Source of the DNA: Roseivivax sp. GX 12232
Lineage (GTDB): Bacteria; Pseudomonadota; Alphaproteobacteria; Rhodobacterales; Rhodobacteraceae
DNA: 64,000 bases
Assembly (NCBI RefSeq): GCF_021272185.1
Contig: NZ_JAJSEC010000009.1
Coordinates: 1-64,000 of the forward strand
Direction: 5' to 3'
Below the pieces are notes generated by a model that worked only from the letters and a program-made list of their open reading frames with translations, was not told the origin of the DNA and made no database searches. Shown here in pieces: positions 1 to 64,000 of the stretch (position 1 is its first letter; the number at the start of each line of letters is the position of its first letter). A program made the position numbers and the translations under genes.

Positions 1-1
1 G

Positions 2-406
2 CTCGGGTATCTTGCCTGGCGCGATCTGGCCGACCGCCGGCTGCCGGATGCGGTCACCCTGCCGCTACTCGCGGCGGGCCTCGCGCTGGCGGCGCTCACG
101 CCCGGGCTGGAGCTGCGCGCAGCGGTGCTGGGCGCGGGGGGCGGCTTCGCGGTTTTCTGGGCAATCGGGGCGTGGTTTTTCGCACGCCACGGGCGCGAGG
201 GCCTCGGGCTGGGCGATGCGAAGCTCTTCGCAGGGGCGGGCGCCTGGCTCGGCTGGCAGGCCTTGCCGAGCCTCTTGCTGATCGCCTCGCTCGGCGGCCT
301 GGCCGCCGCGCTTTTCCGGCGTGAGGGGCGGGGGGCGGAGCTGGCCTTCGGCCCCTGGTTGTGCCTGGGTTTTGCGCTGCTCTGGGGGGCGCGGCTGGCG
401 GGCTGA
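2..406 (+). CDS. Prepilin peptidase (A24 family), 5'-truncated by window edge
   Basis: The C-terminal part of a membrane aspartyl peptidase that cleaves the leader of type IV prepilin-like proteins (pili or type II secretion) at the inner membrane. The frame is open from base 2, so the N terminus lies outside the window. Near the visible start is WRDLADRRLP, which resembles the first catalytic-Asp region (D...R..P). GLGLGDAKLFAG further on is the G-x-G-D-x-K motif carrying the second catalytic Asp. Between and after these are Leu/Ala-rich membrane segments, ending in a hydrophobic stretch and Gly. Whether this is the short TadV/CpaA type or the longer PilD/GspO type cannot be told from the fragment. 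No pilus gene is visible next to it. Confidence 0.8.
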   Translation, partial: LGYLAWRDLADRRLPDAVTLPLLAAGLALAALTPGLELRAAVLGAGGGFAVFWAIGAWFFARHGREGLGLGDAKLFAGAGAWLGWQALPSLLLIASLGGLAAALFRREGRGAELAFGPWLCLGFALLWGARLAG

Positions 407-447
407 GCGCGGATCGGAGCGCACCATCACGTCCCGTCCCGGGCCGC

Positions 448-1353
448 TCACCCAGTGAGCCGCCGCTTCCCCGCCTCCTGCATGAAATCGATAAAAAGCC
501 GCAGCTTGGTGTCCTGCAGCTGCTTGTGCGGATAGAGGCACCCGAACAGCGCGGGCGGCGGCGGATAGTCGGGCAGCACCTCGACCAGCGCCCCGCTGTC
601 GAGATGCCCGGCCACGTCGAAGCGCGGCTTCATCGCGATGCCCCGCCCAGCCAGCGCCCAGTCGGTCAGGATGTCGCCGTCGTCGGCGTCGTAGCGGCCC
701 GCCACGTCGAGCTTGCGCGGCCCCTCCGGCGTGTTCAGCACCCAGTAATACTCGGGCGAGCGCGGATAGCGCAGCAGCAGGCAGTTGTGCGCCCCGCCCA
801 GGAGGTCGTCGGGCCGCCGCGGGCTTCCGTGACGCTCCAGATAGGAGGGCGCGGCCACCAGCACCCGCGGGCAGTCGGCGATCTTGCGCATCTTCAGGTT
901 GGAATCGCGCGGATTGCCGAGAAAGAAGGCCACGTCCATCTCCTCGCCCAGGATGTCGACGCGGCGGTCGGAAAGCCGCATGCGCACCTGCGTCTCGGGG
1001 TAGGCGTCGGTGAACTCCGGCACCAGGGGCGCCACCAGCCGCCGCCCGATGCCCAGCGGGGCGCTGACGCGGATCGCCCCGCGCGGGGTCTGCGAGTAAT
1101 TCGCCACCGCGGCCTCGGCGCGGTCGAGCCGTTCGAGCACCTCCTTGGCCTCCTCGTAGAAGACCCGGCCGACCTCGGTCGGGGTAAGCGAGCGCGTGGT
1201 GCGGTTGAAAAGCCGCACGCCGAGCTTCTGTTCGAGCTCCTTGATCCGCTTGCTGGCCACCGCCGGGGTGAGCCGCAGGTCGCGGCCGCCCGAGGTGATG
1301 CTGCCCAGCTCCACCACCCGGGCGAAGACGCGCAGGCTTTCCACGTAAGGCAT
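448..1353 (-). CDS. LysR-family regulator, divergent from xdhABC
   Basis: A 301-residue LysR-type transcriptional regulator: N-terminal winged helix-turn-helix (about residues 1-60, with the typical LTPAVASKRIKELEQKLGV recognition-helix region), a linker helix, then the substrate-binding fold with the PRGAIRVSAP turn near residue 90. The start is the ATG at 1353, just before a standard HTH (MPYVESLRVFARVVELG); the longer open frame upstream runs into the intergenic region. It is divergent from xdhA, 169 bp away, with a perfect inverted repeat between them. It probably responds to a purine and controls the xdh cluster. That role is inferred from position only; the fold and family are clear. 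Confidence 0.9.
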   Translation of the reverse strand: MPYVESLRVFARVVELGSITSGGRDLRLTPAVASKRIKELEQKLGVRLFNRTTRSLTPTEVGRVFYEEAKEVLERLDRAEAAVANYSQTPRGAIRVSAPLGIGRRLVAPLVPEFTDAYPETQVRMRLSDRRVDILGEEMDVAFFLGNPRDSNLKMRKIADCPRVLVAAPSYLERHGSPRRPDDLLGGAHNCLLLRYPRSPEYYWVLNTPEGPRKLDVAGRYDADDGDILTDWALAGRGIAMKPRFDVAGHLDSGALVEVLPDYPPPPALFGCLYPHKQLQDTKLRLFIDFMQEAGKRRLTG

Positions 1354-1415
1354 CGGGCCCTCCCTCTCAGGCCGGTCTGGCAAGGCCCTTCTAGCAGATC
1401 CCCCGGCGGGGGCAT

Positions 1416-1434
1416 TTTCAACACTTCGTTGAAA
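1416..1434. promoter_or_regulatory. Inverted repeat, candidate LysR operator for xdhA
   Basis: TTTCAAC-N5-GTTGAAA is a perfect 7-bp inverted repeat in the 169-bp divergent region between the LysR gene and xdhA. Its size and symmetry fit a LysR recognition site. It lies about 90 bp upstream of the xdhA ATG and about 60 bp upstream of the regulator start, so one bound dimer could act on both promoters. The inverted repeat is seen directly; the binding protein is inferred. Confidence 0.55.
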
Positions 1435-1522
1435 GAATTTGCCGATTGGCTCTGTTATCGGTCGGGGTGCTCCGGGCGTATGGTCTGCCGCAGATTCCAC
1501 AGATCCGCGACGGGGGAGAGCC

Positions 1523-2983
1523 ATGGCGCATCGCACGGAGATCCGTTTCCTGCTGAACGACCGCGAGGTCGTGCTCGAGGGTGTCGGCGCGTCCGACACG
1601 CTTCTGGACCACCTGCGCCTGGCGCGGCGGCTGACCGGCACCAAGGAAGGCTGCGCCGAGGGCGACTGCGGCGCCTGCACCGTGCTGGTGGGCCGCTTGC
1701 AGGACGGGGCGCTGCGCTACGAGACGGTGAACGCCTGCATTCGCTTCCTCGCCTCGGTGGACGGCTGCCATGTGGTCACGGTCGAGCATCTCTCGCCGCG
1801 CGGCGGCGCGCTGCACCCGGTGCAGCAGGCCATGGTCGATCACCACGGCAGCCAGTGCGGCTTCTGCACGCCGGGCATCGTCATGTCGCTCTACGCGCTC
1901 TGGATGGCCTCGCCGCGGCCCACGACCGAGGAGATCGAGACCGCGCTGCAGGGCAACCTCTGTCGCTGCACCGGCTACGCGCCGATCCTGCGCGCGGCGC
2001 AGGCGGTCCATGGCTACGGCACGCCGGAAAACGACCCGATCGCGCAAGAGCGCGCGGCCATTGAGGCGCGGCTCCGGGCCATGCGCGACGGGCGGCGCGT
2101 GGTCAGCGGGCCCGAGAAGAACCGTGCGATCCTGCCGGGCTCGGTCGACGACCTGGCCGAGGTCCTGGCCGAACTGCCCGAGGCCACGGTGATCGCCGGG
2201 GCCACCGACGTAGGCCTCTGGGTCACGAAGTTCCTGAAGCCCATCGGCCCGGCGGTCTTCATCGGCCATCTCGACGGGCTGCGACAGATCGCGGTCGAGG
2301 AGGACGCCATCGAGATCGGCGCCGGCGTCAGCTATTCCGGCCTCGAGCCGGTGATCGCGGAACATGTCCCGCATCTCGCGCCCTATTGGGCCCGCATCGC
2401 CGGCTGGCAGGTGCGCAACATGGGCACCATCGGCGGCAATATCGCCAATGGCTCGCCGATCGGCGACACGCCCTGCGTGCTGATCGCGCTGGGTGCCACG
2501 GTCACGCTGCGGCACGGGCAGGCGCGGCGGACGCTGCCGCTCGAGGACTTCTTCATCGACTACGGCAAGCAGGACCGCGCCCCCGGCGAGTTCGTCGAGA
2601 GCATCCGCGTGCCGCGCCCCGCGACGGGCCAGCGCGACGCCGCCTACAAGGTCTCGAAGCGGCGCGACGAGGACATCTCGGCGCTCGCCGCGGGCATCAG
2701 CGTGACGGTGGCGGACGGGATCATCACCGACGCGCGGATCGCCTTCGGCGGCATGGCGGCGACGCCGCGCCGGGCGCCCGGACCCGAGGCGGCGCTGTTG
2801 GGCCAGCCCTTCGGCGCAGCCGCCTTCGAGGCGGCGGCCAAGGCACTGGCGCAGGATTACCAGCCGCTGACCGACTGGCGCGCCTCGGCCGAATACCGCG
2901 CGCTGGCGGCGCAGAACCTCCTGCGCCGCTTCCATCTCGAGCATGCCGACGGGGCCGCGGCCCGCGTCCGTTTGAGCGCCTGA
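1523..2983 (+). CDS. xdhA: Xanthine dehydrogenase, FeS/FAD small subunit
   Basis: The electron-transfer subunit (486 aa) of bacterial XDH, which oxidises hypoxanthine and xanthine to urate and passes electrons through two 2Fe-2S clusters to FAD and NAD+. Cys44/49/52 and Cys72 form the plant-ferredoxin-type cluster; Cys112/115 and Cys147/149 (CGFC...CRCTGY) form the second. The CO-dehydrogenase flavoprotein-like FAD domain follows, with VIAGATDVGLW and a GTIGGNIANGSPIGD loop. The ATG at 1523 is preceded by GGGGGAGAG at good spacing. The order xdhA-xdhB-xdhC and the two-subunit split match the Rhodobacter-type enzyme. Length is normal and all cluster ligands are present. Confidence 0.97.
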   Translation: MAHRTEIRFLLNDREVVLEGVGASDTLLDHLRLARRLTGTKEGCAEGDCGACTVLVGRLQDGALRYETVNACIRFLASVDGCHVVTVEHLSPRGGALHPVQQAMVDHHGSQCGFCTPGIVMSLYALWMASPRPTTEEIETALQGNLCRCTGYAPILRAAQAVHGYGTPENDPIAQERAAIEARLRAMRDGRRVVSGPEKNRAILPGSVDDLAEVLAELPEATVIAGATDVGLWVTKFLKPIGPAVFIGHLDGLRQIAVEEDAIEIGAGVSYSGLEPVIAEHVPHLAPYWARIAGWQVRNMGTIGGNIANGSPIGDTPCVLIALGATVTLRHGQARRTLPLEDFFIDYGKQDRAPGEFVESIRVPRPATGQRDAAYKVSKRRDEDISALAAGISVTVADGIITDARIAFGGMAATPRRAPGPEAALLGQPFGAAAFEAAAKALAQDYQPLTDWRASAEYRALAAQNLLRRFHLEHADGAAARVRLSA

Positions 2984-2997
2984 GGGGAGGGGACCCG

Positions 2998-5355
2998 ATG
3001 ACCGACATGAAGACCATCCGCGCGCCGATCCGGGGCGACGAGAGTTTCGCGCCGATCCGCGGCGCCGTGCACAGCAGCCTCACCCACGACAGCGCCGCCA
3101 ACCACGTCACCGGCCGCGCCGCCTACACCGACGACATCGCCGAGCCGGCGGGCACGCTGCACGCCTACCTCGGCGTCTCGGAGGTGGCCCACGGGCGCAT
3201 CCTGTCGATGGACCTCGCAGCCGTGCGCGCGGCCCCCGGCGTGGTGGACGTGCTGACCGCCGCCGAGATCCCCGGCGAGAACGACGTGAGCCCGACCGGA
3301 AAGCACGACGACCCGGTCTTCCCCGAGGACCTGATCCAGTACCACGGCCAGCCGCTCTTCGCGGTGATCGCCGAGAGCCGCGATGCCGCGCGCCGCGCCG
3401 CGACGCTGGCCAAGGTCGAGGTCGAGGTGCTGCCGCATGCGCTCGACCCCGAGGCCGCCATCGCGGCGGGCTACCCGCATGTGACCGAACCGCTGACCTT
3501 GAAGCGCGGCGAGCTGGCCGAGGGCCGGGAGGGGGCCGCGCATCGGCTTGCCGGTCGGGTCCGCATCGGCGGGCAGGACCACATGTATCTCGAAGGCCAG
3601 ATCTCCTTCGCGGTGCCCGGCGAGGACGACACCGTCACGGTGCATTGCTCGACCCAGCACCCGAGCGAGGCGCAGCACATGGTCGCCCACGTCCTCGGCG
3701 TGCCGTCGAACGCAGTGGTCGTGCAGGTCCGGCGCATGGGCGGCGGCTTCGGCGGCAAGGAAAGCCAGATGAACCTCTTCGCCGCGGTCGCCGCGGTGGC
3801 CGCCAAGCGGCTCGACCGGCCGGTGAAGATTCGCCCCGATCGCGACCAGGACATGACCGCCACCGGCAAGCGCCACGACTTCGTCGTGGACTACGACGTG
3901 GCCTTCGACGGTGACGGCGTGATCGCGGCGGTCGAGGGCAGCTTCGCGGCGCGCTGCGGCTTCTCCGCCGACCTCTCGGGTCCGGTGACCGACCGGGCGC
4001 TGTTCCACGCCGACAACGCCTACTTTTACCCGCACGTGCGGCTTCAGAGCCGGCCGATGAAGACCAACACGGTCTCCAATACCGCCTTCCGCGGCTTCGG
4101 CGGCCCGCAGGGCGTCGTCGCCGCCGAGCGCATGATCGAAGAGATCGCCTACGCCCTCGGCCGCGACCCGCTCGACGTGCGCAAGGCGAACTTCTACCGC
4201 AAGGGCCGCGATCTCACCCCCTACCACCAAGAGGTCACCGACAACGTGATCCTGCGGCTGGTGGAGGAGCTCGAGACCAGCGCCGATTACCGCGCGCGGC
4301 GCGCGGAGATCCTCGCCTTCAACCGCGAGAACCCGGTGATCCGGCGCGGCATCGCGCTGACGCCGGTGAAGTTCGGCATCTCCTTCACCGCCACGCATTT
4401 CAACCAGGCGGGCGCGCTGATCCACGTCTACAACGACGGCTCGATCCACCTGAACCACGGCGGCACCGAGATGGGGCAGGGCCTCAACACCAAGGTGGCG
4501 CAGGTGGTGGCCGACGCCTTCCAGGTCGACATCGACACGATCCGCATCACCGCGACGACCACCGAGAAGGTGCCGAACACCTCGGCCACGGCGGCCTCCT
4601 CGGGCTCGGACCTGAACGGCATGGCGGCGCTCGATGCCGCCGAGCAGATCAAGGCGCGGCTGGTGGGCTTCGCCTGCGAGAGCCGCGGGGTTGCCGCGGA
4701 CGCCGTGCGCTTCCTGCCGAACGCAGTCGCCATCGGCGACGAAGTGGTGCCCTTCGCGGCTTTCGTGAAACAGGCCTACATGGCGCGCGTGCAGCTTTCC
4801 GCGGCGGGCTTCTACAAGACCCCGGACATCCACTGGGACCGCGCCAGCGGCACCGGGCGGCCGTTCTACTACTACGCCTATGGCGCGGCCTGTTCCGAGG
4901 TCGAGATCGACACGCTGACCGGCGAATACCGGGTGCTCAGGACCGACCTTCTGCACGACGTCGGCCGCTCGCTGAACCCGGATCTCGACCGCGGCCAGGT
5001 GGAGGGCGCCTTCGTCCAGGGCATGGGCTGGCTGACCACCGAGGAGCTCTGGTGGGACGAGGCCGGGCGGCTTCGCACGCACGCGCCCTCGACCTACAAG
5101 ATCCCGCTGGCCTCGGATGCGCCGCGGATCTTCAACGTCGATCTCGTCAGCTGGAACGCCAACGCCGAGCGCACCATCAAGCGCTCCAAGGCCGTGGGCG
5201 AGCCGCCCTTCATGCTCGGCATCTCGGTCCTCGAGGCGCTGTCCATGGCGGTGGCGAGCGTCGCCGACTACCGGACTTGCCCGCGCCTCGACACGCCGGC
5301 CACGCCCGAGCGCGTGCTCATGGCGGTGGAGCGGCTGAAGGGGCAGGGGGCATGA
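2998..5355 (+). CDS. xdhB: Xanthine dehydrogenase, molybdopterin large subunit
   Basis: The catalytic subunit (785 aa), holding the molybdenum cofactor where the purine ring is hydroxylated. Visible signatures are MGGGFGGKE (residues 247-255), the AFRGFGGPQG region around residue 365, the HGGTEMGQG loop, and the C-terminal GEPPF with Glu735, the position of the general base in the xanthine oxidase family. The start at 2998 follows GAGGGGAGGGG, 14 bp after xdhA ends. The much longer open frame upstream overlaps xdhA and is not used. The stop overlaps the xdhC start (ATGA at 5352-5355), which suggests translational coupling. Confidence 0.97.
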   Translation: MTDMKTIRAPIRGDESFAPIRGAVHSSLTHDSAANHVTGRAAYTDDIAEPAGTLHAYLGVSEVAHGRILSMDLAAVRAAPGVVDVLTAAEIPGENDVSPTGKHDDPVFPEDLIQYHGQPLFAVIAESRDAARRAATLAKVEVEVLPHALDPEAAIAAGYPHVTEPLTLKRGELAEGREGAAHRLAGRVRIGGQDHMYLEGQISFAVPGEDDTVTVHCSTQHPSEAQHMVAHVLGVPSNAVVVQVRRMGGGFGGKESQMNLFAAVAAVAAKRLDRPVKIRPDRDQDMTATGKRHDFVVDYDVAFDGDGVIAAVEGSFAARCGFSADLSGPVTDRALFHADNAYFYPHVRLQSRPMKTNTVSNTAFRGFGGPQGVVAAERMIEEIAYALGRDPLDVRKANFYRKGRDLTPYHQEVTDNVILRLVEELETSADYRARRAEILAFNRENPVIRRGIALTPVKFGISFTATHFNQAGALIHVYNDGSIHLNHGGTEMGQGLNTKVAQVVADAFQVDIDTIRITATTTEKVPNTSATAASSGSDLNGMAALDAAEQIKARLVGFACESRGVAADAVRFLPNAVAIGDEVVPFAAFVKQAYMARVQLSAAGFYKTPDIHWDRASGTGRPFYYYAYGAACSEVEIDTLTGEYRVLRTDLLHDVGRSLNPDLDRGQVEGAFVQGMGWLTTEELWWDEAGRLRTHAPSTYKIPLASDAPRIFNVDLVSWNANAERTIKRSKAVGEPPFMLGISVLEALSMAVASVADYRTCPRLDTPATPERVLMAVERLKGQGA

Positions 5356-6230
5356 GACCGCTGGAGGACTTCCTCGCGGCCCAGGGCGCGGTGGTGCGCG
5401 TCGCGCTCGACCGGGTGCGCGGGTCCTCCCCGCGCGAGGCCGGGGCCGCGATCTTCGTGGCGTCCGAGGACCTGCACGGCACCATCGGCGGCGGGCGGCT
5501 CGAATATATGGCCGTCGCCCGCGCCCGCGAGATGCTCGAGACCGGGGTGCTTTCGGACCGGATGGACCTGCCGCTCGGCCCGGAGATCGGCCAGTGCTGC
5601 GGCGGGCGCGTGGAGATCACCCTGACCCGCATGGGCCGGGGCGACCGGCGCGCCGCCTGCGACCGCGCGGCCCGGGCCCGCGCGGCCTGGCCCGAGGTCT
5701 TCATCTTCGGCGCGGGCCATGTCGGCCGGGCGCTGGCGGATCTGATGCAGCACATGCCGGTGCGCACCGTTCTGGTGGACATGCGCCCCGAGGAACTGGC
5801 GCTCTGCTCCGCCCAGGTCGAGACGCGGCTCGCCGTCCTGCCCGAGGCGCTGGTCGAAGCCGCCGCTCCGGGCGCGGCCTTCGTGGTCGCCACGCATGAT
5901 CACGGGCTCGATTTCCTGGTCACCGACGCGGCGCTGGCGCGGGGCGACGCGGGATATGTCGGGCTGATCGGATCCCGAACCAAACGGGCGAAATTCGACC
6001 GCTGGGTGCGCCAGACCGGCGAGGCGCGCTCGACCGAGGGGCTGACCTGCCCGATCGGCGCGGGCCTGAGCCGCGACAAACGCCCCGAGATCATCGCCGC
6101 CTGCGTCACCGCCGAGGTGATGGGCGCGCTGACCCGGGAAGACACCGCGGCCCGCGCGCCGCGACACCCCACCCCATGCGACAGCATGGAACGGCCCCGC
6201 GCCGCGGTCCGGGAGGACCCGCACGGCTGA
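5352..6230 (+). CDS. xdhC: XDH accessory protein XdhC
   Basis: A 292-residue chaperone that in Rhodobacter capsulatus binds molybdenum cofactor, protects it during sulfuration and delivers it to XdhB; it is not part of the final enzyme. The N-terminal XdhC/CoxI domain carries TIGGGRLEYMA and a GQCCGGRVE motif. The C-terminal Rossmann-type domain begins with IFGAGHVGRAL near residue 118 and contains YVGLIGSRTKRAKF. The start codon lies within the xdhB stop (ATGA), so it is the third gene of the operon. The Ala/Arg/Pro-rich last 30 residues look dispensable. Confidence 0.95.
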   Translation: MRPLEDFLAAQGAVVRVALDRVRGSSPREAGAAIFVASEDLHGTIGGGRLEYMAVARAREMLETGVLSDRMDLPLGPEIGQCCGGRVEITLTRMGRGDRRAACDRAARARAAWPEVFIFGAGHVGRALADLMQHMPVRTVLVDMRPEELALCSAQVETRLAVLPEALVEAAAPGAAFVVATHDHGLDFLVTDAALARGDAGYVGLIGSRTKRAKFDRWVRQTGEARSTEGLTCPIGAGLSRDKRPEIIAACVTAEVMGALTREDTAARAPRHPTPCDSMERPRAAVREDPHG

Positions 6231-6279
6231 GGGCCGGCGGGAGAGACCAAGGCGCAACCACCCAGGGAGGAGACCTGAC

Positions 6280-7863
6280 ATGGACACCGGACACTCTAGC
6301 TACAGGCTATTTTCACGCAGCGATTTCAGTGCCTTCTGGGCGCTATTTACCGACAACCTGGTCAATCTGATCGTGCTTTCGGGGATCTGCCGCTTCGTCT
6401 TCGGCATGCCCTCGGAGATCGTTTTCGGGCGCATCCTGCCGGGCGCTGCCATGGCCATCATCGCCGGGGTCGCGGTCTACGTCTGGCTCGCCAAACGCAC
6501 CGCCGCGCGCACCGGCCGCGACGTGACCGCGCTGCCCTACGGCATCTCGACGCCGGTGATGTTCGTCTATCTCTTCGGGGTCATCGGGCCGATCTACTGG
6601 GCCACCGAGGATCCGCTCCTGGCCTGGCAGGTCGGCATCGGCGCGGGCTTCATCGGCGGCATCGTGGCGGCCATGGGCGCGCTGGTCGGGCCCTGGCTGA
6701 AGCGCGTGACTCCGCGCGCCGGCATGCTCGGCACGCTCTGCGGGATCGCGCTGGTCTTCATCGGCACCGTGCCGCTCGCCACGGTCTTCGAGGACCCCTA
6801 CGTCGGCTTCGCCTCGATGATCATCATCCTCTGGGGCCTCGTCGGGCGCTTCCGCCTGCCGGGCAACGTGCCGGCGGGCCTTCTGGCGCTGGTCGCGGGC
6901 ACGCTGGTGGCGCTGGCGCTCGGCAAGTCCGAGATCGATGTCTCGACCGTCGGGGTCTACCTGCCCATGCCCTACCTGGGCGACCTCGTGGCGGGCATCC
7001 AGCACCTCTTCGCCAACCCCGAGCTCTTCCTCGTCCTGGTGCCGGTGCAGATCTACAACTTCATCGAGACCATGAACAACGTCGAGAGCGCCGAGGCGGT
7101 GGGCGACAGCTACCCGGTGGGGCTCTGCCAGGTGACCGACGGCGCCGGGACCATGGTCGGCGCGCTCTTCGGCTCGCCCTTCCCGACGACGGCCTATATC
7201 GGCCATCCCGCCTACAAGCGCATGGGCGCCCATGCGGGCTATGTGATCGGCGTGGGCACGGTGATCCCGCTGGCGGCCTTCACCGGGCTCCTGGCCTTCC
7301 TCAACGGGCTGATCCCCGCCGCCGCCGCCGCGCCGGTGCTGGTCTTCGTGGCGCTGAGCCTGATCACCAATACCGCGCAATCGGTGAAGCCCTCGCATAT
7401 CGCCGCAGTGAGCATCGCGATGATGCCGCATATCTCGAGCTTCCTGGTGACCAAGTGGAACTCGATGATGAGCGCGCTCGGCGCCTCGGGCGTCGAGGGG
7501 CTGCCGGTGCTGGGCGACGCGGCGCTGACCGCCGAGCTGATGACCCAGGGCGCGCATTACCAGGGGCACCTGCTGCTGAGCCAGGGCGCGATCCTGACCG
7601 GGCTGATCTGGGGCGCCATCGTCGCCAGCGTGATCGACGGGCACTTCCGCACCTCCGCCGGGTTTGCCTTCGCGGCCTCGGTGATGTCGGCCTTCGGGGT
7701 GATCCACGCCGCCGGCCTGCAATGGCCCGAGCCGACGCCGGTGGCGATGGGCTACCTGATGGCGGCGGCCTTCCTGGCGATCTACCCGGTCTTCCACCGG
7801 CAGGAGAGCGCCGGCGAACCCTCTGACCCGGTCGACCCGGTCGGAATGCAGCCCGGCGAATGA
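6280..7863 (+). CDS. NCS2-family purine/xanthine permease
   Basis: A 527-residue polytopic inner-membrane protein of the nucleobase:cation symporter 2 / AzgA-like superfamily. There are about a dozen hydrophobic segments, with conserved stretches TALPYGISTPVMF (near residue 90) and NFIETMNNVESAEAVGD (near residue 265), the latter resembling the substrate-site helix of the superfamily. It follows xdhC by 49 bp with GGGAGGAG before the ATG, and precedes guanine deaminase. Context therefore supports import of xanthine, guanine or another purine for degradation; the exact substrate cannot be read from the sequence. The last 25 residues are a polar cytoplasmic tail. Confidence 0.88.
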   Translation: MDTGHSSYRLFSRSDFSAFWALFTDNLVNLIVLSGICRFVFGMPSEIVFGRILPGAAMAIIAGVAVYVWLAKRTAARTGRDVTALPYGISTPVMFVYLFGVIGPIYWATEDPLLAWQVGIGAGFIGGIVAAMGALVGPWLKRVTPRAGMLGTLCGIALVFIGTVPLATVFEDPYVGFASMIIILWGLVGRFRLPGNVPAGLLALVAGTLVALALGKSEIDVSTVGVYLPMPYLGDLVAGIQHLFANPELFLVLVPVQIYNFIETMNNVESAEAVGDSYPVGLCQVTDGAGTMVGALFGSPFPTTAYIGHPAYKRMGAHAGYVIGVGTVIPLAAFTGLLAFLNGLIPAAAAAPVLVFVALSLITNTAQSVKPSHIAAVSIAMMPHISSFLVTKWNSMMSALGASGVEGLPVLGDAALTAELMTQGAHYQGHLLLSQGAILTGLIWGAIVASVIDGHFRTSAGFAFAASVMSAFGVIHAAGLQWPEPTPVAMGYLMAAAFLAIYPVFHRQESAGEPSDPVDPVGMQPGE

Positions 7864-7919
7864 AACACGGCCGGACGGGCGCCCCCCGCGCCCGTCCGCA
7901 GAACGAGGCAAGAGAGACG

Positions 7920-9284
7920 ATGACACAGACCGACCAGATCATCCGCGGCCGCCTTCTGAGCTTCCACCGCGCGCCGGAAGGCCCCGAGGACCACGCGGCC
8001 TACACCTATCTCGAGGACGGCGCTTTGCGGCTTTCGGATGGCCGGATCACCGCCTGCGGGGACTGGGACCAAGTGCGCGCCGAAGCGCCCGCGCTGCCGG
8101 TGACCGATCACCGCCCGCATCTGATCCTGCCGGGCTTCATCGACACCCACATCCATTTTCCCCAGATCGAGATGATCGCCTCCTGGGGGGCGCAGCTTCT
8201 CGACTGGCTGAACGGCTACACCTTCCCCGCCGAGCTGCGCTACGGCGACCCCGACCATGCCGCGGCGATGGCGTCGGAGTTCTACGACCTCATCCTGTCG
8301 CATGGCACCACCACGGCGGTGGCCTTCTGCTCGGTCCATCCCGCTTCCGCCGAGGCCTATTTCGCCGAGGCCGAGCGGCGCGGCATGCGGATGCTGGGCG
8401 GCAAGGTGATGATGGACCGCAATGCCCCCGAGGGCCTCCGCGACACCGCGCAGAGCGGCTACGACGAAAGCCGCGCGCTGATCGAGCGCTGGGACGGCAG
8501 GGGCCGGGCGGGCTATGTCATCTCGCCGCGCTTCGCGCTGACATCGACGCCGGAACAGCTCGAGGCCGCGGGCGCCCTGGCGGCGGAGCATCCGGGCTGT
8601 CCCATCCAGACGCATCTCTCCGAGAACCTCGACGAGATCGCGGCGACCCGCGCGCTTTTCCCCGAGGCCCCGGACTACCTCGGCGTCTACGAGGCGCATG
8701 GGCTGGTGCGGCAGAACACGCTTCTCGGTCATGCCATCCACCTCGAGCCGCGCGAGATCGACCTCCTGGCCGAGCGCGGCGCGACGCCGGTCTTCTGTCC
8801 AACCTCGAACCTGTTCCTCGGCAGCGGGCTTTTCGACGACGCGGGCCTGCGGGCGCGCGGGATCACCCCGGGCGTGGCCACGGATGTGGGCGCCGGCACG
8901 AGCTATTCGATGCTGACCACGCTCGCCGAGGCCTACAAGGTGCTGCAGCTCCGCGGCCAGAAACTGCACCCGCTGGCCGCCTTCGACTGGATCACCCGCG
9001 GCAACGCCGAGGTGCTGGGCCTGTCGGACCGGATCGGCACGCTCGCGCCCGGAACGGAGGCCGACCTCGTGGTGCTCGACAGCCACGCAACCCCGGCGCT
9101 GGCGCTGCGCAGCGCGCGGGCGACCAGCCTGTCGGAAGAGCTGTTTGCGCTGCAGATCCTGGGCGACGACCGCGCCGTGGCGGAGGTCTACGTCGCGGGC
9201 GTAGCGCAGAAGGGGGGCATTGCGCGCCGCCGGGGCACGGTAGCCGAGGGCCCCGCCGCGCGAGATCCGGCGCTCGTTCCCTGA
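7920..9284 (+). CDS. guaD: Guanine deaminase
   Basis: A 454-residue metal-dependent amidohydrolase that converts guanine to xanthine, the substrate of the neighbouring XDH. Metal ligands are visible: HxH in FIDTHIHFPQ (His77/His79), the HLSEN motif with His232, GHAIHLEP further on, and Asp322 in ATDVGAGTSYSM. The start at 7920 follows AAGAGAGACG; the 20 extra codons upstream lie between it and the permease gene and lack family similarity. Length matches the long bacterial GuaD (about 430-460 aa), not the short CDA-fold type. With xdhABC and the permease it completes guanine to urate. Confidence 0.95.
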   Translation: MTQTDQIIRGRLLSFHRAPEGPEDHAAYTYLEDGALRLSDGRITACGDWDQVRAEAPALPVTDHRPHLILPGFIDTHIHFPQIEMIASWGAQLLDWLNGYTFPAELRYGDPDHAAAMASEFYDLILSHGTTTAVAFCSVHPASAEAYFAEAERRGMRMLGGKVMMDRNAPEGLRDTAQSGYDESRALIERWDGRGRAGYVISPRFALTSTPEQLEAAGALAAEHPGCPIQTHLSENLDEIAATRALFPEAPDYLGVYEAHGLVRQNTLLGHAIHLEPREIDLLAERGATPVFCPTSNLFLGSGLFDDAGLRARGITPGVATDVGAGTSYSMLTTLAEAYKVLQLRGQKLHPLAAFDWITRGNAEVLGLSDRIGTLAPGTEADLVVLDSHATPALALRSARATSLSEELFALQILGDDRAVAEVYVAGVAQKGGIARRRGTVAEGPAARDPALVP

Positions 9285-9366
9285 AACGGGGGCCGGTGAG
9301 GATCAGCCTCCGCACGGGAAGCACGCCGGTCCGACCGGAGCGCTTGTCGCAGAGGCTGTCGCCCCC

Positions 9367-10014
9367 TCAAGCCGCCGCGTCCTCGGCCAGGTGGTGCAGG
9401 ATCTTGGCGTAGTTCTCCTCGCCCTGGGCGCCGGTGACCAGGTGCTTGCGGGCGAAGATCATCGCGGGCACGCCGGAGATGCCGCGCGCGGTCCAGAACT
9501 GCTCTTTCTGGCGCACCAGGTCGGCCAGCTCGCCGCTTTCGAGGACCGCCAGCGCCGCCGCGCGGTCGAGCCCGATGGCGGCGGCCTCATCGGCCAGCAC
9601 CTGCGCATCGTCGAGGTTCTCGCGGCGGGTGAAGAACGCCTCGAAAAGCGCCATGTTCATCTCGTGGCCGCGGCCCTCGCCGGTGGCCCAGTCGATGAGC
9701 TGATGCGCGCGGAAGGTGTTCACCATGCGCATGTCCTCGGCGTAGTTGAAGGTGAAGCCGAGCGCCGCGCCCATCTCGGTCAGCCGGTCGCGGGCCCGGG
9801 CGGAGTCCTCGGGCGAGGTGCCGTATTTCTCGGCCAGATGCGCGCGCAGGTTCTGGCCCTCGGACGGCATCTGCGGGTTCAGCTCGAAGGGGTGCCACTG
9901 CACCTCGATCTCGAAGCCGGTCTCCTCGGCGGCGCGGGCGAGCTGCGAATAGCCGATCACGCACCAGGGGCAGACGACGTCGGAGACGATATCGACGCGG
10001 ATGGGGTCAGGCAT
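9367..10014 (-). CDS. DsbA-family oxidoreductase (FrnE-like)
   Basis: A 215-residue thioredoxin-fold protein with Cys15-Pro-Trp-Cys18 (DVVCPWCVIGY) directly after the first strand, a helical insertion, and the cis-Pro loop SGVPAMIF near residue 182. There is no signal peptide, so unlike classical DsbA it acts in the cytoplasm. That is typical of FrnE/HCCA-like members, which act as isomerases or thiol oxidoreductases. It runs convergently to guaD with an 82-bp gap. It is separated from the GST gene by 80 bp and both may share a transcript. Substrate unknown. Confidence 0.9.
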   Translation of the reverse strand: MPDPIRVDIVSDVVCPWCVIGYSQLARAAEETGFEIEVQWHPFELNPQMPSEGQNLRAHLAEKYGTSPEDSARARDRLTEMGAALGFTFNYAEDMRMVNTFRAHQLIDWATGEGRGHEMNMALFEAFFTRRENLDDAQVLADEAAAIGLDRAAALAVLESGELADLVRQKEQFWTARGISGVPAMIFARKHLVTGAQGEENYAKILHHLAEDAAA

Positions 10015-10094
10015 GGGGTCTCTCCAGAATCTTGGGACGGGGCAGGGCGCGCCTCAGGCGAGCGCCGCCCTATTGGCAGGGATCGCGGTCCGGC

Positions 10095-10796
10095 TCACCG
10101 GAACCGCGCGGCGTTTTCCTTGGCCGCCCGGGCCACGTCGCCCTCTCCGAAGGCCGAGGGCCGGGGTTCGGGCAGCTGCAGCGCCTCCTGCACCCGGGGC
10201 ATGGCGTCGAGCCGGTCGAACCAGGCCTGCAGATGCGGCAACCCTTCGACGCTGACCGTGGCCCAGAAATGGCTGCGCGCCCAGGGATAGGTGGCGATAT
10301 CGGCGATCGAGAGCGCCTCGCCCACCAGCCAGTCGCGGCCTGCGAGCCGGGTGTCCAGCACCTCGAGCAGGCGGCGGCTCTCGGTCACGTAGCGGTTGAT
10401 GGCATAGGGCACCTCGTCGCCGTTGGGTTTGGCGATGCGCTGAAAGAACATCGCCTGGCCCATCATCGGGCCGATGCCGCCCATCTGGAACATCAGCCAT
10501 TGCATGGTTTCCGAGCGTTCCTTGGGGTCGTGGCTCAGGAAGCGGTCGTATTTCTCGGCCAGGTACCAGAGGATCGCGCCGCTTTCGAAGACGGCGAAAT
10601 CCTCCGCGCCGCGGTCGACGATGGACGGGATGCGGCCGTTGGGGTTGAGCTTGAGATACTCCGGCGCCTTCTGCTCCTTCTTGCCGAAGTCCACTGGCGC
10701 GAGCTCGTAGTCGATCCCGGCTTCGTGCAGGAAGATCAGGGGCTTCCAGCCGTTCATCGTGTTGGCGGTGTAAAGCAGGATGTCAGGCCGCGACAT
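10095..10796 (-). CDS. Glutathione S-transferase, YfcG/Nu-type
   Basis: A 233-residue GST with an N-terminal thioredoxin-like domain (TANTMNGWKPLIFLHEAG, then LNPNGRIPSIVD and the FESGAILWYLAEKY glutathione-binding region) and an all-helical C-terminal domain with SIADIATYPW. The T-x-N-x-x-K signature at the N terminus is that of the YfcG/Ure2p-like group, which act as glutathione-dependent disulfide-bond oxidoreductases. The start at 10796 (MSRPDILLYTAN) is preferred over the ATG nine codons upstream, which adds a non-conserved leader. It overlaps the small frame at 10783-10995. Confidence 0.92.
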   Translation of the reverse strand: MSRPDILLYTANTMNGWKPLIFLHEAGIDYELAPVDFGKKEQKAPEYLKLNPNGRIPSIVDRGAEDFAVFESGAILWYLAEKYDRFLSHDPKERSETMQWLMFQMGGIGPMMGQAMFFQRIAKPNGDEVPYAINRYVTESRRLLEVLDTRLAGRDWLVGEALSIADIATYPWARSHFWATVSVEGLPHLQAWFDRLDAMPRVQEALQLPEPRPSAFGEGDVARAAKENAARFR

Positions 10797-10995
10797 GGGC
10801 GTCCTCCGCGAGGGCATGGGCAAGATGGGCGTCGAGGCGGGCGAGGGTGCCCGCGCGGGGTTTCATCGCGTCGAAGCCGTCGAGGCGCGGCAGCGGCGTC
10901 GTCCCGAAGAACTTCGGGTCGAGAGGCCGCATTCGCAAGAGGGCGTCGGGCGACAGGTCGCCGAAGACGGCGCGCGGCGGGCGCGTCAAAGGCAT
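10783..10995 (-). CDS. Possible small protein between LysR and GST
   Basis: A 70-residue frame (MPLTRPPRAVFGDLSPDALL...) fills most of the 237-bp space between the LysR gene and the GST gene and overlaps the GST start by 14 bp. The same frame also has a GTG at 11037 that overlaps the LysR stop as GTGA, giving an 84-residue version. The composition is plausibly protein-like, with motifs LSPDALLRMRPLDPKFFG and LPRLDGFDAMKP, and no signal peptide or membrane helix. I do not recognise it. The tight packing on both sides is the main support. In DNA this GC-rich, open frames of this size also occur by chance. Confidence 0.35.
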   Translation of the reverse strand: MPLTRPPRAVFGDLSPDALLRMRPLDPKFFGTTPLPRLDGFDAMKPRAGTLARLDAHLAHALAEDAHVAA

Positions 10996-11033
10996 CTCGC
11001 GACGCTGACCACCCCGGCGCGCCGCAAACCCTC

Positions 11034-11909
11034 TCACGGCTCCGCCGCGATCTCGCGCAGCCAGTCGATGATCGCCCGCATCCCGTAGCGGTTCCGGTCG
11101 GCGCTGGGGGGCACCACGATGAAATGCCCGTGCCGCGCCTCGAGCTCGGCGGGGCAGGAGCGCACCAGCCGCCCGGCGTCGAGATAGGGCCGCGCGAAGG
11201 TATCGGCGACCAGCGCATGGCCGAGGCCGCGCTCGGCCAGGTCCAGCGCCACCAGCGAGGTGTCGACCACGTAGCGGGGCAGGGGCGGGGCGACACCTTC
11301 GAGGTGCATCCCGAAGAAATGCTGCCAGGTGTCGACGACCCCCGCCATCTCGATCAGCCGGCCCGTCTCCAGCGACACCAGCCCGCCCGCGAGGCCCGGC
11401 GCGCAGACCGGCTGCACGGCGTGGCGCATCAGCGGGATGACCTCGCCGTCGGACCAGAGCCCCTCGCCGAAGCGGATGTCGAGGTCGATCAGCGCGCTGT
11501 CGCCGCCCTCGGCCCAGGAGGAGGACAGAAGGCTCAGGGTGATGTCGGGATGCCGGGCCTGGAAGCTCTCGATCCGCGGCACCAGCCAGAGCATGTTGAG
11601 CGAGGTCATGCAGCGCAGGGTGATCCGCTCGCCGCCGCTGCGCCCGAAGACCCCCGCGGTGCTGGCGTCGATGTCCACGAAGGCCTTGCTGACCACCGGC
11701 AGGTAGGATTGCGCCAGCCGCGTCAGCACCAGCGCGCGCCGCCGCCGCTCGAAGAGCTTGTGGCCGAGCCGCGCCTCGAGCGCGCGGACCTGGTAGCTCA
11801 CCGCCGAGGGCGTGAGGTTCAACTCCTCGGCGGCGCGGGTGAAATTTCCAAGCCGCGCCGAGGCCTCGAAGGACCGCAGCCAGCCCAGCGGGGGAAGCTC
11901 GTCGAACAT
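11034..11909 (-). CDS. LysR-family regulator, GcvA type
   Basis: A 291-residue regulator. N-terminal helix-turn-helix: LPPLGWLRSFEASARLGNF, then LTPSAVSYQVRALEARLG, the hallmark of the GcvA/AmpR-like branch. The C-terminal effector domain includes LWLVPRIESFQARHPDI and a late AERGLGHALVADTF. It is divergent from the GMC oxidoreductase gene with a 120-bp AT-richer promoter region between. It most likely regulates the GMC/enolase/ALDH/ABC operon, inferred from position. The effector is unknown. Confidence 0.9.
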   Translation of the reverse strand: MFDELPPLGWLRSFEASARLGNFTRAAEELNLTPSAVSYQVRALEARLGHKLFERRRRALVLTRLAQSYLPVVSKAFVDIDASTAGVFGRSGGERITLRCMTSLNMLWLVPRIESFQARHPDITLSLLSSSWAEGGDSALIDLDIRFGEGLWSDGEVIPLMRHAVQPVCAPGLAGGLVSLETGRLIEMAGVVDTWQHFFGMHLEGVAPPLPRYVVDTSLVALDLAERGLGHALVADTFARPYLDAGRLVRSCPAELEARHGHFIVVPPSADRNRYGMRAIIDWLREIAAEP

Positions 11910-11930
11910 GGCGGCAGCCTAGCCCTTGCC

Positions 11931-11970
11931 GCGAAATTTTTTAAGGTTGCTGCGAATTATTTTTCGTTAG
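11931..11970. promoter_or_regulatory. AT-rich divergent promoter/operator region
   Basis: An AT-rich island inside otherwise very GC-rich DNA, between the divergent LysR and GMC oxidoreductase genes. It contains CGAAA (11932-11936) and its inverse TTTCG (11962-11966), plus TTTTTTAA and AATTATTTTT tracts. This is the expected place for the two promoters and for a LysR site. No confident -35/-10 pair could be assigned. Confidence 0.4.
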
Positions 11971-12029
11971 GGCATTCCGGCCCGGTTCTGACACCCTGCG
12001 GCCAAAGGCGAAGGCAAGGCAGGCCCGGT

Positions 12030-13640
12030 TTGGCAAGCTATGACTACATCATCATCGGCGCGGGATCGGCGGGCTGCGTGCTGGCCGAGCGGCTCAGCGC
12101 CTCGGGGCGGCACAGCGTCCTGGTGCTCGAGGCCGGCGGGCGGGACCGCTCGCCCTGGGTGCGGCTGCCGCTCGGTTACGGCAAGACCTTCTTCCACCCG
12201 GAGATGAACTGGCGCTACCAAAGCGAGGCCGACCCGGGCCTCGGCGGGCGCAGCGACTACTGGCCGCGCGGCCGCGTGGTCGGCGGATCAAGCTCGATCA
12301 ACGCGCTGGTCTGGGCGCGCGGGCTGCCGCATGACTTCGACGACTGGGCCGCCGCCGGGGCCACCGGCTGGAGCTGGGAGGTCGCCCGCCGCACCTATGA
12401 CGCCATGGAGACCCGCGTCTCCGCCGATGGTGGCCGCGAGGGGCAGGGGCCGCTGCACGTCCAGGACGTCTCGGACCAGATCCACAAGGTGAACCGGCAT
12501 TTCTTCGCGGGCGCCGAGGAGGCCGGACTTCCGCGCACCGAGGATTGCAATGGCGCCACCCCCGAGGGCGCGACCACCTACCGGATCACCACCCGGGACG
12601 GGCTGCGGCACTCGGCGGCGCGGGCCTACCTGGCCCCGGCGCTGAAGCGCGCCAATGTCACCCTGCGCACCGGCGTCACCGTGACCCGCATCGGCTTCGA
12701 GGGCCGCCGCGCCAGGTCGGTGCACCTGCGCCACCACGGCCACGAGGAAGTGCTGCAGGCGGGGCGCGAGATCATCCTCTCGGCGGGCGCGGTCAGCTCG
12801 CCGCGGCTCCTGCAGCTTTCGGGCGTGGGGCCGGCGCAACTTCTGCGCGAGCATGGCATCGAGGTCCGGGCCGATGCGCCGCATGTGGGCGGCAACCTGC
12901 AGGATCACCTGGGGCTCAACTACTACTTCAAGGCCAACGAGCCGACGCTGAACGACCAGCTCCGCCCGCTCTGGGGCAAGGCCCTGGCGGCGCTGCGTTA
13001 CGCGCTGACCCGGCGCGGGCCGCTGGCGCTCTCGGTGAACCAATGCGGCGGGCTTTTCCGCTCGACGCCCGAGGCGCCGGTGCCGGACCAGCAGATCTAC
13101 TTCAACCCGGTCAGCTACACGACGACGCCCAGCGGCACGCGGAACGTGGTCAATCCCGACCCCTTCCCGGGCTTCATCATCGGCTACCAGCCGACCCGGC
13201 CGACAAGCCGCGGGCGGATCGACATTTCCTCGGCCGACCCCGAGGCGGCGCCGCGCATCCGTCCGAACTCGCTGGCCACCGAGGAGGACCGCGCGGCGGT
13301 CATCGCGGGCGGCACGCTTTGCCGGCGGATCATGCAGACCCCGGCGCTTGAGGGGCTGATCGATAGCGCGCTCGACCCCGACCTGCGCGAGCTTCAAGGC
13401 GAGCAGATCCTCGAGGACTTCCGCCGCCGCTGCGGCACCGTCTTCCATCCCGTCGGCACCTGCCGGATGGGCGCCGACCCCGCAAGCTCGGTCGTCGATC
13501 CGCGCCTGCGCCTGCACGGCTTCGAGGGGCTGCGCGTGGTCGACGCCTCGATCTTCCCGAACATCACCTCGGGCAACACCAATGCGCCGACCATGATGGC
13601 CGCGCATCACGCCGCCGAGCTGATCCTGGAGGCCACATGA
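12030..13640 (+). CDS. GMC-family FAD oxidoreductase (choline dehydrogenase-like)
   Basis: A 536-residue flavoenzyme that oxidises an alcohol to an aldehyde. The N-terminal Rossmann motif IIIGAGSAGCVLAERLS is followed by GGSSSINALVWARG, which is GMC signature 1; SAGAVSSPRLLQLSG is signature 2. His473 in GTVFHPVGTCRMG is the catalytic His, and Asn516 in SGNTNAP occupies the partner position. The start is TTG at 12030, which places the dinucleotide motif at the usual residue 7-12; there is no ATG at a sensible distance. It ends in an ATGA overlap with the next gene. The substrate is unknown: homologues act on choline, polyols, sugar alcohols and polyethylene glycol. Confidence 0.9.
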   Translation: MASYDYIIIGAGSAGCVLAERLSASGRHSVLVLEAGGRDRSPWVRLPLGYGKTFFHPEMNWRYQSEADPGLGGRSDYWPRGRVVGGSSSINALVWARGLPHDFDDWAAAGATGWSWEVARRTYDAMETRVSADGGREGQGPLHVQDVSDQIHKVNRHFFAGAEEAGLPRTEDCNGATPEGATTYRITTRDGLRHSAARAYLAPALKRANVTLRTGVTVTRIGFEGRRARSVHLRHHGHEEVLQAGREIILSAGAVSSPRLLQLSGVGPAQLLREHGIEVRADAPHVGGNLQDHLGLNYYFKANEPTLNDQLRPLWGKALAALRYALTRRGPLALSVNQCGGLFRSTPEAPVPDQQIYFNPVSYTTTPSGTRNVVNPDPFPGFIIGYQPTRPTSRGRIDISSADPEAAPRIRPNSLATEEDRAAVIAGGTLCRRIMQTPALEGLIDSALDPDLRELQGEQILEDFRRRCGTVFHPVGTCRMGADPASSVVDPRLRLHGFEGLRVVDASIFPNITSGNTNAPTMMAAHHAAELILEAT

Positions 13641-14812
13641 CATCCACGCCCTATTCCGCCTCGGGGGCGGTCCCGAAGCCCGGGCGCGGCGCCGGGGACA
13701 GCGGCCCGCGCATCACCCGGCTCGAGACCTTCTCGACCCCGCTCGTGGGCTTCGTGCGGCTGACCACCGAGGATGGCGCCCAGGGCTGGGGCCAGGTCTC
13801 GACCTATAACGCCGATATCACCGCGCAGGTCTTCCACCGCCAGATCGCCCCCTGGGCGCTGGGCCGGGGCGTCGATGCGCTGGAAGCGATCGTGGACGAG
13901 ATCCCCGAGCGCGAGCACAAGTATCCCGGCACCTACCTGATGCGCGCGCTGGCGGGGCTCGACACCGCCGCCTGGGACTGGCGCGGCAAGGTGGCGGGCC
14001 AGCCGGTCGCGGCGCTTCTTGGCGGGTCGGCGGGCGAGATCCGGGCCTATGCCTCCTCCATGCGGCGCGACATCACCCCCGAGTCTGAGGCCGAGCGGAT
14101 GCTGCGGCTCCAGGGTGAACAGGGCTTCGACGCCTTCAAGGTCCGGGTGGGCGCCGAATGCGGGCGCGACGTGGACGAATGGCCGGGCCGCACCGAGGCG
14201 ATCCTGCCCGCGATGCGCCGCGCGCTCGGCCCCGATGCCGCGCTCCTGGCCGATGCCAATTCCGGCTTCTCGCCCGCCCGCGCCATCGAGGTCGGCCACC
14301 GGCTGGAGGCCGAGGGCTTCGAGCATTTCGAGGAGCCTTGCCGCTACTGGAAGCTCGAGGAGACCGCCGAGGTCACCCGCGCGCTCGACCTCGACGTGGC
14401 GGGGGGCGAACAGGACTGGGACCTCGAGAGCTGGCAGCGGATGATCGCGCTCGGCGCGGTCGACATCCTGCAGCCCGACATCCTCTATCTCGGCGGCATG
14501 ACCCGCGCCATGCAAGTCGCCCGCATGGGCGCCGCGGCGGGCCTGCCGGTGACGCCCCATGCCGCCAACCTGTCCCTGGTGACGCTGTTCACCATGCATC
14601 TCATGCGCGCCCTGCCGCAGCCCGGCCGCTACCTCGAGTTCTCGATCGAGGGGCCGGACTACTACCCCTGGCAGGACGCGCTCTTCGTCGAAAGCCCCTA
14701 TGCCATCGACGCGGGCCGGGTCCGCGTGACCGAGGCGCCCGGCTGGGGCGTCGAGATCGCCCCCGACTGGCTGGCACAATCCACCCATCAGACAAGCGAG
14801 GCTGACATATGA
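13637..14812 (+). CDS. Enolase-superfamily (mandelate racemase-type) enzyme
   Basis: A 391-residue enzyme that abstracts a proton alpha to a carboxylate, usually dehydrating a sugar acid or racemising it. The catalytic Lys-x-Arg is at 168-170 (FKVRVG), the metal ligand Asp206 in ADANSG, Glu around 232 in EEPC, a third Glu in GGEQDW, and the distal His308 in TPHAAN. So the active-site set looks complete. The first 25 residues are a non-conserved Pro/Gly-rich leader. It is coupled to both neighbours by ATGA overlaps, which suggests sequential steps: alcohol oxidation (GMC), aldehyde oxidation (ALDH) and dehydration of the acid. Substrate unassigned. Confidence 0.9.
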   Translation: MTSTPYSASGAVPKPGRGAGDSGPRITRLETFSTPLVGFVRLTTEDGAQGWGQVSTYNADITAQVFHRQIAPWALGRGVDALEAIVDEIPEREHKYPGTYLMRALAGLDTAAWDWRGKVAGQPVAALLGGSAGEIRAYASSMRRDITPESEAERMLRLQGEQGFDAFKVRVGAECGRDVDEWPGRTEAILPAMRRALGPDAALLADANSGFSPARAIEVGHRLEAEGFEHFEEPCRYWKLEETAEVTRALDLDVAGGEQDWDLESWQRMIALGAVDILQPDILYLGGMTRAMQVARMGAAAGLPVTPHAANLSLVTLFTMHLMRALPQPGRYLEFSIEGPDYYPWQDALFVESPYAIDAGRVRVTEAPGWGVEIAPDWLAQSTHQTSEADI

Positions 14813-16293
14813 CCGCCGAGGAGCTGATCACCACCTATTTCGAGACCGGCACCCTGCCGGATCTGCCGCAGGGCCATTTCATCGACGGCGCCTTCACCGC
14901 GCCCGCCTCGGGCGCGACGATGGAGAGCTTCGACCCGGGCCAGGGCCGCGCCTTCGCCAGCTTCGCCGCCGGCGGGGCCGAGGACGTGGACCAGGCGCTG
15001 GCCTCCGCGCAGCGGGGCTTTGCACTCTGGTCGCGGCGCAGCCCGGCCGAGCGCTGCGGCATCCTCAACGAGATCGCCCGCACCCTGCGCGCCCATGCCG
15101 AGCGTCTGGCCGTGGTCGAGGCGCTCGACAGCGGCAAGAGCCTCGACGAGGCGCGGGGCGACGTCGCCGGCTCGGCGCGGCTGTTCGAATATTACGCCGG
15201 GGCCGCCGACAAGCTCGATGGCCGCTCGGTCAACCTGGGCTCCGACGCCGCCGCCTTCACCCTGCGCGAGCCGGTCGGCGTGACCGCGCATATCGTGCCC
15301 TGGAACTACCCGACCTCGACGCTGGTGCGCGGCATCGCCCCGGCGCTGGCGGCGGGCTGTTCGGCGGTGGTGAAACCGGCCGAGACGACACCCTTCACCG
15401 CGCTCCTGATCGCCGAACTGCTGATCGAGGCGGGCCTGCCCGCGGGCGTGGTCAACGTGGTCACCGGCACCGGCACCGAGGCCGGCGCGCCGCTGGTCGC
15501 CGATCCGCGCGTCGCCCATGTGACCTTCACCGGCTCGGTCGCGACCGGCGTCAACGTCATGCGCTCGGTCGCGCCGAACGTCACCGGCCTGACGCTCGAG
15601 CTTGGCGGCAAGTCGCCGCTCGTGGCCTTCGAGGACGCCGACCCCGAGGCGGTGGCCGACGGCGCGCTCTGGGCGATCTTCTCGAACTCCGGGCAGATCT
15701 GCTCGGCGGGCTCGCGGCTGATCCTGCACGAGAGCCTGCGCGACGCGGTGCTGCCGCGCCTCGTCAAGAAGGCCCGCGCGCTGAAGCTCGGCCACGGGCT
15801 CCGCAACCCCGAGATGGGGGCGATCAACTCCGCCGCGCATCTCGACAAGGTGGCGGGCTTCGTCTCCCGCGCCCGCGCGCGCGGCATCGAGGTGCTGACC
15901 GGCGGATCGGTGACCAGCGACCCCGAGACCGGCCAGGGCTGGTTCTTCGAGCCGACCATCCTCGACACGCCCGATCCCGAGGACGAGGCCGTCCTGCAGG
16001 AGATTTTCGGCCCGGTTCTCGCGGTGCAGAGCTTCGCCAGTGAGGAAGAGGCCGTCGCCCGCGCCAACGGCACGGAATTCGCCTTGAATGCAGGGGTTTA
16101 TACGCGCGATACGGGCCGCGCCCTGCGCGTCGCTCGCGCCATCGACGCGGGCCAGGTCACGGTCAACGACTACTGGGCGGGGGGCATCGAGCTGCCCTTC
16201 GGCGGCAACCGCAAATCCGGGTTCGGCCGCGAGAAGGGGCTCGAGGGCCTCGACGCCTACACCCGCGCCAAGGCGATCACGCTGGCCGCCTGA
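14809..16293 (+). CDS. NAD(P)-dependent aldehyde dehydrogenase (betaine aldehyde DH-like)
   Basis: A 494-residue ALDH-superfamily enzyme. Catalytic Cys298 lies in NSGQICSAGSR and the general-base Glu264 in LELGGKSP. The cofactor loop is PWNYPTSTLVRGIAPALAAG, and FGGNRKSGFGREKG is the typical C-terminal motif. It starts in the ATGA overlap with the enolase-superfamily gene. It probably oxidises the aldehyde made by the GMC enzyme. Sequence resembles betaine-aldehyde or gamma-aminobutyraldehyde dehydrogenases, but family resemblance is not enough to fix the substrate, and no betA-specific neighbours such as betI are present. Confidence 0.92.
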   Translation: MTAEELITTYFETGTLPDLPQGHFIDGAFTAPASGATMESFDPGQGRAFASFAAGGAEDVDQALASAQRGFALWSRRSPAERCGILNEIARTLRAHAERLAVVEALDSGKSLDEARGDVAGSARLFEYYAGAADKLDGRSVNLGSDAAAFTLREPVGVTAHIVPWNYPTSTLVRGIAPALAAGCSAVVKPAETTPFTALLIAELLIEAGLPAGVVNVVTGTGTEAGAPLVADPRVAHVTFTGSVATGVNVMRSVAPNVTGLTLELGGKSPLVAFEDADPEAVADGALWAIFSNSGQICSAGSRLILHESLRDAVLPRLVKKARALKLGHGLRNPEMGAINSAAHLDKVAGFVSRARARGIEVLTGGSVTSDPETGQGWFFEPTILDTPDPEDEAVLQEIFGPVLAVQSFASEEEAVARANGTEFALNAGVYTRDTGRALRVARAIDAGQVTVNDYWAGGIELPFGGNRKSGFGREKGLEGLDAYTRAKAITLAA

Positions 16294-16346
16294 GCCAGCC
16301 CGGGCGGCCCCGCCGCCCCGACGCGCCCGAGCGCGCGCCAGACAGG

Positions 16347-16373
16347 CCCCCGGCGGCATCCGGCCGCCGGGGG
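16347..16373 (+). terminator. Strong hairpin between ALDH and SBP genes
   Basis: CCCCCGGCGGC, a 5-nt ATCCG loop, then GCCGCCGGGGG: a perfect 11-bp stem just upstream of the AGGAGGG ribosome-binding site of the solute-binding protein gene. There is no T tract. It could be a partial terminator, or a 5' stabilising structure for the abundant binding-protein mRNA. Confidence 0.5.
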
Positions 16374-16398
16374 AGCACACAACAGAGGAGGGATCCGT

Positions 16399-17964
16399 TT
16401 GACCCAGTTTTCCAGCTTCACCACGCCCAGCCGCCGCGGCTTTCTCGCAGGCAGCGCCGCCGCCGGCATGACCCTCGGCCTGGGGCTCACGCCCGCGCGG
16501 GCCGCGACGCCGCAGAAGGGCGGCACCCTGCGGGTCGGCTTCACCCAGGGCAGCACCTCGGATTCGCTTGATCCGGCGACCTATTCCAACGACTTCATGT
16601 TCGCCACGAGCTACGCCGTCTTCTCGACGCTGGTCGAAGTGGCCCCCGACGGCAGCGCCAAGCCGGACCTCGCCGAGAGCTTCGAGGCCACCCCCGACGC
16701 GGCGACCTGGACCTTCCGCCTGCGCGACGACGCCACCTTCTCGGACGGCAAGACGATCACCGCGCAGGACGTGATCGCTTCGGTCCGCCACCACATGGGC
16801 GAGGGCTCCAAGTCCGGCGTGAAGCCGCTCCTGAAGCAGATCAGCGACATCAAGGCCGATGGCGACAAGGTGGTGGTCTTCACGCTGGAGACCGGCAACG
16901 CCGATTTCCCCTTCATCTTCAACGACTACCACCTGACCATCCGGCAGGATCAGGGCGACGGCACGATCGACCCCGACAGCCGGATCGGCACCGGCGGCTA
17001 CGTCATCGAGGCCTTCGAGCCCGGCGTCCGCATCGAGCTGGCGCGCCGCGACGACTACTGGAAGGAAGGCGCCGCGCATTTCGACCGCGTGGTGATCCTC
17101 AAGGTCGGCGACGCGGCGGCGCGGATGAACGCGCTGATGACCGGCGAGGTCGACCTGATCGACCGCCCGGACCTCAAGACCATCCACATGCTCGAGCGCA
17201 ACCGCGACGTGCGCATCCACACCCAGAACGGCACGCTGCATTACACCATGCCGATGCATGTCACCACGGCGCCTTATGACGACGTGAACGTGCGGCTGGC
17301 GCTGAAACATGCGATCGACCGCGAGGCCATCGTCGAGAAGGTGCTCAAGGGCTACGGCACGGTCGGCAACGACCATCCGATCGCCAGCTCCATGCCGTTC
17401 TACAACGCCGAGCTGGAGCAGCACGCCTATGACCCCGAGAAGGCCAGGCACCATCTGAAGAAGGCCGGGCTCGAGGGGCTCGACGTGACGCTGCACACCG
17501 CCGACGCGGCCTTCAACGGCGCGGTGGATGCCTCGGTGCTATTCTCCGAGGCGGCGAAATCGGCGGGGATCAACCTCAAGGTCTCGCGCGAGCCCGACGA
17601 CGGCTACTGGTCCAACGTCTGGCTGCAGAAGCCCTTCTGCACCAGCTACTGGGGCGGGCGGCCCACGCCGGACCTGATGTTCTCGGCCGGCTACGCCGCG
17701 GATGCGGACTGGAACGCCACCAAGTGGCAGAACGAGCGTTTCAACGAGCTGCTCGTCGGCGCCCGCGCCGAGCTCGACCAGGACCGCCGCGCCGAGATGT
17801 ACGGCGAGATGCAGAAGCTCTGCCAGACCGACGGCGGCGCGCTGATCCCGGCCTTCGGGCAGTATGTCTCGGCGATGAACAAGCGGGTCGCCATGCCCGA
17901 GAAGGTCTCGGAGATGTGGGATCTCGACAGCCAGCGCTTCATCGAACGCTGGTGGTTCGCCTGA
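16399..17964 (+). CDS. ABC solute-binding protein, family 5 (peptide/opine type), Tat-exported
   Basis: A 521-residue periplasmic binding protein of the DppA/OppA class. It starts with TTG at 16399 behind AGAGGAGGG. The N terminus has a twin-arginine signal: S-R-R-G-F-L at residues 11-16, a hydrophobic core, and a likely cut after ARA near residue 36. Family-5 landmarks follow: LDPATYSNDF, SFEATPDAATWTFRLRDDATFSDG, and the C-terminal region with the aromatic-rich binding loops. It would capture the substrate of the downstream permease and ATPase genes. Family-5 proteins bind peptides, opines, oligosaccharides or metal complexes, so the ligand is open. Catabolic neighbours favour a carbohydrate- or amino-sugar-like compound. 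Confidence 0.92.
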   Translation: MTQFSSFTTPSRRGFLAGSAAAGMTLGLGLTPARAATPQKGGTLRVGFTQGSTSDSLDPATYSNDFMFATSYAVFSTLVEVAPDGSAKPDLAESFEATPDAATWTFRLRDDATFSDGKTITAQDVIASVRHHMGEGSKSGVKPLLKQISDIKADGDKVVVFTLETGNADFPFIFNDYHLTIRQDQGDGTIDPDSRIGTGGYVIEAFEPGVRIELARRDDYWKEGAAHFDRVVILKVGDAAARMNALMTGEVDLIDRPDLKTIHMLERNRDVRIHTQNGTLHYTMPMHVTTAPYDDVNVRLALKHAIDREAIVEKVLKGYGTVGNDHPIASSMPFYNAELEQHAYDPEKARHHLKKAGLEGLDVTLHTADAAFNGAVDASVLFSEAAKSAGINLKVSREPDDGYWSNVWLQKPFCTSYWGGRPTPDLMFSAGYAADADWNATKWQNERFNELLVGARAELDQDRRAEMYGEMQKLCQTDGGALIPAFGQYVSAMNKRVAMPEKVSEMWDLDSQRFIERWWFA

Positions 17965-17984
17965 TCCGCCCCTAGCCCTTTCTT

Positions 17985-18013
17985 GCGGCGGCTCCGGTGA
18001 CCCGGGCCGCCGC
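17985..18013 (+). terminator. Intercistronic hairpin after the SBP gene
   Basis: GCGGCGGC and GCCGCCGC form an 8-bp stem around a 13-nt loop in the 91-bp gap between binding-protein and permease genes, followed by GCTTCTT. Such hairpins often make the binding protein mRNA more abundant than the permease part. The stem is seen directly; the effect is inferred. Confidence 0.45.
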
Positions 18014-18055
18014 GCTTCTTGACCGGCCCGTCCGCCCGGGCCGCGGAGACCCGCC

Positions 18056-19012
18056 ATGACCCGCCTGAACAAGCTGATCCTCAGCCGCCTCGGCCTGGGG
18101 GTCGTGACCCTCTTCGCCGTCTCGGCGCTGATGTTCATCGGCATCGAGCTTCTTCCCGGCGACCTCGCCCAGCAGATCCTCGGCCAGTCCGCGACACCCG
18201 AGACGCTGGCCGCCTTCCGCGCCGAGCTCGGCCTCGACCTGCCGCCGCATGTCCGTTACCTCGACTGGCTCGCGGGCGTGGTGCAGGGCGACTTCGGCCA
18301 GAGCCTCGCTTCGGGGCGCGAGGTCACGGACCTGTTGTCGACCCGGCTCGCCAACACGATGTTCCTCGCGGGCTATGCCGCGGTGATCGCGGTGCCGATC
18401 GCGGTGAGCCTCGGGCTCCTGGCCGCGCTGTGGCGCAACTCGATCTTTGACCGGACCGCCAATATCGGCGCGCTCAGCGCCATCTCCATGCCCGAGTTCT
18501 TCGTGGCCTACCTGCTGATCCTGGTCTTCTCGATCAAGCTCGGCTGGTTCCCGACGCTGGCACGGATCGACACCGCCGAGAGCCTCGGGCAGGCCCTGCG
18601 CGTCACCTTCCTGCCGGCGCTGACGCTGATCATGGTGGTGATCGCCCACATGATGCGGATGACCCGGGCGGCGATCATCAATGTGCTGGCCGCCCCCTAC
18701 ATCGAGATGGCCCGGCTGAAGGGCGTGCCGCGCTGGCGGGTGATCCTGCGCCACGCGCTGCCCAATGCCATGGCGCCGATCATCAACGTCATCGCGCTGA
18801 ACCTCGCCTATCTGATCGTCGGCGTGGTGGTGGTCGAGGTGGTCTTCTCCTACCCCGGGCTGGGCCAGCTTCTGGTCGACGCGGTGGCGAGCCGGGATTT
18901 CCCGGTGGTGCAGGCGGTCGGGCTGTTCTTCGCGGGCACCTACATCCTGTTGAACACCGGCGCCGACATCCTGTCGATCCTGTCGAACCCGCGCCTGCGG
19001 CAGACGGGCTGA
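18056..19012 (+). CDS. ABC transporter permease, DppB type
   Basis: A 318-residue inner-membrane permease of the peptide/opine/nickel class. It has an N-terminal helix, the long periplasmic loop typical of DppB (LGLDLPPHVRYLDWLAGVVQGDFGQS), and further helices. The cytoplasmic coupling (EAA) loop carries ARLKGVPRWRVILRHALPNA near residue 220. It pairs with the next gene to form the membrane channel. The start at 18056 directly precedes the first membrane helix. The preceding gap contains a hairpin. Confidence 0.94.
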   Translation: MTRLNKLILSRLGLGVVTLFAVSALMFIGIELLPGDLAQQILGQSATPETLAAFRAELGLDLPPHVRYLDWLAGVVQGDFGQSLASGREVTDLLSTRLANTMFLAGYAAVIAVPIAVSLGLLAALWRNSIFDRTANIGALSAISMPEFFVAYLLILVFSIKLGWFPTLARIDTAESLGQALRVTFLPALTLIMVVIAHMMRMTRAAIINVLAAPYIEMARLKGVPRWRVILRHALPNAMAPIINVIALNLAYLIVGVVVVEVVFSYPGLGQLLVDAVASRDFPVVQAVGLFFAGTYILLNTGADILSILSNPRLRQTG

Positions 19013-19023
19013 GGGGGCACGCC

Positions 19024-19839
19024 ATGACAGTTCTCCGTTCCGCCCCGCCCACCGCCATCTTCGGCCTCCTGGTGCTGTCCGCGACGCTGCTTCTGGGGCT
19101 CTTCGCGCCGCTCGTCGCGCCCTACGGCGAGACCGAGATCGTCGGCGCCGAATACCTGCCCTGGAGCGCCGCGCATCCGCTGGGCACCGACAACCTCGGC
19201 CGCGACATGCTTTCGCGGATGATCTACGGCGCGCGCAACACCGTGGGGCTCGCGCTTCTGACCACCGGCATCGCCTTTTCCATCGGCGCCGCGCTCGGCA
19301 TGTTCGCCGCGCTCAAGGGCGGCTGGGTCGACCAGGCGCTCTCGCGCATGGTGGATGTGGTCATGGCGGTGCCGCCGCTAATCCTGGCGCTGATGCTGCT
19401 CGCCATCATCGGCCCTTCGATCCCCAACATGGTCGGGGTGATCGCGGTGATCTACCTCGCGCCTGTCTTCCGCCTGTCGCGGGCCGCGGCGATGAACGTC
19501 GTGGCGCTGGATTTCATCGGCGCGGCGCAGCTTCGGGGCGAGGGCACGCTCTGGCTCCTGCGCCGCGAGATCCTGCCGAACATCTCGTCGACGCTGGTCG
19601 CCGAGGCGGGGCTGCGCTTCTGCTTCGTCTTCCTCTTCATCGCGGCCTTGTCCTTCCTGGGCATCGGCATCCAGCCGCCCACCGCCGACTGGGGCTCCAT
19701 GGTGAAGGAGAACGCCACGCTGATCACCTTCGGCGACGTCACGCCGCTGATCCCGGCCGGGGCCATCGCGCTGCTGACCGTCTCGATCAACTTCATCGTC
19801 GACTGGATGCTGCACCGCGCCAGCGGTCTGAAAAGCTGA
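19024..19839 (+). CDS. ABC transporter permease, DppC type
   Basis: A 271-residue partner permease. The N terminus has one helix (IFGLLVLSATLLLGLFAPLV) and the DppC-type HPLGTDNLGRDMLSRMIYGAR block. The coupling loop contains AQLRGEGTLWLLRREILPN, and the C-terminal SFLGIGIQPPTADWGSMV block is highly typical of this class. It begins 11 bp after the DppB-type gene and ends 10 bp before the ATPase gene, so the three are one translational unit. It forms the heterodimeric channel with the DppB-type protein. Confidence 0.94.
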   Translation: MTVLRSAPPTAIFGLLVLSATLLLGLFAPLVAPYGETEIVGAEYLPWSAAHPLGTDNLGRDMLSRMIYGARNTVGLALLTTGIAFSIGAALGMFAALKGGWVDQALSRMVDVVMAVPPLILALMLLAIIGPSIPNMVGVIAVIYLAPVFRLSRAAAMNVVALDFIGAAQLRGEGTLWLLRREILPNISSTLVAEAGLRFCFVFLFIAALSFLGIGIQPPTADWGSMVKENATLITFGDVTPLIPAGAIALLTVSINFIVDWMLHRASGLKS

Positions 19840-19849
19840 GGAGGACGCC

Positions 19850-21475
19850 ATGGGCAATCTGCTGACCATCCGCGATCTGCGTCTCGAGGCCGGGCCGCCG
19901 CGCGCGCCCAAGGTGATCCTCGAGGGGCTGGACCTCGATCTCGACCGGGGCGAGGTGCTGGGCCTCGTCGGCGAAAGCGGCGCGGGAAAAAGCTCCGCCG
20001 GGCTGGCCGCCATGGGCTTCACCCGCGACGGCGTGCGCATCGCCGGGGGCGGCATCCAGTTCGACGGGATCGACCTGGCGCGGGCCTCGCAGGGGCAGCT
20101 CCGCCGGTTGCACGGGCGCCGCATCGCCTATGTCGCGCAATCGGCGGCGGCAAGCTTCAACCCCGCGCACCGACTGATCGATCAGTTCGCCGAAGGGCCT
20201 CTACTGCATGGCACCGCCGATGCCGGGGCGGCGCGCGACGACGCCCGCGCGCTTTATCGCCAGATGCAGCTGCCGAACCCCGACCAGATCGGCTTCCGCT
20301 ACCCGCACGAGGTCTCGGGCGGGCAGTTGCAACGCGCCATGACCGCCATGGCCATGGCCTGCCGCCCGGACCTGATCATCTTCGACGAGCCGACCACGGC
20401 GCTGGATGTGACCACCCAGATCGAGGTGCTGGGCGCCATGCGCGACATCACCGAGCGCTACGGCACCGCGGCGATCTACATCACCCACGACCTTGCCGTG
20501 GTGAGCCAGATGGCCGACCGGATCACCGTCATGCGCCATGGCCGCGAGGTCGAGACTCAACCGACCCAACGCATGCTGGAGGCCCCCGAGGAGCCCTATA
20601 CCCGCTCGCTCTGGGCGGTGCGGGGCATCCAGAAACCCGCCGCGACCGGCAGCGCGCCGCCGCTTCTGACGCTCGAGGGCGCGAGCGCGCAATACCGCGG
20701 GTTCAAGGCGCTCGACGGCATCGACCTCGCGCTGGCCAAGGGCCGCACCACCGCCGTGGTGGGCGAAAGCGGCTCGGGCAAATCGACGCTGGCCAAGGTG
20801 ATCGCCGGGCTCATGGCGCCCTCCGAGGGCCGGGTCCTCTGGGAAGGCGCGCCGCTTGCCGGTCACCACGGCAAGCGCGACAAGCGCCAGCTGCGCGACA
20901 TCCAGATGATCTACCAGATGGCCGATACCGCGCTGAACCCGCGCCACACCGTGCGCGAGACGCTGGAGCGCCCGGTGGGTTTCTTCACCGGGCTGCGCGG
21001 CGCGGCGCGGCGGGCGCGGGTGCGCGAGCTGATGGAGCTGATCGAGCTCGATCCCGAGGAGTTTCTCGACCGCCGCATCCCCGAGCTTTCGGGCGGCCAG
21101 AAGCAGCGCATCGGTATCGCCCGGGCGCTGGCCGCCGAGCCCCGGTTCATCATCTGCGACGAGGTCACCTCGGCGCTCGACCAGATCGTCGCCGAGGGCA
21201 TTCTGAAGCTCCTGATCCGCCTGCAGGAGGAGCTGGGCTTGAGCTACATGTTCATCACCCACGACCTCGCCACGGTGGAGGCCATCGCCGACGAGGTGGT
21301 GGTGATGAAAGACGGGCAGATCATCGAGGCGGGCGCCCGGGCGCAGATCTTCGAGGCGCCGCGTCAGGCCTATACCCGGCGGCTCCTGGCCTCGGTGCCG
21401 CAGATGGACGCGGGCTGGCTCGACCGCGCCCGCCGCGACGCCGCCGAGGCGAAGTCGCTGGAGGCGGCGGGCTGA
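19850..21475 (+). CDS. ABC transporter ATPase, fused DppD-DppF type
   Basis: A 541-residue protein with two nucleotide-binding domains in one chain. The first Walker A is GESGAGKSS at residue 41, with a [10 protein letters not shown] signature and [11 protein letters not shown] Walker B. The second Walker A is [10 protein letters not shown] at residue 305, with [15 protein letters not shown] and [12 protein letters not shown]. In many systems these are separate DppD and DppF proteins; the fused form is common in alphaproteobacteria. The short C-terminal tails after each domain match the oligopeptide/dipeptide class. It powers the importer made by the two preceding permeases and is the last gene of the operon. 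Confidence 0.94.
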
Positions 21476-21700
21476 GGGTGGTTTTGCGGCGCGGGCTCGG
21501 GCTGAGTGTCCGGGCCCCGTGCTGTTGGGCTCCTTTTGGCTGGGCCCTGTCCCATTCGGCTCTTTGTGGCGAGGCCCTTTTGCGTCCGGCCCCCTTCAAG
21601 CCGGGCTCCCTGACGTCGGGCCTCCGCCCGCGCCACATCCACCTGACACCGCAGCGTCACCCCCCGAGGCACGCCTCCGCGCTTCGGGCAGGCCCCCCGC
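21476..21700. repeat. Intergenic region with degenerate 36-bp periodicity
   Basis: A 225-bp convergent gap with no supported gene. From about 21520 to 21630 it is built of three diverged units about 36 bp long (TTGGGCTCCTTTTGGCTGGG, CGGCTCTTTGTGGCGAGGCC and CCCTTCAAGCCGGGCTCCCT), with an 18-bp sub-period. The same period recurs at 24.15-24.28 kb. No T-tract terminator is visible for either flanking gene. Function unknown; the units are too diverged to be recent tandem copies. Confidence 0.4.
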
Positions 21701-22933
21701 TCAGGCCTTGGGCGCCGGCGCGCCGCCCTCGAAGACATTGCCGTTCTGGTAGTCGCAGGGCGCTTCGCGCATCTCCAGGTGCAGCCCGTCGCCTTCGTAG
21801 GGATGGGCGCGGGCCAGCTCCTCGTCGACCTCGATCCCGAGGCCGGGCGCATTGGGCGGGGTGACAAAGCCTTCCTCCACCTGCGGCCCGCCCTTGATCA
21901 GCTGTGCGTGGAAGGGCGACTCGATGGTCTCGGCCATCAGGAGGTTCGGGATCGTCGCGGCGAGCTGGATGTTGGCGGCCCATTCCACCGGCCCGGCGTA
22001 GAGATGCGGCGCGATCTGGGCGTTGAAGCTCTCGGCCAGGGCGGCGAGCTTGCGGCTCTCCCAGAGACCGCCCGCGCGGCCCAGGGCGGGCTGCAGGATC
22101 TCGGCCCCGCCGGTGCGCAAAAGCAGCGCGAACTCCGCCCGGGTCGAGAGCCGCTCGCCGGTTGCCACCGGGATGCCCGTGGCCTCGGCCACCTTGGCGA
22201 ACTCCAGCGGGTTGTCCGGGGGCAGGGGCTCCTCGTACCAGAGCGGGTCGAACTGGGCGATGGCGCGCCCGAGCCTGATCGCGCCGGCGGTGTTGAACTG
22301 CCCGTGCGTGCCGAAGAGGATGTCCGCCCGGTCGCCCACCGCCGCGCGGATCTTGCGGCAGAACTCCACCGAGCGCGAGATGTCCGACATCGCCGGCTGG
22401 TGTCCGCCGCGGAGCGTATAGGGCCCCGCGGGGTCGACCTTGACCGCCGTGTAGCCGCGCGAGACGGCATCGGCCGCGCTTTCCGCGGCCATATCCGCAT
22501 CGACCCAGAAGTCGGGCAGCGGGTGAGCCTCGAGCGGGTAGAGATAGGTATAGGCGCGGATGCGGCGGTTCATCATGCCGCCCATGAGCGCCCAGACCGG
22601 CCGGTTCCGCGCCTTGCCGAGGATGTCCCAGCAGGCGATCTCGAGGCCCGAGAAGGCGCCCATGACGGTCGGGTCCGGGCGCTGGGTGAAGCCCGAGGAA
22701 TAGGCGCGGCGGAACATCATCTCGACGTTCTCGGGGCTCTCGCCCTCTATGTGGCGGGCGAAGACGTCGCGGATCACCGCCTCCATGGCGCGGGGCCCGA
22801 CGGCGGCGGCGTAACATTCGCCCCAGCCGGTGATGCCGTCGTCGGTGGTGAGCTTCACCAGGATCCAGTAGCGCCCGCCCCAGCCCGGCGGCGGCGGGGC
22901 GACGGTGAGGATCTCGAGATCGCGCAGGCGCAT
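21701..22933 (-). CDS. Enolase-superfamily dehydratase-like enzyme, GTHGQ variant
   Basis: A 410-residue mandelate racemase/muconate lactonizing-type protein. N-terminal capping-domain motif GWGECY and barrel motifs are visible: YTAVKVDPAGP (Lys on strand 2), WYEEPLPP, ATGERLSTRAEF and APHLYAGP (distal His). Where related sugar-acid dehydratases usually have Asp at the end of strand 3 (D-x-H-G-R), this protein has Gly208-Thr-His210-Gly-Gln, so one metal ligand may differ. The start at 22933 follows AAGGGAGC. It converges on the ABC operon and may process the same sugar acid, though it is on the other strand. Galactonate- or gluconate-type dehydratase is possible but not proved. Confidence 0.85.
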   Translation of the reverse strand: MRLRDLEILTVAPPPPGWGGRYWILVKLTTDDGITGWGECYAAAVGPRAMEAVIRDVFARHIEGESPENVEMMFRRAYSSGFTQRPDPTVMGAFSGLEIACWDILGKARNRPVWALMGGMMNRRIRAYTYLYPLEAHPLPDFWVDADMAAESAADAVSRGYTAVKVDPAGPYTLRGGHQPAMSDISRSVEFCRKIRAAVGDRADILFGTHGQFNTAGAIRLGRAIAQFDPLWYEEPLPPDNPLEFAKVAEATGIPVATGERLSTRAEFALLLRTGGAEILQPALGRAGGLWESRKLAALAESFNAQIAPHLYAGPVEWAANIQLAATIPNLLMAETIESPFHAQLIKGGPQVEEGFVTPPNAPGLGIEVDEELARAHPYEGDGLHLEMREAPCDYQNGNVFEGGAPAPKA

Positions 22934-23190
22934 GGGGGCGCTCCCTTGGGGTTGTGGAGGTGTGGGTTGCGGGTCGCCGCGAGGACAACAGGGCGCGGCG
23001 GGGTTGTCCAGCAGGTCGGGGGGAGGGGGTGGTTTTGGGGTGCTCTGGAAGCGGGCCGCGCCGGACTGTCCCTGAGCGCCGCATATCCGAGCGGTGCACC
23101 CCGAAGCCGCAACATCCCCCGGAGCGCAACATCCCCCGGAACCGCAACACACAGCCCCGGCGGCCATGTCCCCAAACCACCCGTTCAGCG
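22934..23190. other. Non-coding spacer with a 17-bp tandem repeat
   Basis: The gene-free stretch upstream of the enolase-type gene. The 15-mer GCAACATCCCCCGGA occurs at 23109-23123 and again at 23126-23140 (period 17), with a third partial copy after it. The minus-strand promoter for the 22933 gene must lie here, but no clear -35/-10 can be named. It runs into the structured repeat that begins near 23191. Confidence 0.5.
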
Positions 23191-23500
23191 CCCCCCCTTG
23201 CGCCCGAATAGCACCGAAGGTGCCGGGCGCGCGCCGGACCGGCCCCTTGGGCCGGCGCTCCTTCGGATGGCGTGCATAGTTCGCCTTTAGTCCTGACCTT
23301 GCTGGGATAAAGCGCCTCGCTCTGAGGTCAGAAGCGCCGCCCCCCGGTCCGGCGCGCGCCCTCTGTTGGTGCGGGTGTCGACGGGGTTGGGGCGCTGCTT
23401 GAGGGGGGAGGCGGAATGCCCAGGGCGTCGCAGTCTTGGCCGGATAGCCGTTCCGTAGCTGCGCCACGGCAACCTCAGGCCAATTCGTGCGCACTCTCGA
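23191..23500. repeat. Structured intergenic repeat, copy 1
   Basis: First of three copies of a repeat (others at 42357 and 42674), about 310 bp and clearly alignable to copy 2 along the whole length. Its core has an 18-bp perfect inverted repeat: left arm 23225-23242 and right arm 23344-23361, outer span 137 bp. Inside are CCGGCCC-CTT-GGGCCGG and TGACCT...AGGTCA stems; left of the core is GCACC-GAA-GGTGC. The right part contains CTTGGCCGGATAGCCG. No transposase or terminal target duplication was seen. It lies immediately beside the coxG-like gene, at the left edge of the UbiD/Mo-hydroxylase cluster. Confidence 0.85.
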
Positions 23501-23534
23501 GTCTCCGAGCTGAGCCACCCAGCGCCCCAGCCCC

Positions 23535-23990
23535 TCACGCCACCGCGTCTTCCTCTACCACCCGGGCGAATTCCTCGAAGAACCGCGCGGAGAGCTTCTT
23601 CGCGGTGCCCTGGATCAGCCGGTTGCCGAGCTGGGCGAGCTTGCCACCGACCTCGGCGCGGGCCTCGTAGCGCAACAGGGTCTCCTGCGGGGCGGTCTCG
23701 GTCAGCACGACCTCGGCGCCACCCTTGGCGTGGCCCGCGGCGCCGCCGGAGCCCTGGCCGGTCAGGGTGAAGGCATCGGGCGCGGCGCTCACGTCGAGCG
23801 TCACCCGGCCCTTGAAGCGGGTCTTCACCGGGCCGACCTTCAGAAGCACCGTGGCCTCGAGCTCGGTCTCGGAGAGCTTCTCCAGGTGCTCGCAGCCGGG
23901 AATGCAGCGCTGCAGGACCTCGGGGTCGTTGAGCGCGGCATAGACCCGGGGCTTGGTCGCGGCGATGGTGATCTCGTCGGTAAGATCCAT
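23535..23990 (-). CDS. CoxG-family (SRPBCC) protein
   Basis: A 151-residue member of the carbon monoxide dehydrogenase subunit G family. It has the START/SRPBCC-like beginning (A..KPRVYAALNDPEVLQRCIPGC), the central GPVKTRFKG block, and a C-terminal helix GNRLIQGTAKKLSARFFEEF that in CoxG is proposed to contact the membrane. CoxG proteins accompany molybdenum hydroxylases and are thought to recruit the enzyme to the membrane or to quinone. Here it is the last gene of the operon running leftward from 29.1 kb. It lies more than 10 kb from the Mo-hydroxylase subunits, which supports treating the whole 23.5-42.2 kb block as one system. Confidence 0.9.
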   Translation of the reverse strand: MDLTDEITIAATKPRVYAALNDPEVLQRCIPGCEHLEKLSETELEATVLLKVGPVKTRFKGRVTLDVSAAPDAFTLTGQGSGGAAGHAKGGAEVVLTETAPQETLLRYEARAEVGGKLAQLGNRLIQGTAKKLSARFFEEFARVVEEDAVA

Positions 23991-24420
23991 GGGCGGTCTC
24001 CTTTTGCTAGGTTCAGGGACAGGGGGCAGGCGGCGGGGCCGCTGCCTTGGGATGATGTCGCGTGCGCGGGGGCGCGCATGGAGGTGACGCGGGGCGCCGG
24101 GGGTTTATGCGGCGCGCGGAGGGACGGCGCGGGCGGTGCGATGCCCCAAGGCCAAGGTGCCGCCGTGCCAAAAGGCCCGCTGTCCGGCGCATGAGCCGCC
24201 CGCCCGCAAGGCCCGCCCTCCAGCGCAGGCGCCGCCCTGCGGCAAGGCCCAACTTCAAGCCCAGACGCCGCAGCGCTCCACCCCGACCGCCGTCACACTG
24301 GCCAGCCCACCGACCGCCCATCCCGGCCAAACCACCCCCCGCCCCCAAAACCTCAACGACGCGGGCGACGGGTGCTGCGCCCGCGCCGCGTTGCCTGCGC
24401 GCGGCGGGCCGAGGCGAGCC
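23991..24420. other. 430-bp intergenic region with 36-bp tandem units
   Basis: The gap between the hydrolase stop and the coxG-like start. At about 24165-24275 three diverged 36-bp units follow each other, marked by AAGGCCC at 24172, 24208 and 24244. Both strands are open through them, so 12-residue repeats appear in translation, but no frame here has family similarity or a good start. The TCTCCTTTTG at 23997 is the ribosome-binding site of the coxG-like gene (minus strand). A promoter of its own for coxG is possible. Confidence 0.5.
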
Positions 24421-25236
24421 TCAGCCGCGCGTGACCCCGCGCAGGCAATCCGCGATCCGCTCGGGCACTTCGAGCGGGGTGAAATGGCGCACCCCGGGCA
24501 GCACCTCAAGCCGGGCGCCGGGGATGGCGGCCTGCATGGCCTCGGCCATGGCCACCGGCGTGGCGTAATCCTCTTCGCCGACCACGATCTGCACCGGGAC
24601 ATCGAACCCCGGCAGCGCCGCGCGCATGTCGCAGCGCCCGAGCATCCGGCAGGTCTCGAGGTAGGCCGCGGTGTCATTGGCCAGGAAAACCGAGACCGCC
24701 GCCTCGACGGCCAGCGGGACCTCGGCGCGGAAGCGCTCGGAGAACCAGCGGGTCTTCTGGAAATCGGTCAGCGCCGCCATGCCCTGGGCGGCGGCCTTCT
24801 GGCCCCGGCCTTCCCAGTCCTCGGCGGCGGTCTCGCCATACCAGGCGGTGGTGTCGATCAGCGCCAGCCCTTGGGTGCGATCCGCATGGGCTGCCGCGAA
24901 GGCCAGAGCCACGCAGCCACCCATGGAGGCCCCGCCAATGAGCGCGCGCTCCCATCCGGCGTGATCGAGCACCGCCGCCAGATCCTCGGCGAAAAGCTCG
25001 ACCGTATAGGGCCCGGCGGGCTTCCCCGAGGCGCCATGGCCCCGGCAATCGAGCGCCAGCACCTGCCAGTCGGGACCAAGCGCGCGGGCCGTGGCCTCCC
25101 AGAACTCGGCCTGCATGGCGAGCGAATGCACCAGCGCCACGCGATAGCGCGCACCGGGCGCACCCCAGACCACGTAGCGCAGGCTGGTGCCATCGGCGCC
25201 GCGGGCGACGGCCTCGGTTTTGGCCGGCGCGCTCAC
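24421..25236 (-). CDS. Alpha/beta hydrolase (3-oxoadipate enol-lactonase-like)
   Basis: A 271-residue serine hydrolase. The nucleophile elbow is GASMGG with Ser104; a DCRGHGASGKP loop precedes it, VVGEEDYATP carries the acid Asp, and PGVRHFTPLE the His. It resembles PcaD-type enol-lactonases and related ring-cleavage-pathway hydrolases, but the family covers esters, lactones and C-C bonds. The start is GTG at 25236, inside the stop of the TPP-enzyme gene (GTGA), so the two are translationally coupled. In the cluster it would act late, opening a lactone or ester derived from the aromatic substrate (inference). Confidence 0.88.
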   Translation of the reverse strand: MSAPAKTEAVARGADGTSLRYVVWGAPGARYRVALVHSLAMQAEFWEATARALGPDWQVLALDCRGHGASGKPAGPYTVELFAEDLAAVLDHAGWERALIGGASMGGCVALAFAAAHADRTQGLALIDTTAWYGETAAEDWEGRGQKAAAQGMAALTDFQKTRWFSERFRAEVPLAVEAAVSVFLANDTAAYLETCRMLGRCDMRAALPGFDVPVQIVVGEEDYATPVAMAEAMQAAIPGARLEVLPGVRHFTPLEVPERIADCLRGVTRG

Positions 25237-26996
25237 GACAGCTCCACCATGGGCTGGCCGATGTATTCCTGCCGGACCCGCACATCGAGCACCACCGCCG
25301 CGCCTTCGGCCACCCGGTCGAGCGCCCGGGTCAGCGCGCCGGGCAGATCGGCGAGATCCGTCACCGGGTCCGGCGCCTCGAGCCCGAGCGACCGCGCCAG
25401 CCCGGCGAGGTCGGGATCGGGGCCCTGCATGCGCTGGCCAATCGGGGCGTTCTCCTCGGGGCGGCCGCGCCGGCGGGCGACTTTGATCTGGTGATCCTCG
25501 TCGTTGTAGTAGGAATGGTTGTTGGCGATCAGGAAGAGCACCGGCAGCCGCAGGGTCGCGGCGTTCCAGATCGCGGTGAGCCCCATGGTGTAATCGCCGT
25601 CCCCGAGGATCGCCACGGCGCGGCGCGAGGCGCCGGTCTCGCGCAGGCCTAGCGCGGCGCCGACGGCGATGCTGGGCCCGGCGCCGAGGCCGCCGCCGCC
25701 GGTATGGCCGAGAAAGCCCAGCGGATGGGTGATCTCGTTGGCGTTCTGCGGCCAGCCGAGCGGGCGCCCGGTGATGCAGATCTCGCGGTCGCGGCTGGCG
25801 TGGTGGAAGGCGCGGGCGAGGTCCATCAGGCCGATCTCGCCCTGGCCCGAGACCTCGGGCACGTCCCAGCCCTTGTGGGTGGCCTTGGCGGGGCCGGCAT
25901 CCAGCCCCTCGAGCAGGGCGCGCACCGTGGTGCTGGTCACGGTGGGGATGGTCACATCCACCGCCGGCAGCCCGCCGTAATCCATGTTCCAGCCGCGATG
26001 GATGTGGAAGTCGTTCGAGACATGGATGATCGGCGGGCGCTCCTGGCCCGGTGGGAAGGCCAGCTTGATGGTGTTCCCCGCGTCGAGCCAGTCGAGCATG
26101 ATGATCGCATCGGCGGCCTGAATTTCTTCGAGAAGCGTGCCCTTCAGCCGCCAGCCGGTCTCGCCGATGAAGGCGGGATGGGTGGTCGGGAAGCCCGCGG
26201 GCAACTTCATGTGGGTCGTGGTCCGCGCGCCGAGCGCCTCGGCCAGGCGGATGCGGTCGTCCCATTCCTCGAGGCTGCGGCTCGAACGGCCGCAGAAGAT
26301 GAAGGGCCGCTTGGCGGTCTTCAGGATCTCGAGCGCGGCCTCCAGCGCGGCCTTCGGCGGCTCGGCGTCCTCGGGCGTGGGGTATTGCGAGATGTCGCCC
26401 AGCTCGGGGCGCTCGGTGATCTCCATCTCCTGCACCGAGACGTCGAGGTTCACGTAGACCGGGCCCGAGGGCCGGGTGTTGGCCAGCATCACCCCGCGCC
26501 GGATCGCCTCGACCGCGGCCTCGGGCGAGGCCGGCTGGTCGTCCCACTTGGTGTAGCCGCGCACCATGTCGGCCTGGTCCACGGTGGTGTGGATCCATTC
26601 GATCCAGGGCCGGCGCTTGGCCGCGTCGAAGGGGCCGGTGGCGCCGATCACCAGCATCGGCGTGCGGTCGCACCAGGCGTTGAAGATGCCCATGGAGGCA
26701 TGCATCAACCCGACGTTGGAATGCACCGCCACCGCCAGCGCCCGGTCGGTGATCTTGGCGTAGCCCTGGGCGATGCCCACGGCGTGTTCCTCGTGCATGC
26801 AGGTGACGATCTCGGGCGTCTCGTTGCCGAGGTGGTTCACCAGGCTGTCGTGCAGCCCGCGGTAGCTCGCCCCGGGATTGAGCGCGATATAGGGGAAGTT
26901 CTGCTCGCGCAGGGCCTCGGCGATCAGGTCGCTGCCGTAAAGGACATGGTTCGACCCTTCGGTCTCTTGCGGCGGGGTCTGAAGCGGCTTGTCCAC
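25233..26996 (-). CDS. Thiamine-pyrophosphate-dependent enzyme (acetolactate synthase/benzoylformate decarboxylase-like)
   Basis: A 587-residue three-domain TPP enzyme. The N-terminal PYR domain carries the catalytic Glu in CMHEEHAVGIAQGYAK, the central domain a Rossmann-like fold, and the C-terminal PP domain the GDGDYTMGL...ANNHSYYND Mg-TPP motif. The family includes acetolactate synthase, benzoylformate decarboxylase and oxalyl-CoA decarboxylase; this divergent branch has no assigned reaction that I can name. It sits between the TctA-TctB gene (32 bp upstream) and the hydrolase (4-bp overlap). Decarboxylation or carboligation of a 2-oxo acid intermediate is the likely role. No small regulatory subunit is nearby, which argues against biosynthetic acetolactate synthase. 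Confidence 0.88.
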   Translation of the reverse strand: MDKPLQTPPQETEGSNHVLYGSDLIAEALREQNFPYIALNPGASYRGLHDSLVNHLGNETPEIVTCMHEEHAVGIAQGYAKITDRALAVAVHSNVGLMHASMGIFNAWCDRTPMLVIGATGPFDAAKRRPWIEWIHTTVDQADMVRGYTKWDDQPASPEAAVEAIRRGVMLANTRPSGPVYVNLDVSVQEMEITERPELGDISQYPTPEDAEPPKAALEAALEILKTAKRPFIFCGRSSRSLEEWDDRIRLAEALGARTTTHMKLPAGFPTTHPAFIGETGWRLKGTLLEEIQAADAIIMLDWLDAGNTIKLAFPPGQERPPIIHVSNDFHIHRGWNMDYGGLPAVDVTIPTVTSTTVRALLEGLDAGPAKATHKGWDVPEVSGQGEIGLMDLARAFHHASRDREICITGRPLGWPQNANEITHPLGFLGHTGGGGLGAGPSIAVGAALGLRETGASRRAVAILGDGDYTMGLTAIWNAATLRLPVLFLIANNHSYYNDEDHQIKVARRRGRPEENAPIGQRMQGPDPDLAGLARSLGLEAPDPVTDLADLPGALTRALDRVAEGAAVVLDVRVRQEYIGQPMVELS

Positions 26997-27028
26997 GGGG
27001 GATCTCCTTCTCTGCGGGTCGGCGGGCC

Positions 27029-29080
27029 TCAGATGAGGCGTTCCGTCAGCTTGCGAATGTCGGGGAAGAGGTCGCCCAGCAGCGATTGCGGCCAGGGGAT
27101 GTGCAGCATCTCGTGGAAGAGAAAGAGGATGCCGCCGATGAAGGGCACGACCAGCAGGAGCGCGTGCAGCGGCCGGACCTTGCCCTCGATCATCATGTAG
27201 GCCAGCGCGAAGACCGCGATGGCGGGCACCATGCCGATCAGCCGCACGCCGACGATCAGGGCCAGCAGCCAGGCCACCTGTTTCAGGATCGCGGGCAGGG
27301 GCTCGCTGCCTTCGGCGCGGAGCGGCGGGATCTTCCCGAGCGCCCGGAAGGCGAAGAAGCCCCCCGCCGCGAGCAACCCGCCGACGGCCACCGCCTGGGG
27401 CAGCATCTTCGCGGGCGCGGGCCAGCTTGCCGAGCTGAGATAGACGTAGAGCATCAGCCCCACGACCACGGCCCAGAGCGCGAGGTCGGCAAAGAGCTCA
27501 CCGCCGCGGGCATGGACGACGCCCGAGGTCGCGGTCTTGCCGTCCTCGGTGCGGGCGTCCCGCGCCGCGGTGCGGGGCGGCGCACCCTTGCGGGTCTGGA
27601 ACTTCTCCCAGCCGGGCAGGAAGCGCACCACCAGCGGCCGCAGCAGCAGGAAGGAGATCACCAGCAGCACCACCGCGGGCAGCGGCTGGATCATCCAGCC
27701 GAAGCCGTAGCGCAGCTGCGAGATGAAGAGGTAGTTCTCGACCAGCCCGCCCAGCACGAAGGCCAGGATCAGCGGCGGGCGCGGCCAGCTCAGGCGCTTC
27801 ATCACCCAGCCCAGAAGGCCGAAGCTCAGAAGCACGATCAGGTCGGCGTAATCCTTGGCGCCCTGGTAGGCGCCGATCACCATGATCCCGAAGACCAGCG
27901 GCACCAGCAGCCCGGCGCGCACCATGGCGACCTTGGCAAACTGGCCCGCGAGCCCGAAGCAGATGCCCGCGCCCAGGATATTGGCCAGCGCCACGGTCCA
28001 GATCAGCGTGAAGGTCACGTCGAGCTGCGCGCCCAGCATGTTCGGCCCCGGCGCGATGCCGTGGATCAGGAAGGCGCCGAGCAGGATTGCCATGGAGGCC
28101 GAGCCCGGCACGCCGAAGGCCAGGGTCGGCACCAGCGCGCCGCCCTCCTTGGCGTTGTTGGCGCTTTCCGCCGCGATCACCCCGCGCACATCGCCCTTGC
28201 CGAAGGTCTCGCGGGCATCGGGCAGGCTGCGCGCGGCATAGCCGTAGGAAATCCAGTCGATGACATTGGAGCCGAGCCCCGGGATCGAGCCCAGGAAGGT
28301 GCCGATGCTGGAACAGCGCAGCACCAGCCACCAGTTGCGGAACGCGTCGCGCGCGCCTTCGAGCTGGTCCCAGGCCGACATCTTGTCGCCGTTGCGCGCG
28401 ATGGTGCGCTTGGAGGCGCCGAGGTCGATCATCTCGGGCACCGCGAAGAGCCCCAGCGCCACCGGCACCAGGCTCAGCCCGTCCCAGAGATAGAAGGAGC
28501 CGAAGGTCCAGCGCAGCTCGCCGGTCTGCGGCTCATCGCCGATGGTCGCCAGAAGCAGGCCGATGGCCGTGGCCACCAGCCCTTTGAAGAGCGCGCCATG
28601 GCTGAGCGAGACGACCAGCGTCAGGCCCAGAAGGCAGATCACCAAGAGCTCCGGCGTGCCGATCGCCATGATGAAGGGCCGCAGGATCGGGATCGAGATC
28701 GCCAGCACCACCGCCCCGAAGAGCCCGCCGCAGACCGAGGCGGTGAAGGCTGCCCCATAGGCCCGCCCGGCCTGGCCCTTCTTGGCCATCGGGTGCCCGT
28801 CGAGCACCGTCGCCGCCGAGCCGGTCGTGCCCGGCACCCCGAAAAGGACCGCCGGGATCGTGTCGGACGTGGTGGTCACCGACTGCACGCCGACCAGGAA
28901 GGCCAGCGCGGTATAAGGGTCCATGGAGAAGGTGAAGGGCAACAGAAGCGCCAACCCGACCAGACCGCCGATGCCGGGGATCACCCCGATCATCAGCCCC
29001 AGGACCGTGCCCAGCGCGACGAAGACCAGCCGCGAGGGGTCGGTGATGATCAGGAGCGCGTCGAGTGCCGCTTCGATCAT
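27029..29080 (-). CDS. Tripartite tricarboxylate transporter, fused TctA-TctB
   Basis: A 683-residue membrane protein. Residues 1 to about 500 form TctA: GTVLGLMIGVIPGIGGL near the start, the TLAFGVPGSASMAILLGAF motif, and a dozen hydrophobic segments. After a charged linker (about 505-535), four more helices match the small TctB subunit, which is normally a separate protein of about 150 aa. The start at 29080 follows AAAGGGAGGATAT. It is divergent from the gene for its binding protein TctC (29278). TTT systems use a membrane potential or ion gradient to import carboxylates such as citrate, tartrate, phthalates and other aromatic acids. Confidence 0.92.
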   Translation of the reverse strand: MIEAALDALLIITDPSRLVFVALGTVLGLMIGVIPGIGGLVGLALLLPFTFSMDPYTALAFLVGVQSVTTTSDTIPAVLFGVPGTTGSAATVLDGHPMAKKGQAGRAYGAAFTASVCGGLFGAVVLAISIPILRPFIMAIGTPELLVICLLGLTLVVSLSHGALFKGLVATAIGLLLATIGDEPQTGELRWTFGSFYLWDGLSLVPVALGLFAVPEMIDLGASKRTIARNGDKMSAWDQLEGARDAFRNWWLVLRCSSIGTFLGSIPGLGSNVIDWISYGYAARSLPDARETFGKGDVRGVIAAESANNAKEGGALVPTLAFGVPGSASMAILLGAFLIHGIAPGPNMLGAQLDVTFTLIWTVALANILGAGICFGLAGQFAKVAMVRAGLLVPLVFGIMVIGAYQGAKDYADLIVLLSFGLLGWVMKRLSWPRPPLILAFVLGGLVENYLFISQLRYGFGWMIQPLPAVVLLVISFLLLRPLVVRFLPGWEKFQTRKGAPPRTAARDARTEDGKTATSGVVHARGGELFADLALWAVVVGLMLYVYLSSASWPAPAKMLPQAVAVGGLLAAGGFFAFRALGKIPPLRAEGSEPLPAILKQVAWLLALIVGVRLIGMVPAIAVFALAYMMIEGKVRPLHALLLVVPFIGGILFLFHEMLHIPWPQSLLGDLFPDIRKLTERLI

Positions 29081-29154
29081 GCGATATCCTCCCTTTAATC
29101 GAAGCCCGGGTCCTGCCTCCCCGCAGGATCGCCTGGTCGATTGCATTTCCGTAT

Positions 29155-29170
29155 AATGTATGACAATATG
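29155..29170. promoter_or_regulatory. Candidate operator shared by both divergent promoters (site A)
   Basis: AATGTATGACAATATG lies between the TctA-TctB and TctC genes and differs at one base from the site at 39273-39288 (20 of 24 positions match if extended rightward). It contains the direct repeat TATGAC-AA-TATGAC and is flanked by TGTA...TACA. It lies in a locally AT-rich stretch suited to promoters. A GntR/FCD regulator gene lies between the two sites at 33204 and is the natural candidate to bind them. Confidence 0.6.
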
Positions 29171-29277
29171 ACTTACAACCGATTTGTGGCGGCCCCTTGC
29201 GGCGCGCCCCGGATGGGTTCGCGCCGCAAGGGGCCGGAGGGGCCTCGTTCGCGGTGATCATAACTGGGAGGAGTGAT

Positions 29278-30330
29278 ATGAACTTCGGACGAATTCTTCG
29301 CGCAGCCACCATGGTCGGGGCCGTCGCGGCGACCGCGGCCTGGGTGCCGCAGACTGCCGCGGCGCAATCCCTCGAGGAGGTCTACGAGGGCGAGACGCTG
29401 ACCATCATGATCGGCCACCCGCCGGGCGGCTCTTATGATCTATACGCCCAGCTGGCCGCGGAATTCATGGGAGAGCACATCGCCGGCAATCCCAATGTCA
29501 TCGTGCAGCACATGCCGGGCGGGGGCGGGCGCAAGGGCGCGGCCTTCTTCCTCAACAACACCGACCCCGACGGGCTGACGGTGGGGATCTTCCCCGATAG
29601 CCTCGGCCACATCCAGCACCTGCGGCCCGACGCGGCGAGCTGGGACGCCGCCGATTTCCGCTACATCGGGCGATTCTCCACCGCCAATGCGGCTTTCGCG
29701 GTGCGCGCCGACAAGGTCTCCTCGGCCGAGGAGATGCGCGAGACCGAGGTGATCGTGGCCTGCACCGGCCGCAACGCGCGCTCGGCGCAGCAGGCCGCGG
29801 CGCTGAAGAACGCCGCCGGGCTGAACCTGCGGCTGATCTGCGGCTACGACGGCTCGCAGGCGACCGTGCTCGCGGCGCTGCGCGGCGAGGCCGACATGCT
29901 CTCGCAGAACTGGGCCTCCTTCGTCTCGGACCCCGCCGACCTCGGCGACGGCACCCTGAAGGTGGTCGTGCAGACCGGGCTCGAGCGTGATCCCGACCTG
30001 CAGGATGTGCCGCTGATGCAGGACCTGGCCGAGGATCCCGCCGACAAGGCGGTGCTGCGCTACCTCGGGGCCTCGGCGCCGATCGGGCGCTCGATGATGG
30101 TGCATCCCGACACCGACGAGGCGGTGATCGAGGGGCTGCGCGCCGCCTTCCAGGCGATGATCACCGACGAGGACTTCCTCGCCGCCGCCGAACAGCGCTC
30201 GGCGATCATCAACCCCGCCTCGGGCGAGGACATGGAAGCGGTCATGGCCGAGATCATGGGCGCCAGCGACGAGCTCCTGGCCGACGTGAAGGCGGCCATC
30301 GACACCTCGGACGCCGAAGAGGCCAACTGA
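29278..30330 (+). CDS. TTT-system periplasmic binding protein (TctC/Bug family)
   Basis: A 350-residue extracytoplasmic receptor. It has a Sec signal peptide (basic start, hydrophobic core, cut after AAA-Q near residue 30), then the Bug-family opening ETLTIMIGHPPGGSYDLYAQ with the characteristic GG-x-D loop, and NVIVQHMPGGGG. Bug proteins hold a carboxylate through this loop and deliver it to TctAB. GGGAGGAG precedes the ATG at 29278. It is divergent from its membrane partner rather than co-transcribed, and heads the operon that contains UbiD, so the UbiD substrate or its precursor is the probable ligand. Confidence 0.92.
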   Translation: MNFGRILRAATMVGAVAATAAWVPQTAAAQSLEEVYEGETLTIMIGHPPGGSYDLYAQLAAEFMGEHIAGNPNVIVQHMPGGGGRKGAAFFLNNTDPDGLTVGIFPDSLGHIQHLRPDAASWDAADFRYIGRFSTANAAFAVRADKVSSAEEMRETEVIVACTGRNARSAQQAAALKNAAGLNLRLICGYDGSQATVLAALRGEADMLSQNWASFVSDPADLGDGTLKVVVQTGLERDPDLQDVPLMQDLAEDPADKAVLRYLGASAPIGRSMMVHPDTDEAVIEGLRAAFQAMITDEDFLAAAEQRSAIINPASGEDMEAVMAEIMGASDELLADVKAAIDTSDAEEAN

Positions 30331-30336
30331 GAGACG

Positions 30337-30369
30337 CCGGCCAGCGGGTGTTCCCCATCCGCTGGCCGG
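30337..30369 (+). terminator. Perfect hairpin after the TctC gene
   Basis: CCGGCCAGCGG and CCGCTGGCCGG form a perfect 11-bp stem with an 11-nt loop, seven bases after the TctC stop. It is followed by TCTATT rather than a T run. It probably acts as a partial terminator or 3' stabiliser that lets the binding protein be made in excess over downstream UbiD. Confidence 0.6.
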
Positions 30370-30384
30370 TCTATTGACGGACAT

Positions 30385-30412
30385 GCGCCGCTGCAGATCC
30401 TGCAGGCGGCGC
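30385..30412 (+). other. Second hairpin before the UbiD gene
   Basis: GCGCCG-CTGCAG and CTGCAG-G-CGGCGC pair around ATC with one bulged base, 20 bases before the UbiD start. Together with the hairpin at 30337 it fills most of the 102-bp gap. It may limit read-through or translation of UbiD. Confidence 0.45.
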
Positions 30413-30432
30413 TTCAGTGACGGTGGACCACG

Positions 30433-32064
30433 ATGTCGAATGCGCAGGGGACCCGGGCCCCCATGGATCTTCAGGATCATCTCTCGCGGCTGGAGGAAAA
30501 GGGCCTCCTGCAGCGGATCGAAATCCCCATCGACAAGGACAGCGAGCTGCACCCGCTGGCGCGGTGGCAGTTCCAGGGCGGCATCCCCGCCGAGGACCGC
30601 AAGGCCTTCCTTTATACCGATGTGACCGACGGCAAGGGCCGCTCCTACGACATCCCGGTGACCGTGGGCGCGCTGGCCGCCAACCCCGAGATCTACGCCG
30701 CCGGGCTCGGCGTTTCGGTCGAGGAGATCGGCGAGGTCTGGGTGCGCGCCATGCAGAACCCGATCCCGCCCGAGGTGGTCACCGAGGCGCCCTGCCAGGA
30801 AGTGGTGATGACCGGCGCGGATCTGACCCGCGAGGGCGGCGGCCTCGCGGCGCTGCCGGTGCCGATCTCGACCCCGGGCTTCGACGCCGCGCCCTATCTC
30901 ACCGCCACGCTGGTGGTGACCAAGGACCCCGAGTCGGGCATCCGCAACATGGGCACCTACCGCGGTCAGCTGAAGGCCCGCGACCGGCTGGGCGTGCGCA
31001 TGGCCAGCCGTCTCGGCGGGGCGGGCGGCTACCAGCACTGGCTGAAATACAAGGAACGCGGCGAGAAGATGCCCGTGGCCATCGTCATCGGCTGCGCGCC
31101 GGCGGTGCTGTTCACCGGGCCGCAGAAGCTGCCGATCGACCAGGACGAGATGGCCGTGGCCGGCGGGCTGATCGGCGCGCCGGTGCGCACCGTGGCCTGC
31201 AAGACCGTCGACCTCGAGGTGCCCGCCGACGCCGAGATCGTGATCGAGGGCGAGATCGCCATCGACTACCTCGAACCCGAGGGGCCCTTCGGCGAAAGCC
31301 ACGGCCATGTGGCGCTCGAGGATTTCAACATGTCGATGCAGGTGACCGCGATCACCACGAAGAAGAAGCCGGTCTTCGTTTCCATCGTCAGCCAGGTCAC
31401 GCCCAGCGAAAGCTCGACCTTGAAGAAGGTCGCCTATGAGCCGCTCTACTTCGAGCACCTGAAGAACGTCCTGAACGTCAAGGGCATCACCCGGGTCGTC
31501 ATGCACGAGCCCTTGACCAATATCCGCAAGGTGATCTTCCTGCAGTTCGACCGCAGCGCGCCGCAGACCGAGGTCTGGCGCGGGCTGCAGGGGGCGGCGG
31601 CGCTGCAGGCGCAATGCGGCAAGGTGGTTATCGCCGTCTCCGAGGACATCGAGCCCAACAACGCCGACGCGATCTTCTGGTCGATCGCCTATCGCGCCAA
31701 TCTCTCGACCGACCTGCATGTGACGCCCTACCGCTCGGGCGGGCACGGGCCGAAATCGGGGCGGAGCGGCGCGGATTCGACGCTGATGATCGACGCCACG
31801 CTGAAGGCCGCCATGCCGCCCTTGGCGCTCCCGCGCGAGCCCTACATGACGCGCGCCCGGAAGATCTGGGAAGAGCTGCAACTGCCGCGCCTGACGCCGC
31901 AGCCGCCCTGGCACGGCTACGAGCTGGGCGACTGGTCGGACCTCTGGTCGGACTACGCCGACCGCGCCGTCGCCGGCGACTGGGAGGACAACGGCCGGGT
32001 GACCGAGGGGCGCCAGCGGGGCGGCATGAAGCCCGAAACGCCGGTTCGCGACATCGAAGGGTGA
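30433..32064 (+). CDS. UbiD-family (de)carboxylase, prFMN-dependent
   Basis: A 543-residue member of the UbiD superfamily, which uses prenylated FMN made by UbiX to remove or add a carboxyl group on aromatic or alpha,beta-unsaturated acids. Family landmarks are NMGTYRGQLKARDRLGVRM, the IVIGCAPAVLFTG segment, and LEPEGPFGESHGH with the acidic residue of the E-P-F-G-E motif. The ATG at 30433 has a poor ribosome-binding site; an in-frame ATG at 30463 (MDLQDHLSRLEEKG) fits the family N terminus better and could be the real start. The UbiX gene lies at 41645 in the partner module. Substrate not known. It is too unlike the ubiquinone pathway context to be that UbiD, and context is clearly catabolic. 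Confidence 0.93.
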   Translation: MSNAQGTRAPMDLQDHLSRLEEKGLLQRIEIPIDKDSELHPLARWQFQGGIPAEDRKAFLYTDVTDGKGRSYDIPVTVGALAANPEIYAAGLGVSVEEIGEVWVRAMQNPIPPEVVTEAPCQEVVMTGADLTREGGGLAALPVPISTPGFDAAPYLTATLVVTKDPESGIRNMGTYRGQLKARDRLGVRMASRLGGAGGYQHWLKYKERGEKMPVAIVIGCAPAVLFTGPQKLPIDQDEMAVAGGLIGAPVRTVACKTVDLEVPADAEIVIEGEIAIDYLEPEGPFGESHGHVALEDFNMSMQVTAITTKKKPVFVSIVSQVTPSESSTLKKVAYEPLYFEHLKNVLNVKGITRVVMHEPLTNIRKVIFLQFDRSAPQTEVWRGLQGAAALQAQCGKVVIAVSEDIEPNNADAIFWSIAYRANLSTDLHVTPYRSGGHGPKSGRSGADSTLMIDATLKAAMPPLALPREPYMTRARKIWEELQLPRLTPQPPWHGYELGDWSDLWSDYADRAVAGDWEDNGRVTEGRQRGGMKPETPVRDIEG

Positions 32065-33167
32065 GCGCGGCAGCTGCCAAAGACGCGGGCCCCCCGGGGG
32101 CCGGGGGCGGCCCCGCGCGGGGGCTGCCGCAGATCCTATTCGCGCTTGCGCTCGGCGCGGCGGCGGGCGCGGTCTTCTACTGGCTGACGCTGCCCTTGCC
32201 CTGGATGCTGGGGGCGATGATCGTCAACACGCTGGCGGCGATCGGTCGGCTGCCGGTGGCCTCTCCGGTGCGGGTCCGGCCCTATGTGGTCGTGGTCATC
32301 GGGGTGATGCTGGGCTCGGGTTTCACGCCCGAGATCCTCGATCAGCTCGGCCTATGGACGCTCTCTTTCCTGTTCCTGGGGCTATATATCGCGATCAGCG
32401 GGGCGGTGGTCATTCCCTATTACCGCTGGGTCGGCGGCTTCGACCTGCCCACCGCCTATTTCGCCGGGATGCCCGGCGGGCTCAACGAGATGATGATCGT
32501 CGGCAAGGAGATGGGCGGCGACGACCGCGCCATCGCGCTGGCGCACGCCAGCCGCATCGTCATCGTGGTGGCGCTGGTCGCGGTCTGGTTCCGGCTGATC
32601 CAGGGCGTCGACCTCTCGGACCGCTCGCAGTTCGGCACGCCTTTCGCCGAGATCCCGGGCAGCGAGCTGGTGATCCTGTTCCTTGCCGGCGTCGCGGGCT
32701 ACGCGCTGGGCAAATACCTGCGGCTGCCGGCGCCGATGCTCCTCGGCCCGATGATCGTCAGCGCGGCGGTGCATCTGGGCGGGCTCACCGCCAGCCCGCC
32801 GCCGCAGGAACTGGTGATCGTCGCGCAGGTCTTCCTCGGCACGATCATCGGCTGCCGCTTCGTGGGCGCCGCGCCCGGGACCATCCTGCGCGCCATCGGG
32901 CTCAGCATCGGTGCAACAGTCCTGATGCTGGCGATCACCTTCGGCTTTGCGCTGCTGCTCTTCGGCATGTTCAATCAGACGCTCGAGCAGGTGATCCTGG
33001 CCTATTCTCCGGGCGGGCTGGCGGAAATGAGCCTGGTCGCGCTGGCGATGGATGCCGATATTGCCTACGTGGCCAGTCATCACCTGTTACGGATCAGCAT
33101 GATCGTGCTGATGGCGCCCCTGGTATTCGGGGCCGTGAAGAAAAGAGCCGGCCGGCGGGCGCGCTAG
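32061..33167 (+). CDS. AbrB-family (AbrB/DUF-type duplicated) membrane protein
   Basis: A 368-residue polytopic membrane protein of the family annotated as AbrB or putative ammonia monooxygenase (a misnomer). It is internally duplicated: each half has the LPLPWMLGAMIVNTL / LPAPMLLGPMIVSAAV signature, plus YFAGMPGGLNEMMIVG and AYSPGGLAEMSLVALAMDADIAYVASHHLLR. It starts with GTG at 32061 within the UbiD stop (GTGA). Despite the name it is not a DNA-binding regulator. Members often neighbour TTT transporters, which suggests a transport or export role for an acid. Function unproved. Confidence 0.85.
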   Translation: MSAAAAKDAGPPGAGGGPARGLPQILFALALGAAAGAVFYWLTLPLPWMLGAMIVNTLAAIGRLPVASPVRVRPYVVVVIGVMLGSGFTPEILDQLGLWTLSFLFLGLYIAISGAVVIPYYRWVGGFDLPTAYFAGMPGGLNEMMIVGKEMGGDDRAIALAHASRIVIVVALVAVWFRLIQGVDLSDRSQFGTPFAEIPGSELVILFLAGVAGYALGKYLRLPAPMLLGPMIVSAAVHLGGLTASPPPQELVIVAQVFLGTIIGCRFVGAAPGTILRAIGLSIGATVLMLAITFGFALLLFGMFNQTLEQVILAYSPGGLAEMSLVALAMDADIAYVASHHLLRISMIVLMAPLVFGAVKKRAGRRAR

Positions 33168-33203
33168 CGCCCCTTCGGGCCGCATCATTGGAGGACGTGG
33201 ATC

Positions 33204-33881
33204 ATGGCGGAGACCAACTCGGGGCGGCTGTCCCCCATCCAGTTCGAAGCGGCTCCGCTGCGCGCCAAGATCATCGAATCTATGCGCCGGGCCATCGAGC
33301 GGGGGCAGCTGCAACCCGGTGAACGGCTGGTCGAGAAGGACCTCTGCGAACAGCTCGGCGTCAGCCGCACCTCGCTGCGCGAGGCGCTGCGCGAGCTCGA
33401 GGCCGAGGGCGTGGTGGCCCAGCTCGGCGCGCGCGGGCTGACCGTGGTGAAGATCTCGCGCCGCGACGCCGAGAACATCTACCGCATCCGCGCCGACATC
33501 GAGGCGCTGGTCTTCGAGCAGTTCCTGGATGCCGCCGACGGCAAGGCGCTCTCCGAGGCCGAGACGCTGTGTGACGACATCATCGCCGCCTACAAGAGCG
33601 GCGATTTCGTCGCCATCGTGGATGCCAAGCGGGCGCTTTACGATTTCATCTGCGACTGCGCCGACAACCGCATCGCGCGCGAGCTCCTGGGCCGGCTGAC
33701 GCTGCGCACCGCGCAGCTCCGCAGCCGTTCGGTGGTGCGCAAGGAGCGCCAGAGCCAGTCGATCGAGGAGATCGCCGCCCTGAAGACAGCCCTTCTGGCG
33801 CGCGACGTGGACGCGGTGCGGACCGCCGCCCGCGCCCATGTCGACAACGCCGCGAGATCGGCGCTGGGCTTCGCCGAATAG
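33204..33881 (+). CDS. GntR-family regulator, FCD (FadR-like) subgroup
   Basis: A 225-residue transcription factor. The N-terminal winged helix (residues about 15-80) includes RAIERGQLQPGERLVEKDLCEQLGVSRTSLREALRELEAEG in segments typical of GntR, and the all-helical FCD ligand domain follows (ENIYRIRADIEALVFEQFLDAA). FCD regulators bind small carboxylates and a metal ion. GGAGGACG precedes the ATG. It is in the UbiD operon and sits midway between the two divergent promoter regions that carry near-identical 16-bp sites. It is the obvious candidate for pathway-specific control, probably as a repressor relieved by substrate. Confidence 0.92.
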   Translation: MAETNSGRLSPIQFEAAPLRAKIIESMRRAIERGQLQPGERLVEKDLCEQLGVSRTSLREALRELEAEGVVAQLGARGLTVVKISRRDAENIYRIRADIEALVFEQFLDAADGKALSEAETLCDDIIAAYKSGDFVAIVDAKRALYDFICDCADNRIARELLGRLTLRTAQLRSRSVVRKERQSQSIEEIAALKTALLARDVDAVRTAARAHVDNAARSALGFAE

Positions 33882-33891
33882 GGCCGGGCGG

Positions 33892-34395
33892 GTGTCGGAC
33901 GCGGATACCCCCGCCGAGGATCTCTGGCGCTTCGCCCTGGCGGTTTACGGCGCACCGGGTGTCTCGGCGGCCTGTCTCGAACTGCAGGACCGCTTCGGCG
34001 CGGATGTGCCGGTGCTGCTCACCGCGCTCTGGATGGGGCGCCGGGGGCGGGGGCTCGATGCCACGGGTATGGCGGCGCTCGACGGCGTGGTGGCCGATTG
34101 GCGCGCCGAGATGGTCCAGCCGCTCCGCGCGCTCCGGCGGCGGCTGAAGTCCGGGCCGGCACCCGCGCCCTCGGAGGCGACAGAGGCGCTGCGGAGCGCG
34201 ATCAAGCGCGCCGAGCTCTCCGCCGAGAAGATCGAGATGGTCCGGCTGGCCGAATGGGCCGCGGCGCAGCCCGAGGCAGAGGGGCAGGGCGATGCGGCCC
34301 GGAACCTCGCGCTGGCGGTTGCCTATTTCGCGGGAAGGGCCGAAGTGCCCGAGGCGCTGCTTGCGCCGCTTCTCGAGGCGGCCGAGGTCAACTAG
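33892..34395 (+). CDS. TIGR02444/DUF2390-family protein
   Basis: A 167-residue small protein with the family pattern LWRFALAVYGAPGVSAACLELQ near the start and a helical remainder including SAIKRAELSAEKIEMVRLAEW. It begins with GTG at 33892, 10 bp after the GntR gene. No signal peptide or membrane segment is present. The biochemical function of the family is unknown to me. Its position as last gene of the operon may be incidental, since members occur near many housekeeping genes in other proteobacteria. Confidence 0.7.
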   Translation: MSDADTPAEDLWRFALAVYGAPGVSAACLELQDRFGADVPVLLTALWMGRRGRGLDATGMAALDGVVADWRAEMVQPLRALRRRLKSGPAPAPSEATEALRSAIKRAELSAEKIEMVRLAEWAAAQPEAEGQGDAARNLALAVAYFAGRAEVPEALLAPLLEAAEVN

Positions 34396-34479
34396 CCCGA
34401 CGTGGTGGTGATTGGCTGAGAAAGCGGGGTGGTCTGTGGCCACGCGCGAGGTGCTCTAACCCAACGCACAGGCTTTGGT

Positions 34480-34501
34480 GGGCGCGACAGGAGACGCGCC
34501 C
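34480..34501. terminator. Hairpin in convergent gap
   Basis: GGGCGCG and CGCGCCC form a 7-bp stem around an 8-nt loop in the 127-bp space between the converging TIGR02444 and Mo-hydroxylase FAD-subunit genes. Neither side has a clear T run. A weak bidirectional terminator is possible. Confidence 0.35.
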
Positions 34502-34522
34502 TCAAGCCGGCCCGAGCCTCTC

Positions 34523-35338
34523 TCAAAGCAGCGTCAGCTTCCCCTGATGACCCACCGCCTCGGCACTCGCCACGGCGCAGAGATGCGCCCGGTAGCGCGC
34601 GTCGGCATGCATGTCCGACATCATGTCGCCGGGATCGAGCGCCAGCCCCGCCAGCGCCCCGCGCTCGAAGCGGGTGGCCAGCGCCGCCTCGGCCTCGGAC
34701 CAGCGGAAGACGCCGTTGTTGCCCGCCCCGGTGATCGCCAGCCGCACGCCACCCGGCCTCCGGGCGACGAAGCTCGCCGCCAGCGCGTAGCGCGAGGCGG
34801 GGTTGCGCATCTTGGCGTAGCCCGCGCTGTCCGGGACCGTGAAGGTGACGCGGGTGATGATCTCGCCCTCGTCGAGCGCCGTGGTGAACATCCCCTGGAA
34901 GAAGTTGTCCGCCGAGATCGCGCGCTCCGAGGTTTCGATCACCGCGTCGAGGGCCAGCGCCGCGGCGGGGTAATCCGCCGCCGGGTCGTTGTTGGCGAGC
35001 GAGCCGCCGATCGTGCCGCGATGGCGCACCTGCGGATCGCCGATCGACCCGGCGAGCGCCGCCAGCGCCGGGATCGCGCCGCGCACCTCGGGGGAGGCGG
35101 CCACGGCGGCATGGGTCTCGGCGGCGCCGATCGACAGCCGGTCGCCCGCGCGGGTGATGCCCCGAAGTTCGGGGATCGCCGCGAGATGCACCAGCCGGTC
35201 GGGCGCCGCGAGCCGGTTCTTCATGGTCGGCAAAAGCGAATGCCCGCCCGAGAGATAGGCCGCATCCTCGCCGCCCTCGAAATAGGCGCGGGCCTCGTCC
35301 AGCGTGCGCGCGCGGTGGTAGGAGAAGGGATACATCAT
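34523..35338 (-). CDS. Molybdenum hydroxylase FAD subunit (CoxM/XDH subunit M type)
   Basis: A 271-residue flavoprotein of the xanthine dehydrogenase/CO dehydrogenase family. FAD-binding motifs are LSGGHSLLPTMKNR near residue 30 and DPQVRHRGTIGGSLANNDPAADYPA near residue 105; the CODH C-terminal domain ends the protein. It would carry electrons from the 2Fe-2S subunit. It is last in the operon, after the large subunit, the NMT1-like protein and the 2Fe-2S subunit, and starts 6 bp downstream of the latter. Confidence 0.94.
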   Translation of the reverse strand: MMYPFSYHRARTLDEARAYFEGGEDAAYLSGGHSLLPTMKNRLAAPDRLVHLAAIPELRGITRAGDRLSIGAAETHAAVAASPEVRGAIPALAALAGSIGDPQVRHRGTIGGSLANNDPAADYPAAALALDAVIETSERAISADNFFQGMFTTALDEGEIITRVTFTVPDSAGYAKMRNPASRYALAASFVARRPGGVRLAITGAGNNGVFRWSEAEAALATRFERGALAGLALDPGDMMSDMHADARYRAHLCAVASAEAVGHQGKLTLL

Positions 35339-35344
35339 CGCGCC

Positions 35345-35826
<482 letters not shown>

Positions 35827-35830
<4 letters not shown>

Positions 35831-36771
35831 GCGGGCGCTCCCTTGCGGATCTCCTCCCAGAGGGAGAGGTCGATGTAAGGCGCGATGTCCTCGGACAGCG
35901 CCCCGCCCGAGCCGTGGCGGCTCCGGAGGTCGAGGACGCAGGCCATGCCCTCGGGCAGGATCGCGCCTTCCGGGGTCAGCCCCGAGCGCGGATCGAGCAG
36001 GCTTGCCATGACCGGCGCCACCGCCTGCGGCTTGATCGCGGGCATGTGCTTTTGCAGATGCGCGGCGGCGGCCTCGCGGTTCTTCGGGCGGCGCACCCAG
36101 TCGAGCCCGGCGAGATAGCCGCGCATATAGGCCGACAGCGCCTCGGGCTGGGCCTCGCGGTAGCCCCGGTTCGCCGCCATGACGCCGCCCTGGTAGGCGG
36201 GCAGGATGTCGGTCGATTTCTGCAGGACCTGGAAGCCCGCGCGGGTCGCCAGCGTGGTGAAGGGCTCGATGGTCAGCGTGCCGACATGGGTGCCCGCCTG
36301 CACCGACTGCCAGCGCTGGGGCGTGGCGCCGACGGCCACGTAGTCGGTCTCGCCCGGGGCGAGGCCCGCGCGTTCGAGCATCTCCGAAAGCACGAAGGCA
36401 AAGCCCGTGTCCTTGGCGTCAAGCGCGATGCTGCGACCGCGCAGATCCTCGAAGCGGGTGATCTCGGGGGCGGTGACAAAGCTCAGCTCGAGCTGGGTCG
36501 CGCCCATGACGGCCACGTAAGCCGGATCGACCCCGGGCCCCGCGGCGCCCTGGCCGGTGGAATAGGCCACGACATTGTCGAAGGCGGTCATGGCGACGTC
36601 GAAGGTGCCCGCCGCGACCTCTTCGGCCTGGTAGATGCTCGAGGGCGTCAGCTCGATCTCGACGGCGAGGTCGCGCTCGGCGAAGAAGCCCTCTTCCAGG
36701 GCGGCGAAGATCGGCAGGTTCGGGGCGCCCGGGAAGGCGATCACGCGGGTCTTGTGGCGCGGGGCGGTCAT
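35827..36771 (-). CDS. NMT1/THI5-like solute-binding-fold protein without signal peptide
   Basis: A 314-residue protein with the type II periplasmic-binding fold of the NMT1/SsuA-like group: [21 protein letters not shown] at the start, [37 protein letters not shown], and [14 protein letters not shown]. Such proteins are normally exported lipoproteins or periplasmic receptors. Here residues 1-10 ([10 protein letters not shown]) are polar and lead straight into the first strand, so no export signal exists. It overlaps the genes on both sides by 4 bp, inside a molybdenum hydroxylase operon with no ABC permease or ATPase. A cytosolic role is likely: substrate sensing or channelling, or an enzyme of the THI5 type. 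Function unknown. Confidence 0.85.
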
Positions 36772-39248
36772 GTCTCTGCGGTCTCCCTGTCGAAAGCTGT
36801 CGCGCCGGCGTCACTCAGCGCCTGCCAGATCCGCTGCGGCGTGATCGGCATGGAAATGTCCCGCACCCCATGCGCGCGCAGCGCATCCAGCACGGCGAGC
36901 GTGACGGTGGCGAGCGCCGGCGTGGTGCCGCCCTCGCCGCCGGCCTTGATGCCGAAGGGATTGGTGGGCGAGAGCACCTCGGCGATCTCGCAGTCGTAGA
37001 AGGGCAGGTTGTCGGCGCGCGGCATGCCGTAGTCCATCAGCGAGCCCGACAGCGGCTGGCCGCTTTCGGGGTCGATGGCGCAGTTCTCCCACATCGCCTG
37101 GCCGACGCCCTGGGCGATGCCGCCATGGCTCTGGCCGTGCACGATCAGCGGGTTGATGCAGCGGCCCACGTCGTCGATCGAGGCGTAGCGGGTGATGCCG
37201 ATCTGGCAGGTCACCGGGTCGATCTCGACCTCGCAGATGGCGGTGCCATTGGGAAAGACCGGGGCGTGCATCTCGTTGGTGCGCGCGGCAAAAAGCGGGT
37301 CGTCCTCGGTCGACAGCTCCGCCAGGGTGACCGAGCGGTTGGTCTCGCGGCCCGAGAAGGCGCCGCCTTCGAAGCTCAGATCCCCGGGCGGCAGGCCCAG
37401 CCGTTCGGCCGCGCGCTCCCGCGCCAGGCGCAGGAGATCGGCCGAGGCCATGGCCATGACCGTGCCCGCGTGCCGCATCGAGCGGCCCGAATGCGAGCCG
37501 CCGCCGAGGCTCACCTTGTCGGTGTCGCCGATCACGATGCGGACCCGTTCGACCGGGGTCTGCAGCATGTCGGCCACCACCTGCGCGAAGGAGGTCTCAT
37601 GGCCCTGGCCCGAGGGCTGGGTGCCGATCACCACCTCGATCCGCCCGTCGGGCGACAGCGTGATCTCGGCGCGTTCCTTGGGCGTGCCGATCGAGCTTTC
37701 GACGTAGTTCGCCAGCCCCACGCCCAGGAGCTTGCCGCGCCCCGCGGCCTCAGCCCGGCGGGCCTCGATGGCGCTCCAGTCGAAGATCGCCATGGCGCGG
37801 TCCATGTTGGCCTCGTATTGGCCGCTGTCGTAGATCGAGCCCACGGCGTTGCGGTAGGGCATGTCCCCGGGCGGCACGAGGTTGCGGCGGCGCAGGGCGA
37901 TCTTGTCGATGCCCATCTCCTCGGCGGCGATATCGACGAGCCGCTCGATGGCATAGGTGACCTCGGGCCGGCCCGAACTGCGGTAGGCCTGGGTGCACAT
38001 GGTGTTGGTGAAGACCGCCCGGGCGCGCAGATGCGCATGCGGGATGTGATAGGAGCCGGTGATCAGCCCCGAGCCCTTGGAGAGCGGTGAGAGCGAGACG
38101 CAGCGCGCGCCGACGTTCGAGATATTGTCGGCCCGAAGCGCCAGGAAGTGCCCGTCGGCATCGAGCGCCAGCTCGACCCGGCTGTGCAGGTCGCGGCCCT
38201 GGTAATCGGTCAGGAAAGCCTCGGAGCGGGTGGCGGTGTATTTCACCGGCCGCTTCAACCGCCGCGAGGCCCAGAGCACCAGCCCGAACTCCACGTAGAC
38301 CCGGTTCCGCGCGCCGAAGTTGCCGCCGACGTCGTAGGAGAGGACGCGCAGGTCCTCCTGCGGGATGCCCAGCACCTGGGCCAGCTCGCGCTTCTGCCTG
38401 ACCGCGCCGCCGCTGCCGGCGTAAAGCGTGGAGCGGCCGCTTTCGGCGTCGTAGTCGGCCAGCGCCGCGCGCGGCTCCATGGTGACGGCGGTGACGCGGT
38501 TGATGTGGAACTCGGCCTTGGCGACATGGGCTGCGGCGGCGAAGGCGGCATCGACCGCGGCCTGGTCGCCGAAGCTGCTGTCGACCAGCGTGTTCTTCGC
38601 GGTCTCGTCCCAGACGCGCGGGGCGCTGTCGGTGATCGCCTCGAGGCTGTCGGCCACATGCGGCAGCTCTTCCCAGTCCACCTCGACCAGTTCGGCGGCG
38701 TCCTCGGCGGCGCCCTTGCTCTCGGCGATGACCACGGCGACGGCCTCGCCGACGTGGCGGGCCTTGTCGGTCGGCAGAAGGACATGCGGGCCGATGAAGG
38801 GCATGCTGCCGTCGGGGGCGCGCAGCTTCACGTCGAAGCGGGTCGAGGGCACGGGGTTGTGCGGGATCGGGCCCAGCCCGTCGGCCTCGGCGTCCGAGCC
38901 CGTTAGCACCGCGACGACGCCCGGCAGTTCCAGTGCCGCGCTGGCGTCGATGCCACCGATCCGGGCGTGCGGATAGGGTGAGCGGACCATGGCGGCGAAA
39001 CATTGGCCGGGCCGGGTGAAATCGTCGGTGAACTGCCCCTTGCCGGTGACGAGCCGGTGATCCTCGCGCCGTTTCAGTGGCTTGCCGATATTGCGGAAGA
39101 GCTCGACCGAGAGCGGCCCGATGCCCGAGGCGCCTTCGTCATAGGCCCAGCCCTCGGGCAGATCGGTGCAGGGGCCGGCGGGGCTGCTGCCGTCCTCCGG
39201 GGTCGGGATTCCGCCCTTTTTCTGCTCGGTCATTGCGCCATAATCCAT
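36768..39248 (-). CDS. Molybdenum hydroxylase large subunit (CoxL/XdhB-like)
   Basis: An 826-residue molybdopterin-binding catalytic subunit. N-terminal hammerhead: GKPLKRREDHRLVTGKGQF; Mo-pterin motifs GGNFGARNRVYVEF and AYRSSGRPEVTY, QPSGQGHETSFAQ, and C-terminal AGGEGGTTPA with Glu772 at the catalytic-base position. It lacks the CO-dehydrogenase-specific active-site loop (AYRCSFR), so it is an aromatic/heteroaromatic or aldehyde hydroxylase rather than true CODH. The ATG at 39248 has a weak GGTGGA upstream; another at 39233 is equally possible. It heads the leftward operon from the divergent promoter that carries operator site B. Confidence 0.93.
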   Translation of the reverse strand: MDYGAMTEQKKGGIPTPEDGSSPAGPCTDLPEGWAYDEGASGIGPLSVELFRNIGKPLKRREDHRLVTGKGQFTDDFTRPGQCFAAMVRSPYPHARIGGIDASAALELPGVVAVLTGSDAEADGLGPIPHNPVPSTRFDVKLRAPDGSMPFIGPHVLLPTDKARHVGEAVAVVIAESKGAAEDAAELVEVDWEELPHVADSLEAITDSAPRVWDETAKNTLVDSSFGDQAAVDAAFAAAAHVAKAEFHINRVTAVTMEPRAALADYDAESGRSTLYAGSGGAVRQKRELAQVLGIPQEDLRVLSYDVGGNFGARNRVYVEFGLVLWASRRLKRPVKYTATRSEAFLTDYQGRDLHSRVELALDADGHFLALRADNISNVGARCVSLSPLSKGSGLITGSYHIPHAHLRARAVFTNTMCTQAYRSSGRPEVTYAIERLVDIAAEEMGIDKIALRRRNLVPPGDMPYRNAVGSIYDSGQYEANMDRAMAIFDWSAIEARRAEAAGRGKLLGVGLANYVESSIGTPKERAEITLSPDGRIEVVIGTQPSGQGHETSFAQVVADMLQTPVERVRIVIGDTDKVSLGGGSHSGRSMRHAGTVMAMASADLLRLARERAAERLGLPPGDLSFEGGAFSGRETNRSVTLAELSTEDDPLFAARTNEMHAPVFPNGTAICEVEIDPVTCQIGITRYASIDDVGRCINPLIVHGQSHGGIAQGVGQAMWENCAIDPESGQPLSGSLMDYGMPRADNLPFYDCEIAEVLSPTNPFGIKAGGEGGTTPALATVTLAVLDALRAHGVRDISMPITPQRIWQALSDAGATAFDRETAET

Positions 39249-39272
39249 TCCACCGCGAATGTTGTATGTCTT

Positions 39273-39288
39273 AATGTATGACGATATG
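39273..39288. promoter_or_regulatory. Candidate operator shared by both divergent promoters (site B)
   Basis: AATGTATGACGATATG lies in the 111-bp region between the two divergent Mo-hydroxylase large-subunit genes and matches site A (29155-29170) at 15 of 16 bases. A further TTGTATGTC at 39262-39270 repeats part of the motif. The local AT content is much higher than the surroundings, as expected for promoters. Binding by the GntR/FCD protein at 33204 is inferred. Confidence 0.6.
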
Positions 39289-39359
39289 CTTTGCAAGTGG
39301 CGGCCCGCAAGGGGACGCGCGTATGACGGGGGCAGGGCCTCCGGGGATTGGGGGAGCTC

Positions 39360-41648
39360 ATGTGGAAAATCGGTCGGTCGCAGGTGCGGGTCGAGGATGA
39401 CCGCTTCCTGAGGGGGCAGGGCGATTACACCGGCGACCGGGTGCCCGAGGGCGCGCTCGAGATGGTGATCCTGCGCGCGCCCGTGGCGGCGGGGCGGATC
39501 ACCGCGCTCGATGCCGAAGAGGCGCGCGGGATGCCCGGCGTGGTCGCGGTGCTGACCGCCGAGGAGCAGGCCGAGGACGGGCTTGGCCCGATGCTGCCCC
39601 GGCTGCATCATCCCGGCCCCGACGGCGGCGAGATGCGGGTGCCGCATGTGCTGCCGCTCGCCACGGGCTCGGTGCATTACGTGGGCCAGCCTATCGCGGT
39701 GATCCTGGCCGAGAGCCGGGCGGCGGGCGAGGAAGCCGCCGAGGCGATCCTTCTCGATTTCGAGGACCGCGCGGCGGTGATCGACCCGCTTGTGGCCCTG
39801 GAGAAGGACGCGCCGAAGGTCTGGCCCGAGCTGCCCGACAACCACTGTTTCCGCGTCGAGAAGGGCGACGGCGCGGCGGTCGCGGGGGCCTTCGAGGGCG
39901 CCGCCCATGTGACCCGCGCGCGGCTCCGCATCAACCGCGTGACCGCCGTCGCGCTCGAACCCCGCGAAGTGATCGCGCGCTATTCTGAAGGTGAGGGCTA
40001 CCGGCTCGACACCGGCACCCAGACCCCGCACCGGGTGGCGTCGGACGTGGCCCCGATCCTGGGCGTCGAGCCGGGCGCGCTGCGCGTCGTCTCGGCCGAT
40101 ACCGGCGGCTCCTTCGGGATGAAGAACGCGGGCTACGGCGAATATGCGCTGGCGCTCTGGGCGGCGCGGCGCAGCGGGCGGGCCGTGCATTGGCAGGCCA
40201 GCCGCACCGAATCCTTCATGTCCGACGCCCATGCCCGCGACCAATGGGCCGACGTGGCGCTGGCGCTCGATGCCGAGGGCCGGATCCTGGCGCTCGACGT
40301 GGGCATCACCGCGGCCATGGGCGCGGTGCTGGGCCCCGCCACGACGCATCCGCCGGTCGCCAATGTGGCGGGGCTGGCCGGGGTCTACGGCACGCCCGCG
40401 ATCCGGGTGGTGATCGACGGGGTCTATACCAACTGCCTGCATGTGGCGCCCTATCGCGGCGCGGGCCGGCCCGAGGCGACCTATATCATCGAGCGCATCC
40501 TCGACATCGCCGCCGCCGAGACCGGCCACGACCGGGTGGCGCTGCGGCGGATGAACCTGATCCCGCCCGAGGCTCTGCCCTACGAGACGCCGCTTGGCTG
40601 GGTCTACGACAGCGGCGATTTCGCCGGGGTGCTCGACCACGCGCTCGAGGCCGGGGACTGGGCGGGCTTCGCCGCGCGCCGTGCCGAGACCGAAGCGCGG
40701 GGGCGGCTGCGCGGCATCGGTCTCAGCATGCCGATCGAGATCGCGAGCGGGCCGGTGAAGAAGCCGCATCCCGAATACGCCCGGCTTTCGATCGGGGCGC
40801 AGGGCAGCGGGCGGCTGGCGCTGGGCTCCTGCAGCTCCGGGCAGGGGCATGAGACCGCCTTCCGGCAGCTCCTGTGCGAGCGGCTCGGGCTCGACCCCGA
40901 GGCGGTGGAGATCCTGACCGGCGACACCGGCGTGGTGCCGCAGGGCACCGGCACCTTCGGCTCGCGCAGCCTGACCGCGGTGGGCACCGCGCTTTGGCAG
41001 GCCATGGCAGAGGCCGAGGAGGCCGCCCGCCCGGCCGCCGCGACGCTTCTGGAGGTGCCCGAGGCGGCCCTGAGCTTCGAGGCGGGCATGTTCCGCAGCG
41101 AAGGCGGCGGCGCGGTCTCCTTCCTCGAGGCTCTGGCCCACGCGAAGCGCGATTTCGACACCGAGGTCAACGCCCATGCCGAGGGCGCGACATTCCCCAA
41201 CGGCTGCCACCTCTGCGAGGTGGAGATCGACCCCGAGACCGGGCAGGTCAGGCTCGACCGCTACACCGTGGTCGACGACGTGGGCACGGTGATCAACCCG
41301 ATGCTGGTCAAGGGCCAGATCGCCGGGGGCGTCGCCCAGGGCCTCGGCCAGGCGCTGCTCGAGGATGTCGCCTACGACACAGAGACCGGGCAATTGCTCT
41401 CGGCGAGTTTCATGGACTACGCGGTGCCGCGGGTTGACGATATTCCTGGGATCACGGTGCTGACCCACCCGGTGCCCACCGCCGCCAACCCGCTTGGCGC
41501 CAAGGGCGCGGGCGAGGCCGGGACGGTGGGCGCGCTGGCCGCCGCGGTGAACGCGGTGGTCGATGCGCTCGGGGCGCGCGGGGTCAGACACCTAGACATG
41601 CCGGCGACCCCGGCCCGGGTCTGGGCCGCGCTGAGGGGAGAGGAATGA
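39360..41648 (+). CDS. Second molybdenum hydroxylase large subunit, orphan CoxL-type
   Basis: A 762-residue Mo-pterin subunit. It has RVEDDRFLRGQGDYTGD near the start, GGSFGMKNAGYGEYALALW, PYRGAGRPEATY (form II-like active-site loop), CSSGQGHETAFRQLL, and GAGEAGTVGAL with Glu719 at the catalytic base. The ATG at 39360 follows GGGGGAG. No FAD or 2Fe-2S subunit accompanies it; it may share those of the divergent operon, making two enzymes with one electron-transfer set. It overlaps UbiX by ATGA, tying Mo-dependent chemistry to the prFMN system. Confidence 0.92.
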   Translation: MWKIGRSQVRVEDDRFLRGQGDYTGDRVPEGALEMVILRAPVAAGRITALDAEEARGMPGVVAVLTAEEQAEDGLGPMLPRLHHPGPDGGEMRVPHVLPLATGSVHYVGQPIAVILAESRAAGEEAAEAILLDFEDRAAVIDPLVALEKDAPKVWPELPDNHCFRVEKGDGAAVAGAFEGAAHVTRARLRINRVTAVALEPREVIARYSEGEGYRLDTGTQTPHRVASDVAPILGVEPGALRVVSADTGGSFGMKNAGYGEYALALWAARRSGRAVHWQASRTESFMSDAHARDQWADVALALDAEGRILALDVGITAAMGAVLGPATTHPPVANVAGLAGVYGTPAIRVVIDGVYTNCLHVAPYRGAGRPEATYIIERILDIAAAETGHDRVALRRMNLIPPEALPYETPLGWVYDSGDFAGVLDHALEAGDWAGFAARRAETEARGRLRGIGLSMPIEIASGPVKKPHPEYARLSIGAQGSGRLALGSCSSGQGHETAFRQLLCERLGLDPEAVEILTGDTGVVPQGTGTFGSRSLTAVGTALWQAMAEAEEAARPAAATLLEVPEAALSFEAGMFRSEGGGAVSFLEALAHAKRDFDTEVNAHAEGATFPNGCHLCEVEIDPETGQVRLDRYTVVDDVGTVINPMLVKGQIAGGVAQGLGQALLEDVAYDTETGQLLSASFMDYAVPRVDDIPGITVLTHPVPTAANPLGAKGAGEAGTVGALAAAVNAVVDALGARGVRHLDMPATPARVWAALRGEE

Positions 41649-42232
41649 TGACGCAGAGCGACCGCCGGAAGCGGCTGATCGTGGCGATCACCGGCGCCTC
41701 GGGGGTGATCTACGGCATCCGCGCCCTGCAGCTCCTGCGGGAGGTGCCGGGGATCGAGACCCATGCGATCATCTCGCCCTCGGCCTTCCGCACCGCCCAG
41801 GACGAGGTCGACATGACCCAGGAGGAGATGAAGGCGCTGCCGGATGTGCTTTACAGTCACCGCGACATCGGCGCCTCGCTGTCCTCGGGCTCGTTCCAGA
41901 CCGCGGGCATGCTGGTGGCGCCCTGCACGGTGAAGACCCTGTCGAATATCGCGACCTGCAACGCCGGAGAGCTGATCCCGCGCGCCGCCGACGTCTGCCT
42001 GAAGGAGCGCCGCCGGCTGGTGCTGATGTTCCGCGAGACGCCGCTGCACCCGGGCCATATCGCGCTGATGGAGCAGGCGACCCGCAACGGCGCCATCGTG
42101 ATGCCCCCGGTTCCGGCTTTTTACAGCAAGCCGAAGACGCTGATGGAGATGGTGGATCAATCGGTCGGGCGGGCGCTGGATTTGTTCGACATCCATATGG
42201 ATCACGTGCGGCGGTGGACGGAGGACGGGTGA
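41645..42232 (+). CDS. UbiX-family flavin prenyltransferase
   Basis: A 195-residue enzyme that joins dimethylallyl phosphate to FMN, giving prenylated FMN for UbiD enzymes. Landmarks are VAITGASGVIYGIRALQLL with the flavin-binding GASG, DIGASLSSGSFQTAGMLVAPCTVKTLSNIA, and RRRLVLMFRETPLHPGHIALM. It starts in the ATGA overlap with the orphan large-subunit gene. The family also contains close relatives attached to multi-subunit decarboxylases. With UbiD at 30433 it completes a dedicated cofactor/decarboxylase pair even though they lie in different operons. Confidence 0.94.
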   Translation: MMTQSDRRKRLIVAITGASGVIYGIRALQLLREVPGIETHAIISPSAFRTAQDEVDMTQEEMKALPDVLYSHRDIGASLSSGSFQTAGMLVAPCTVKTLSNIATCNAGELIPRAADVCLKERRRLVLMFRETPLHPGHIALMEQATRNGAIVMPPVPAFYSKPKTLMEMVDQSVGRALDLFDIHMDHVRRWTEDG

Positions 42233-42356
42233 GGGGGGCTTGGTGCGGTGGAAGGGGGATGATCAGCCCCGCACCCATCGCCGAACTTGAAAACCCCACT
42301 GCACCCCGCGCGTCTCCCGCCCTGAATAGCCGACCAGCAAACCACACCCACGCCCA

Positions 42357-42660
42357 CCCCCTTGCGCCCGAACAGCACCGAAGGTGCCGGGCGCGCGCCG
42401 GACCGGCCCCTTGGGCCGGCGCTCTTGTGGGTGGTGCGCATAGCTCACCTCTAGTCCTGACCTTGCCGGGATAAAGCGCCTAGCCCAAAGGTCAGCAGCG
42501 CCGGCCCCCGGTCCGCCGCGCGCCCTCTGTCAGAGCGGGTGTCGAGCGGGTTGGGGGCTGCTTGAGGTGAAAGGCGGAAAGCCAAAGGCGTCACATTCTT
42601 GGCCGGATAGCCGATCCCTGGATGCGCCGCCGCAACCCAGGGCCAAGTCGAGCGCACCCA
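42357..42660. repeat. Structured intergenic repeat, copy 2
   Basis: Second copy of the repeat described at 23191, in the same orientation, about 300 bp. The inverted-repeat arms are 42389-42406 and 42508-42525 (17 of 18 bases complementary), outer span 137 bp as in the other copies. Internal stems CCGGCCC-CTT-GGGCCGG and TGACCTT...AAGGTCA are kept. The right-hand extension through CTTGGCCGGATAGCCGATCC matches copy 1. It lies in the 721-bp gene-free gap after UbiX (42233-42953), at the right edge of the UbiD/Mo-hydroxylase cluster. The gap holds nothing else I can support apart from copy 3. Confidence 0.85.
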
Positions 42661-42673
42661 TTGACTGCCTACG

Positions 42674-42880
42674 CCCCCTTGCGCCCGAATAGCACCGAAG
42701 ATGCCGGGCGCGCGCAGGACCGGCCCGATGGGCCGGCGCTCTTGTGAGTGGTGCGCATAGCTCACCCCTAGCCCTGACCTTGCCGGGATTAAGCGCCTCG
42801 CTCAAAGGTCAGCAGCGCCGACTCCCGGTCCGGCGCGCGCCCTCTGTCGGTGCGGGTGTCGACGGGTTGGAGTGCTGCTT
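42674..42880. repeat. Structured intergenic repeat, copy 3 (short)
   Basis: Third copy, in direct tandem with copy 2 at a period of 317 bp. Arms are 42706-42723 and 42825-42842 (17 of 18 complementary), again spanning 137 bp. The short stem CCGGCCC-GAT-GGGCCGG keeps its pairing although the loop differs from CTT in the other copies. It lacks the right-hand extension (GGCCGGATAGCCG) and ends near the dehydrogenase gene that starts at 42954. Confidence 0.85.
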
Positions 42881-42953
42881 GGTGGTGGGGCGCTTCAACT
42901 GTTGGGGAGCGCGGAAATTGGCCCCGTCCCCGACTCCGGCCCGAGGCCCCCCC

Positions 42954-43934
42954 TCACACCACCACCACGTTCCCGCGCTTGTGGCCGGTCTCCATGTGCC
43001 GATGCGCCTCGACAAGGTCGCTCAACGGGTAGACCCGGTCGAGGAGCGGCACCAACGCGCCCTCCTCGAGCAGCCCCAGAACCTGGCCGAGATAACCCCG
43101 CAGCACCTCGGGCGGCAGCAGCCCCGCGGCGGCGAACAAGGCGCGCTTTCCACCGACCACCCGGCTCCAGAGGCTCGCCGCCAGCAGTGGCAGGCTCAGC
43201 ACCGGGCAGAGGTAGCGCCCGCCCTCCGCCAGCTGGTCCTTCATCGCGCGGAAGCTGCTGACGCCGAGCGTGTCGAAGATCACGTCGTAGCGTGCGGCAC
43301 CCGTCTCCAAGGACCGACTCGTATAGTCGATCGCGTGATCGGCCCCGAGCTCCAACAAAAGCCCTTGATTGCGCGGGCCCGCCGTGGCGGTCACCTCGGC
43401 ACCGGCGGCGCGGGCGATCTGCACCGCCGCGCTGCCGAGGCTGCCGGCGCCGCCCAGGATCAGCACCCGCTGGCCGGCGTGCAACCCGCCCAACTCGCGC
43501 AGAAAGTGCCAGGAGGTCAGCGGTCCGTCACACAGCACCGCCGCGTCCTGGTGCGACAGCCAGTCGGGTTTGGGCATCAGCACGCTCCCGTCCTCAAGAC
43601 AGATGTGGCTCGCATTGGCGCCGAAGCGCATGCCCGCCTCGCCGAAGACCGCGTCGCCCGGGGCGAAGCGGGTGACCTCGGCGCCGACAGCGATCACCTC
43701 GCCCGAGAGCCCGGTGCCCGAGCGGTTCTGGCGCGGCCGCCCGAGGCCCAGGAAAAGCCGCGCGAAGCGCGGGCGCCCGGCGCGCATCATGCCGTCGGCG
43801 CGGGTCACCGCCGAGGCGCGGATGCGGATCAGGATCTCGCGCGGGCCGGGCGTGGGCAGGGGCGCGGTCTCGGGGCGCAGGACCTCGGGCGGGCCGTATC
43901 GGTCGATGCGCCAGGCGGATAACGTGGCAGCCAT
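42954..43934 (-). CDS. Zinc-independent alcohol dehydrogenase/quinone oxidoreductase (MDR family)
   Basis: A 326-residue medium-chain reductase. The N-terminal GroES-like domain is seen as YGPPEVLRPETAPLPTPGPREILIRIRAS, the NAD(P) site as VLILGGAGSLGSAAVQIARAAGAEVTAT, then ELGADHAIDYTSR and YDVIFDTLG, all typical of zeta-crystallin/quinone oxidoreductases. The structural and catalytic zinc cysteines are absent. It starts at 43934 behind AAAGGAGAC and is divergent from a LysR gene. It would reduce a quinone or an alpha,beta-unsaturated carbonyl with NAD(P)H. The adjoining regulator probably controls it. Confidence 0.92.
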   Translation of the reverse strand: MAATLSAWRIDRYGPPEVLRPETAPLPTPGPREILIRIRASAVTRADGMMRAGRPRFARLFLGLGRPRQNRSGTGLSGEVIAVGAEVTRFAPGDAVFGEAGMRFGANASHICLEDGSVLMPKPDWLSHQDAAVLCDGPLTSWHFLRELGGLHAGQRVLILGGAGSLGSAAVQIARAAGAEVTATAGPRNQGLLLELGADHAIDYTSRSLETGAARYDVIFDTLGVSSFRAMKDQLAEGGRYLCPVLSLPLLAASLWSRVVGGKRALFAAAGLLPPEVLRGYLGQVLGLLEEGALVPLLDRVYPLSDLVEAHRHMETGHKRGNVVVV

Positions 43935-44041
43935 GGGGGTCTCCTTTCCTGTGACACCAGTGCCGTGACCCCCGAAATAGCGGGGCGTCATCACTCCGCC
44001 TATTGCCGCAAACGCGCCGCTATGGTTCAAAATCGATCCGC

Positions 44042-44923
44042 ATGATCGATTGGAAATCTCTGCCGGCCTTCCTGGCCGTGGCGCGGGCGGGCTCCCTGCG
44101 CGGCGCGGCCGAGGCGCAGGGCGGCACCCATGCTACCCTGCGCCGCCAGATCGAGGGGCTCGAGGCGCAGCTTGGCGTGACGCTCTTCCGCCGCAGCGCC
44201 GGGGGGCTGGAGCTGTCTGCCGCCGGGCGGCGGCTCCTGCCGCAGGCGCTCGAGGCCGAGGCGGCGCTGCGCCAGGGCTTCAACGCGGTGCGCGGGCTCG
44301 ACAGCGCGGCCTCCGGGCGCATCCGGCTCTCCGCCGATCCGATGACCGCGCATTACCTCCTGGCCCCGGTGCTGGGCGAGTTCCTCGCGCTCTACCCCGA
44401 GATCTACCTGGAGATGCGGCTCTCCTACGAGACCGACTCGATCGAGCGCGGCGAGACCGACGTCTCGATCCGCCATGTCCGCGAGGTCTCGGGCGACGTG
44501 GTGGGGCGCAAGCTCTTCCCGCTCTCCATCGGGGTCTTCGCGGCGCGCAGCTACATCGACCGGGCGCTGCATGACGCGGGCCCGCGCGGAGAGGGGCTGA
44601 CCTGGCTCGGCTACGGCCCGGTGCCCGAGCTCGAGGCGATGATCGCCGCCTCGCCCTTTCCGCGCGCGCGGGTCCGCCACGCGATCCCGGACCCGGCGAT
44701 GCATCTGCACCTGGCGCGGGCCGGGGCGGGGATGAGCTTCCTCGCCGCCTGGGTGCCCAGCGTCTTTCCCGAGCTGCAACGGGTGCCGGGCACGGCGCTC
44801 GACCAGAGCCGCGCGACCTGGGTTCTGATGCACGGCGACCTGCGCCGGGTCGCGCGTGTGCGGCTCCTGGTGGATTTCCTCTACGAGAGCCTGCTGGAGC
44901 GGCGGGCCGATTTCATCGGGTGA
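44042..44923 (+). CDS. LysR-family regulator
   Basis: A 293-residue LysR-type regulator. Its HTH is slightly unusual: LRGAAEAQGGTHATLRRQIEGLEAQLGV, with Thr-His-Ala-Thr where most members have Ser-x-x-Ser. The effector domain follows (ASGRIRLSADPMTAHYLLAPVLGEFLALYPEI). The start at 44042 (MIDWKSLPAFLAVARAGS) is preferred over an ATG 13 codons upstream because it matches the family N terminus. It is divergent from the quinone oxidoreductase-like gene, 107 bp away, and probably controls it. Confidence 0.88.
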   Translation: MIDWKSLPAFLAVARAGSLRGAAEAQGGTHATLRRQIEGLEAQLGVTLFRRSAGGLELSAAGRRLLPQALEAEAALRQGFNAVRGLDSAASGRIRLSADPMTAHYLLAPVLGEFLALYPEIYLEMRLSYETDSIERGETDVSIRHVREVSGDVVGRKLFPLSIGVFAARSYIDRALHDAGPRGEGLTWLGYGPVPELEAMIAASPFPRARVRHAIPDPAMHLHLARAGAGMSFLAAWVPSVFPELQRVPGTALDQSRATWVLMHGDLRRVARVRLLVDFLYESLLERRADFIG

Positions 44924-45241
44924 GGGGGCTTCGGGCACGGGGCGCAGGGCGGCCCGCTGGGGGACCGGAACGGACGAGTGAAGGGAAAGGGCTTGGAGAT
45001 GAGGCGCCGAGGTCCTCGGGTGACGGCGCGACTTGGCCTCGGGGCGCTTCGGAAGGTGCCCGCTGCGCCACCGGCCTCACAGGCAAACCGGCCAAAAGAA
45101 AACGGGCGGCGCTGGGAGAACGCGCGCCGCCCGCCCTCGGGGTCCGGCTTGGAGGAGCCCCCGCCGGACCCGCGCTTCGTGGAGGCCGGGCCGCCCACGA
45201 GGGGCACCCAAGACCCTAGCCCCCCGGGAAGGCCCGGACCC
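44924..45241. other. 318-bp convergent intergenic region
   Basis: No supported gene. It contains the terminator of the leftward operon at 45094-45133 and a GGGTCCGGC...GCCGGACCC inverted repeat near 45140-45171. Open frames on both strands are the usual by-product of high GC and have no recognisable content. Confidence 0.5.
45094..45133 (-). terminator. Rho-independent terminator of the 2-oxo acid dehydrogenase operon
   Basis: On the minus strand CGGGCGGCGC and GCGCCGCCCG form a perfect 10-bp stem (45103-45112 with 45124-45133) followed by TTTTCTTTT (45094-45102). It lies about 110 bp beyond the stop of the E2-type gene at 45242. This is the cleanest intrinsic terminator in the window. Confidence 0.85.
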
Positions 45242-46150
45242 TCAGACCATCAGCCGGCGCGGATCGGCGATGAGCCCGCCGAGGTAGCGCAGGAAGCGCG
45301 CCGCATCCGCGCCGTTGATCACCCGGTGATCGTAGCTCAGATCGAGCGGCACCATGTCCACCGGGCGCGGGGTCTCGCCTTCCCAGACCGTCACGGTCTC
45401 GACCCGGGTGATGCCCAGGATCGCCACTTCGGGCGGGTTCACGATCGGGGTGAAGCCGATGCCGCCGATACCGCCGAGGCTGGTGACGCTCATCGAGGCG
45501 CCGCCCATCTCCTCGGGGCCGAGCTTGCGGGCCTGCGCGCGGCCGGCGAGATCGGCGATCTCCGCCGCGATCTGCCAGAGCCGCTTTTTGTCGGCGTCGC
45601 GGATCACCGGCACCATGAGCCCATGGGCGGTGTCCACCGCCACGCCGATATGCACGTAATCCTTCAGGATCAGCCGCTTGCCGTCGGGCGAGAGCGAGGC
45701 ATTGAACCGCGGGAACTCGCGCAGGGCACGCGCCAGCGCCATGACCTGGAAAGCCAGGGCGGTCAGCTTCACGCCGCGCGCCTGGGCCTCGGGCTTGAGG
45801 CGCTTGCGCAGGGCCTCGATCGCGGTGACCTCGGCGCGGTCGTGGTGGGTGACCTGCGGGATCGCCACATGCGCGGCCGAGAGATTGGCCGCCGCCACCA
45901 AGGCGAAGCGGCTCATCGGCTCCTCGGTGACCGGGCCGTAGGCGGCGTGGTCGACCTCCCAGTAGGCCGTAACGGCGGGGTCGGGACCGCCAGAGGCTTG
46001 AGGCGCGCCCGAGCCGGAACCAGAGCCCCCGCCCTCGACATCCTCGCGCCCGATGGTGGTCCGGCCCAGCTCGCGGGCCAGCGCCTCGATCTCGATGCCC
46101 TTGGCCAGGGCCAAAGCCCGGACCGAGGGGGATGCGATCACACTGTCCAT
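45242..46150 (-). CDS. 2-oxo acid dehydrogenase E2 acyltransferase lacking a lipoyl domain
   Basis: A 302-residue protein with a peripheral subunit-binding domain at about 5-40 (SPSVRALALAKGIEIEALAREL) and a full E2 catalytic domain from about 65 to the end. The active-site motif is SYDHRVINGADAARFL, with His275, and Asp/Gly kept. The N-terminal lipoyl domain found in ordinary E2 chains is absent: the ATG at 46150 follows GGAGGTGACC and nothing upstream in frame encodes one. Two lipoyl domains are instead on the separate protein at 47609-49033. It is the last gene before the terminator at 45133. Confidence 0.9.
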   Translation of the reverse strand: MDSVIASPSVRALALAKGIEIEALARELGRTTIGREDVEGGGSGSGSGAPQASGGPDPAVTAYWEVDHAAYGPVTEEPMSRFALVAAANLSAAHVAIPQVTHHDRAEVTAIEALRKRLKPEAQARGVKLTALAFQVMALARALREFPRFNASLSPDGKRLILKDYVHIGVAVDTAHGLMVPVIRDADKKRLWQIAAEIADLAGRAQARKLGPEEMGGASMSVTSLGGIGGIGFTPIVNPPEVAILGITRVETVTVWEGETPRPVDMVPLDLSYDHRVINGADAARFLRYLGGLIADPRRLMV

Positions 46151-46160
46151 GGTCACCTCC

Positions 46161-47591
46161 TTACCAGCTTGCCGAGATGTATTGCGTTTCCATGAACTCG
46201 AGCATGCCCTCGTGTCCGCCCTCGCGCCCGAGGCCCGACTGCTTGGTGCCGCCGAAGGGCGCCGCGGGGTCCGAGACAAGGCCGCGGTTCAGGCCGACCA
46301 TGCCGTAGTCCAGCCGCTCGCAGACCTGCAGCGCGCGCTTCATGTCCTCGGAGAAGACATAGGCGACCAGCCCGTATTCGGTGTCATTGGCCCGGCGGAT
46401 GACGTCCTCCTGGTCGGTGAAGGTCTGGATCGCGGCGACCGGGCCGAAGATCTCGTCCTGCACGCAGTCGGCGTCTTCGGAGACGTTGGACAGAACCGTG
46501 GGCGGGTAGAAGAACCCGGTGCCCTCGGGCGTGGTGCCGCCGCATTCGAGCTTGGCGCCCTTGGCCAGCGCATCCGCCACGAAGTCGGCCACCTTGTCGC
46601 GGGTCTGGGCGTTCACCAGCGGGCCCACGTCGACCGAAGCATCGCTGCCGTCGCCGACCTTGAGCGCGGACATCGCGGCGGTGAACTTCTCGGTGAAGGC
46701 GCGCGCCACCTTCTCGTGCACGTAGAAGCGGTTGGCCGCGGTGCAGGCTTCGCCGAGGTTGCGCATCTTGGCGAGCATCGCGCCTTCCACCGCCACGTCG
46801 AGATCGGCGTCCTCGAAGACGATCAAGGGCGCGTTGCCGCCCAGCTCCATGGCCGGTTTCAGCACCTGGTCGGCGGCGGAATGCAGAAGCTTGCGCCCGA
46901 CCCCGGTGGAGCCGGTGAAGGAGACGACGCGCACGCGCGGGTCGTGCAGCATGTGATCGACCAGCGCCCCGGTGCGCTTCGAGGGCAGCACGTTGACGAG
47001 GCCCTTCGGCACGCCGGCCTCTTCCAGAAGCGGCATCAGCGCCAGCATGGTCAGCGGCGTCTCGGAGGCGGGCTTGATGATCACCGCGCAGCCGGCGGCG
47101 AGCGCGGGCGCGATCTTCCGGGTGCCCATGGCGGCGGGGTAGTTCCAGGGGGTGACCAGCACCGCGAGGCCCGCGGGCTTGTGCTGCACCATGATCCGCG
47201 CGCCCGAGGCGGGGGCATGGGTGATCATCCCGTCGGCGCGAACCGCCTCCTCGGCGAACCAGCGGAAGAACTCGGCCGCATAGGTGGCCTCGCCCATGGC
47301 GTCGGCGCGGGCCTTGCCGTTCTCGAGCGTGATGTAGCGCGCGAATTCCTCGAGCCGCGCAGTCATCAGCTCCCAGGCGCGGCGCAGCACCTCCGAGCGC
47401 TGGCGCGGGGTGCGCGCGGCCCAGTCGGTCATGGCGGCCTCGGCGGCGTCGAGCGCGGCGTCGGCATCGGCGATCTCGGCCGAGGCGACCGAGGCCAGCA
47501 CCTCCTCGGTGGCGGGGTTGATGACGTCGAAACGGTCCTTGGCGGCGCCGGGCACCCAGCTGCCGTTGATGTAGAGGTCGGTGAATTCCAT
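46161..47591 (-). CDS. Aldehyde dehydrogenase (succinate-semialdehyde DH-like)
   Basis: A 476-residue ALDH-superfamily enzyme. Catalytic Cys lies in NLGEACTAANR, the general-base Glu in MELGGNAP, with PWNYPAAMGTRKIAPALAAG and SFTGSTGVGRKL as cofactor-site motifs. The GEACTAANR variant and the last residues SGLGREGGHEGM resemble succinate-semialdehyde and glutarate-semialdehyde dehydrogenases. It lies between the two E2-type genes, 10 bp from one and 17 bp from the other, so it is part of the same operon. The pathway would turn an aldehyde into an acid that feeds or follows the 2-oxo acid dehydrogenase. Substrate not fixed. Confidence 0.92.
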   Translation of the reverse strand: MEFTDLYINGSWVPGAAKDRFDVINPATEEVLASVASAEIADADAALDAAEAAMTDWAARTPRQRSEVLRRAWELMTARLEEFARYITLENGKARADAMGEATYAAEFFRWFAEEAVRADGMITHAPASGARIMVQHKPAGLAVLVTPWNYPAAMGTRKIAPALAAGCAVIIKPASETPLTMLALMPLLEEAGVPKGLVNVLPSKRTGALVDHMLHDPRVRVVSFTGSTGVGRKLLHSAADQVLKPAMELGGNAPLIVFEDADLDVAVEGAMLAKMRNLGEACTAANRFYVHEKVARAFTEKFTAAMSALKVGDGSDASVDVGPLVNAQTRDKVADFVADALAKGAKLECGGTTPEGTGFFYPPTVLSNVSEDADCVQDEIFGPVAAIQTFTDQEDVIRRANDTEYGLVAYVFSEDMKRALQVCERLDYGMVGLNRGLVSDPAAPFGGTKQSGLGREGGHEGMLEFMETQYISASW

Positions 47592-47608
47592 GCAGGGTCT
47601 CCCCGGGG

Positions 47609-49033
47609 TCAAAGCAGGTGGCGGAGCGGCAGCTCCAGCCGACCGGCGAAATTGGACAGGAGGGTCACGGCCTCGGAGGCCGACAGCTGGGCGCTGCCGC
47701 ATTCCAGCGTGACCGCGAGGCCCGCGCCCTCACGGGTGAGGGTCAGGACCGGCGCGGCCTCCGCGCCGAGGGTGACGGTCTGGACCGCGCTGAAGCGCAG
47801 GTCGCGCAGGATCAGGTCGGGGGCGGCATCGCCCTCGGCCTCGGTGATCTGGCCAAGGGCCTGGCCCGGGACCGCGACGGCCCTGGTGGCGCCGAAGCTT
47901 TCCACCGCGACGGTGACGGCGCCCCGGTCGAGGCTGGCGCCCGCGAGCCCCGCGAGAAGCTGGGTCGCGTCGCCGAGGCCCATCTCGCGCGCGGCCCAGT
48001 CGGCGAAGGCCGAGAAGCCTTCCTCGGGGAGGCGCGCGGTCAGGTGACGGCTCGCGGCGGCGGCGCCGGGCGCGGTGTCCTCGGGCGGCAAGGCCTTCAA
48101 GACCTCGACGTCGGCGGCGTGGTAGGGCTGGGGATGGCCCGCCCGGACCAGGCGCGCGAGGTCGAGCCCCTGTTCCAGCGCCAGCCGCCGGGCCTTGGGC
48201 GAAGCGAGGATGCGGGTGCCCTCGGCGGGGGCGGCGCTCTGCGCACCGGGTGTGGCGGACTGCGCCGCGCCTGCCTTGGAAGCGGCGGGTTGAGGCGCGC
48301 CCGCTTTGGCCGCACCCGCTTTGGCGGGAGCGCTTGGTGCGGGCTTGGTCTCCGCCTCCGCACCGCCTGCCGCCGGTGGGGCGGCCTTCGCGGGGGCCGC
48401 GCCGGCCTTGCGGCTGCGGCTGATCGGGGCGGCGGGTTTGCTGGCGGAGATGATGGCGATGGGCTCGCCCACCGGCGCATCCTCCCCGGCCTCGGCCAGG
48501 AGCGCCGCGACGAAACCGTCGTGGCCCGCCTCGACATCCATGGTGGCCTTGTCGGTCTCGACCTCGAAGAGCACGTCTCCGGCGGCGACCGCATCGCCCG
48601 GGGCCTTGTGCCAGGCGACGATCTGGCCGGTGTCCTGGGCCATGCCGAGCGCGGGCATGATGACCTGGGCGCCCTCGGGCAGGGCGGTGTCGTCGGCGGC
48701 ATCCGAGCCGCTTGCGTCGTCGGACGCAGCCGGAGCGGTTCCGGCGTCGGACCCGCCGGACGCCGCGTCAGAGCCACCGGCCCCCGCCGCCTCCGCGCTG
48801 TCTGCGATCACCGCGATGACATTGCCGACCGGCACCTCGGCCCCGGCCTCGGCGCGCACATCGGTCAGGAAGCCCGCGCCCTGGGCCTCGACCTCCATGG
48901 TGGCCTTGTCGGTCTCGACTTCGAAAAGCACGTCGCCCTCGGCCACGGCCTCCCCCTGGGACTTGTGCCAGGAGACGATCAGCCCGGTGTCCTGCGCCAT
49001 GCCGAGCGCCGGCATGATGACCTCAAGCGGCAT
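47609..49033 (-). CDS. Double-lipoyl E2-like protein with decayed catalytic domain
   Basis: A 474-residue multidomain protein. Lipoyl domain 1 (1-78, ETDKATMEVE with Lys43) and lipoyl domain 2 (122-196, ETDKATMDVE with Lys161) are joined by Ala/Ser/Asp-rich linkers. A subunit-binding domain (274-313, ILASPKARRLALEQGL) follows. The C-terminal 145 residues align in outline with the end of an E2 catalytic domain (AAPVLTLTREGAGLAVTLEC...LPLRHLL) but are shortened and have lost the DHRxxxG active site. So it should carry lipoate and organise E1/E3 but not transfer the acyl group. The start overlaps the E1 beta stop by 11 bp. It pairs logically with the lipoyl-free E2 at 45242. Confidence 0.9.
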   Translation of the reverse strand: MPLEVIMPALGMAQDTGLIVSWHKSQGEAVAEGDVLFEVETDKATMEVEAQGAGFLTDVRAEAGAEVPVGNVIAVIADSAEAAGAGGSDAASGGSDAGTAPAASDDASGSDAADDTALPEGAQVIMPALGMAQDTGQIVAWHKAPGDAVAAGDVLFEVETDKATMDVEAGHDGFVAALLAEAGEDAPVGEPIAIISASKPAAPISRSRKAGAAPAKAAPPAAGGAEAETKPAPSAPAKAGAAKAGAPQPAASKAGAAQSATPGAQSAAPAEGTRILASPKARRLALEQGLDLARLVRAGHPQPYHAADVEVLKALPPEDTAPGAAAASRHLTARLPEEGFSAFADWAAREMGLGDATQLLAGLAGASLDRGAVTVAVESFGATRAVAVPGQALGQITEAEGDAAPDLILRDLRFSAVQTVTLGAEAAPVLTLTREGAGLAVTLECGSAQLSASEAVTLLSNFAGRLELPLRHLL

Positions 49034-50018
49034 GGATCATCTCCCGTGCGACCAGCTTGCGCGCCTGCGCGGCCACGCCTTCGGGCGTCGGCACGGTGAT
49101 GTCCTCGAGCGCGGGACTGAAGGGCACTGGCACATCCATCGCGCCCATGCGCAGGACCGGGGCGTCGAGATGGTAGAAGGCCTTCTCGTTGATCCGGCTC
49201 GCGATCTCGCCGGTGACGCCGTAGCTCTGGTGGCCCTCGTCGACGACGATCACCCGGCTGGTCTTCCTGGCCGAGGCCAGAAGCGTCGCCTCGTCCAAGG
49301 GCACGATGGTGCGCGGGTCGATGACCTCGGCCGAGATGCCCTCGGCCGCCAGGATCTCGGCGGCCTTCTCGCAGACCTGCACCATGGAGGAGGTGCCGAT
49401 CAGCGTGATGTCGGTGCCCTCGCGCTTCACGTTGGCCTCGCCGAAGGGGATCAGGAACTCTTCCTCGGGGACCGGGGCCTTGTCGTTGTACATGAGCTTG
49501 TCTTCGAAGATCACCACCGGGTTGTCGTCGCGGATGGCGGTCTTCATCAGGCCCTTGGCCTCGTAGGCCGAGGAGGGCAGGGCGACCTTCAGCCCCGGGA
49601 TATGCGCCACCAGCGCGTGCAGCGACTGGCTGTGCTGGGCCGCCGAGCGGCGCGTCGCGCCCAGGTTGGTGCGCAGCACCAGCGGCACCGAGAGCTTGCC
49701 GCCGGACATGTAGTGGGTCTTGGCCGCCTGGTTACAGAGCTGGTCCATGATCAGGTAGATGAAATCGCCGAACATCAGGTCGACGACGGGCCGGGTGCCG
49801 GTCATGGCGGCGCCGACGGCGAGCCCCATGAAGCCCGGTTCGGCGATCGGCGTGTCGACGACCCGCTGGGTGCCGAACTCCTCCACGAGGCCCGAGAGCA
49901 CCTTGAAGGGGGTGCCGGCCTCGGCGACGTCCTCGCCGATGATGAAGACCGTCTCGTCCCGGCGCATCTCCTCGGCGAGCGCCTCGTTCACGGCCTGGGA
50001 CAGGGTGATCTCTCGCAT
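49023..50018 (-). CDS. 2-oxo acid dehydrogenase E1, beta subunit
   Basis: A 331-residue transketolase-like subunit of the thiamine-dependent E1 heterotetramer. Landmarks are the N-terminal ITLSQAVNEALAEEMRRDETVFIIGEDVAEAGTPF in pieces, DTPIAEPGFMGLAVGAA, and the C-terminal transketolase domain with IDPRTIVPLDEATLLASARKTSRVIVVDEGH. The start at 50018 is the family start; the longer frame overlaps the alpha gene. It lies 28 bp after the alpha subunit. Sequence is of the pyruvate/acetoin dehydrogenase type rather than branched-chain type, though the exact 2-oxo substrate is uncertain. Confidence 0.94.
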   Translation of the reverse strand: MREITLSQAVNEALAEEMRRDETVFIIGEDVAEAGTPFKVLSGLVEEFGTQRVVDTPIAEPGFMGLAVGAAMTGTRPVVDLMFGDFIYLIMDQLCNQAAKTHYMSGGKLSVPLVLRTNLGATRRSAAQHSQSLHALVAHIPGLKVALPSSAYEAKGLMKTAIRDDNPVVIFEDKLMYNDKAPVPEEEFLIPFGEANVKREGTDITLIGTSSMVQVCEKAAEILAAEGISAEVIDPRTIVPLDEATLLASARKTSRVIVVDEGHQSYGVTGEIASRINEKAFYHLDAPVLRMGAMDVPVPFSPALEDITVPTPEGVAAQARKLVAREMIHAA

Positions 50019-50046
50019 GGGTGTGTTCCTCTTGCTCGGGCCGGGC

Positions 50047-51042
50047 TCAGGCCAGCGCGTGGTCGACGCCGACGTAGACATGCATGTCCACCTCGGAGAC
50101 GTCGGGATATTTGGCGTTCAGCGCGTATTCGACGGCGGATTTGGCATCGGCCTTGATCTCGCCGTTCATGGCCTCGATCTCGGCCTCGCTGGCGATGCCC
50201 TGGTCGACCAGCCAGGCGCGGAAGCGGATGATCGGGTCGCGGTTGTCCTTCCAGTCCTGTTCCTCGGACTTGGAGCGGTAGTATTCGCGGTTGATGTCGC
50301 CGACGTGGTGACCGTGGTAGCGATAGGTCATCAGCTCGAGGAAGAAGGGGCCCTCGCCCTTGCGGGCCCGGGCCACGAGGTCACGCGTGAGGTTGTTGAC
50401 CGCCAGCACGTCCTGGCCGTCGACCTGGTGCGCCTCGATGCCGAAGGCCTCGGCGCGGGCGGTGATCGAGCCGGCGGCGATCTCCTCGGTCTTGGTGTAT
50501 TCGGAATAGCCGTTGTTCTCGCAGGCGTAGATCACCGGCAGCTTCCAGAGCGCGGCCATGTTCATCACCTCGTACCAGAGGCCCTGGGCGGTGGCGCCGT
50601 CGCCGAAGAAGCAGACGGTCACATCCTTGGTGCCCAGCATCTTGGCGGTGAAGGCCGATCCGGTGGCGATGCCCATGGAGCCGCCGACGATGGCATTGGC
50701 CCCGAGGTTGCCGTTCGACTGGTCGGCGATATGCATCGAGCCGCCCTTGCCGCGGCAGTAGCCCTCTTCCTTGCCGAGAAGCTCGCAGAACATCTCGCGG
50801 AAGGCGGCGCCCTTGGCGACGCAATGGCCGTGGCCGCGGTGGGTCGAGGTGATCTTGTCGCTGGTGGTCAGCGCCTCGCAGATGCCCACCGCCACGGCTT
50901 CCTCGCCGGAATACATATGCGTGAGCCCCGGCATCTTGGCCGAGAGATAAAGCTGGTTGGCGTTGTCCTCGAAGGTGCGGATGCGGACCATCTGGCGGTA
51001 CATCCGCAGGTAGTCCTCGGTGTTGTGTTTGGTCTGTGCCAT
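50047..51042 (-). CDS. 2-oxo acid dehydrogenase E1, alpha subunit
   Basis: A 331-residue TPP-binding E1 alpha. The Mg-TPP motif is GDGATAQG (147-154) ending with ACENNGYS (173-180). The phosphorylation-loop-like TYRYHGHHVGD and substrate-side THRGHGHCVAKGA are typical of the pyruvate/acetoin dehydrogenase group. It would decarboxylate a 2-oxo acid (or cleave acetoin) and load the acyl group on the lipoyl domains of the 47609 protein. No dihydrolipoamide dehydrogenase (E3) is in the window, so that subunit must come from elsewhere. Confidence 0.94.
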   Translation of the reverse strand: MAQTKHNTEDYLRMYRQMVRIRTFEDNANQLYLSAKMPGLTHMYSGEEAVAVGICEALTTSDKITSTHRGHGHCVAKGAAFREMFCELLGKEEGYCRGKGGSMHIADQSNGNLGANAIVGGSMGIATGSAFTAKMLGTKDVTVCFFGDGATAQGLWYEVMNMAALWKLPVIYACENNGYSEYTKTEEIAAGSITARAEAFGIEAHQVDGQDVLAVNNLTRDLVARARKGEGPFFLELMTYRYHGHHVGDINREYYRSKSEEQDWKDNRDPIIRFRAWLVDQGIASEAEIEAMNGEIKADAKSAVEYALNAKYPDVSEVDMHVYVGVDHALA

Positions 51043-51111
51043 CTGGTCTTTCCCTGAGCTTGCGGGCGGGTCGGGGCCCCGCGGTCGGTCGCGGGGTGGG
51101 CCCCGGGCCGG

Positions 51112-52410
51112 TCAGTAGCGGTTGGCGATCGGCAGATCCTCGGCCGGGAAGAGCGAGATCACCTCGCAGCCGGTCTCGGTGACCACGACCTCCTCCTCGA
51201 TCCGGGCGGCGGAATAGCCGTCGGCGGCGGGGCAGTAGGTCTCGAGCGCGAAGACCATGCCGGTCTGGATCTCCATCGGGTGATCGAGCGACACCGCGCG
51301 GGAGATGATCGGCCGTTCGTGCAGCGCGAGGCCCAGCCCGTGGCCGAACTGCAGCCCGAAGGCGGCATCCTCGGAGGGGAAGCCGAACTCCTCGGCCTTG
51401 GGCCAGACCTCGGCGACCTTGTCGGTGCTCACGCCGGGCTTGATCATCTGGATCGAGGCGTCGATCCATTCGCGCGCCTTCACGTAGGCGTCGTTTTGCG
51501 CGGGCGTCGCCCGGCCGATGTTGAAGGTCCGGTAGTAGCAGGTCCGGTAGCCCTGGTAGGACTGCAGGATGTCGAAGAAGGCCTGGTCGCCGGGGCGGAA
51601 GTAGCGGTCGGTGAAATTGTGCGGATGCGGGTTGCAGCGCTCGCCCGAGATCGCGTTGATCGCCTCCACGTCGTCGGAGCCCATCTCGTAGAGCATCTTG
51701 TTCGACATCGCGACGATGTCGTTTTCGCGCACGCCCGGTTTCAGCTCTTCCCAGATCATGTGGTAGACGCCATCGACCATGCTCGCGGCCTGGGTCAGCA
51801 GCTGGATCTCGTCCCAGTTCTTGATCTCGCGGGCGGCCAGCATGATCTGCTGGCCATCGACGACCTTGATGCCTTCCTCCTGCAGGGCATGGAACATCGC
51901 GGTCTCGGCGTAGTCGACGCCCACCGGCATGTCGGCCATGCCGGCCTCCTTGATGAGGCGGGCGATCTCCTTGGCGTATTTGCGCATCAGGCCGAACTCG
52001 GGCGGGATGGTGCCGCGCATGCCCACGACGCCGGCAAGGCAGTGGTCGGGCTCGAGCCAGTCGGAATACTTCTGGTGGTGCACCGCCGCCGAGCCGAAGT
52101 CCCAGACATAGGGGCTGTCATCGCCGGTCAGCAGGCAGAAGCGGCACATCTTGTCCCGCTCCCATTCGCCGATCTTGGTGGCCGAGACGTAGCGGATGTT
52201 GTTCACGTCGAAGAGCAGGAGCGTGCCCGCGCCCGAGGCCTGCAGCGCCTGGCGGGTGCGCGCCAGCCGGTAGCGGCGCAGGCGGTCGTGGTCGATCCGG
52301 CGCTCGAAATCCACCGAGGTATGGCCCCAGGCGGGGATCCGCCCCTCCCATCGCCAGTTCGGTTCGAGGTCTTGCGGGGTCAGCATGTTGGGCATGAGTG
52401 CGCGGGACAT
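51112..52410 (-). CDS. M24 (creatinase/aminopeptidase P) family protein with altered metal site
   Basis: A 432-residue pita-bread-fold protein. The N-terminal creatinase-type domain is followed by the M24 domain with Asp280 (FFDILQ), His357 (FGHGLGLALHE), Glu390 (FALETY) and Glu405/406 (IEEEVVV). The second metal Asp expected near 291 (as in CTD/YSD before an Arg) is replaced: the sequence reads TCYYRTF, with Cys291. It distantly resembles the DMSP lyase DddP, which keeps both Asp residues, so DddP activity is not supported. The start at 52410 follows AAGGAGT. Possible roles are a C-N or C-S hydrolase/lyase or a peptidase with unusual metal use. Confidence 0.85.
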   Translation of the reverse strand: MSRALMPNMLTPQDLEPNWRWEGRIPAWGHTSVDFERRIDHDRLRRYRLARTRQALQASGAGTLLLFDVNNIRYVSATKIGEWERDKMCRFCLLTGDDSPYVWDFGSAAVHHQKYSDWLEPDHCLAGVVGMRGTIPPEFGLMRKYAKEIARLIKEAGMADMPVGVDYAETAMFHALQEEGIKVVDGQQIMLAAREIKNWDEIQLLTQAASMVDGVYHMIWEELKPGVRENDIVAMSNKMLYEMGSDDVEAINAISGERCNPHPHNFTDRYFRPGDQAFFDILQSYQGYRTCYYRTFNIGRATPAQNDAYVKAREWIDASIQMIKPGVSTDKVAEVWPKAEEFGFPSEDAAFGLQFGHGLGLALHERPIISRAVSLDHPMEIQTGMVFALETYCPAADGYSAARIEEEVVVTETGCEVISLFPAEDLPIANRY

Positions 52411-52497
52411 TAGGCAATACTCCTTGGGGCGCGTGCCGGGCACGCACCGGATTTCTGCAGGGCGGAAAGGGGGCGCGGGATCACGCCCCCGGGGGCG

Positions 52498-53307
52498 TCA
52501 CTGGATGCACCAGCCGCCGTCGATGTGGATCATCTGGCCGGTCATGTAGTCGCTGTCGTCCGAGGCCAGGAAAGCGGCCGTGCCGGTGATGTCCTCGGGG
52601 TAGGAGACCCGCTTGATCTGCAGCGCGTCGCGGACGATGTCCTCGTAGGCCTGGCCTTCCTTCTGCTTGAAGCCGATGTCCACGAGGTCCTTGTCGAGCT
52701 GCTCCCAGAGCGGGGTGACGACGACGCCGGGGGCATAGCCGTTCACGGTGATCTTGTGCTCGGCCAGGCCGATGGCGCCGCAATGGGTGAGCGCCAGGCA
52801 GCCGTATTTCGAGGTGCAATAGACCGTCACATCCACGAGCGGCTTGCGCGAGGCGATCGAGCCCACGTTGATCAGCTTGTAGGGGTGATCCTCCATCGGC
52901 CCCTGCTTGATCATCTGGCGGGCGGTCTCCTGCATGCCGAGCCACATCGCCTTGGTGTTGACGTTCATGATCATGTCCCAGTTGTCCTCATCGATATCCA
53001 TGAAGAACCGGGGCTTGTTCAGGCCGGCGTTGAAGAGACCGACGTTGATGGAGCCGAAGGCCTCGACCGTGGCGGCCACCGCGGCGGCGTTGTCGGCGCG
53101 CTTGGTGACGTCGCAGGTGACCGCAATCGCCTTGCCGCCGCCGGCGGCGTTGATCCGCTCGGCGGTCTGCGCGGCCTCGTCGCCGTCGAGATCGGCGATG
53201 CAGACATTCGCGCCCTGGGCGGCGAAGGCCTCGGCATTGGCCGCGCCCATGCCGCGGGCGGCGCCGGTGATCAGGATGTGCTTGCCGGTCAGGCGGTTGG
53301 GGTCCAT
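52498..53307 (-). CDS. SDR-family oxidoreductase A
   Basis: A 269-residue short-chain dehydrogenase. NAD(P) motif TGAARGMGAANAEAF near residue 15, VCIADLDG with Asp favouring NAD, catalytic Tyr and Lys in VYCTSKYG, and a Ser in VGSIAS. The last residues, DYMTGQMIHIDGG, match the SDR at 56410 closely, as do several internal blocks, so the two are paralogues. It lies 18 bp downstream of the fused regulator gene on the same strand and probably oxidises a polyol or sugar from the adjacent ABC importer. Substrate not determined. Confidence 0.92.
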   Translation of the reverse strand: MDPNRLTGKHILITGAARGMGAANAEAFAAQGANVCIADLDGDEAAQTAERINAAGGGKAIAVTCDVTKRADNAAAVAATVEAFGSINVGLFNAGLNKPRFFMDIDEDNWDMIMNVNTKAMWLGMQETARQMIKQGPMEDHPYKLINVGSIASRKPLVDVTVYCTSKYGCLALTHCGAIGLAEHKITVNGYAPGVVVTPLWEQLDKDLVDIGFKQKEGQAYEDIVRDALQIKRVSYPEDITGTAAFLASDDSDYMTGQMIHIDGGWCIQ

Positions 53308-53325
53308 TGGTCTCTCCTCCTCAAA

Positions 53326-55158
53326 TCATGTGGGTCCGGGGGCCCGGACGATCGCCTCGGCCCGCGCCTGGGCCTTGCGGATGGCCTCGCGCGGCGTGAC
53401 GATGCCGCGCAGCATGTCGTGAAATTCCTCGCCGCAGATCTGGATGATGTCGGTGATCTCGGGCACCGGCGGGCGCGGCCAGAACTGCAGCTCGTCGCGC
53501 CAGGACATGGCGTCCACCGCCTCGAAGATCGGCGAGATGCGGCGCACCTCGGGGTCGGCGCCGACGGAATAGCGCGGGTTGGTGCGGCTGCCGTTCTGCA
53601 CGTACATCTTCTGCGCCTCGGGCGAGGTGAAGAGCACCAGCGCCTCGACGGCGGCGCGCACGCGGTCCTCGGGCAGATTGGCGGGAATGCCCATGACGTA
53701 GCCGCCCACCGGCGCCAGCGCCCGGCCGCCCGGGCCCGCGGGATGCGGCAGGTAGCCGGTGTTGCCCGCCGCCGGCGAGGTCTCGTCGAGCTCGAAGAAG
53801 GGCGCGAGCAGCGTGTAGCCATAGGCCATGGCGATCTTGCCCGCCGCATAGGGGCGGACGCGCTCGTACCAGGACATCGACAGGATGTCGGGCGGCGAGA
53901 ACTCCAGAAGCTGGAGCAGGAACTCCGCGGCGCGCAGGCCGCCCTCGGTGTCGATCGTCGGGCGGTAGTCGCGCCGGGCCAGGTGGTCGGTCTCGAAGCC
54001 CCCGGCGATCTCGGGCAAATCGAGGACCGGCTGGCCGAAATCGGCCATGGTCATCAGGACGGTATGGCCAAGCGCGGTGCCCCGGGCGGCGTTCCAGCCG
54101 ATGCCGTAGCGCCCGCGCAGGGGCTCGTGGAAGCGCTGGGCGGCCTTCAGAAGCGCATCGGTCGTCGCGGGCGCGGCCAGCCCCGCCTCGGCGAACAGAT
54201 CCTTGCGGTAGAACAGCACCTCGGGCGTGGTCTGGGCCGGCGCGCCATAGGGCCGTCCGCCCCAATGCGCGGCCTTCCAGCCGGCGGTGTGGAAATCCGC
54301 CGGATCGAGCCGGGCGATGTCCATCGCCTCGTCGAGCGGCATCAGCACGCCGCTTTCCGCGAAATCCCCGATCCAGGGCAGGTCGACGGCGATGATGTCG
54401 TAGCGGCTGGTCTTGCGCTCGGCGTTGCGCCGGGCCTCCTCGCGCAGCCGGTCGATGGAGAAGGCGCGCTGGTGGATCTGCGCGCCGATGGCCTGTTCGA
54501 ACTGCCGCTTGAGCGTGTCCATGACCATGAAGGTCGGATCGCCGTGGACCAGGACCCGCAGCCCGCCCGGCAGCTTGATCGGCTCCGAGAGGACCTGCAT
54601 CGGCGGGATCGCACTGGTGGCCATATAGGAGCCGCCGTAGAAGTAATCCTCGTCCCCGCCGGGGCGGTCGGCGCCGCCGAAGCTGGTGCGGGCCAGCCGT
54701 TCGACGCGGCCCGAGAGCTGCATCCATTGTTCCATCAGCTTGTCGCTGGGATGCAGCGAGAAGCTCTTGCCGCTCTGGGTGCGGGGGCGACGCTCGATCA
54801 GCCCGGCCTCGACCATCTCGTTCATGCGCCGGGTGGCGGTGGCGTAAGGCACGCGGCTTTGCCCCACGAGGGAGGTCGGCGTGATGATCTTCGCCTCGAG
54901 ATGGCCGCGCACCAGGTGCAGCATCATCCGAAAGTAGGGATTGGGCTCCACCAGTTCGAAGGTGTGGTCGAGCTCGTCGCCGAATTTATCCAGAAAGGAC
55001 AGGATACGCAGCATCTTGGTCTTCGCCTGGGGCGAGACCTGGCTGGTCGTGAGTTGTCCTTGCATGGCGTTCATCTGCGGCGGTATCGTCTCGTGGGTCG
55101 CGGAGCGCGCCTTTTTGCGCGGGCCACTCCGGCGGTTGGGGGATCTGCGTCGCACCAC
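53326..55158 (-). CDS. Winged-helix regulator fused to a family-1 ABC solute-binding domain
   Basis: A 610-residue protein with an unusual architecture. Residues 1-28 are basic (VRRRSPNRRSGPRKK) and not a signal peptide. Residues about 75-155 form a MarR-like winged helix: TPTSLVGQSRVPYATATRR, then MNEMVEAGLIERRP and a wing at 125-136. From about 193 to the end is a complete extracellular solute-binding family 1 (MalE-like) domain: RVLVHGDPTFMVMDTLKRQF, YDIIAVDLPWIGDFAESG, YRKDLFAEAGLAAPAT, VGGYVMGIPANLPEDR, EALVLFTSPEAQKMYVQNGS. The start is GTG at 55158 behind GAGGAG. It is divergent from the sugar ABC operon and likely a cytoplasmic one-component sensor that represses or activates it. Annotation pipelines may call it only a binding protein. 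Confidence 0.88.
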   Translation of the reverse strand: MVRRRSPNRRSGPRKKARSATHETIPPQMNAMQGQLTTSQVSPQAKTKMLRILSFLDKFGDELDHTFELVEPNPYFRMMLHLVRGHLEAKIITPTSLVGQSRVPYATATRRMNEMVEAGLIERRPRTQSGKSFSLHPSDKLMEQWMQLSGRVERLARTSFGGADRPGGDEDYFYGGSYMATSAIPPMQVLSEPIKLPGGLRVLVHGDPTFMVMDTLKRQFEQAIGAQIHQRAFSIDRLREEARRNAERKTSRYDIIAVDLPWIGDFAESGVLMPLDEAMDIARLDPADFHTAGWKAAHWGGRPYGAPAQTTPEVLFYRKDLFAEAGLAAPATTDALLKAAQRFHEPLRGRYGIGWNAARGTALGHTVLMTMADFGQPVLDLPEIAGGFETDHLARRDYRPTIDTEGGLRAAEFLLQLLEFSPPDILSMSWYERVRPYAAGKIAMAYGYTLLAPFFELDETSPAAGNTGYLPHPAGPGGRALAPVGGYVMGIPANLPEDRVRAAVEALVLFTSPEAQKMYVQNGSRTNPRYSVGADPEVRRISPIFEAVDAMSWRDELQFWPRPPVPEITDIIQICGEEFHDMLRGIVTPREAIRKAQARAEAIVRAPGPT

Positions 55159-55212
55159 GGCGGCACTCCTCGAGATTGTTCAAATCGATCAATTCAGCGT
55201 ATCGCGATAATG

Positions 55213-55251
55213 TCCAAATTGGATATGAACATATTCAAGATGGACATATTC
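55213..55251. promoter_or_regulatory. Candidate operators in the divergent regulator/ABC promoter
   Basis: Three sites lie in an AT-rich patch of the 220-bp divergent region: the odd-centred palindrome TCCAAATTGGA (55213-55223) and the direct repeats GAACATATTC (55227-55236) and GGACATATTC (55242-55251), 15 bp apart. They are well placed for the fused winged-helix regulator at 53326 to control itself and the operon starting at 55379. The repeats are seen; binding is inferred. Confidence 0.5.
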
Positions 55252-55378
55252 ACGGACCCCGTGGGCGACCGGGCACGGCAGGCTTCAAGGGCTCGCCGGA
55301 CTTTCGGCGGCGGATGTCCGACGGCTGGAGGAGCCGGAGGGCAGACGTTCAACAGGATCATTCGGGAGGAGACCGAAC

Positions 55379-56335
55379 ATGACATCGCGCAAGACACTCG
55401 CCGCATCCACGGCGCTCGTATCGCTGGCCTTCGCAGGCGCGGCCGCCGCCGAGACGATGAAGATCGGGATCACGCAGAACAACGTCGGCGTGGACAGCTA
55501 CCAGACCACCTACGAGAAGGCCTTCATCGCGGCCGCCGAGGCCAACGACAGCGTCGAGACGGTGGTGCTTGACGCCGGCGGCGACGTGGCGCGGCAGATC
55601 GCCCAGATGGAGGACCTGATCCAGCAGGAGGTCGACGCCATCATCATCTGGCCGACCAACGGCGAGGCGGTGATCCCCGCGGTCCGCAAGGCCTTCCAGG
55701 CCGACATCCCGGTGATCGTCACCAATTCCAATATCGCCGAGGCCGGCTTCGACTTCGTGAAGTCCTTCTCGGGCCCCGACAACATCACCCAGGGCGCGCG
55801 CTCGGCCGAGATCATGTGCGACAAGTTCAAGGAGATGGGCATCGAGACCGAGGCCCAGGTCGTGCATATCACCGGCCAGCCGGGCTACACCACGGCGATC
55901 GAACGCGCCAAGGGCTTCGAGGACCGTCTGCCCGAGGTCTGCCCCGAGGTGAGTGTGGTCGACACCCAGCCGGGCGACTGGAACCGCGAGAAGTCGCAGA
56001 AGGTCATGGAGGCCTTCCTGGTCAAATACGACGACATCGACGGCGTCTATGCGGGCGACGACAACATGGGCGTGGGCGCGCTGAACGCCGCCAAGGCCGC
56101 CGACCGCGACGGCATCATCTTCGTCGGCGCCACCAACTTCGCGGTGGGCTACGAGGCGATGGAGCGCGGCGAATACTGGGGCTCGATCTACCAGTCGCCG
56201 GTCGATGACGCCGAGGCGGCGCTGCAGACCGCCATCGACGTGCTGAACGGCGAGGAGGTGCCCTTCCTCAACTACTTCGACACCCCGAAGATCACCCAGG
56301 ACAACATGGGCGATTACACCAAGCCGGTCTTCTAA
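55379..56335 (+). CDS. Sugar ABC transporter substrate-binding protein (ribose type)
   Basis: A 318-residue periplasmic protein of the peripla_BP_4/RbsB class. The signal peptide is MTSRKTLAASTALVSLAFAG with cleavage after AAA near residue 24, then MKIGITQNNVGVDSYQTTYE, AIIIWPTNGEAVIPAV, and a hinge region with GVYAGDDNMGVGALNAAK. GGGAGGAG precedes the ATG. It is the first gene of the operon (SBP, SDR, permease, permease, ATPase). Ligands of this class are pentoses, hexoses, polyols and autoinducer-2; the presence of an SDR suggests a polyol or sugar that is oxidised on entry. Confidence 0.93.
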   Translation: MTSRKTLAASTALVSLAFAGAAAAETMKIGITQNNVGVDSYQTTYEKAFIAAAEANDSVETVVLDAGGDVARQIAQMEDLIQQEVDAIIIWPTNGEAVIPAVRKAFQADIPVIVTNSNIAEAGFDFVKSFSGPDNITQGARSAEIMCDKFKEMGIETEAQVVHITGQPGYTTAIERAKGFEDRLPEVCPEVSVVDTQPGDWNREKSQKVMEAFLVKYDDIDGVYAGDDNMGVGALNAAKAADRDGIIFVGATNFAVGYEAMERGEYWGSIYQSPVDDAEAALQTAIDVLNGEEVPFLNYFDTPKITQDNMGDYTKPVF

Positions 56336-56409
56336 GGTCGACACACAAGCCGGGCGGGGCAGTGGCCGCGCCCGGCGCTTTCACGTCACTTTGGCCGAGG
56401 GAGGGGACT

Positions 56410-57207
56410 TTGGCGCGTGTGAAGGGTCGGTCCTGCATCGTCACCGGTGCGGCACGGGGCATCGGACGGGCGATCGGCGAGGCGCTGCTCGACGAGGGTG
56501 CCGACGTCTGTTTCGCCGATATCAATGGCACGGCGATCCGCGAGGTCGCCCTGGCCAATGCCGCCCGCGCCGAGGCAGGCGGCGGCAAGGTCACCTGGGC
56601 GCAGGTCGACGTGGCCGAGCGGGCCGAGGTCCGCGCCATGATCGACAAGGCGGTCGGCGCCTTCGGCAAGCTCGACGTGATGTTCAACAACGCCGGCGTG
56701 AACAAGCCGATGAACTTCCTCGATGTGACCGAGGAGAACTGGACCTTCATCATGCGGGTCAACGGCCTAGGCTGCCTGATCGGCATGCAGGAGGCGGCCC
56801 AGCAGTTCATCCGCCAGGGCAGCTTCGGCAAGATCGTCAACACCGCCTCGGTGGCCAGCCGGCAGGGCTTCGACACGGTCGCCCCCTACTGCGCCAGCAA
56901 ATGGGGCGTGGTCTCGCTGACCCAGTCGGGGGCGCGCGACCTGGCCAAGCACGACATCACCGTGACCGGCTTCGCCCCGGGCGTGGTCGCCACCGAGATG
57001 TGGGACGAGGTCGACCGCGACCTCATGGAGATCGGCGCGGCCGAGAAGCCGGGCCAGGCGATGCAGGAGTTCTCGGCTTCGATCCTGCGCGGCCGGGTCG
57101 CGCGGCCGCAGGACATCACCGGCACGACCACCTTCCTGGCCTCGCCCGAGAGCGACTACATGACCGGCCAGATCGTGATGATCGACGGGGGAATGACCCT
57201 GGTCTGA
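56410..57207 (+). CDS. SDR-family oxidoreductase B
   Basis: A 265-residue short-chain dehydrogenase: TGAARGIGRAIGEALL near the start, VCFADING with the NAD-type Asp, NNAGVNKPMNF, Ser in NTASVAS, and the catalytic pair in YCASKWG. The best start is TTG at 56410, after GAGGGAGGGGAC. It is a paralogue of SDR A on the other side of the divergent promoter (shared APGVV, DITGT, DYMTGQ blocks and spacing). It lies between the binding protein and the permeases, so it is co-expressed with the importer and probably performs the first oxidation of the sugar or polyol. Confidence 0.92.
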   Translation: MARVKGRSCIVTGAARGIGRAIGEALLDEGADVCFADINGTAIREVALANAARAEAGGGKVTWAQVDVAERAEVRAMIDKAVGAFGKLDVMFNNAGVNKPMNFLDVTEENWTFIMRVNGLGCLIGMQEAAQQFIRQGSFGKIVNTASVASRQGFDTVAPYCASKWGVVSLTQSGARDLAKHDITVTGFAPGVVATEMWDEVDRDLMEIGAAEKPGQAMQEFSASILRGRVARPQDITGTTTFLASPESDYMTGQIVMIDGGMTLV

Positions 57208-57243
57208 TCGCGGGTGGCGCCCGGTCCCGGAGGAGGGGAACGG

Positions 57244-58275
57244 ATGGCTGACATTTCAGGCAGAGAGGCGCGCCAGAGGGGCGCAGGAAGGGAGAGACGC
57301 ATGTCCGGCGTGAACAAGGCGCAGATCGGCGGGTTCCTGGCCCGCCAGGGCATCCTGGTGGCCTTCGTGGTCTTCATGGTGGGGTTCACCCTCGCCAATC
57401 AGCGGTTTCTCGATCCCGACAACATCATGGGGGTCATGCGGTCCTCGGCGATCCTGGGGGTCATGGCGCTGGGCGTCACCTTCGTGGTGATCTCGGGCAA
57501 CCTCGACCTCTCGGTCGGCTCGATGATGTCCTTCTCGACGATCGTGGTGCTGGACCTGCACGACAAGCTCGGCCCGGCCCTGGCGATCCCGGCGATGTTC
57601 GCCATGACGCTCTGCCTCGGGGCCTTCATCGGCTTCCTGGTGGGCTATCTGAAGCTCAATTCGTTGATCGTCACGCTGGGGATGCTCTCGGCGATCCACG
57701 GGCTGACGCTGACCTATTCGGGCGGCCAGAACATGGACATCGCCGACAAGGAGGGCACCTGGTTCTCGGTCTTCGGCCAGGGCGAGGCGCTGGGCATCCC
57801 GGTGCCGATCCTGATCTTCGTGGGGCTCGCGGCACTCCTGGGCGTGACGCTCGGCAAGACGCCTTTCGGGCGCAAGGTCTACGCCGTCGGCGGCAATGGC
57901 ACCGCGGCGACCTTCTCGGGCATCCGGCGGGCGCGGGTGGTCTTCATCTGCTACCTGATGTCCTCCTTCTGCGTGGCCACCGCCGGGCTGATCCAGGCCA
58001 GCCGCTCGCTCGGCTCGCAGAACACCGTGGGCCAGGGGCTCGAGCTCGAGGTGCTGGCGGCGATCATCCTCGGCGGGGCCTCGCTCCTCGGCGGCTCGGG
58101 CACGATCTTCAAGACGGTGATCGGCGTGTTGATCCTGGGCTTCATCCAGAACGGCCTGCTGCTCGTCGGGCTGCAGTTCTACGTCCAATATGTCGTCACC
58201 TGGGTCATCATCATCCTTGCGGTCTGGCTCGACATCGCGGCCAAGCGCGGCAAGCTCTGGTCGCCCATCGCGTAA
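57244..58275 (+). CDS. Sugar ABC permease 1 (RbsC type)
   Basis: A 343-residue inner-membrane permease of the ribose/xylose/AI-2 class. About eight to ten hydrophobic segments, with LGVTFVVISGNLDLSVGSM near residue 88 and GGNGTAATFSGIRR as the loop facing the ATPase. The ATG at 57244 has a near-perfect GGAGGAGGGG site; another ATG at 57301 with GGGAGAG gives a 324-residue protein closer to the family length and is also possible. It is followed after 7 bp by a second, different permease, suggesting a heterodimeric channel. Confidence 0.9.
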   Translation: MADISGREARQRGAGRERRMSGVNKAQIGGFLARQGILVAFVVFMVGFTLANQRFLDPDNIMGVMRSSAILGVMALGVTFVVISGNLDLSVGSMMSFSTIVVLDLHDKLGPALAIPAMFAMTLCLGAFIGFLVGYLKLNSLIVTLGMLSAIHGLTLTYSGGQNMDIADKEGTWFSVFGQGEALGIPVPILIFVGLAALLGVTLGKTPFGRKVYAVGGNGTAATFSGIRRARVVFICYLMSSFCVATAGLIQASRSLGSQNTVGQGLELEVLAAIILGGASLLGGSGTIFKTVIGVLILGFIQNGLLLVGLQFYVQYVVTWVIIILAVWLDIAAKRGKLWSPIA

Positions 58276-58282
58276 GGGAGAA

Positions 58283-59286
58283 ATGGTTATGCAAGCGGGT
58301 TCCCTGTCCACCTTCCTCAAGCGCGGCGCGATCTGGGGCTTCATCGTCCTCGAGCTGATCTTCTTCAGCGTCGCCGGAGAGTTCATGTCGCTCAGCGACA
58401 AGGCCTTCATGGACGTCGACAACATGTTGCTGCTGTTCAAGCAGTCCGCGCCGATCGGCATCATCGCCATGGGCATGACCATCGTGATGATCAACGGCAA
58501 CATCGACCTCTCGGTCGGGGCGATCTACGCGATCTGCGCGATCATCCTGCTCGACAGCATGACCTGGCCGATCTTCGCAGGCCTCGGCGACTGGGCGATC
58601 CCGGTGGCCTGGCTCCTGGCGCTGGGCGCGGGCGTGGGGCTCGGCGCGCTCAACGGGCTGATCGTCTGGAAGACCGGGGTCGACGCCTTCATCGTGACGC
58701 TGGGCGCCATGCTCGGATACCGCGGGCTGGTCTTCATGTACAACGGCGAGCAGCCCACCAGCCATCTGAACTGGACGCTGGTCGACTTCGCCGAGGCGCA
58801 GGTCCTCGGCCTGCACACCGCAACCTGGTTCCTGCTCGCGGTGACGGCGGCGATCTGGTTCCTGATGAACAAGACCGTGCACGGCCGCAACGCCTATGCC
58901 ATCGGCGACAACCGCGAGGCGGCTGTGAACGCCGGGATCCGGGTCGGCCCGCACATGATGATCAACTTCATGATCATCGGCTTTCTCGCCGCGCTCTCGG
59001 CGGTGGTCTTCTACTCCGAAAGCGGCTCGGTGAACCCCAACGACGGCGAGCTCTACGAGCTCTGGGTGATCACCGCGGTGGTCCTCGGCGGCACCAAGCT
59101 CACCGGCGGCTCGGGCTCGATCATCTCGACCCTCGGCGGGGTGCTGGCGATCCAGCTTTTGCGCAAGGGGCTCGCCCATATCGGCGCCGACACCGAGACG
59201 GTGAACCTGGTGATCGGCCTGATCCTGATCGCGGTCCTCTTCCTGGACCGGCAGCTCAACATCAAGGGCAAAGAGGAGCTCAAGGT

Positions 59287-59290
<4 letters not shown>
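58283..59290 (+). CDS. Sugar ABC permease 2 (RbsC type)
   Basis: A 335-residue permease of the same class as the preceding one but clearly diverged. GMTIVMINGNIDLSVGAI matches the first permease's NLDLSVG motif, and NAYAIGDNREAAVNAGIRV is the coupling loop. AGGGAGAA precedes the ATG at 58283; a second in-frame ATG is two codons later. It ends in an ATGA overlap with the ATPase gene. Two different permeases with one ATPase and one binding protein make a complete importer. Confidence 0.92.
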
Positions 59291-60801
<1,511 letters not shown>

Positions 60802-61023
60802 TCCGCGTGGCGTCCGGCATGCCGGGCAGGGCGCGGGGTAGGGCACGGAAACGCCTGTTAGCGGTCCTGCGTCCGGCTGGGCGCCGGGCTTTCAGACCCT
60901 CGCCAATCCAACCGCCCGACACGCGGCATCCGCACGTCCCGCGCGCAACCTTTCGTGGTATACTCCTCGCCATGGCGCAGAACGGGGGCACAACCGTCCA
61001 CGCCGCGGATAGGGAGAAGACAC

Positions 61024-61863
61024 ATGCATGGACTGTCTGTGGCCGCAGCGGCCGCCTGCCTGGCGCTGCTCGCCGGGCCGGCGGCCTCGGAAAGCGCCGA
61101 GGCGCGCGGCAAATACCTTGTCGAAGGGCTCATGGGCTGCGGCAACTGCCACACCCCTCTGGGCCCCCAGGGCTTCGAGGCCGACCTCGCGCTGGGCGGG
61201 CGGCTGGTGGAGAAGAACGAGATGTTCACCGCCGTGGCCCCCAACATCACGCCCGGCGGCCGCGTCGCCGAATGGAGCGACGCCGAACTGGCCGTGGCGA
61301 TCCGCGAGGGCCGGCGCCCCGACGGCAGCATCATCGGCCCGCCGATGCCCTTCGCCGTCTACCGCGGCATCTCGGACGACGACCTGGCCGCCGTCGTTGC
61401 CTACCTGCGCAGCGTGCCCGCGGTCAGCCATGATCCCGGCGTCTCGGACTACAAGATCCCGCTGCCCCCCGCCTATGGCCCGCCGGTGGAGGCGGTCATG
61501 GCCCCCGAACCTGGGGTCAGCGTGGATTACGGCGGCTACCTCGTGGCGCTGGCGCATTGCATGGAATGCCACAGCCCGATGACGCCGCAGGGCCCCGACC
61601 TGGCCGAAGGGCTCGGCCGCGGCGGCTTCGTCTTCCACGGGCCCTGGGGCACCTCGGTCGCCGCCAATATCACCAACCACGCCGACGGGCTCGCGGGCTA
61701 TTCCGACGCCGAGCTGAAGATGATGATCACCGAGGGCCGCCGCGCCGACGGCGGGCAGATGCTGCCGCCGATGCCCTACAGCTTCCTGGCCAAGGCCTCG
61801 GAGGCCGATCTCGACGCCATGGTGATGTATCTGCGCACGGTGCCGGGCCAGCCCGACCCGTGA
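61024..61863 (+). CDS. Dihaem cytochrome c
   Basis: A 279-residue exported protein with two cytochrome c domains. The signal peptide (MHGLSVAAAAACLALLAG, cut after AAS near residue 22) is followed by haem motif 1 CGNCH (39-43) and haem motif 2 CMECH (179-183); PPMPF and PPMPYSF supply likely methionine ligands. Such dihaem subunits accept electrons from membrane or periplasmic dehydrogenases (alcohol, sorbitol or gluconate types). Nothing adjacent on the same strand is a clear partner; the nearest operon imports a sugar. AGGGAGAAGAC precedes the ATG. Confidence 0.9.
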   Translation: MHGLSVAAAAACLALLAGPAASESAEARGKYLVEGLMGCGNCHTPLGPQGFEADLALGGRLVEKNEMFTAVAPNITPGGRVAEWSDAELAVAIREGRRPDGSIIGPPMPFAVYRGISDDDLAAVVAYLRSVPAVSHDPGVSDYKIPLPPAYGPPVEAVMAPEPGVSVDYGGYLVALAHCMECHSPMTPQGPDLAEGLGRGGFVFHGPWGTSVAANITNHADGLAGYSDAELKMMITEGRRADGGQMLPPMPYSFLAKASEADLDAMVMYLRTVPGQPDP

Positions 61864-61874
61864 GCTTTGCGCGG

Positions 61875-61906
61875 GCCCCGGTCCCTCTTGTGCTAGGGGC
61901 CGGGGC
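61875..61906 (+). terminator. Hairpin after cytochrome c gene
   Basis: GCCCCGGTCCCT pairs with AGGGGCCGGGGC (12 bp, one G-T wobble) around an 8-nt loop, 11 bases after the cytochrome c stop. There is no T run, so it is a terminator-like or 3'-protecting structure. Confidence 0.6.
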
Positions 61907-62018
61907 GCATCGCCGGTGCGACCGTCGCGCGGCTTGCACCTGCGCGGCGCGGCTGCGATCTGCGCGGCCTTACTTGGGGTGCCGGGCGAAAAAATCACCC
62001 CGCGCGCCCCTCTCCCGA

Positions 62019-62031
62019 TGACATGATGTCA
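62019..62031. promoter_or_regulatory. 13-bp palindrome upstream of the fasciclin gene
   Basis: TGACATGATGTCA is perfectly symmetric about its central base and lies about 175 bp upstream of the fasciclin-domain gene. The length and symmetry suit a dimeric regulator. No candidate protein can be named. Confidence 0.35.
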
Positions 62032-62204
62032 CGAAAACTTGGCTCGTCCCGCCGCAAGCTCTCGGCTTGGTTCGGGGTGACGCGAAGTCAAGGCGGCGCA
62101 TTCGCCCCATGGCAGAAAAGCGCGCATGATCCTGCGCGGCTTTCGTCCGTAGTCCCCTGTGAATGCGCGGGTGCCGCGCGTTCGGATTTCACAAGGAGAC
62201 TCTC

Positions 62205-62708
62205 ATGTTCCGCAGAACCTACCTGACGCTCGCCCTGACCGCCTCCGCCGCCGTGGCCATGTCCGGCGCGGCCTTCGCCGCCGCCCATGGCAACAAGATG
62301 ACCATCCTCGAGACCGCGGCCGAGGCCGGCAACTTCACCACGCTCGCCGCCGCGATCGAGGCCGCGGGCCTGGTCGAGACGCTCGAGGGCGAGGGCCCCT
62401 TCACCGTCTTCGCCCCGACCGACGAGGCCTTCGCCGCGCTGCCCGAGGGCACCGTGGAGAGCCTCCTCGAGGAAGAGAACCGCGACCAGCTGACCGCCAT
62501 CCTGACCTACCACGTGGTGCCGGGCGCGGTGATGTCGGGCGACCTCTCGGACGGCATGGAAGCCGAGACCGTGCAGGGCGAGAGCATCACCGTCAGCATC
62601 GACGGCGACAGCGTGATGATCGACGGCGCGACGGTGACCAGCGCCGATATCGAAGCCTCGAACGGCGTGATCCACGTCATCGACAGCGTGATCATGCCCG
62701 AGATGTGA
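62205..62708 (+). CDS. Secreted fasciclin (FAS1)-domain protein
   Basis: A 167-residue exported protein: signal peptide [20 protein letters not shown] with a cut after AFA near residue 26, then a single FAS1 domain ([34 protein letters not shown], the [12 protein letters not shown]-box, and [15 protein letters not shown] at the end). FAS1 domains mediate adhesion or protein contacts at the cell surface. AAGGAGAC precedes the ATG at 62205; an upstream ATG at 62163 would spoil the signal peptide. A T-tract terminator follows. Confidence 0.94.
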
Positions 62709-62749
62709 TCGGGTGGGGCGGGGCCCGTCCCCGCCTGTTGACCTGGAAG

Positions 62750-62777
62750 GCGGCGCTCACTCGGGCGCCGCTTTTTT
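62750..62777 (+). terminator. Rho-independent terminator after the fasciclin gene
   Basis: GCGGCGC and GCGCCGC form a 7-bp stem around an 8-nt loop (62750-62771), followed immediately by six T residues (62772-62777). It lies between the fasciclin gene and the converging toxin gene. Confidence 0.8.
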
Positions 62778-62781
62778 GCGC

Positions 62782-63063
62782 TCAGTAGCCGGTGCCTTGC
62801 CGGTTGTCCCAGAGGCGCAGGATCTCAATCCGCGTCGCGGTCACGCGGTAGATCAGCGTGAAGGGCGTTCGCGGGATCGACAGCTCGCGCAAGTCTGCGT
62901 GCAGCTCGCTTGGATGCCCGGCGTAGGGATTGGCCGCCAGCGTCTGCTGGATCGCCTTCAGATGCGCCCGGGCCTTGGCGCTGCCTTCGGGAAAGACCGA
63001 GACGTAATAGTAGCGGAACCACTGGATGTCCCGCGCGGCGTCCTCGAGGAAGACGATCTTCAT
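62782..63063 (-). CDS. ParE/RelE-family toxin
   Basis: A 93-residue protein of the ParE/RelE superfamily: IVFLEDAARDIQWFRYYY at the start, NPYAGHPSELHADLRELSIPRTPFTLIYRV in the middle, and IEILRLWDNRQ at the end. Members are either gyrase poisons (ParE) or ribosome-dependent mRNases (RelE). The lack of a clear RelE catalytic set leans to ParE, but that is uncertain. It overlaps the antitoxin gene by 4 bp (63060-63063), the usual antitoxin-first arrangement. Confidence 0.9.
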   Translation of the reverse strand: MKIVFLEDAARDIQWFRYYYVSVFPEGSAKARAHLKAIQQTLAANPYAGHPSELHADLRELSIPRTPFTLIYRVTATRIEILRLWDNRQGTGY

Positions 63064-63344
63064 GCCTCGTCGGGCGTGATGTCCGCCTTCGGGGCGGGCC
63101 CTTCATCCTCGGTGTCCCAGGTGTCGATCCAGTCGTTCATCGCTTCGGCGGAAATGAAGCGTCCCTGGTCGGCCTGCCGCAGCGCGGCCTCGAGGGCGGC
63201 GCGTTTCGTGGCCTTGGCCTCCAGCATGGCGCGGATGGCGCGGACCGCGAGCTGCGCGGGCGGGCGATCCTCAAGCGCCGCTTCCCGCTCCAGCGATTGC
63301 CGAAGCTCGTCGTCGAGGCGGATCGAATAAGGTGCGGTGCCCAT
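63060..63344 (-). CDS. Ribbon-helix-helix antitoxin
   Basis: A 94-residue protein whose N-terminal 45 residues (YSIRLDDELRQSLEREAALEDR in part) form a ribbon-helix-helix DNA-binding domain. The acidic C-terminal tail (NDWIDTWDTEDEG) would wrap the toxin. It is the first gene of the pair and should repress its own promoter; a 7-bp direct repeat lies just upstream at 63368-63384. GGGGAC precedes the ATG. Confidence 0.88.
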   Translation of the reverse strand: MGTAPYSIRLDDELRQSLEREAALEDRPPAQLAVRAIRAMLEAKATKRAALEAALRQADQGRFISAEAMNDWIDTWDTEDEGPAPKADITPDEA

Positions 63345-63367
63345 GGGTGCGTCCCCTGTTGCGCAGT

Positions 63368-63384
63368 GTCATACAGAGTAATAC
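63368..63384 (-). promoter_or_regulatory. Direct-repeat operator candidate of the toxin-antitoxin pair
   Basis: Read on the minus strand, GTATTAC-TCT-GTATGAC gives two near-identical 7-mers one helical turn apart, about 24 bp upstream of the antitoxin ATG, overlapping a TATTAC -10-like element. Ribbon-helix-helix repressors commonly bind such repeats. Inferred from pattern and position. Confidence 0.5.
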
Positions 63385-63580
63385 GCCGTCCGGCGTGTCG
63401 CAAGCCGCACCCGGAAGGGCGGCGCATGGCGACGTCTGCGCCCACCACCCCCGCCGCGCCCAAAGGCCCCAGCCCCCTTCACATCCCGCGCCCGCGTGGC
63501 CACCTCTGCCCCTCGGGGTCCGAACCCATGGCATCTCCCCGCCGCCATGGTGTAGAGGGGGCCCCGCAAACGGAGGCGCC

Positions 63581-64000
63581 ATGCTCACCCAGACAGAACT
63601 CGACAACCAGCTTGTGATCCACGTCTTCGGCGAGACCGACTTCACGTCCTTCGCCATCGACAAGTCGGCCTTCGACACCAGCGCCGAGCCGGTCTTCGAC
63701 ACGCCGGCGGGCGAGGATTACGTGCAGGTCCTGGGTACGCTCTTCGGTGGCGGCAACTGGCAGAGCCTCAAGGATCGCGTGGCCGAGAACGGGCTGCGCT
63801 ACGAGGAGCTGGTGGCGCGCTCCATCGTCAGCCTGGTGGCCGGGACCGAGACCCTGCGCGCGGCGCTCGAGCGGGGCTACAACCTGATCGCCATCGGCGT
63901 CTTCCGGGCGCCGGACCGCGACGGAGCGGCGGGCTTCACCGCGCGCTTCCTCGGCACCTCGCTGACCAGCACCGCCGATCCGCATGCGCATCTCGAACTG
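63581..64000 (+). CDS. Unidentified protein, 3'-truncated by window edge
   Basis: The first 140 codons of an open frame that runs off the window (MLTQTELDNQLVIHVFGETDF...). CGGAGGC precedes the ATG at good spacing and codon use is like the neighbours, so it is probably real. There is no signal peptide. Visible blocks are FDTPAGEDYVQVLGTLFGGGNWQSL, ENGLRYEELVARSIVSLVAGTETL in part, and a repeat-poor alpha/beta pattern. I do not recognise a family. It is divergent from the toxin-antitoxin pair. Confidence 0.65.
   Translation, partial: MLTQTELDNQLVIHVFGETDFTSFAIDKSAFDTSAEPVFDTPAGEDYVQVLGTLFGGGNWQSLKDRVAENGLRYEELVARSIVSLVAGTETLRAALERGYNLIAIGVFRAPDRDGAAGFTARFLGTSLTSTADPHAHLEL

Follow-up and report, generated by a model that had tools for sequence, protein, structure and literature searches.

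The minus-strand gene at 53326..55158 of the window, the whole 64,000-nucleotide stretch analysed here, raises the question of whether a protein with the binding domain of an exported receptor is instead a cytoplasmic transcription regulator and, if so, through which DNA sites and on which genes it acts. The initial annotation described its 610 aa product, read from a GTG start, as a one-component cytoplasmic regulator in which a winged helix is fused to a full MalE-class domain, and this description is upheld by Pfam matches, AlphaFold2 modelling, N-terminal hydrophobicity and a conserved candidate operator. A predicted DNA-binding domain and a sensor domain in one apparently cytoplasmic chain, accompanied by such a candidate operator, correspond to the general definition of a one-component regulator, and the operator strongly reinforces this reading. 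As a whole explanation we propose, with a probability of roughly 0.7, a cytoplasmic, ligand-responsive protein that acts as autorepressor and activator through tandem palindromes.

The domains and their fold classes were computed with the domain search and structure prediction that the initial annotation had called for. Pfam matched SBP_bac_1 (PF01547) to residues 250–517 with 101.9 bits against a cut-off of 26, which places the protein in that family, and SBP_bac_8 with 75.2 bits, while the MarR profile PF01047 (16.8 bits against 24.6, residues 92–132) and PF12802 (15.7 against 27) stayed below their cut-offs. The AlphaFold2 model of residues 41–610, run on an alignment of 21 relatives (residue = model number + 40), reached a mean pLDDT of 78.8 and a pTM of 0.67 and shows a winged helix and a linker, after which the binding domain starts at about residue 200; confidence is low in the linker (~157–183) and in the stretch 524–535. 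The winged-helix core comprises residues 74–137 (54748..54939, minus strand), with helices at 74–87, 94–100 and 105–117 and a wing at 121–137 made of strands 121–125 and 133–137, followed by a connecting helix at 139–159; the MarR-like winged helix originally placed at about 75–155 is thus recovered by prediction, with a MarR profile match that is below cut-off. Modelled alone, the N-terminal piece had a pLDDT of 81.6, and MarR-fold proteins made up the majority of the 50 Foldseek matches listed for it, none of which had E ≤ 0.001 and whose TM scores by query were ~0.3–0.5. The MalE-type domain, previously put at about 193–605, was found at about 200–605 by Pfam and AlphaFold2 (53344..54561, minus strand). 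Foldseek ranked 5iai first for this half (TM 0.85 by target length, 25% identity), and 5iai (E 3.9e-29 in the search for solved relatives), the trehalose/maltose protein 1eu8 and MalE3 6dtq, its nearest solved relatives, are all sugar-transporter receptors; a family profile matched 5iai with E 1.5e-40 over profile positions 160–563. All nine divergent members searched passed the SBP_bac_1 cut-off (60.8–105.3 bits), and one of the nine passed HTH_IclR (22.6 against 22 bits).

The fusion is that of a family, as the listing of homologues recommended in the initial annotation bears out. A scan of genome contigs yielded 199 pattern-matching stretches, 186 of which encode relatives, and the best 80 of these 186 are near full-length, 66–78% identical in the best segment, each match running from query residue 42 or earlier to 603–610. 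Sampling by class and by phylum, within the Pseudomonadota, gave winged-helix profile scores of at least 100 bits for 10 matches in 8 of 385 genomes and for 9 matches in 6 of 398 genomes, respectively, all in frames of 564–714 aa; the two samples have two genomes in common and probably share some with the 80-locus set. After these fused members the scores in both samples drop to 41 bits or less. The weak matches found no support as additional members: ten of the 41 frames listed (two of the 41 being the same protein) were scanned, and eight were response regulators that combine a receiver domain with a MarR-like end and two had only a weak HTH match. When the window's binding domain was compared with 21 genomes, 11 matches of at least 361 bits fell in fused frames, and three others, in frames of 443–483 aa, scored 69 bits or less. 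Relatives with the same frame occur in dozens of alphaproteobacterial genomes, including seven of nine in the genus of the window's own genome (itself counted), and in one genome of another class, G505, at 52% identity. The own genome holds a second member, 38–39% identical, next to another RbsB-like gene, and in a tree of 27 rows this paralogue groups with rhizobial, small-genome and Skermanella/Agrobacterium members in a well-supported set of 13, apart from the window protein and its orthologues; one row, L139, is misframed and its branch length is meaningless.

To the right of the regulator gene, AT-rich words common to the intervals between regulator and RbsB genes assemble into a 17-bp palindrome, ATATCCANNNTGGATAT, the likely operator, present as a tandem pair 21 bp apart between the regulator and transporter genes. 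At the window locus, the motif scan located candidate operator O2 at 55210..55226 (ATGTCCAAATTGGATAT on the plus strand, 22.8 bits), overlapping the putative -35 of the regulator promoter, and candidate operator O1 at 55231..55247 (ATATTCAAGATGGACAT on the plus strand, 15.5 bits), 21 bp from O2 and adjoining the putative transporter promoter. A weak third site (55176..55192, 8.5 bits), at a distance of 34 bp from O2, is close to where transcription of the regulator gene presumably starts. In the 80 intervals used for the motif (79 loci and the window) there were 257 matches, whereas 20 block-shuffled sets gave 7.7 on average, a comparison made on the sequences that trained the motif, and every interval contained at least two candidate sites. 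Pairs exactly 21 bp apart, which is two helical turns, numbered 78, and the next commonest spacing accounted for 16 pairs; since the motif was fitted to these intervals, this spacing is the independent part of the evidence that they supply. A third, weaker site was present in 75 of the 80 intervals at no single fixed place, mostly 82–87 bp from O2, on or close to the initial codons of the regulator gene, and in 11 pairs at 34 bp, as in the window; the intervals are also conserved between +59 and +74, counted from O1.

The computed motif is largely confined to these intervals. Across the 1,271,335 bases of the 79 loci, training sequences included, 157 of 160 sites of at least 16 bits lie between regulator and RbsB genes, and one of the three beyond, in L070, stands ~0.1 kb upstream of a relocated M24 gene. 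The 64-kb window has two sites of at least 10 bits, at 55210 and 55231. In its 4.12-Mb genome, TATCCANNNTGGATA occurs within one mismatch at three places, O2 of the window locus among them, and a control pattern at none.

Loci kept out of the motif fitting provided further evidence. The pair 21 bp apart reappeared in L139, L142 and L143, whose regulators are 64, 65 and 52% identical to that of the window. Thirteen divergent loci (regulator at most 52% identical) contained 27 sites of at least 16 bits, a threshold set after the site scan had been seen, and 500 column-permuted palindromes on the same loci gave a mean of 0.47 and a maximum of 10, so that none of the 500 reached 27. Left out of this set were L141, which overlaps L140, and the closer relatives L139, L142, L150–L153 and L157; L151 is the same DNA as L008 and L153 the same as L020, and these add no evidence, and there are close kin among the unused loci (L144, L145 and L147; L160–L162). 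By the gene tables 23 of the 27 sites are intergenic, and the site at 9926 of L144 lies within the longest possible frame, before its likely start. The other four are in coding sequence: L138 accounts for two, L146 and L148 for one apiece. With no site of at least 16 bits in L140, only coding sites in L138, and the second site of L148 intergenic and away from the regulator's cluster, the clade of the own-genome paralogue is left without a clear site at its own interval and seems to use a different or weaker one. The loci of three small AT-rich genomes all have sites ahead of the RbsB gene and ahead of the SDR-M24-E1 genes; in two of the three, sites also lie before a third operon nearby, which opens with a gene that by eye looks like one for a sugar-phosphate isomerase/epimerase. 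In L146 the regulator gene is located within a group of transporter and E1 genes, yet the SDR/RbsB interval and the region ahead of the M24 gene still carry sites, so the motif tracks the targets and not the regulator gene.

The position of the operators relative to the putative promoters is also conserved. Beyond O1 and 31 intervening bp begins a putative -10 of the transporter operon (CAGGCT, 55279..55284, plus strand), where ANNNT is found in 75 of 80 intervals, and just past O2 is a putative -10 of the regulator gene (TACGCT, 55196..55201, minus strand), where 58 of 80 intervals have TANNNT; this element lies at +46 from O1 in the direction of the regulator, with O2 at +21 to +37. Conservation is the evidence for both elements, since a sigma-70 scan of 55100–55420 found no promoter in that interval, and likewise no terminator. 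In the small genomes, a hexamer matching TATAAT in at least five of six positions stands 30–32 bp from the site at all eight promoters examined, in agreement with the 31 bp of the window's family. These promoters come from three related AT-rich genomes, in whose DNA -10-like hexamers are common, and in three of the eight such hexamers also occur at different distances. Inspection by eye showed no normally spaced consensus -35 in the small-genome promoters. About 20 bp before the transporter -10 the 80 intervals retain a TG (G in 66, T in 42), which could be a piece of an ordinary -35 with long spacing.

This geometry suggests two activities. Because O2 covers the putative -35 of the regulator promoter, the regulator may repress its own promoter; and because the distance from operator to -10 is constant in much diverged proteins without a consensus -35, contact with RNA polymerase, and hence activation of the transporter promoter, is suggested. 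We infer that a dimer of the MarR-like winged helix would bind the tandem 17-bp palindromes between the regulator's own gene and the ribose-type ABC operon, and that the MalE-type domain, never exported, would close on a small ligand, thereby altering DNA binding or the contact with RNA polymerase. The regulator would block its own promoter through O2 over the -35 region, and in its liganded form would act from a site ~31 bp away from the -10 to activate the promoters for transport and catabolism.

The same sites could serve a pure repressor of both divergent operons, with the unliganded protein blocking and the ligand releasing it, as in LacI. Simple repressors are common in sugar operons, O1 is close to the transporter -35 region, O2 overlaps that of the regulator, and the three sites of an interval could work together. 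We nevertheless consider a pure repressor rather unlikely, though a serious competitor, because in the AT-rich genomes single sites 30–32 bp from a -10-like hexamer, with the centre ~50 bp before the expected start, are an arrangement more usual for activators. SgrR of E. coli, moreover, is an activator of its targets. Its own gene is reported to be under negative autoregulation (PMC13060122).

The genes on either side of the regulator bear on the possible targets and ligand of such an autorepressor and activator. Divergently from it, and as its likely target, runs an operon that begins with an RbsB-type (type I) periplasmic receptor (55379..56335, plus strand; Peripla_BP_4, 177 bits) and continues, by profile matches, with an SDR dehydrogenase, two CUT2 permeases and a CUT2 ATPase (56362..60801, plus strand). 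The neighbouring permeases are BPD_transp_2 (CUT2) by Pfam, with this Peripla_BP_4 receptor of their own, in agreement with the initial annotation, which had placed the gene divergent from a ribose-type operon with a receptor of another fold. On the 3' side of the regulator, profile matches and neighbourhood indicate a second SDR dehydrogenase, probably co-transcribed (52498..53307, minus strand), and a catabolic part with an M24 peptidase-fold protein, pyruvate-dehydrogenase-like E1 alpha, E1 beta and a lipoyl-type protein (47609..52443, minus strand). Among the 80 loci, where the homologues' neighbours were likewise to be listed, the order is near-constant: RbsB, usually SDR, two permeases and ATPase on one side, and regulator, SDR and M24 on the other. 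The divergent RbsB gene adjoins the regulator in 79 loci and the SDR gene follows it in 79, the exceptions, L061 and L084 respectively, being contig ends; the M24 gene is downstream on the same strand in 74, on the other side in L070, and the remaining five loci are on contigs that stop at the regulator or SDR gene or shortly beyond it.

More distant members keep parts of this arrangement. G505 has the same transporter as the window, with an 81% identical RbsB protein. The three 1.4-Mb AT-rich genomes (loci of 36–37% GC), which we guess may be Pelagibacterales, encode a member with 29–33% identity next to an RbsB transporter that is quite unlike the window's (21–22% identity between the receptors), and in comparison with the window their SDR proteins are 57–58% and M24 proteins 66–68% identical, with a weaker 37–44% for the E1 proteins. 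Downstream of an Agrobacterium relative lies a second transporter, which is CUT1-like and has a family-1 receptor of its own. As to enzymatic function, the SDRs resemble acetoin/2,3-butanediol or sugar-alcohol dehydrogenases, all matches shown being below NCBIfam cut-offs, and the E1 proteins are similar to E1 of pyruvate dehydrogenase: the beta protein passes one subfamily cut-off, and the alpha protein scores under its cut-offs. The likeness of the M24 protein to the DMSP lyase DddP is weak (120.8 bits against a cut-off of 600). Among the top structure matches of the RbsB protein are probable polyol-binding proteins.

The regulator's ligand is perhaps the imported polyol- or sugar-like substrate or its product. 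The binding domain might instead read a catabolic intermediate or other metabolite, or be a structural dimerisation part, and in either case would not sense the transported compound. This is suggested by the Rhizobium/Sinorhizobium members (34–36% identical), which adjoin genes for a ring-cleavage dioxygenase, maleylacetate reductase and dehydrogenases, with no sugar transporter in the stretches read around them. On the other side, numerous positions are invariant across the binding domain, even in an alignment that includes the 38% identical paralogue, which argues against a mere relic, and a ribose-type (CUT2) transporter accompanies the regulator both in the window's group and in several further clades; we regard a ligand or role of this other kind as improbable, though with some weight. 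The rhizobial neighbourhoods, with ring-cleavage and maleylacetate-reductase genes and no sugar transporter in the stretches read, are the reason to think that ligands probably differ among clades. A bolder form of the autorepressor-activator reading, in which an inward-turned MalE-type sensor and the type I receptor of the transporter read the same compound across the membrane, and the switch represses itself and activates from operators fixed 31 bp from the -10 throughout a widespread alphaproteobacterial family, we offer tentatively, at somewhat short of even odds.

The N terminus was examined for its start and for an export signal. GAGGAG lies seven bases before the GTG start of the 53326..55158 frame. 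An upstream ATG or GTG with a loosely defined Shine-Dalgarno-like sequence, 15–45 codons before residue 29, was found in 71 of 80 loci and a start candidate near residue 29 in 45; the upstream start is the sole candidate in 32 loci and the one near residue 29 in six. The Phaeobacter inhibens P92 record begins the gene at the equivalent of residue 29. By these sequence signals, residues 1–28 are likely to be translated. The test for a signal peptide was a hydrophobicity count, in which residues 1–42 had a top 11-residue Kyte-Doolittle mean of -0.13, against 2.04 for residues 1–30 of the exported receptor encoded next to it, and which detected no signal-peptide-like stretch at the regulator's N terminus, as had been asserted for the region before the binding domain. 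Among 81 relatives (the 80 loci and the own-genome paralogue, with starts taken mechanically) 75 were below 1.0, with a median of 0.15 and a maximum of 1.45, and the 80 RbsB proteins had a median of 1.92 and a minimum of 0.14, so that the two ranges overlap.

Databases present these proteins differently. Each of the 33 matches among plasmid records spans 80% or more of the query. Of the 30 records listed, 24 bear the label "extracellular solute-binding protein", and none is labelled a regulator. Taken at face value, the label implies an exported ABC solute-binding protein with a spurious winged helix, which we judge very improbable: the N-terminal stretch is not hydrophobic, a winged helix is predicted, a candidate operator is conserved, and the adjacent permeases are CUT2 and not CUT1, with a receptor of their own, so that an exported family-1 receptor was rejected. 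The best reading of the label is a misannotation of a cytoplasmic regulator. A frameshift or assembly error fusing two genes has a negligible chance, because the same fused frame recurs in many relatives' genomes: in all 80 loci kept, in every match of at least 100 bits in the class and phylum samples, and in all 11 of at least 361 bits in close relatives. Hence none of the three findings named in advance as fatal to the initial annotation, a frameshift, a secretion signal or a lack of fused homologues, was encountered.

As judged from sequence, these proteins form a coherent family of predicted regulators with its own candidate operator, misnamed in most of the plasmid records listed. Should this be true, many entries named "extracellular solute-binding protein" would be transcription regulators with a readable operator, and their annotation could be corrected. 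Regulons could then be assigned for the conserved catabolic cluster that marine and soil bacteria carry, among them those with small AT-rich genomes, which probably encode few regulators. The much-studied MalE fold, joined directly to a DNA-binding domain, would offer a modular design for biosensors, and the idea that regulator and transporter use two unrelated receptors for one ligand would become testable.

The initial annotation had considered this architecture not known to be characterised. A literature search found no characterised regulator with an SBP_bac_1 fusion, and to our knowledge no regulator of the SgrR/DsvR, AraR or TrmB type has a family-1 sensor; that part of the claim stands, and what it overlooked is the family-5 precedent of SgrR. 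SgrR itself has a layout of DNA-binding and family-5 solute-binding domains and is, by analogy, the nearest precedent of the window regulator. SgrR_N, the N-terminal domain of that family, and SBP_bac_5 were both absent from the regulator's Pfam matches at E up to 1, and membership of the SgrR family was therefore rejected, neither defining domain being found. Nor was membership of the TrmB family, whose effector domain is not known to be an SBP_bac_1 domain, supported: no PF01978 match to the window protein appeared at E up to 1, and the matches in three of nine relatives did not reach its cut-off.

SgrR of E. coli and DsvR of Vibrio cholerae are reported to combine an HTH or winged helix with a C-terminal full-length SBP_bac_5 domain and to be autoregulated, E. 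coli SgrR negatively, and E. coli SgrR to control a small RNA (PMC13060122). They thus share with the window protein an N-terminal DNA-binding domain and a C-terminal full-length solute-binding domain, but their sensor is of family 5 and not family 1, and the target of E. coli SgrR is a small RNA, whereas that of the window protein is likely the divergent ABC operon. AraR of Bacillus subtilis, described as a homodimer with a GntR winged helix and a LacI-type sugar sensor (PMC4218819), also joins a winged helix to a periplasmic-binding-protein-like sensor, but its winged helix is GntR-type and its sensor has the LacI-type (type I) fold. The archaeal TrmB, a repressor or activator whose winged helix and sugar-binding effector regulate sugar ABC genes (PMC4158304), is similar in pairing a winged helix with an effector or sensor domain in the context of sugar ABC transport. 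The CUT1 family-1 receptors (5iai, 1eu8, 6dtq) have the same binding-domain sequence family and fold as the window protein, but unlike it they are exported and have no DNA-binding domain. The MarR family and the response regulators with a MarR-like end have the winged-helix fold predicted here, but the window protein is below the Pfam MarR cut-offs and its sensor differs from that of MarR-type response regulators. What is new here, from the sequence comparisons, is the likely operator of a regulator with a family-1 sensor.

Within the cluster that surrounds the winged-helix, MalE-type regulator, an M24 peptidase-fold protein (51112-52443, minus strand) is conserved, its best NCBIfam match being the DMSP lyase DddP at 120.8 bits, against a cut-off of 600. 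The pyruvate-dehydrogenase-like E1 alpha, E1 beta and lipoyl-type genes (47609-51042, minus strand) are frequently co-conserved with the regulator, and may encode a specialised dehydrogenase of the 2-oxoacid or acetoin type; visual inspection of the third protein suggests two lipoyl-type repeats. In the Skermanella locus (L158), the place occupied by the catabolic half of the cluster in other loci is taken by a transposition module (10910-17285 of L158) adjacent to the regulator and encompassing TniQ, TniB, a Mu-type transposase and two recombinases. Elsewhere in the window, two adjoining short frames (62782-63344, minus strand) resemble by eye a ParE/RelE-type toxin and its antitoxin.

The predicted palindromic operator precedes two or three operons in each of three small AT-rich genomes (L144, L145 and L147). 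The first gene of one such operon resembles by eye a sugar-phosphate isomerase/epimerase, and adjoins a Gfo/Idh-like gene. Relatives in the own-genome paralogue's clade have weak sites, scoring 12-13 bits (L138 9702, L140 9544 and L148 7123), with TCAGA..TGGA in place of TCCA...TGGA, perhaps a clade-specific operator. Rhizobial relatives of the regulator (L160, L161 and L162) have an operator-like site in their divergent interval and adjoin intradiol dioxygenase, maleylacetate reductase, Gfo/Idh and YciI genes, a setting that suggests a different ligand.

The nearest other winged helices (L094-L137) frequently serve as the C-terminal output domain of a response regulator that carries a receiver domain (eight of the ten scanned).
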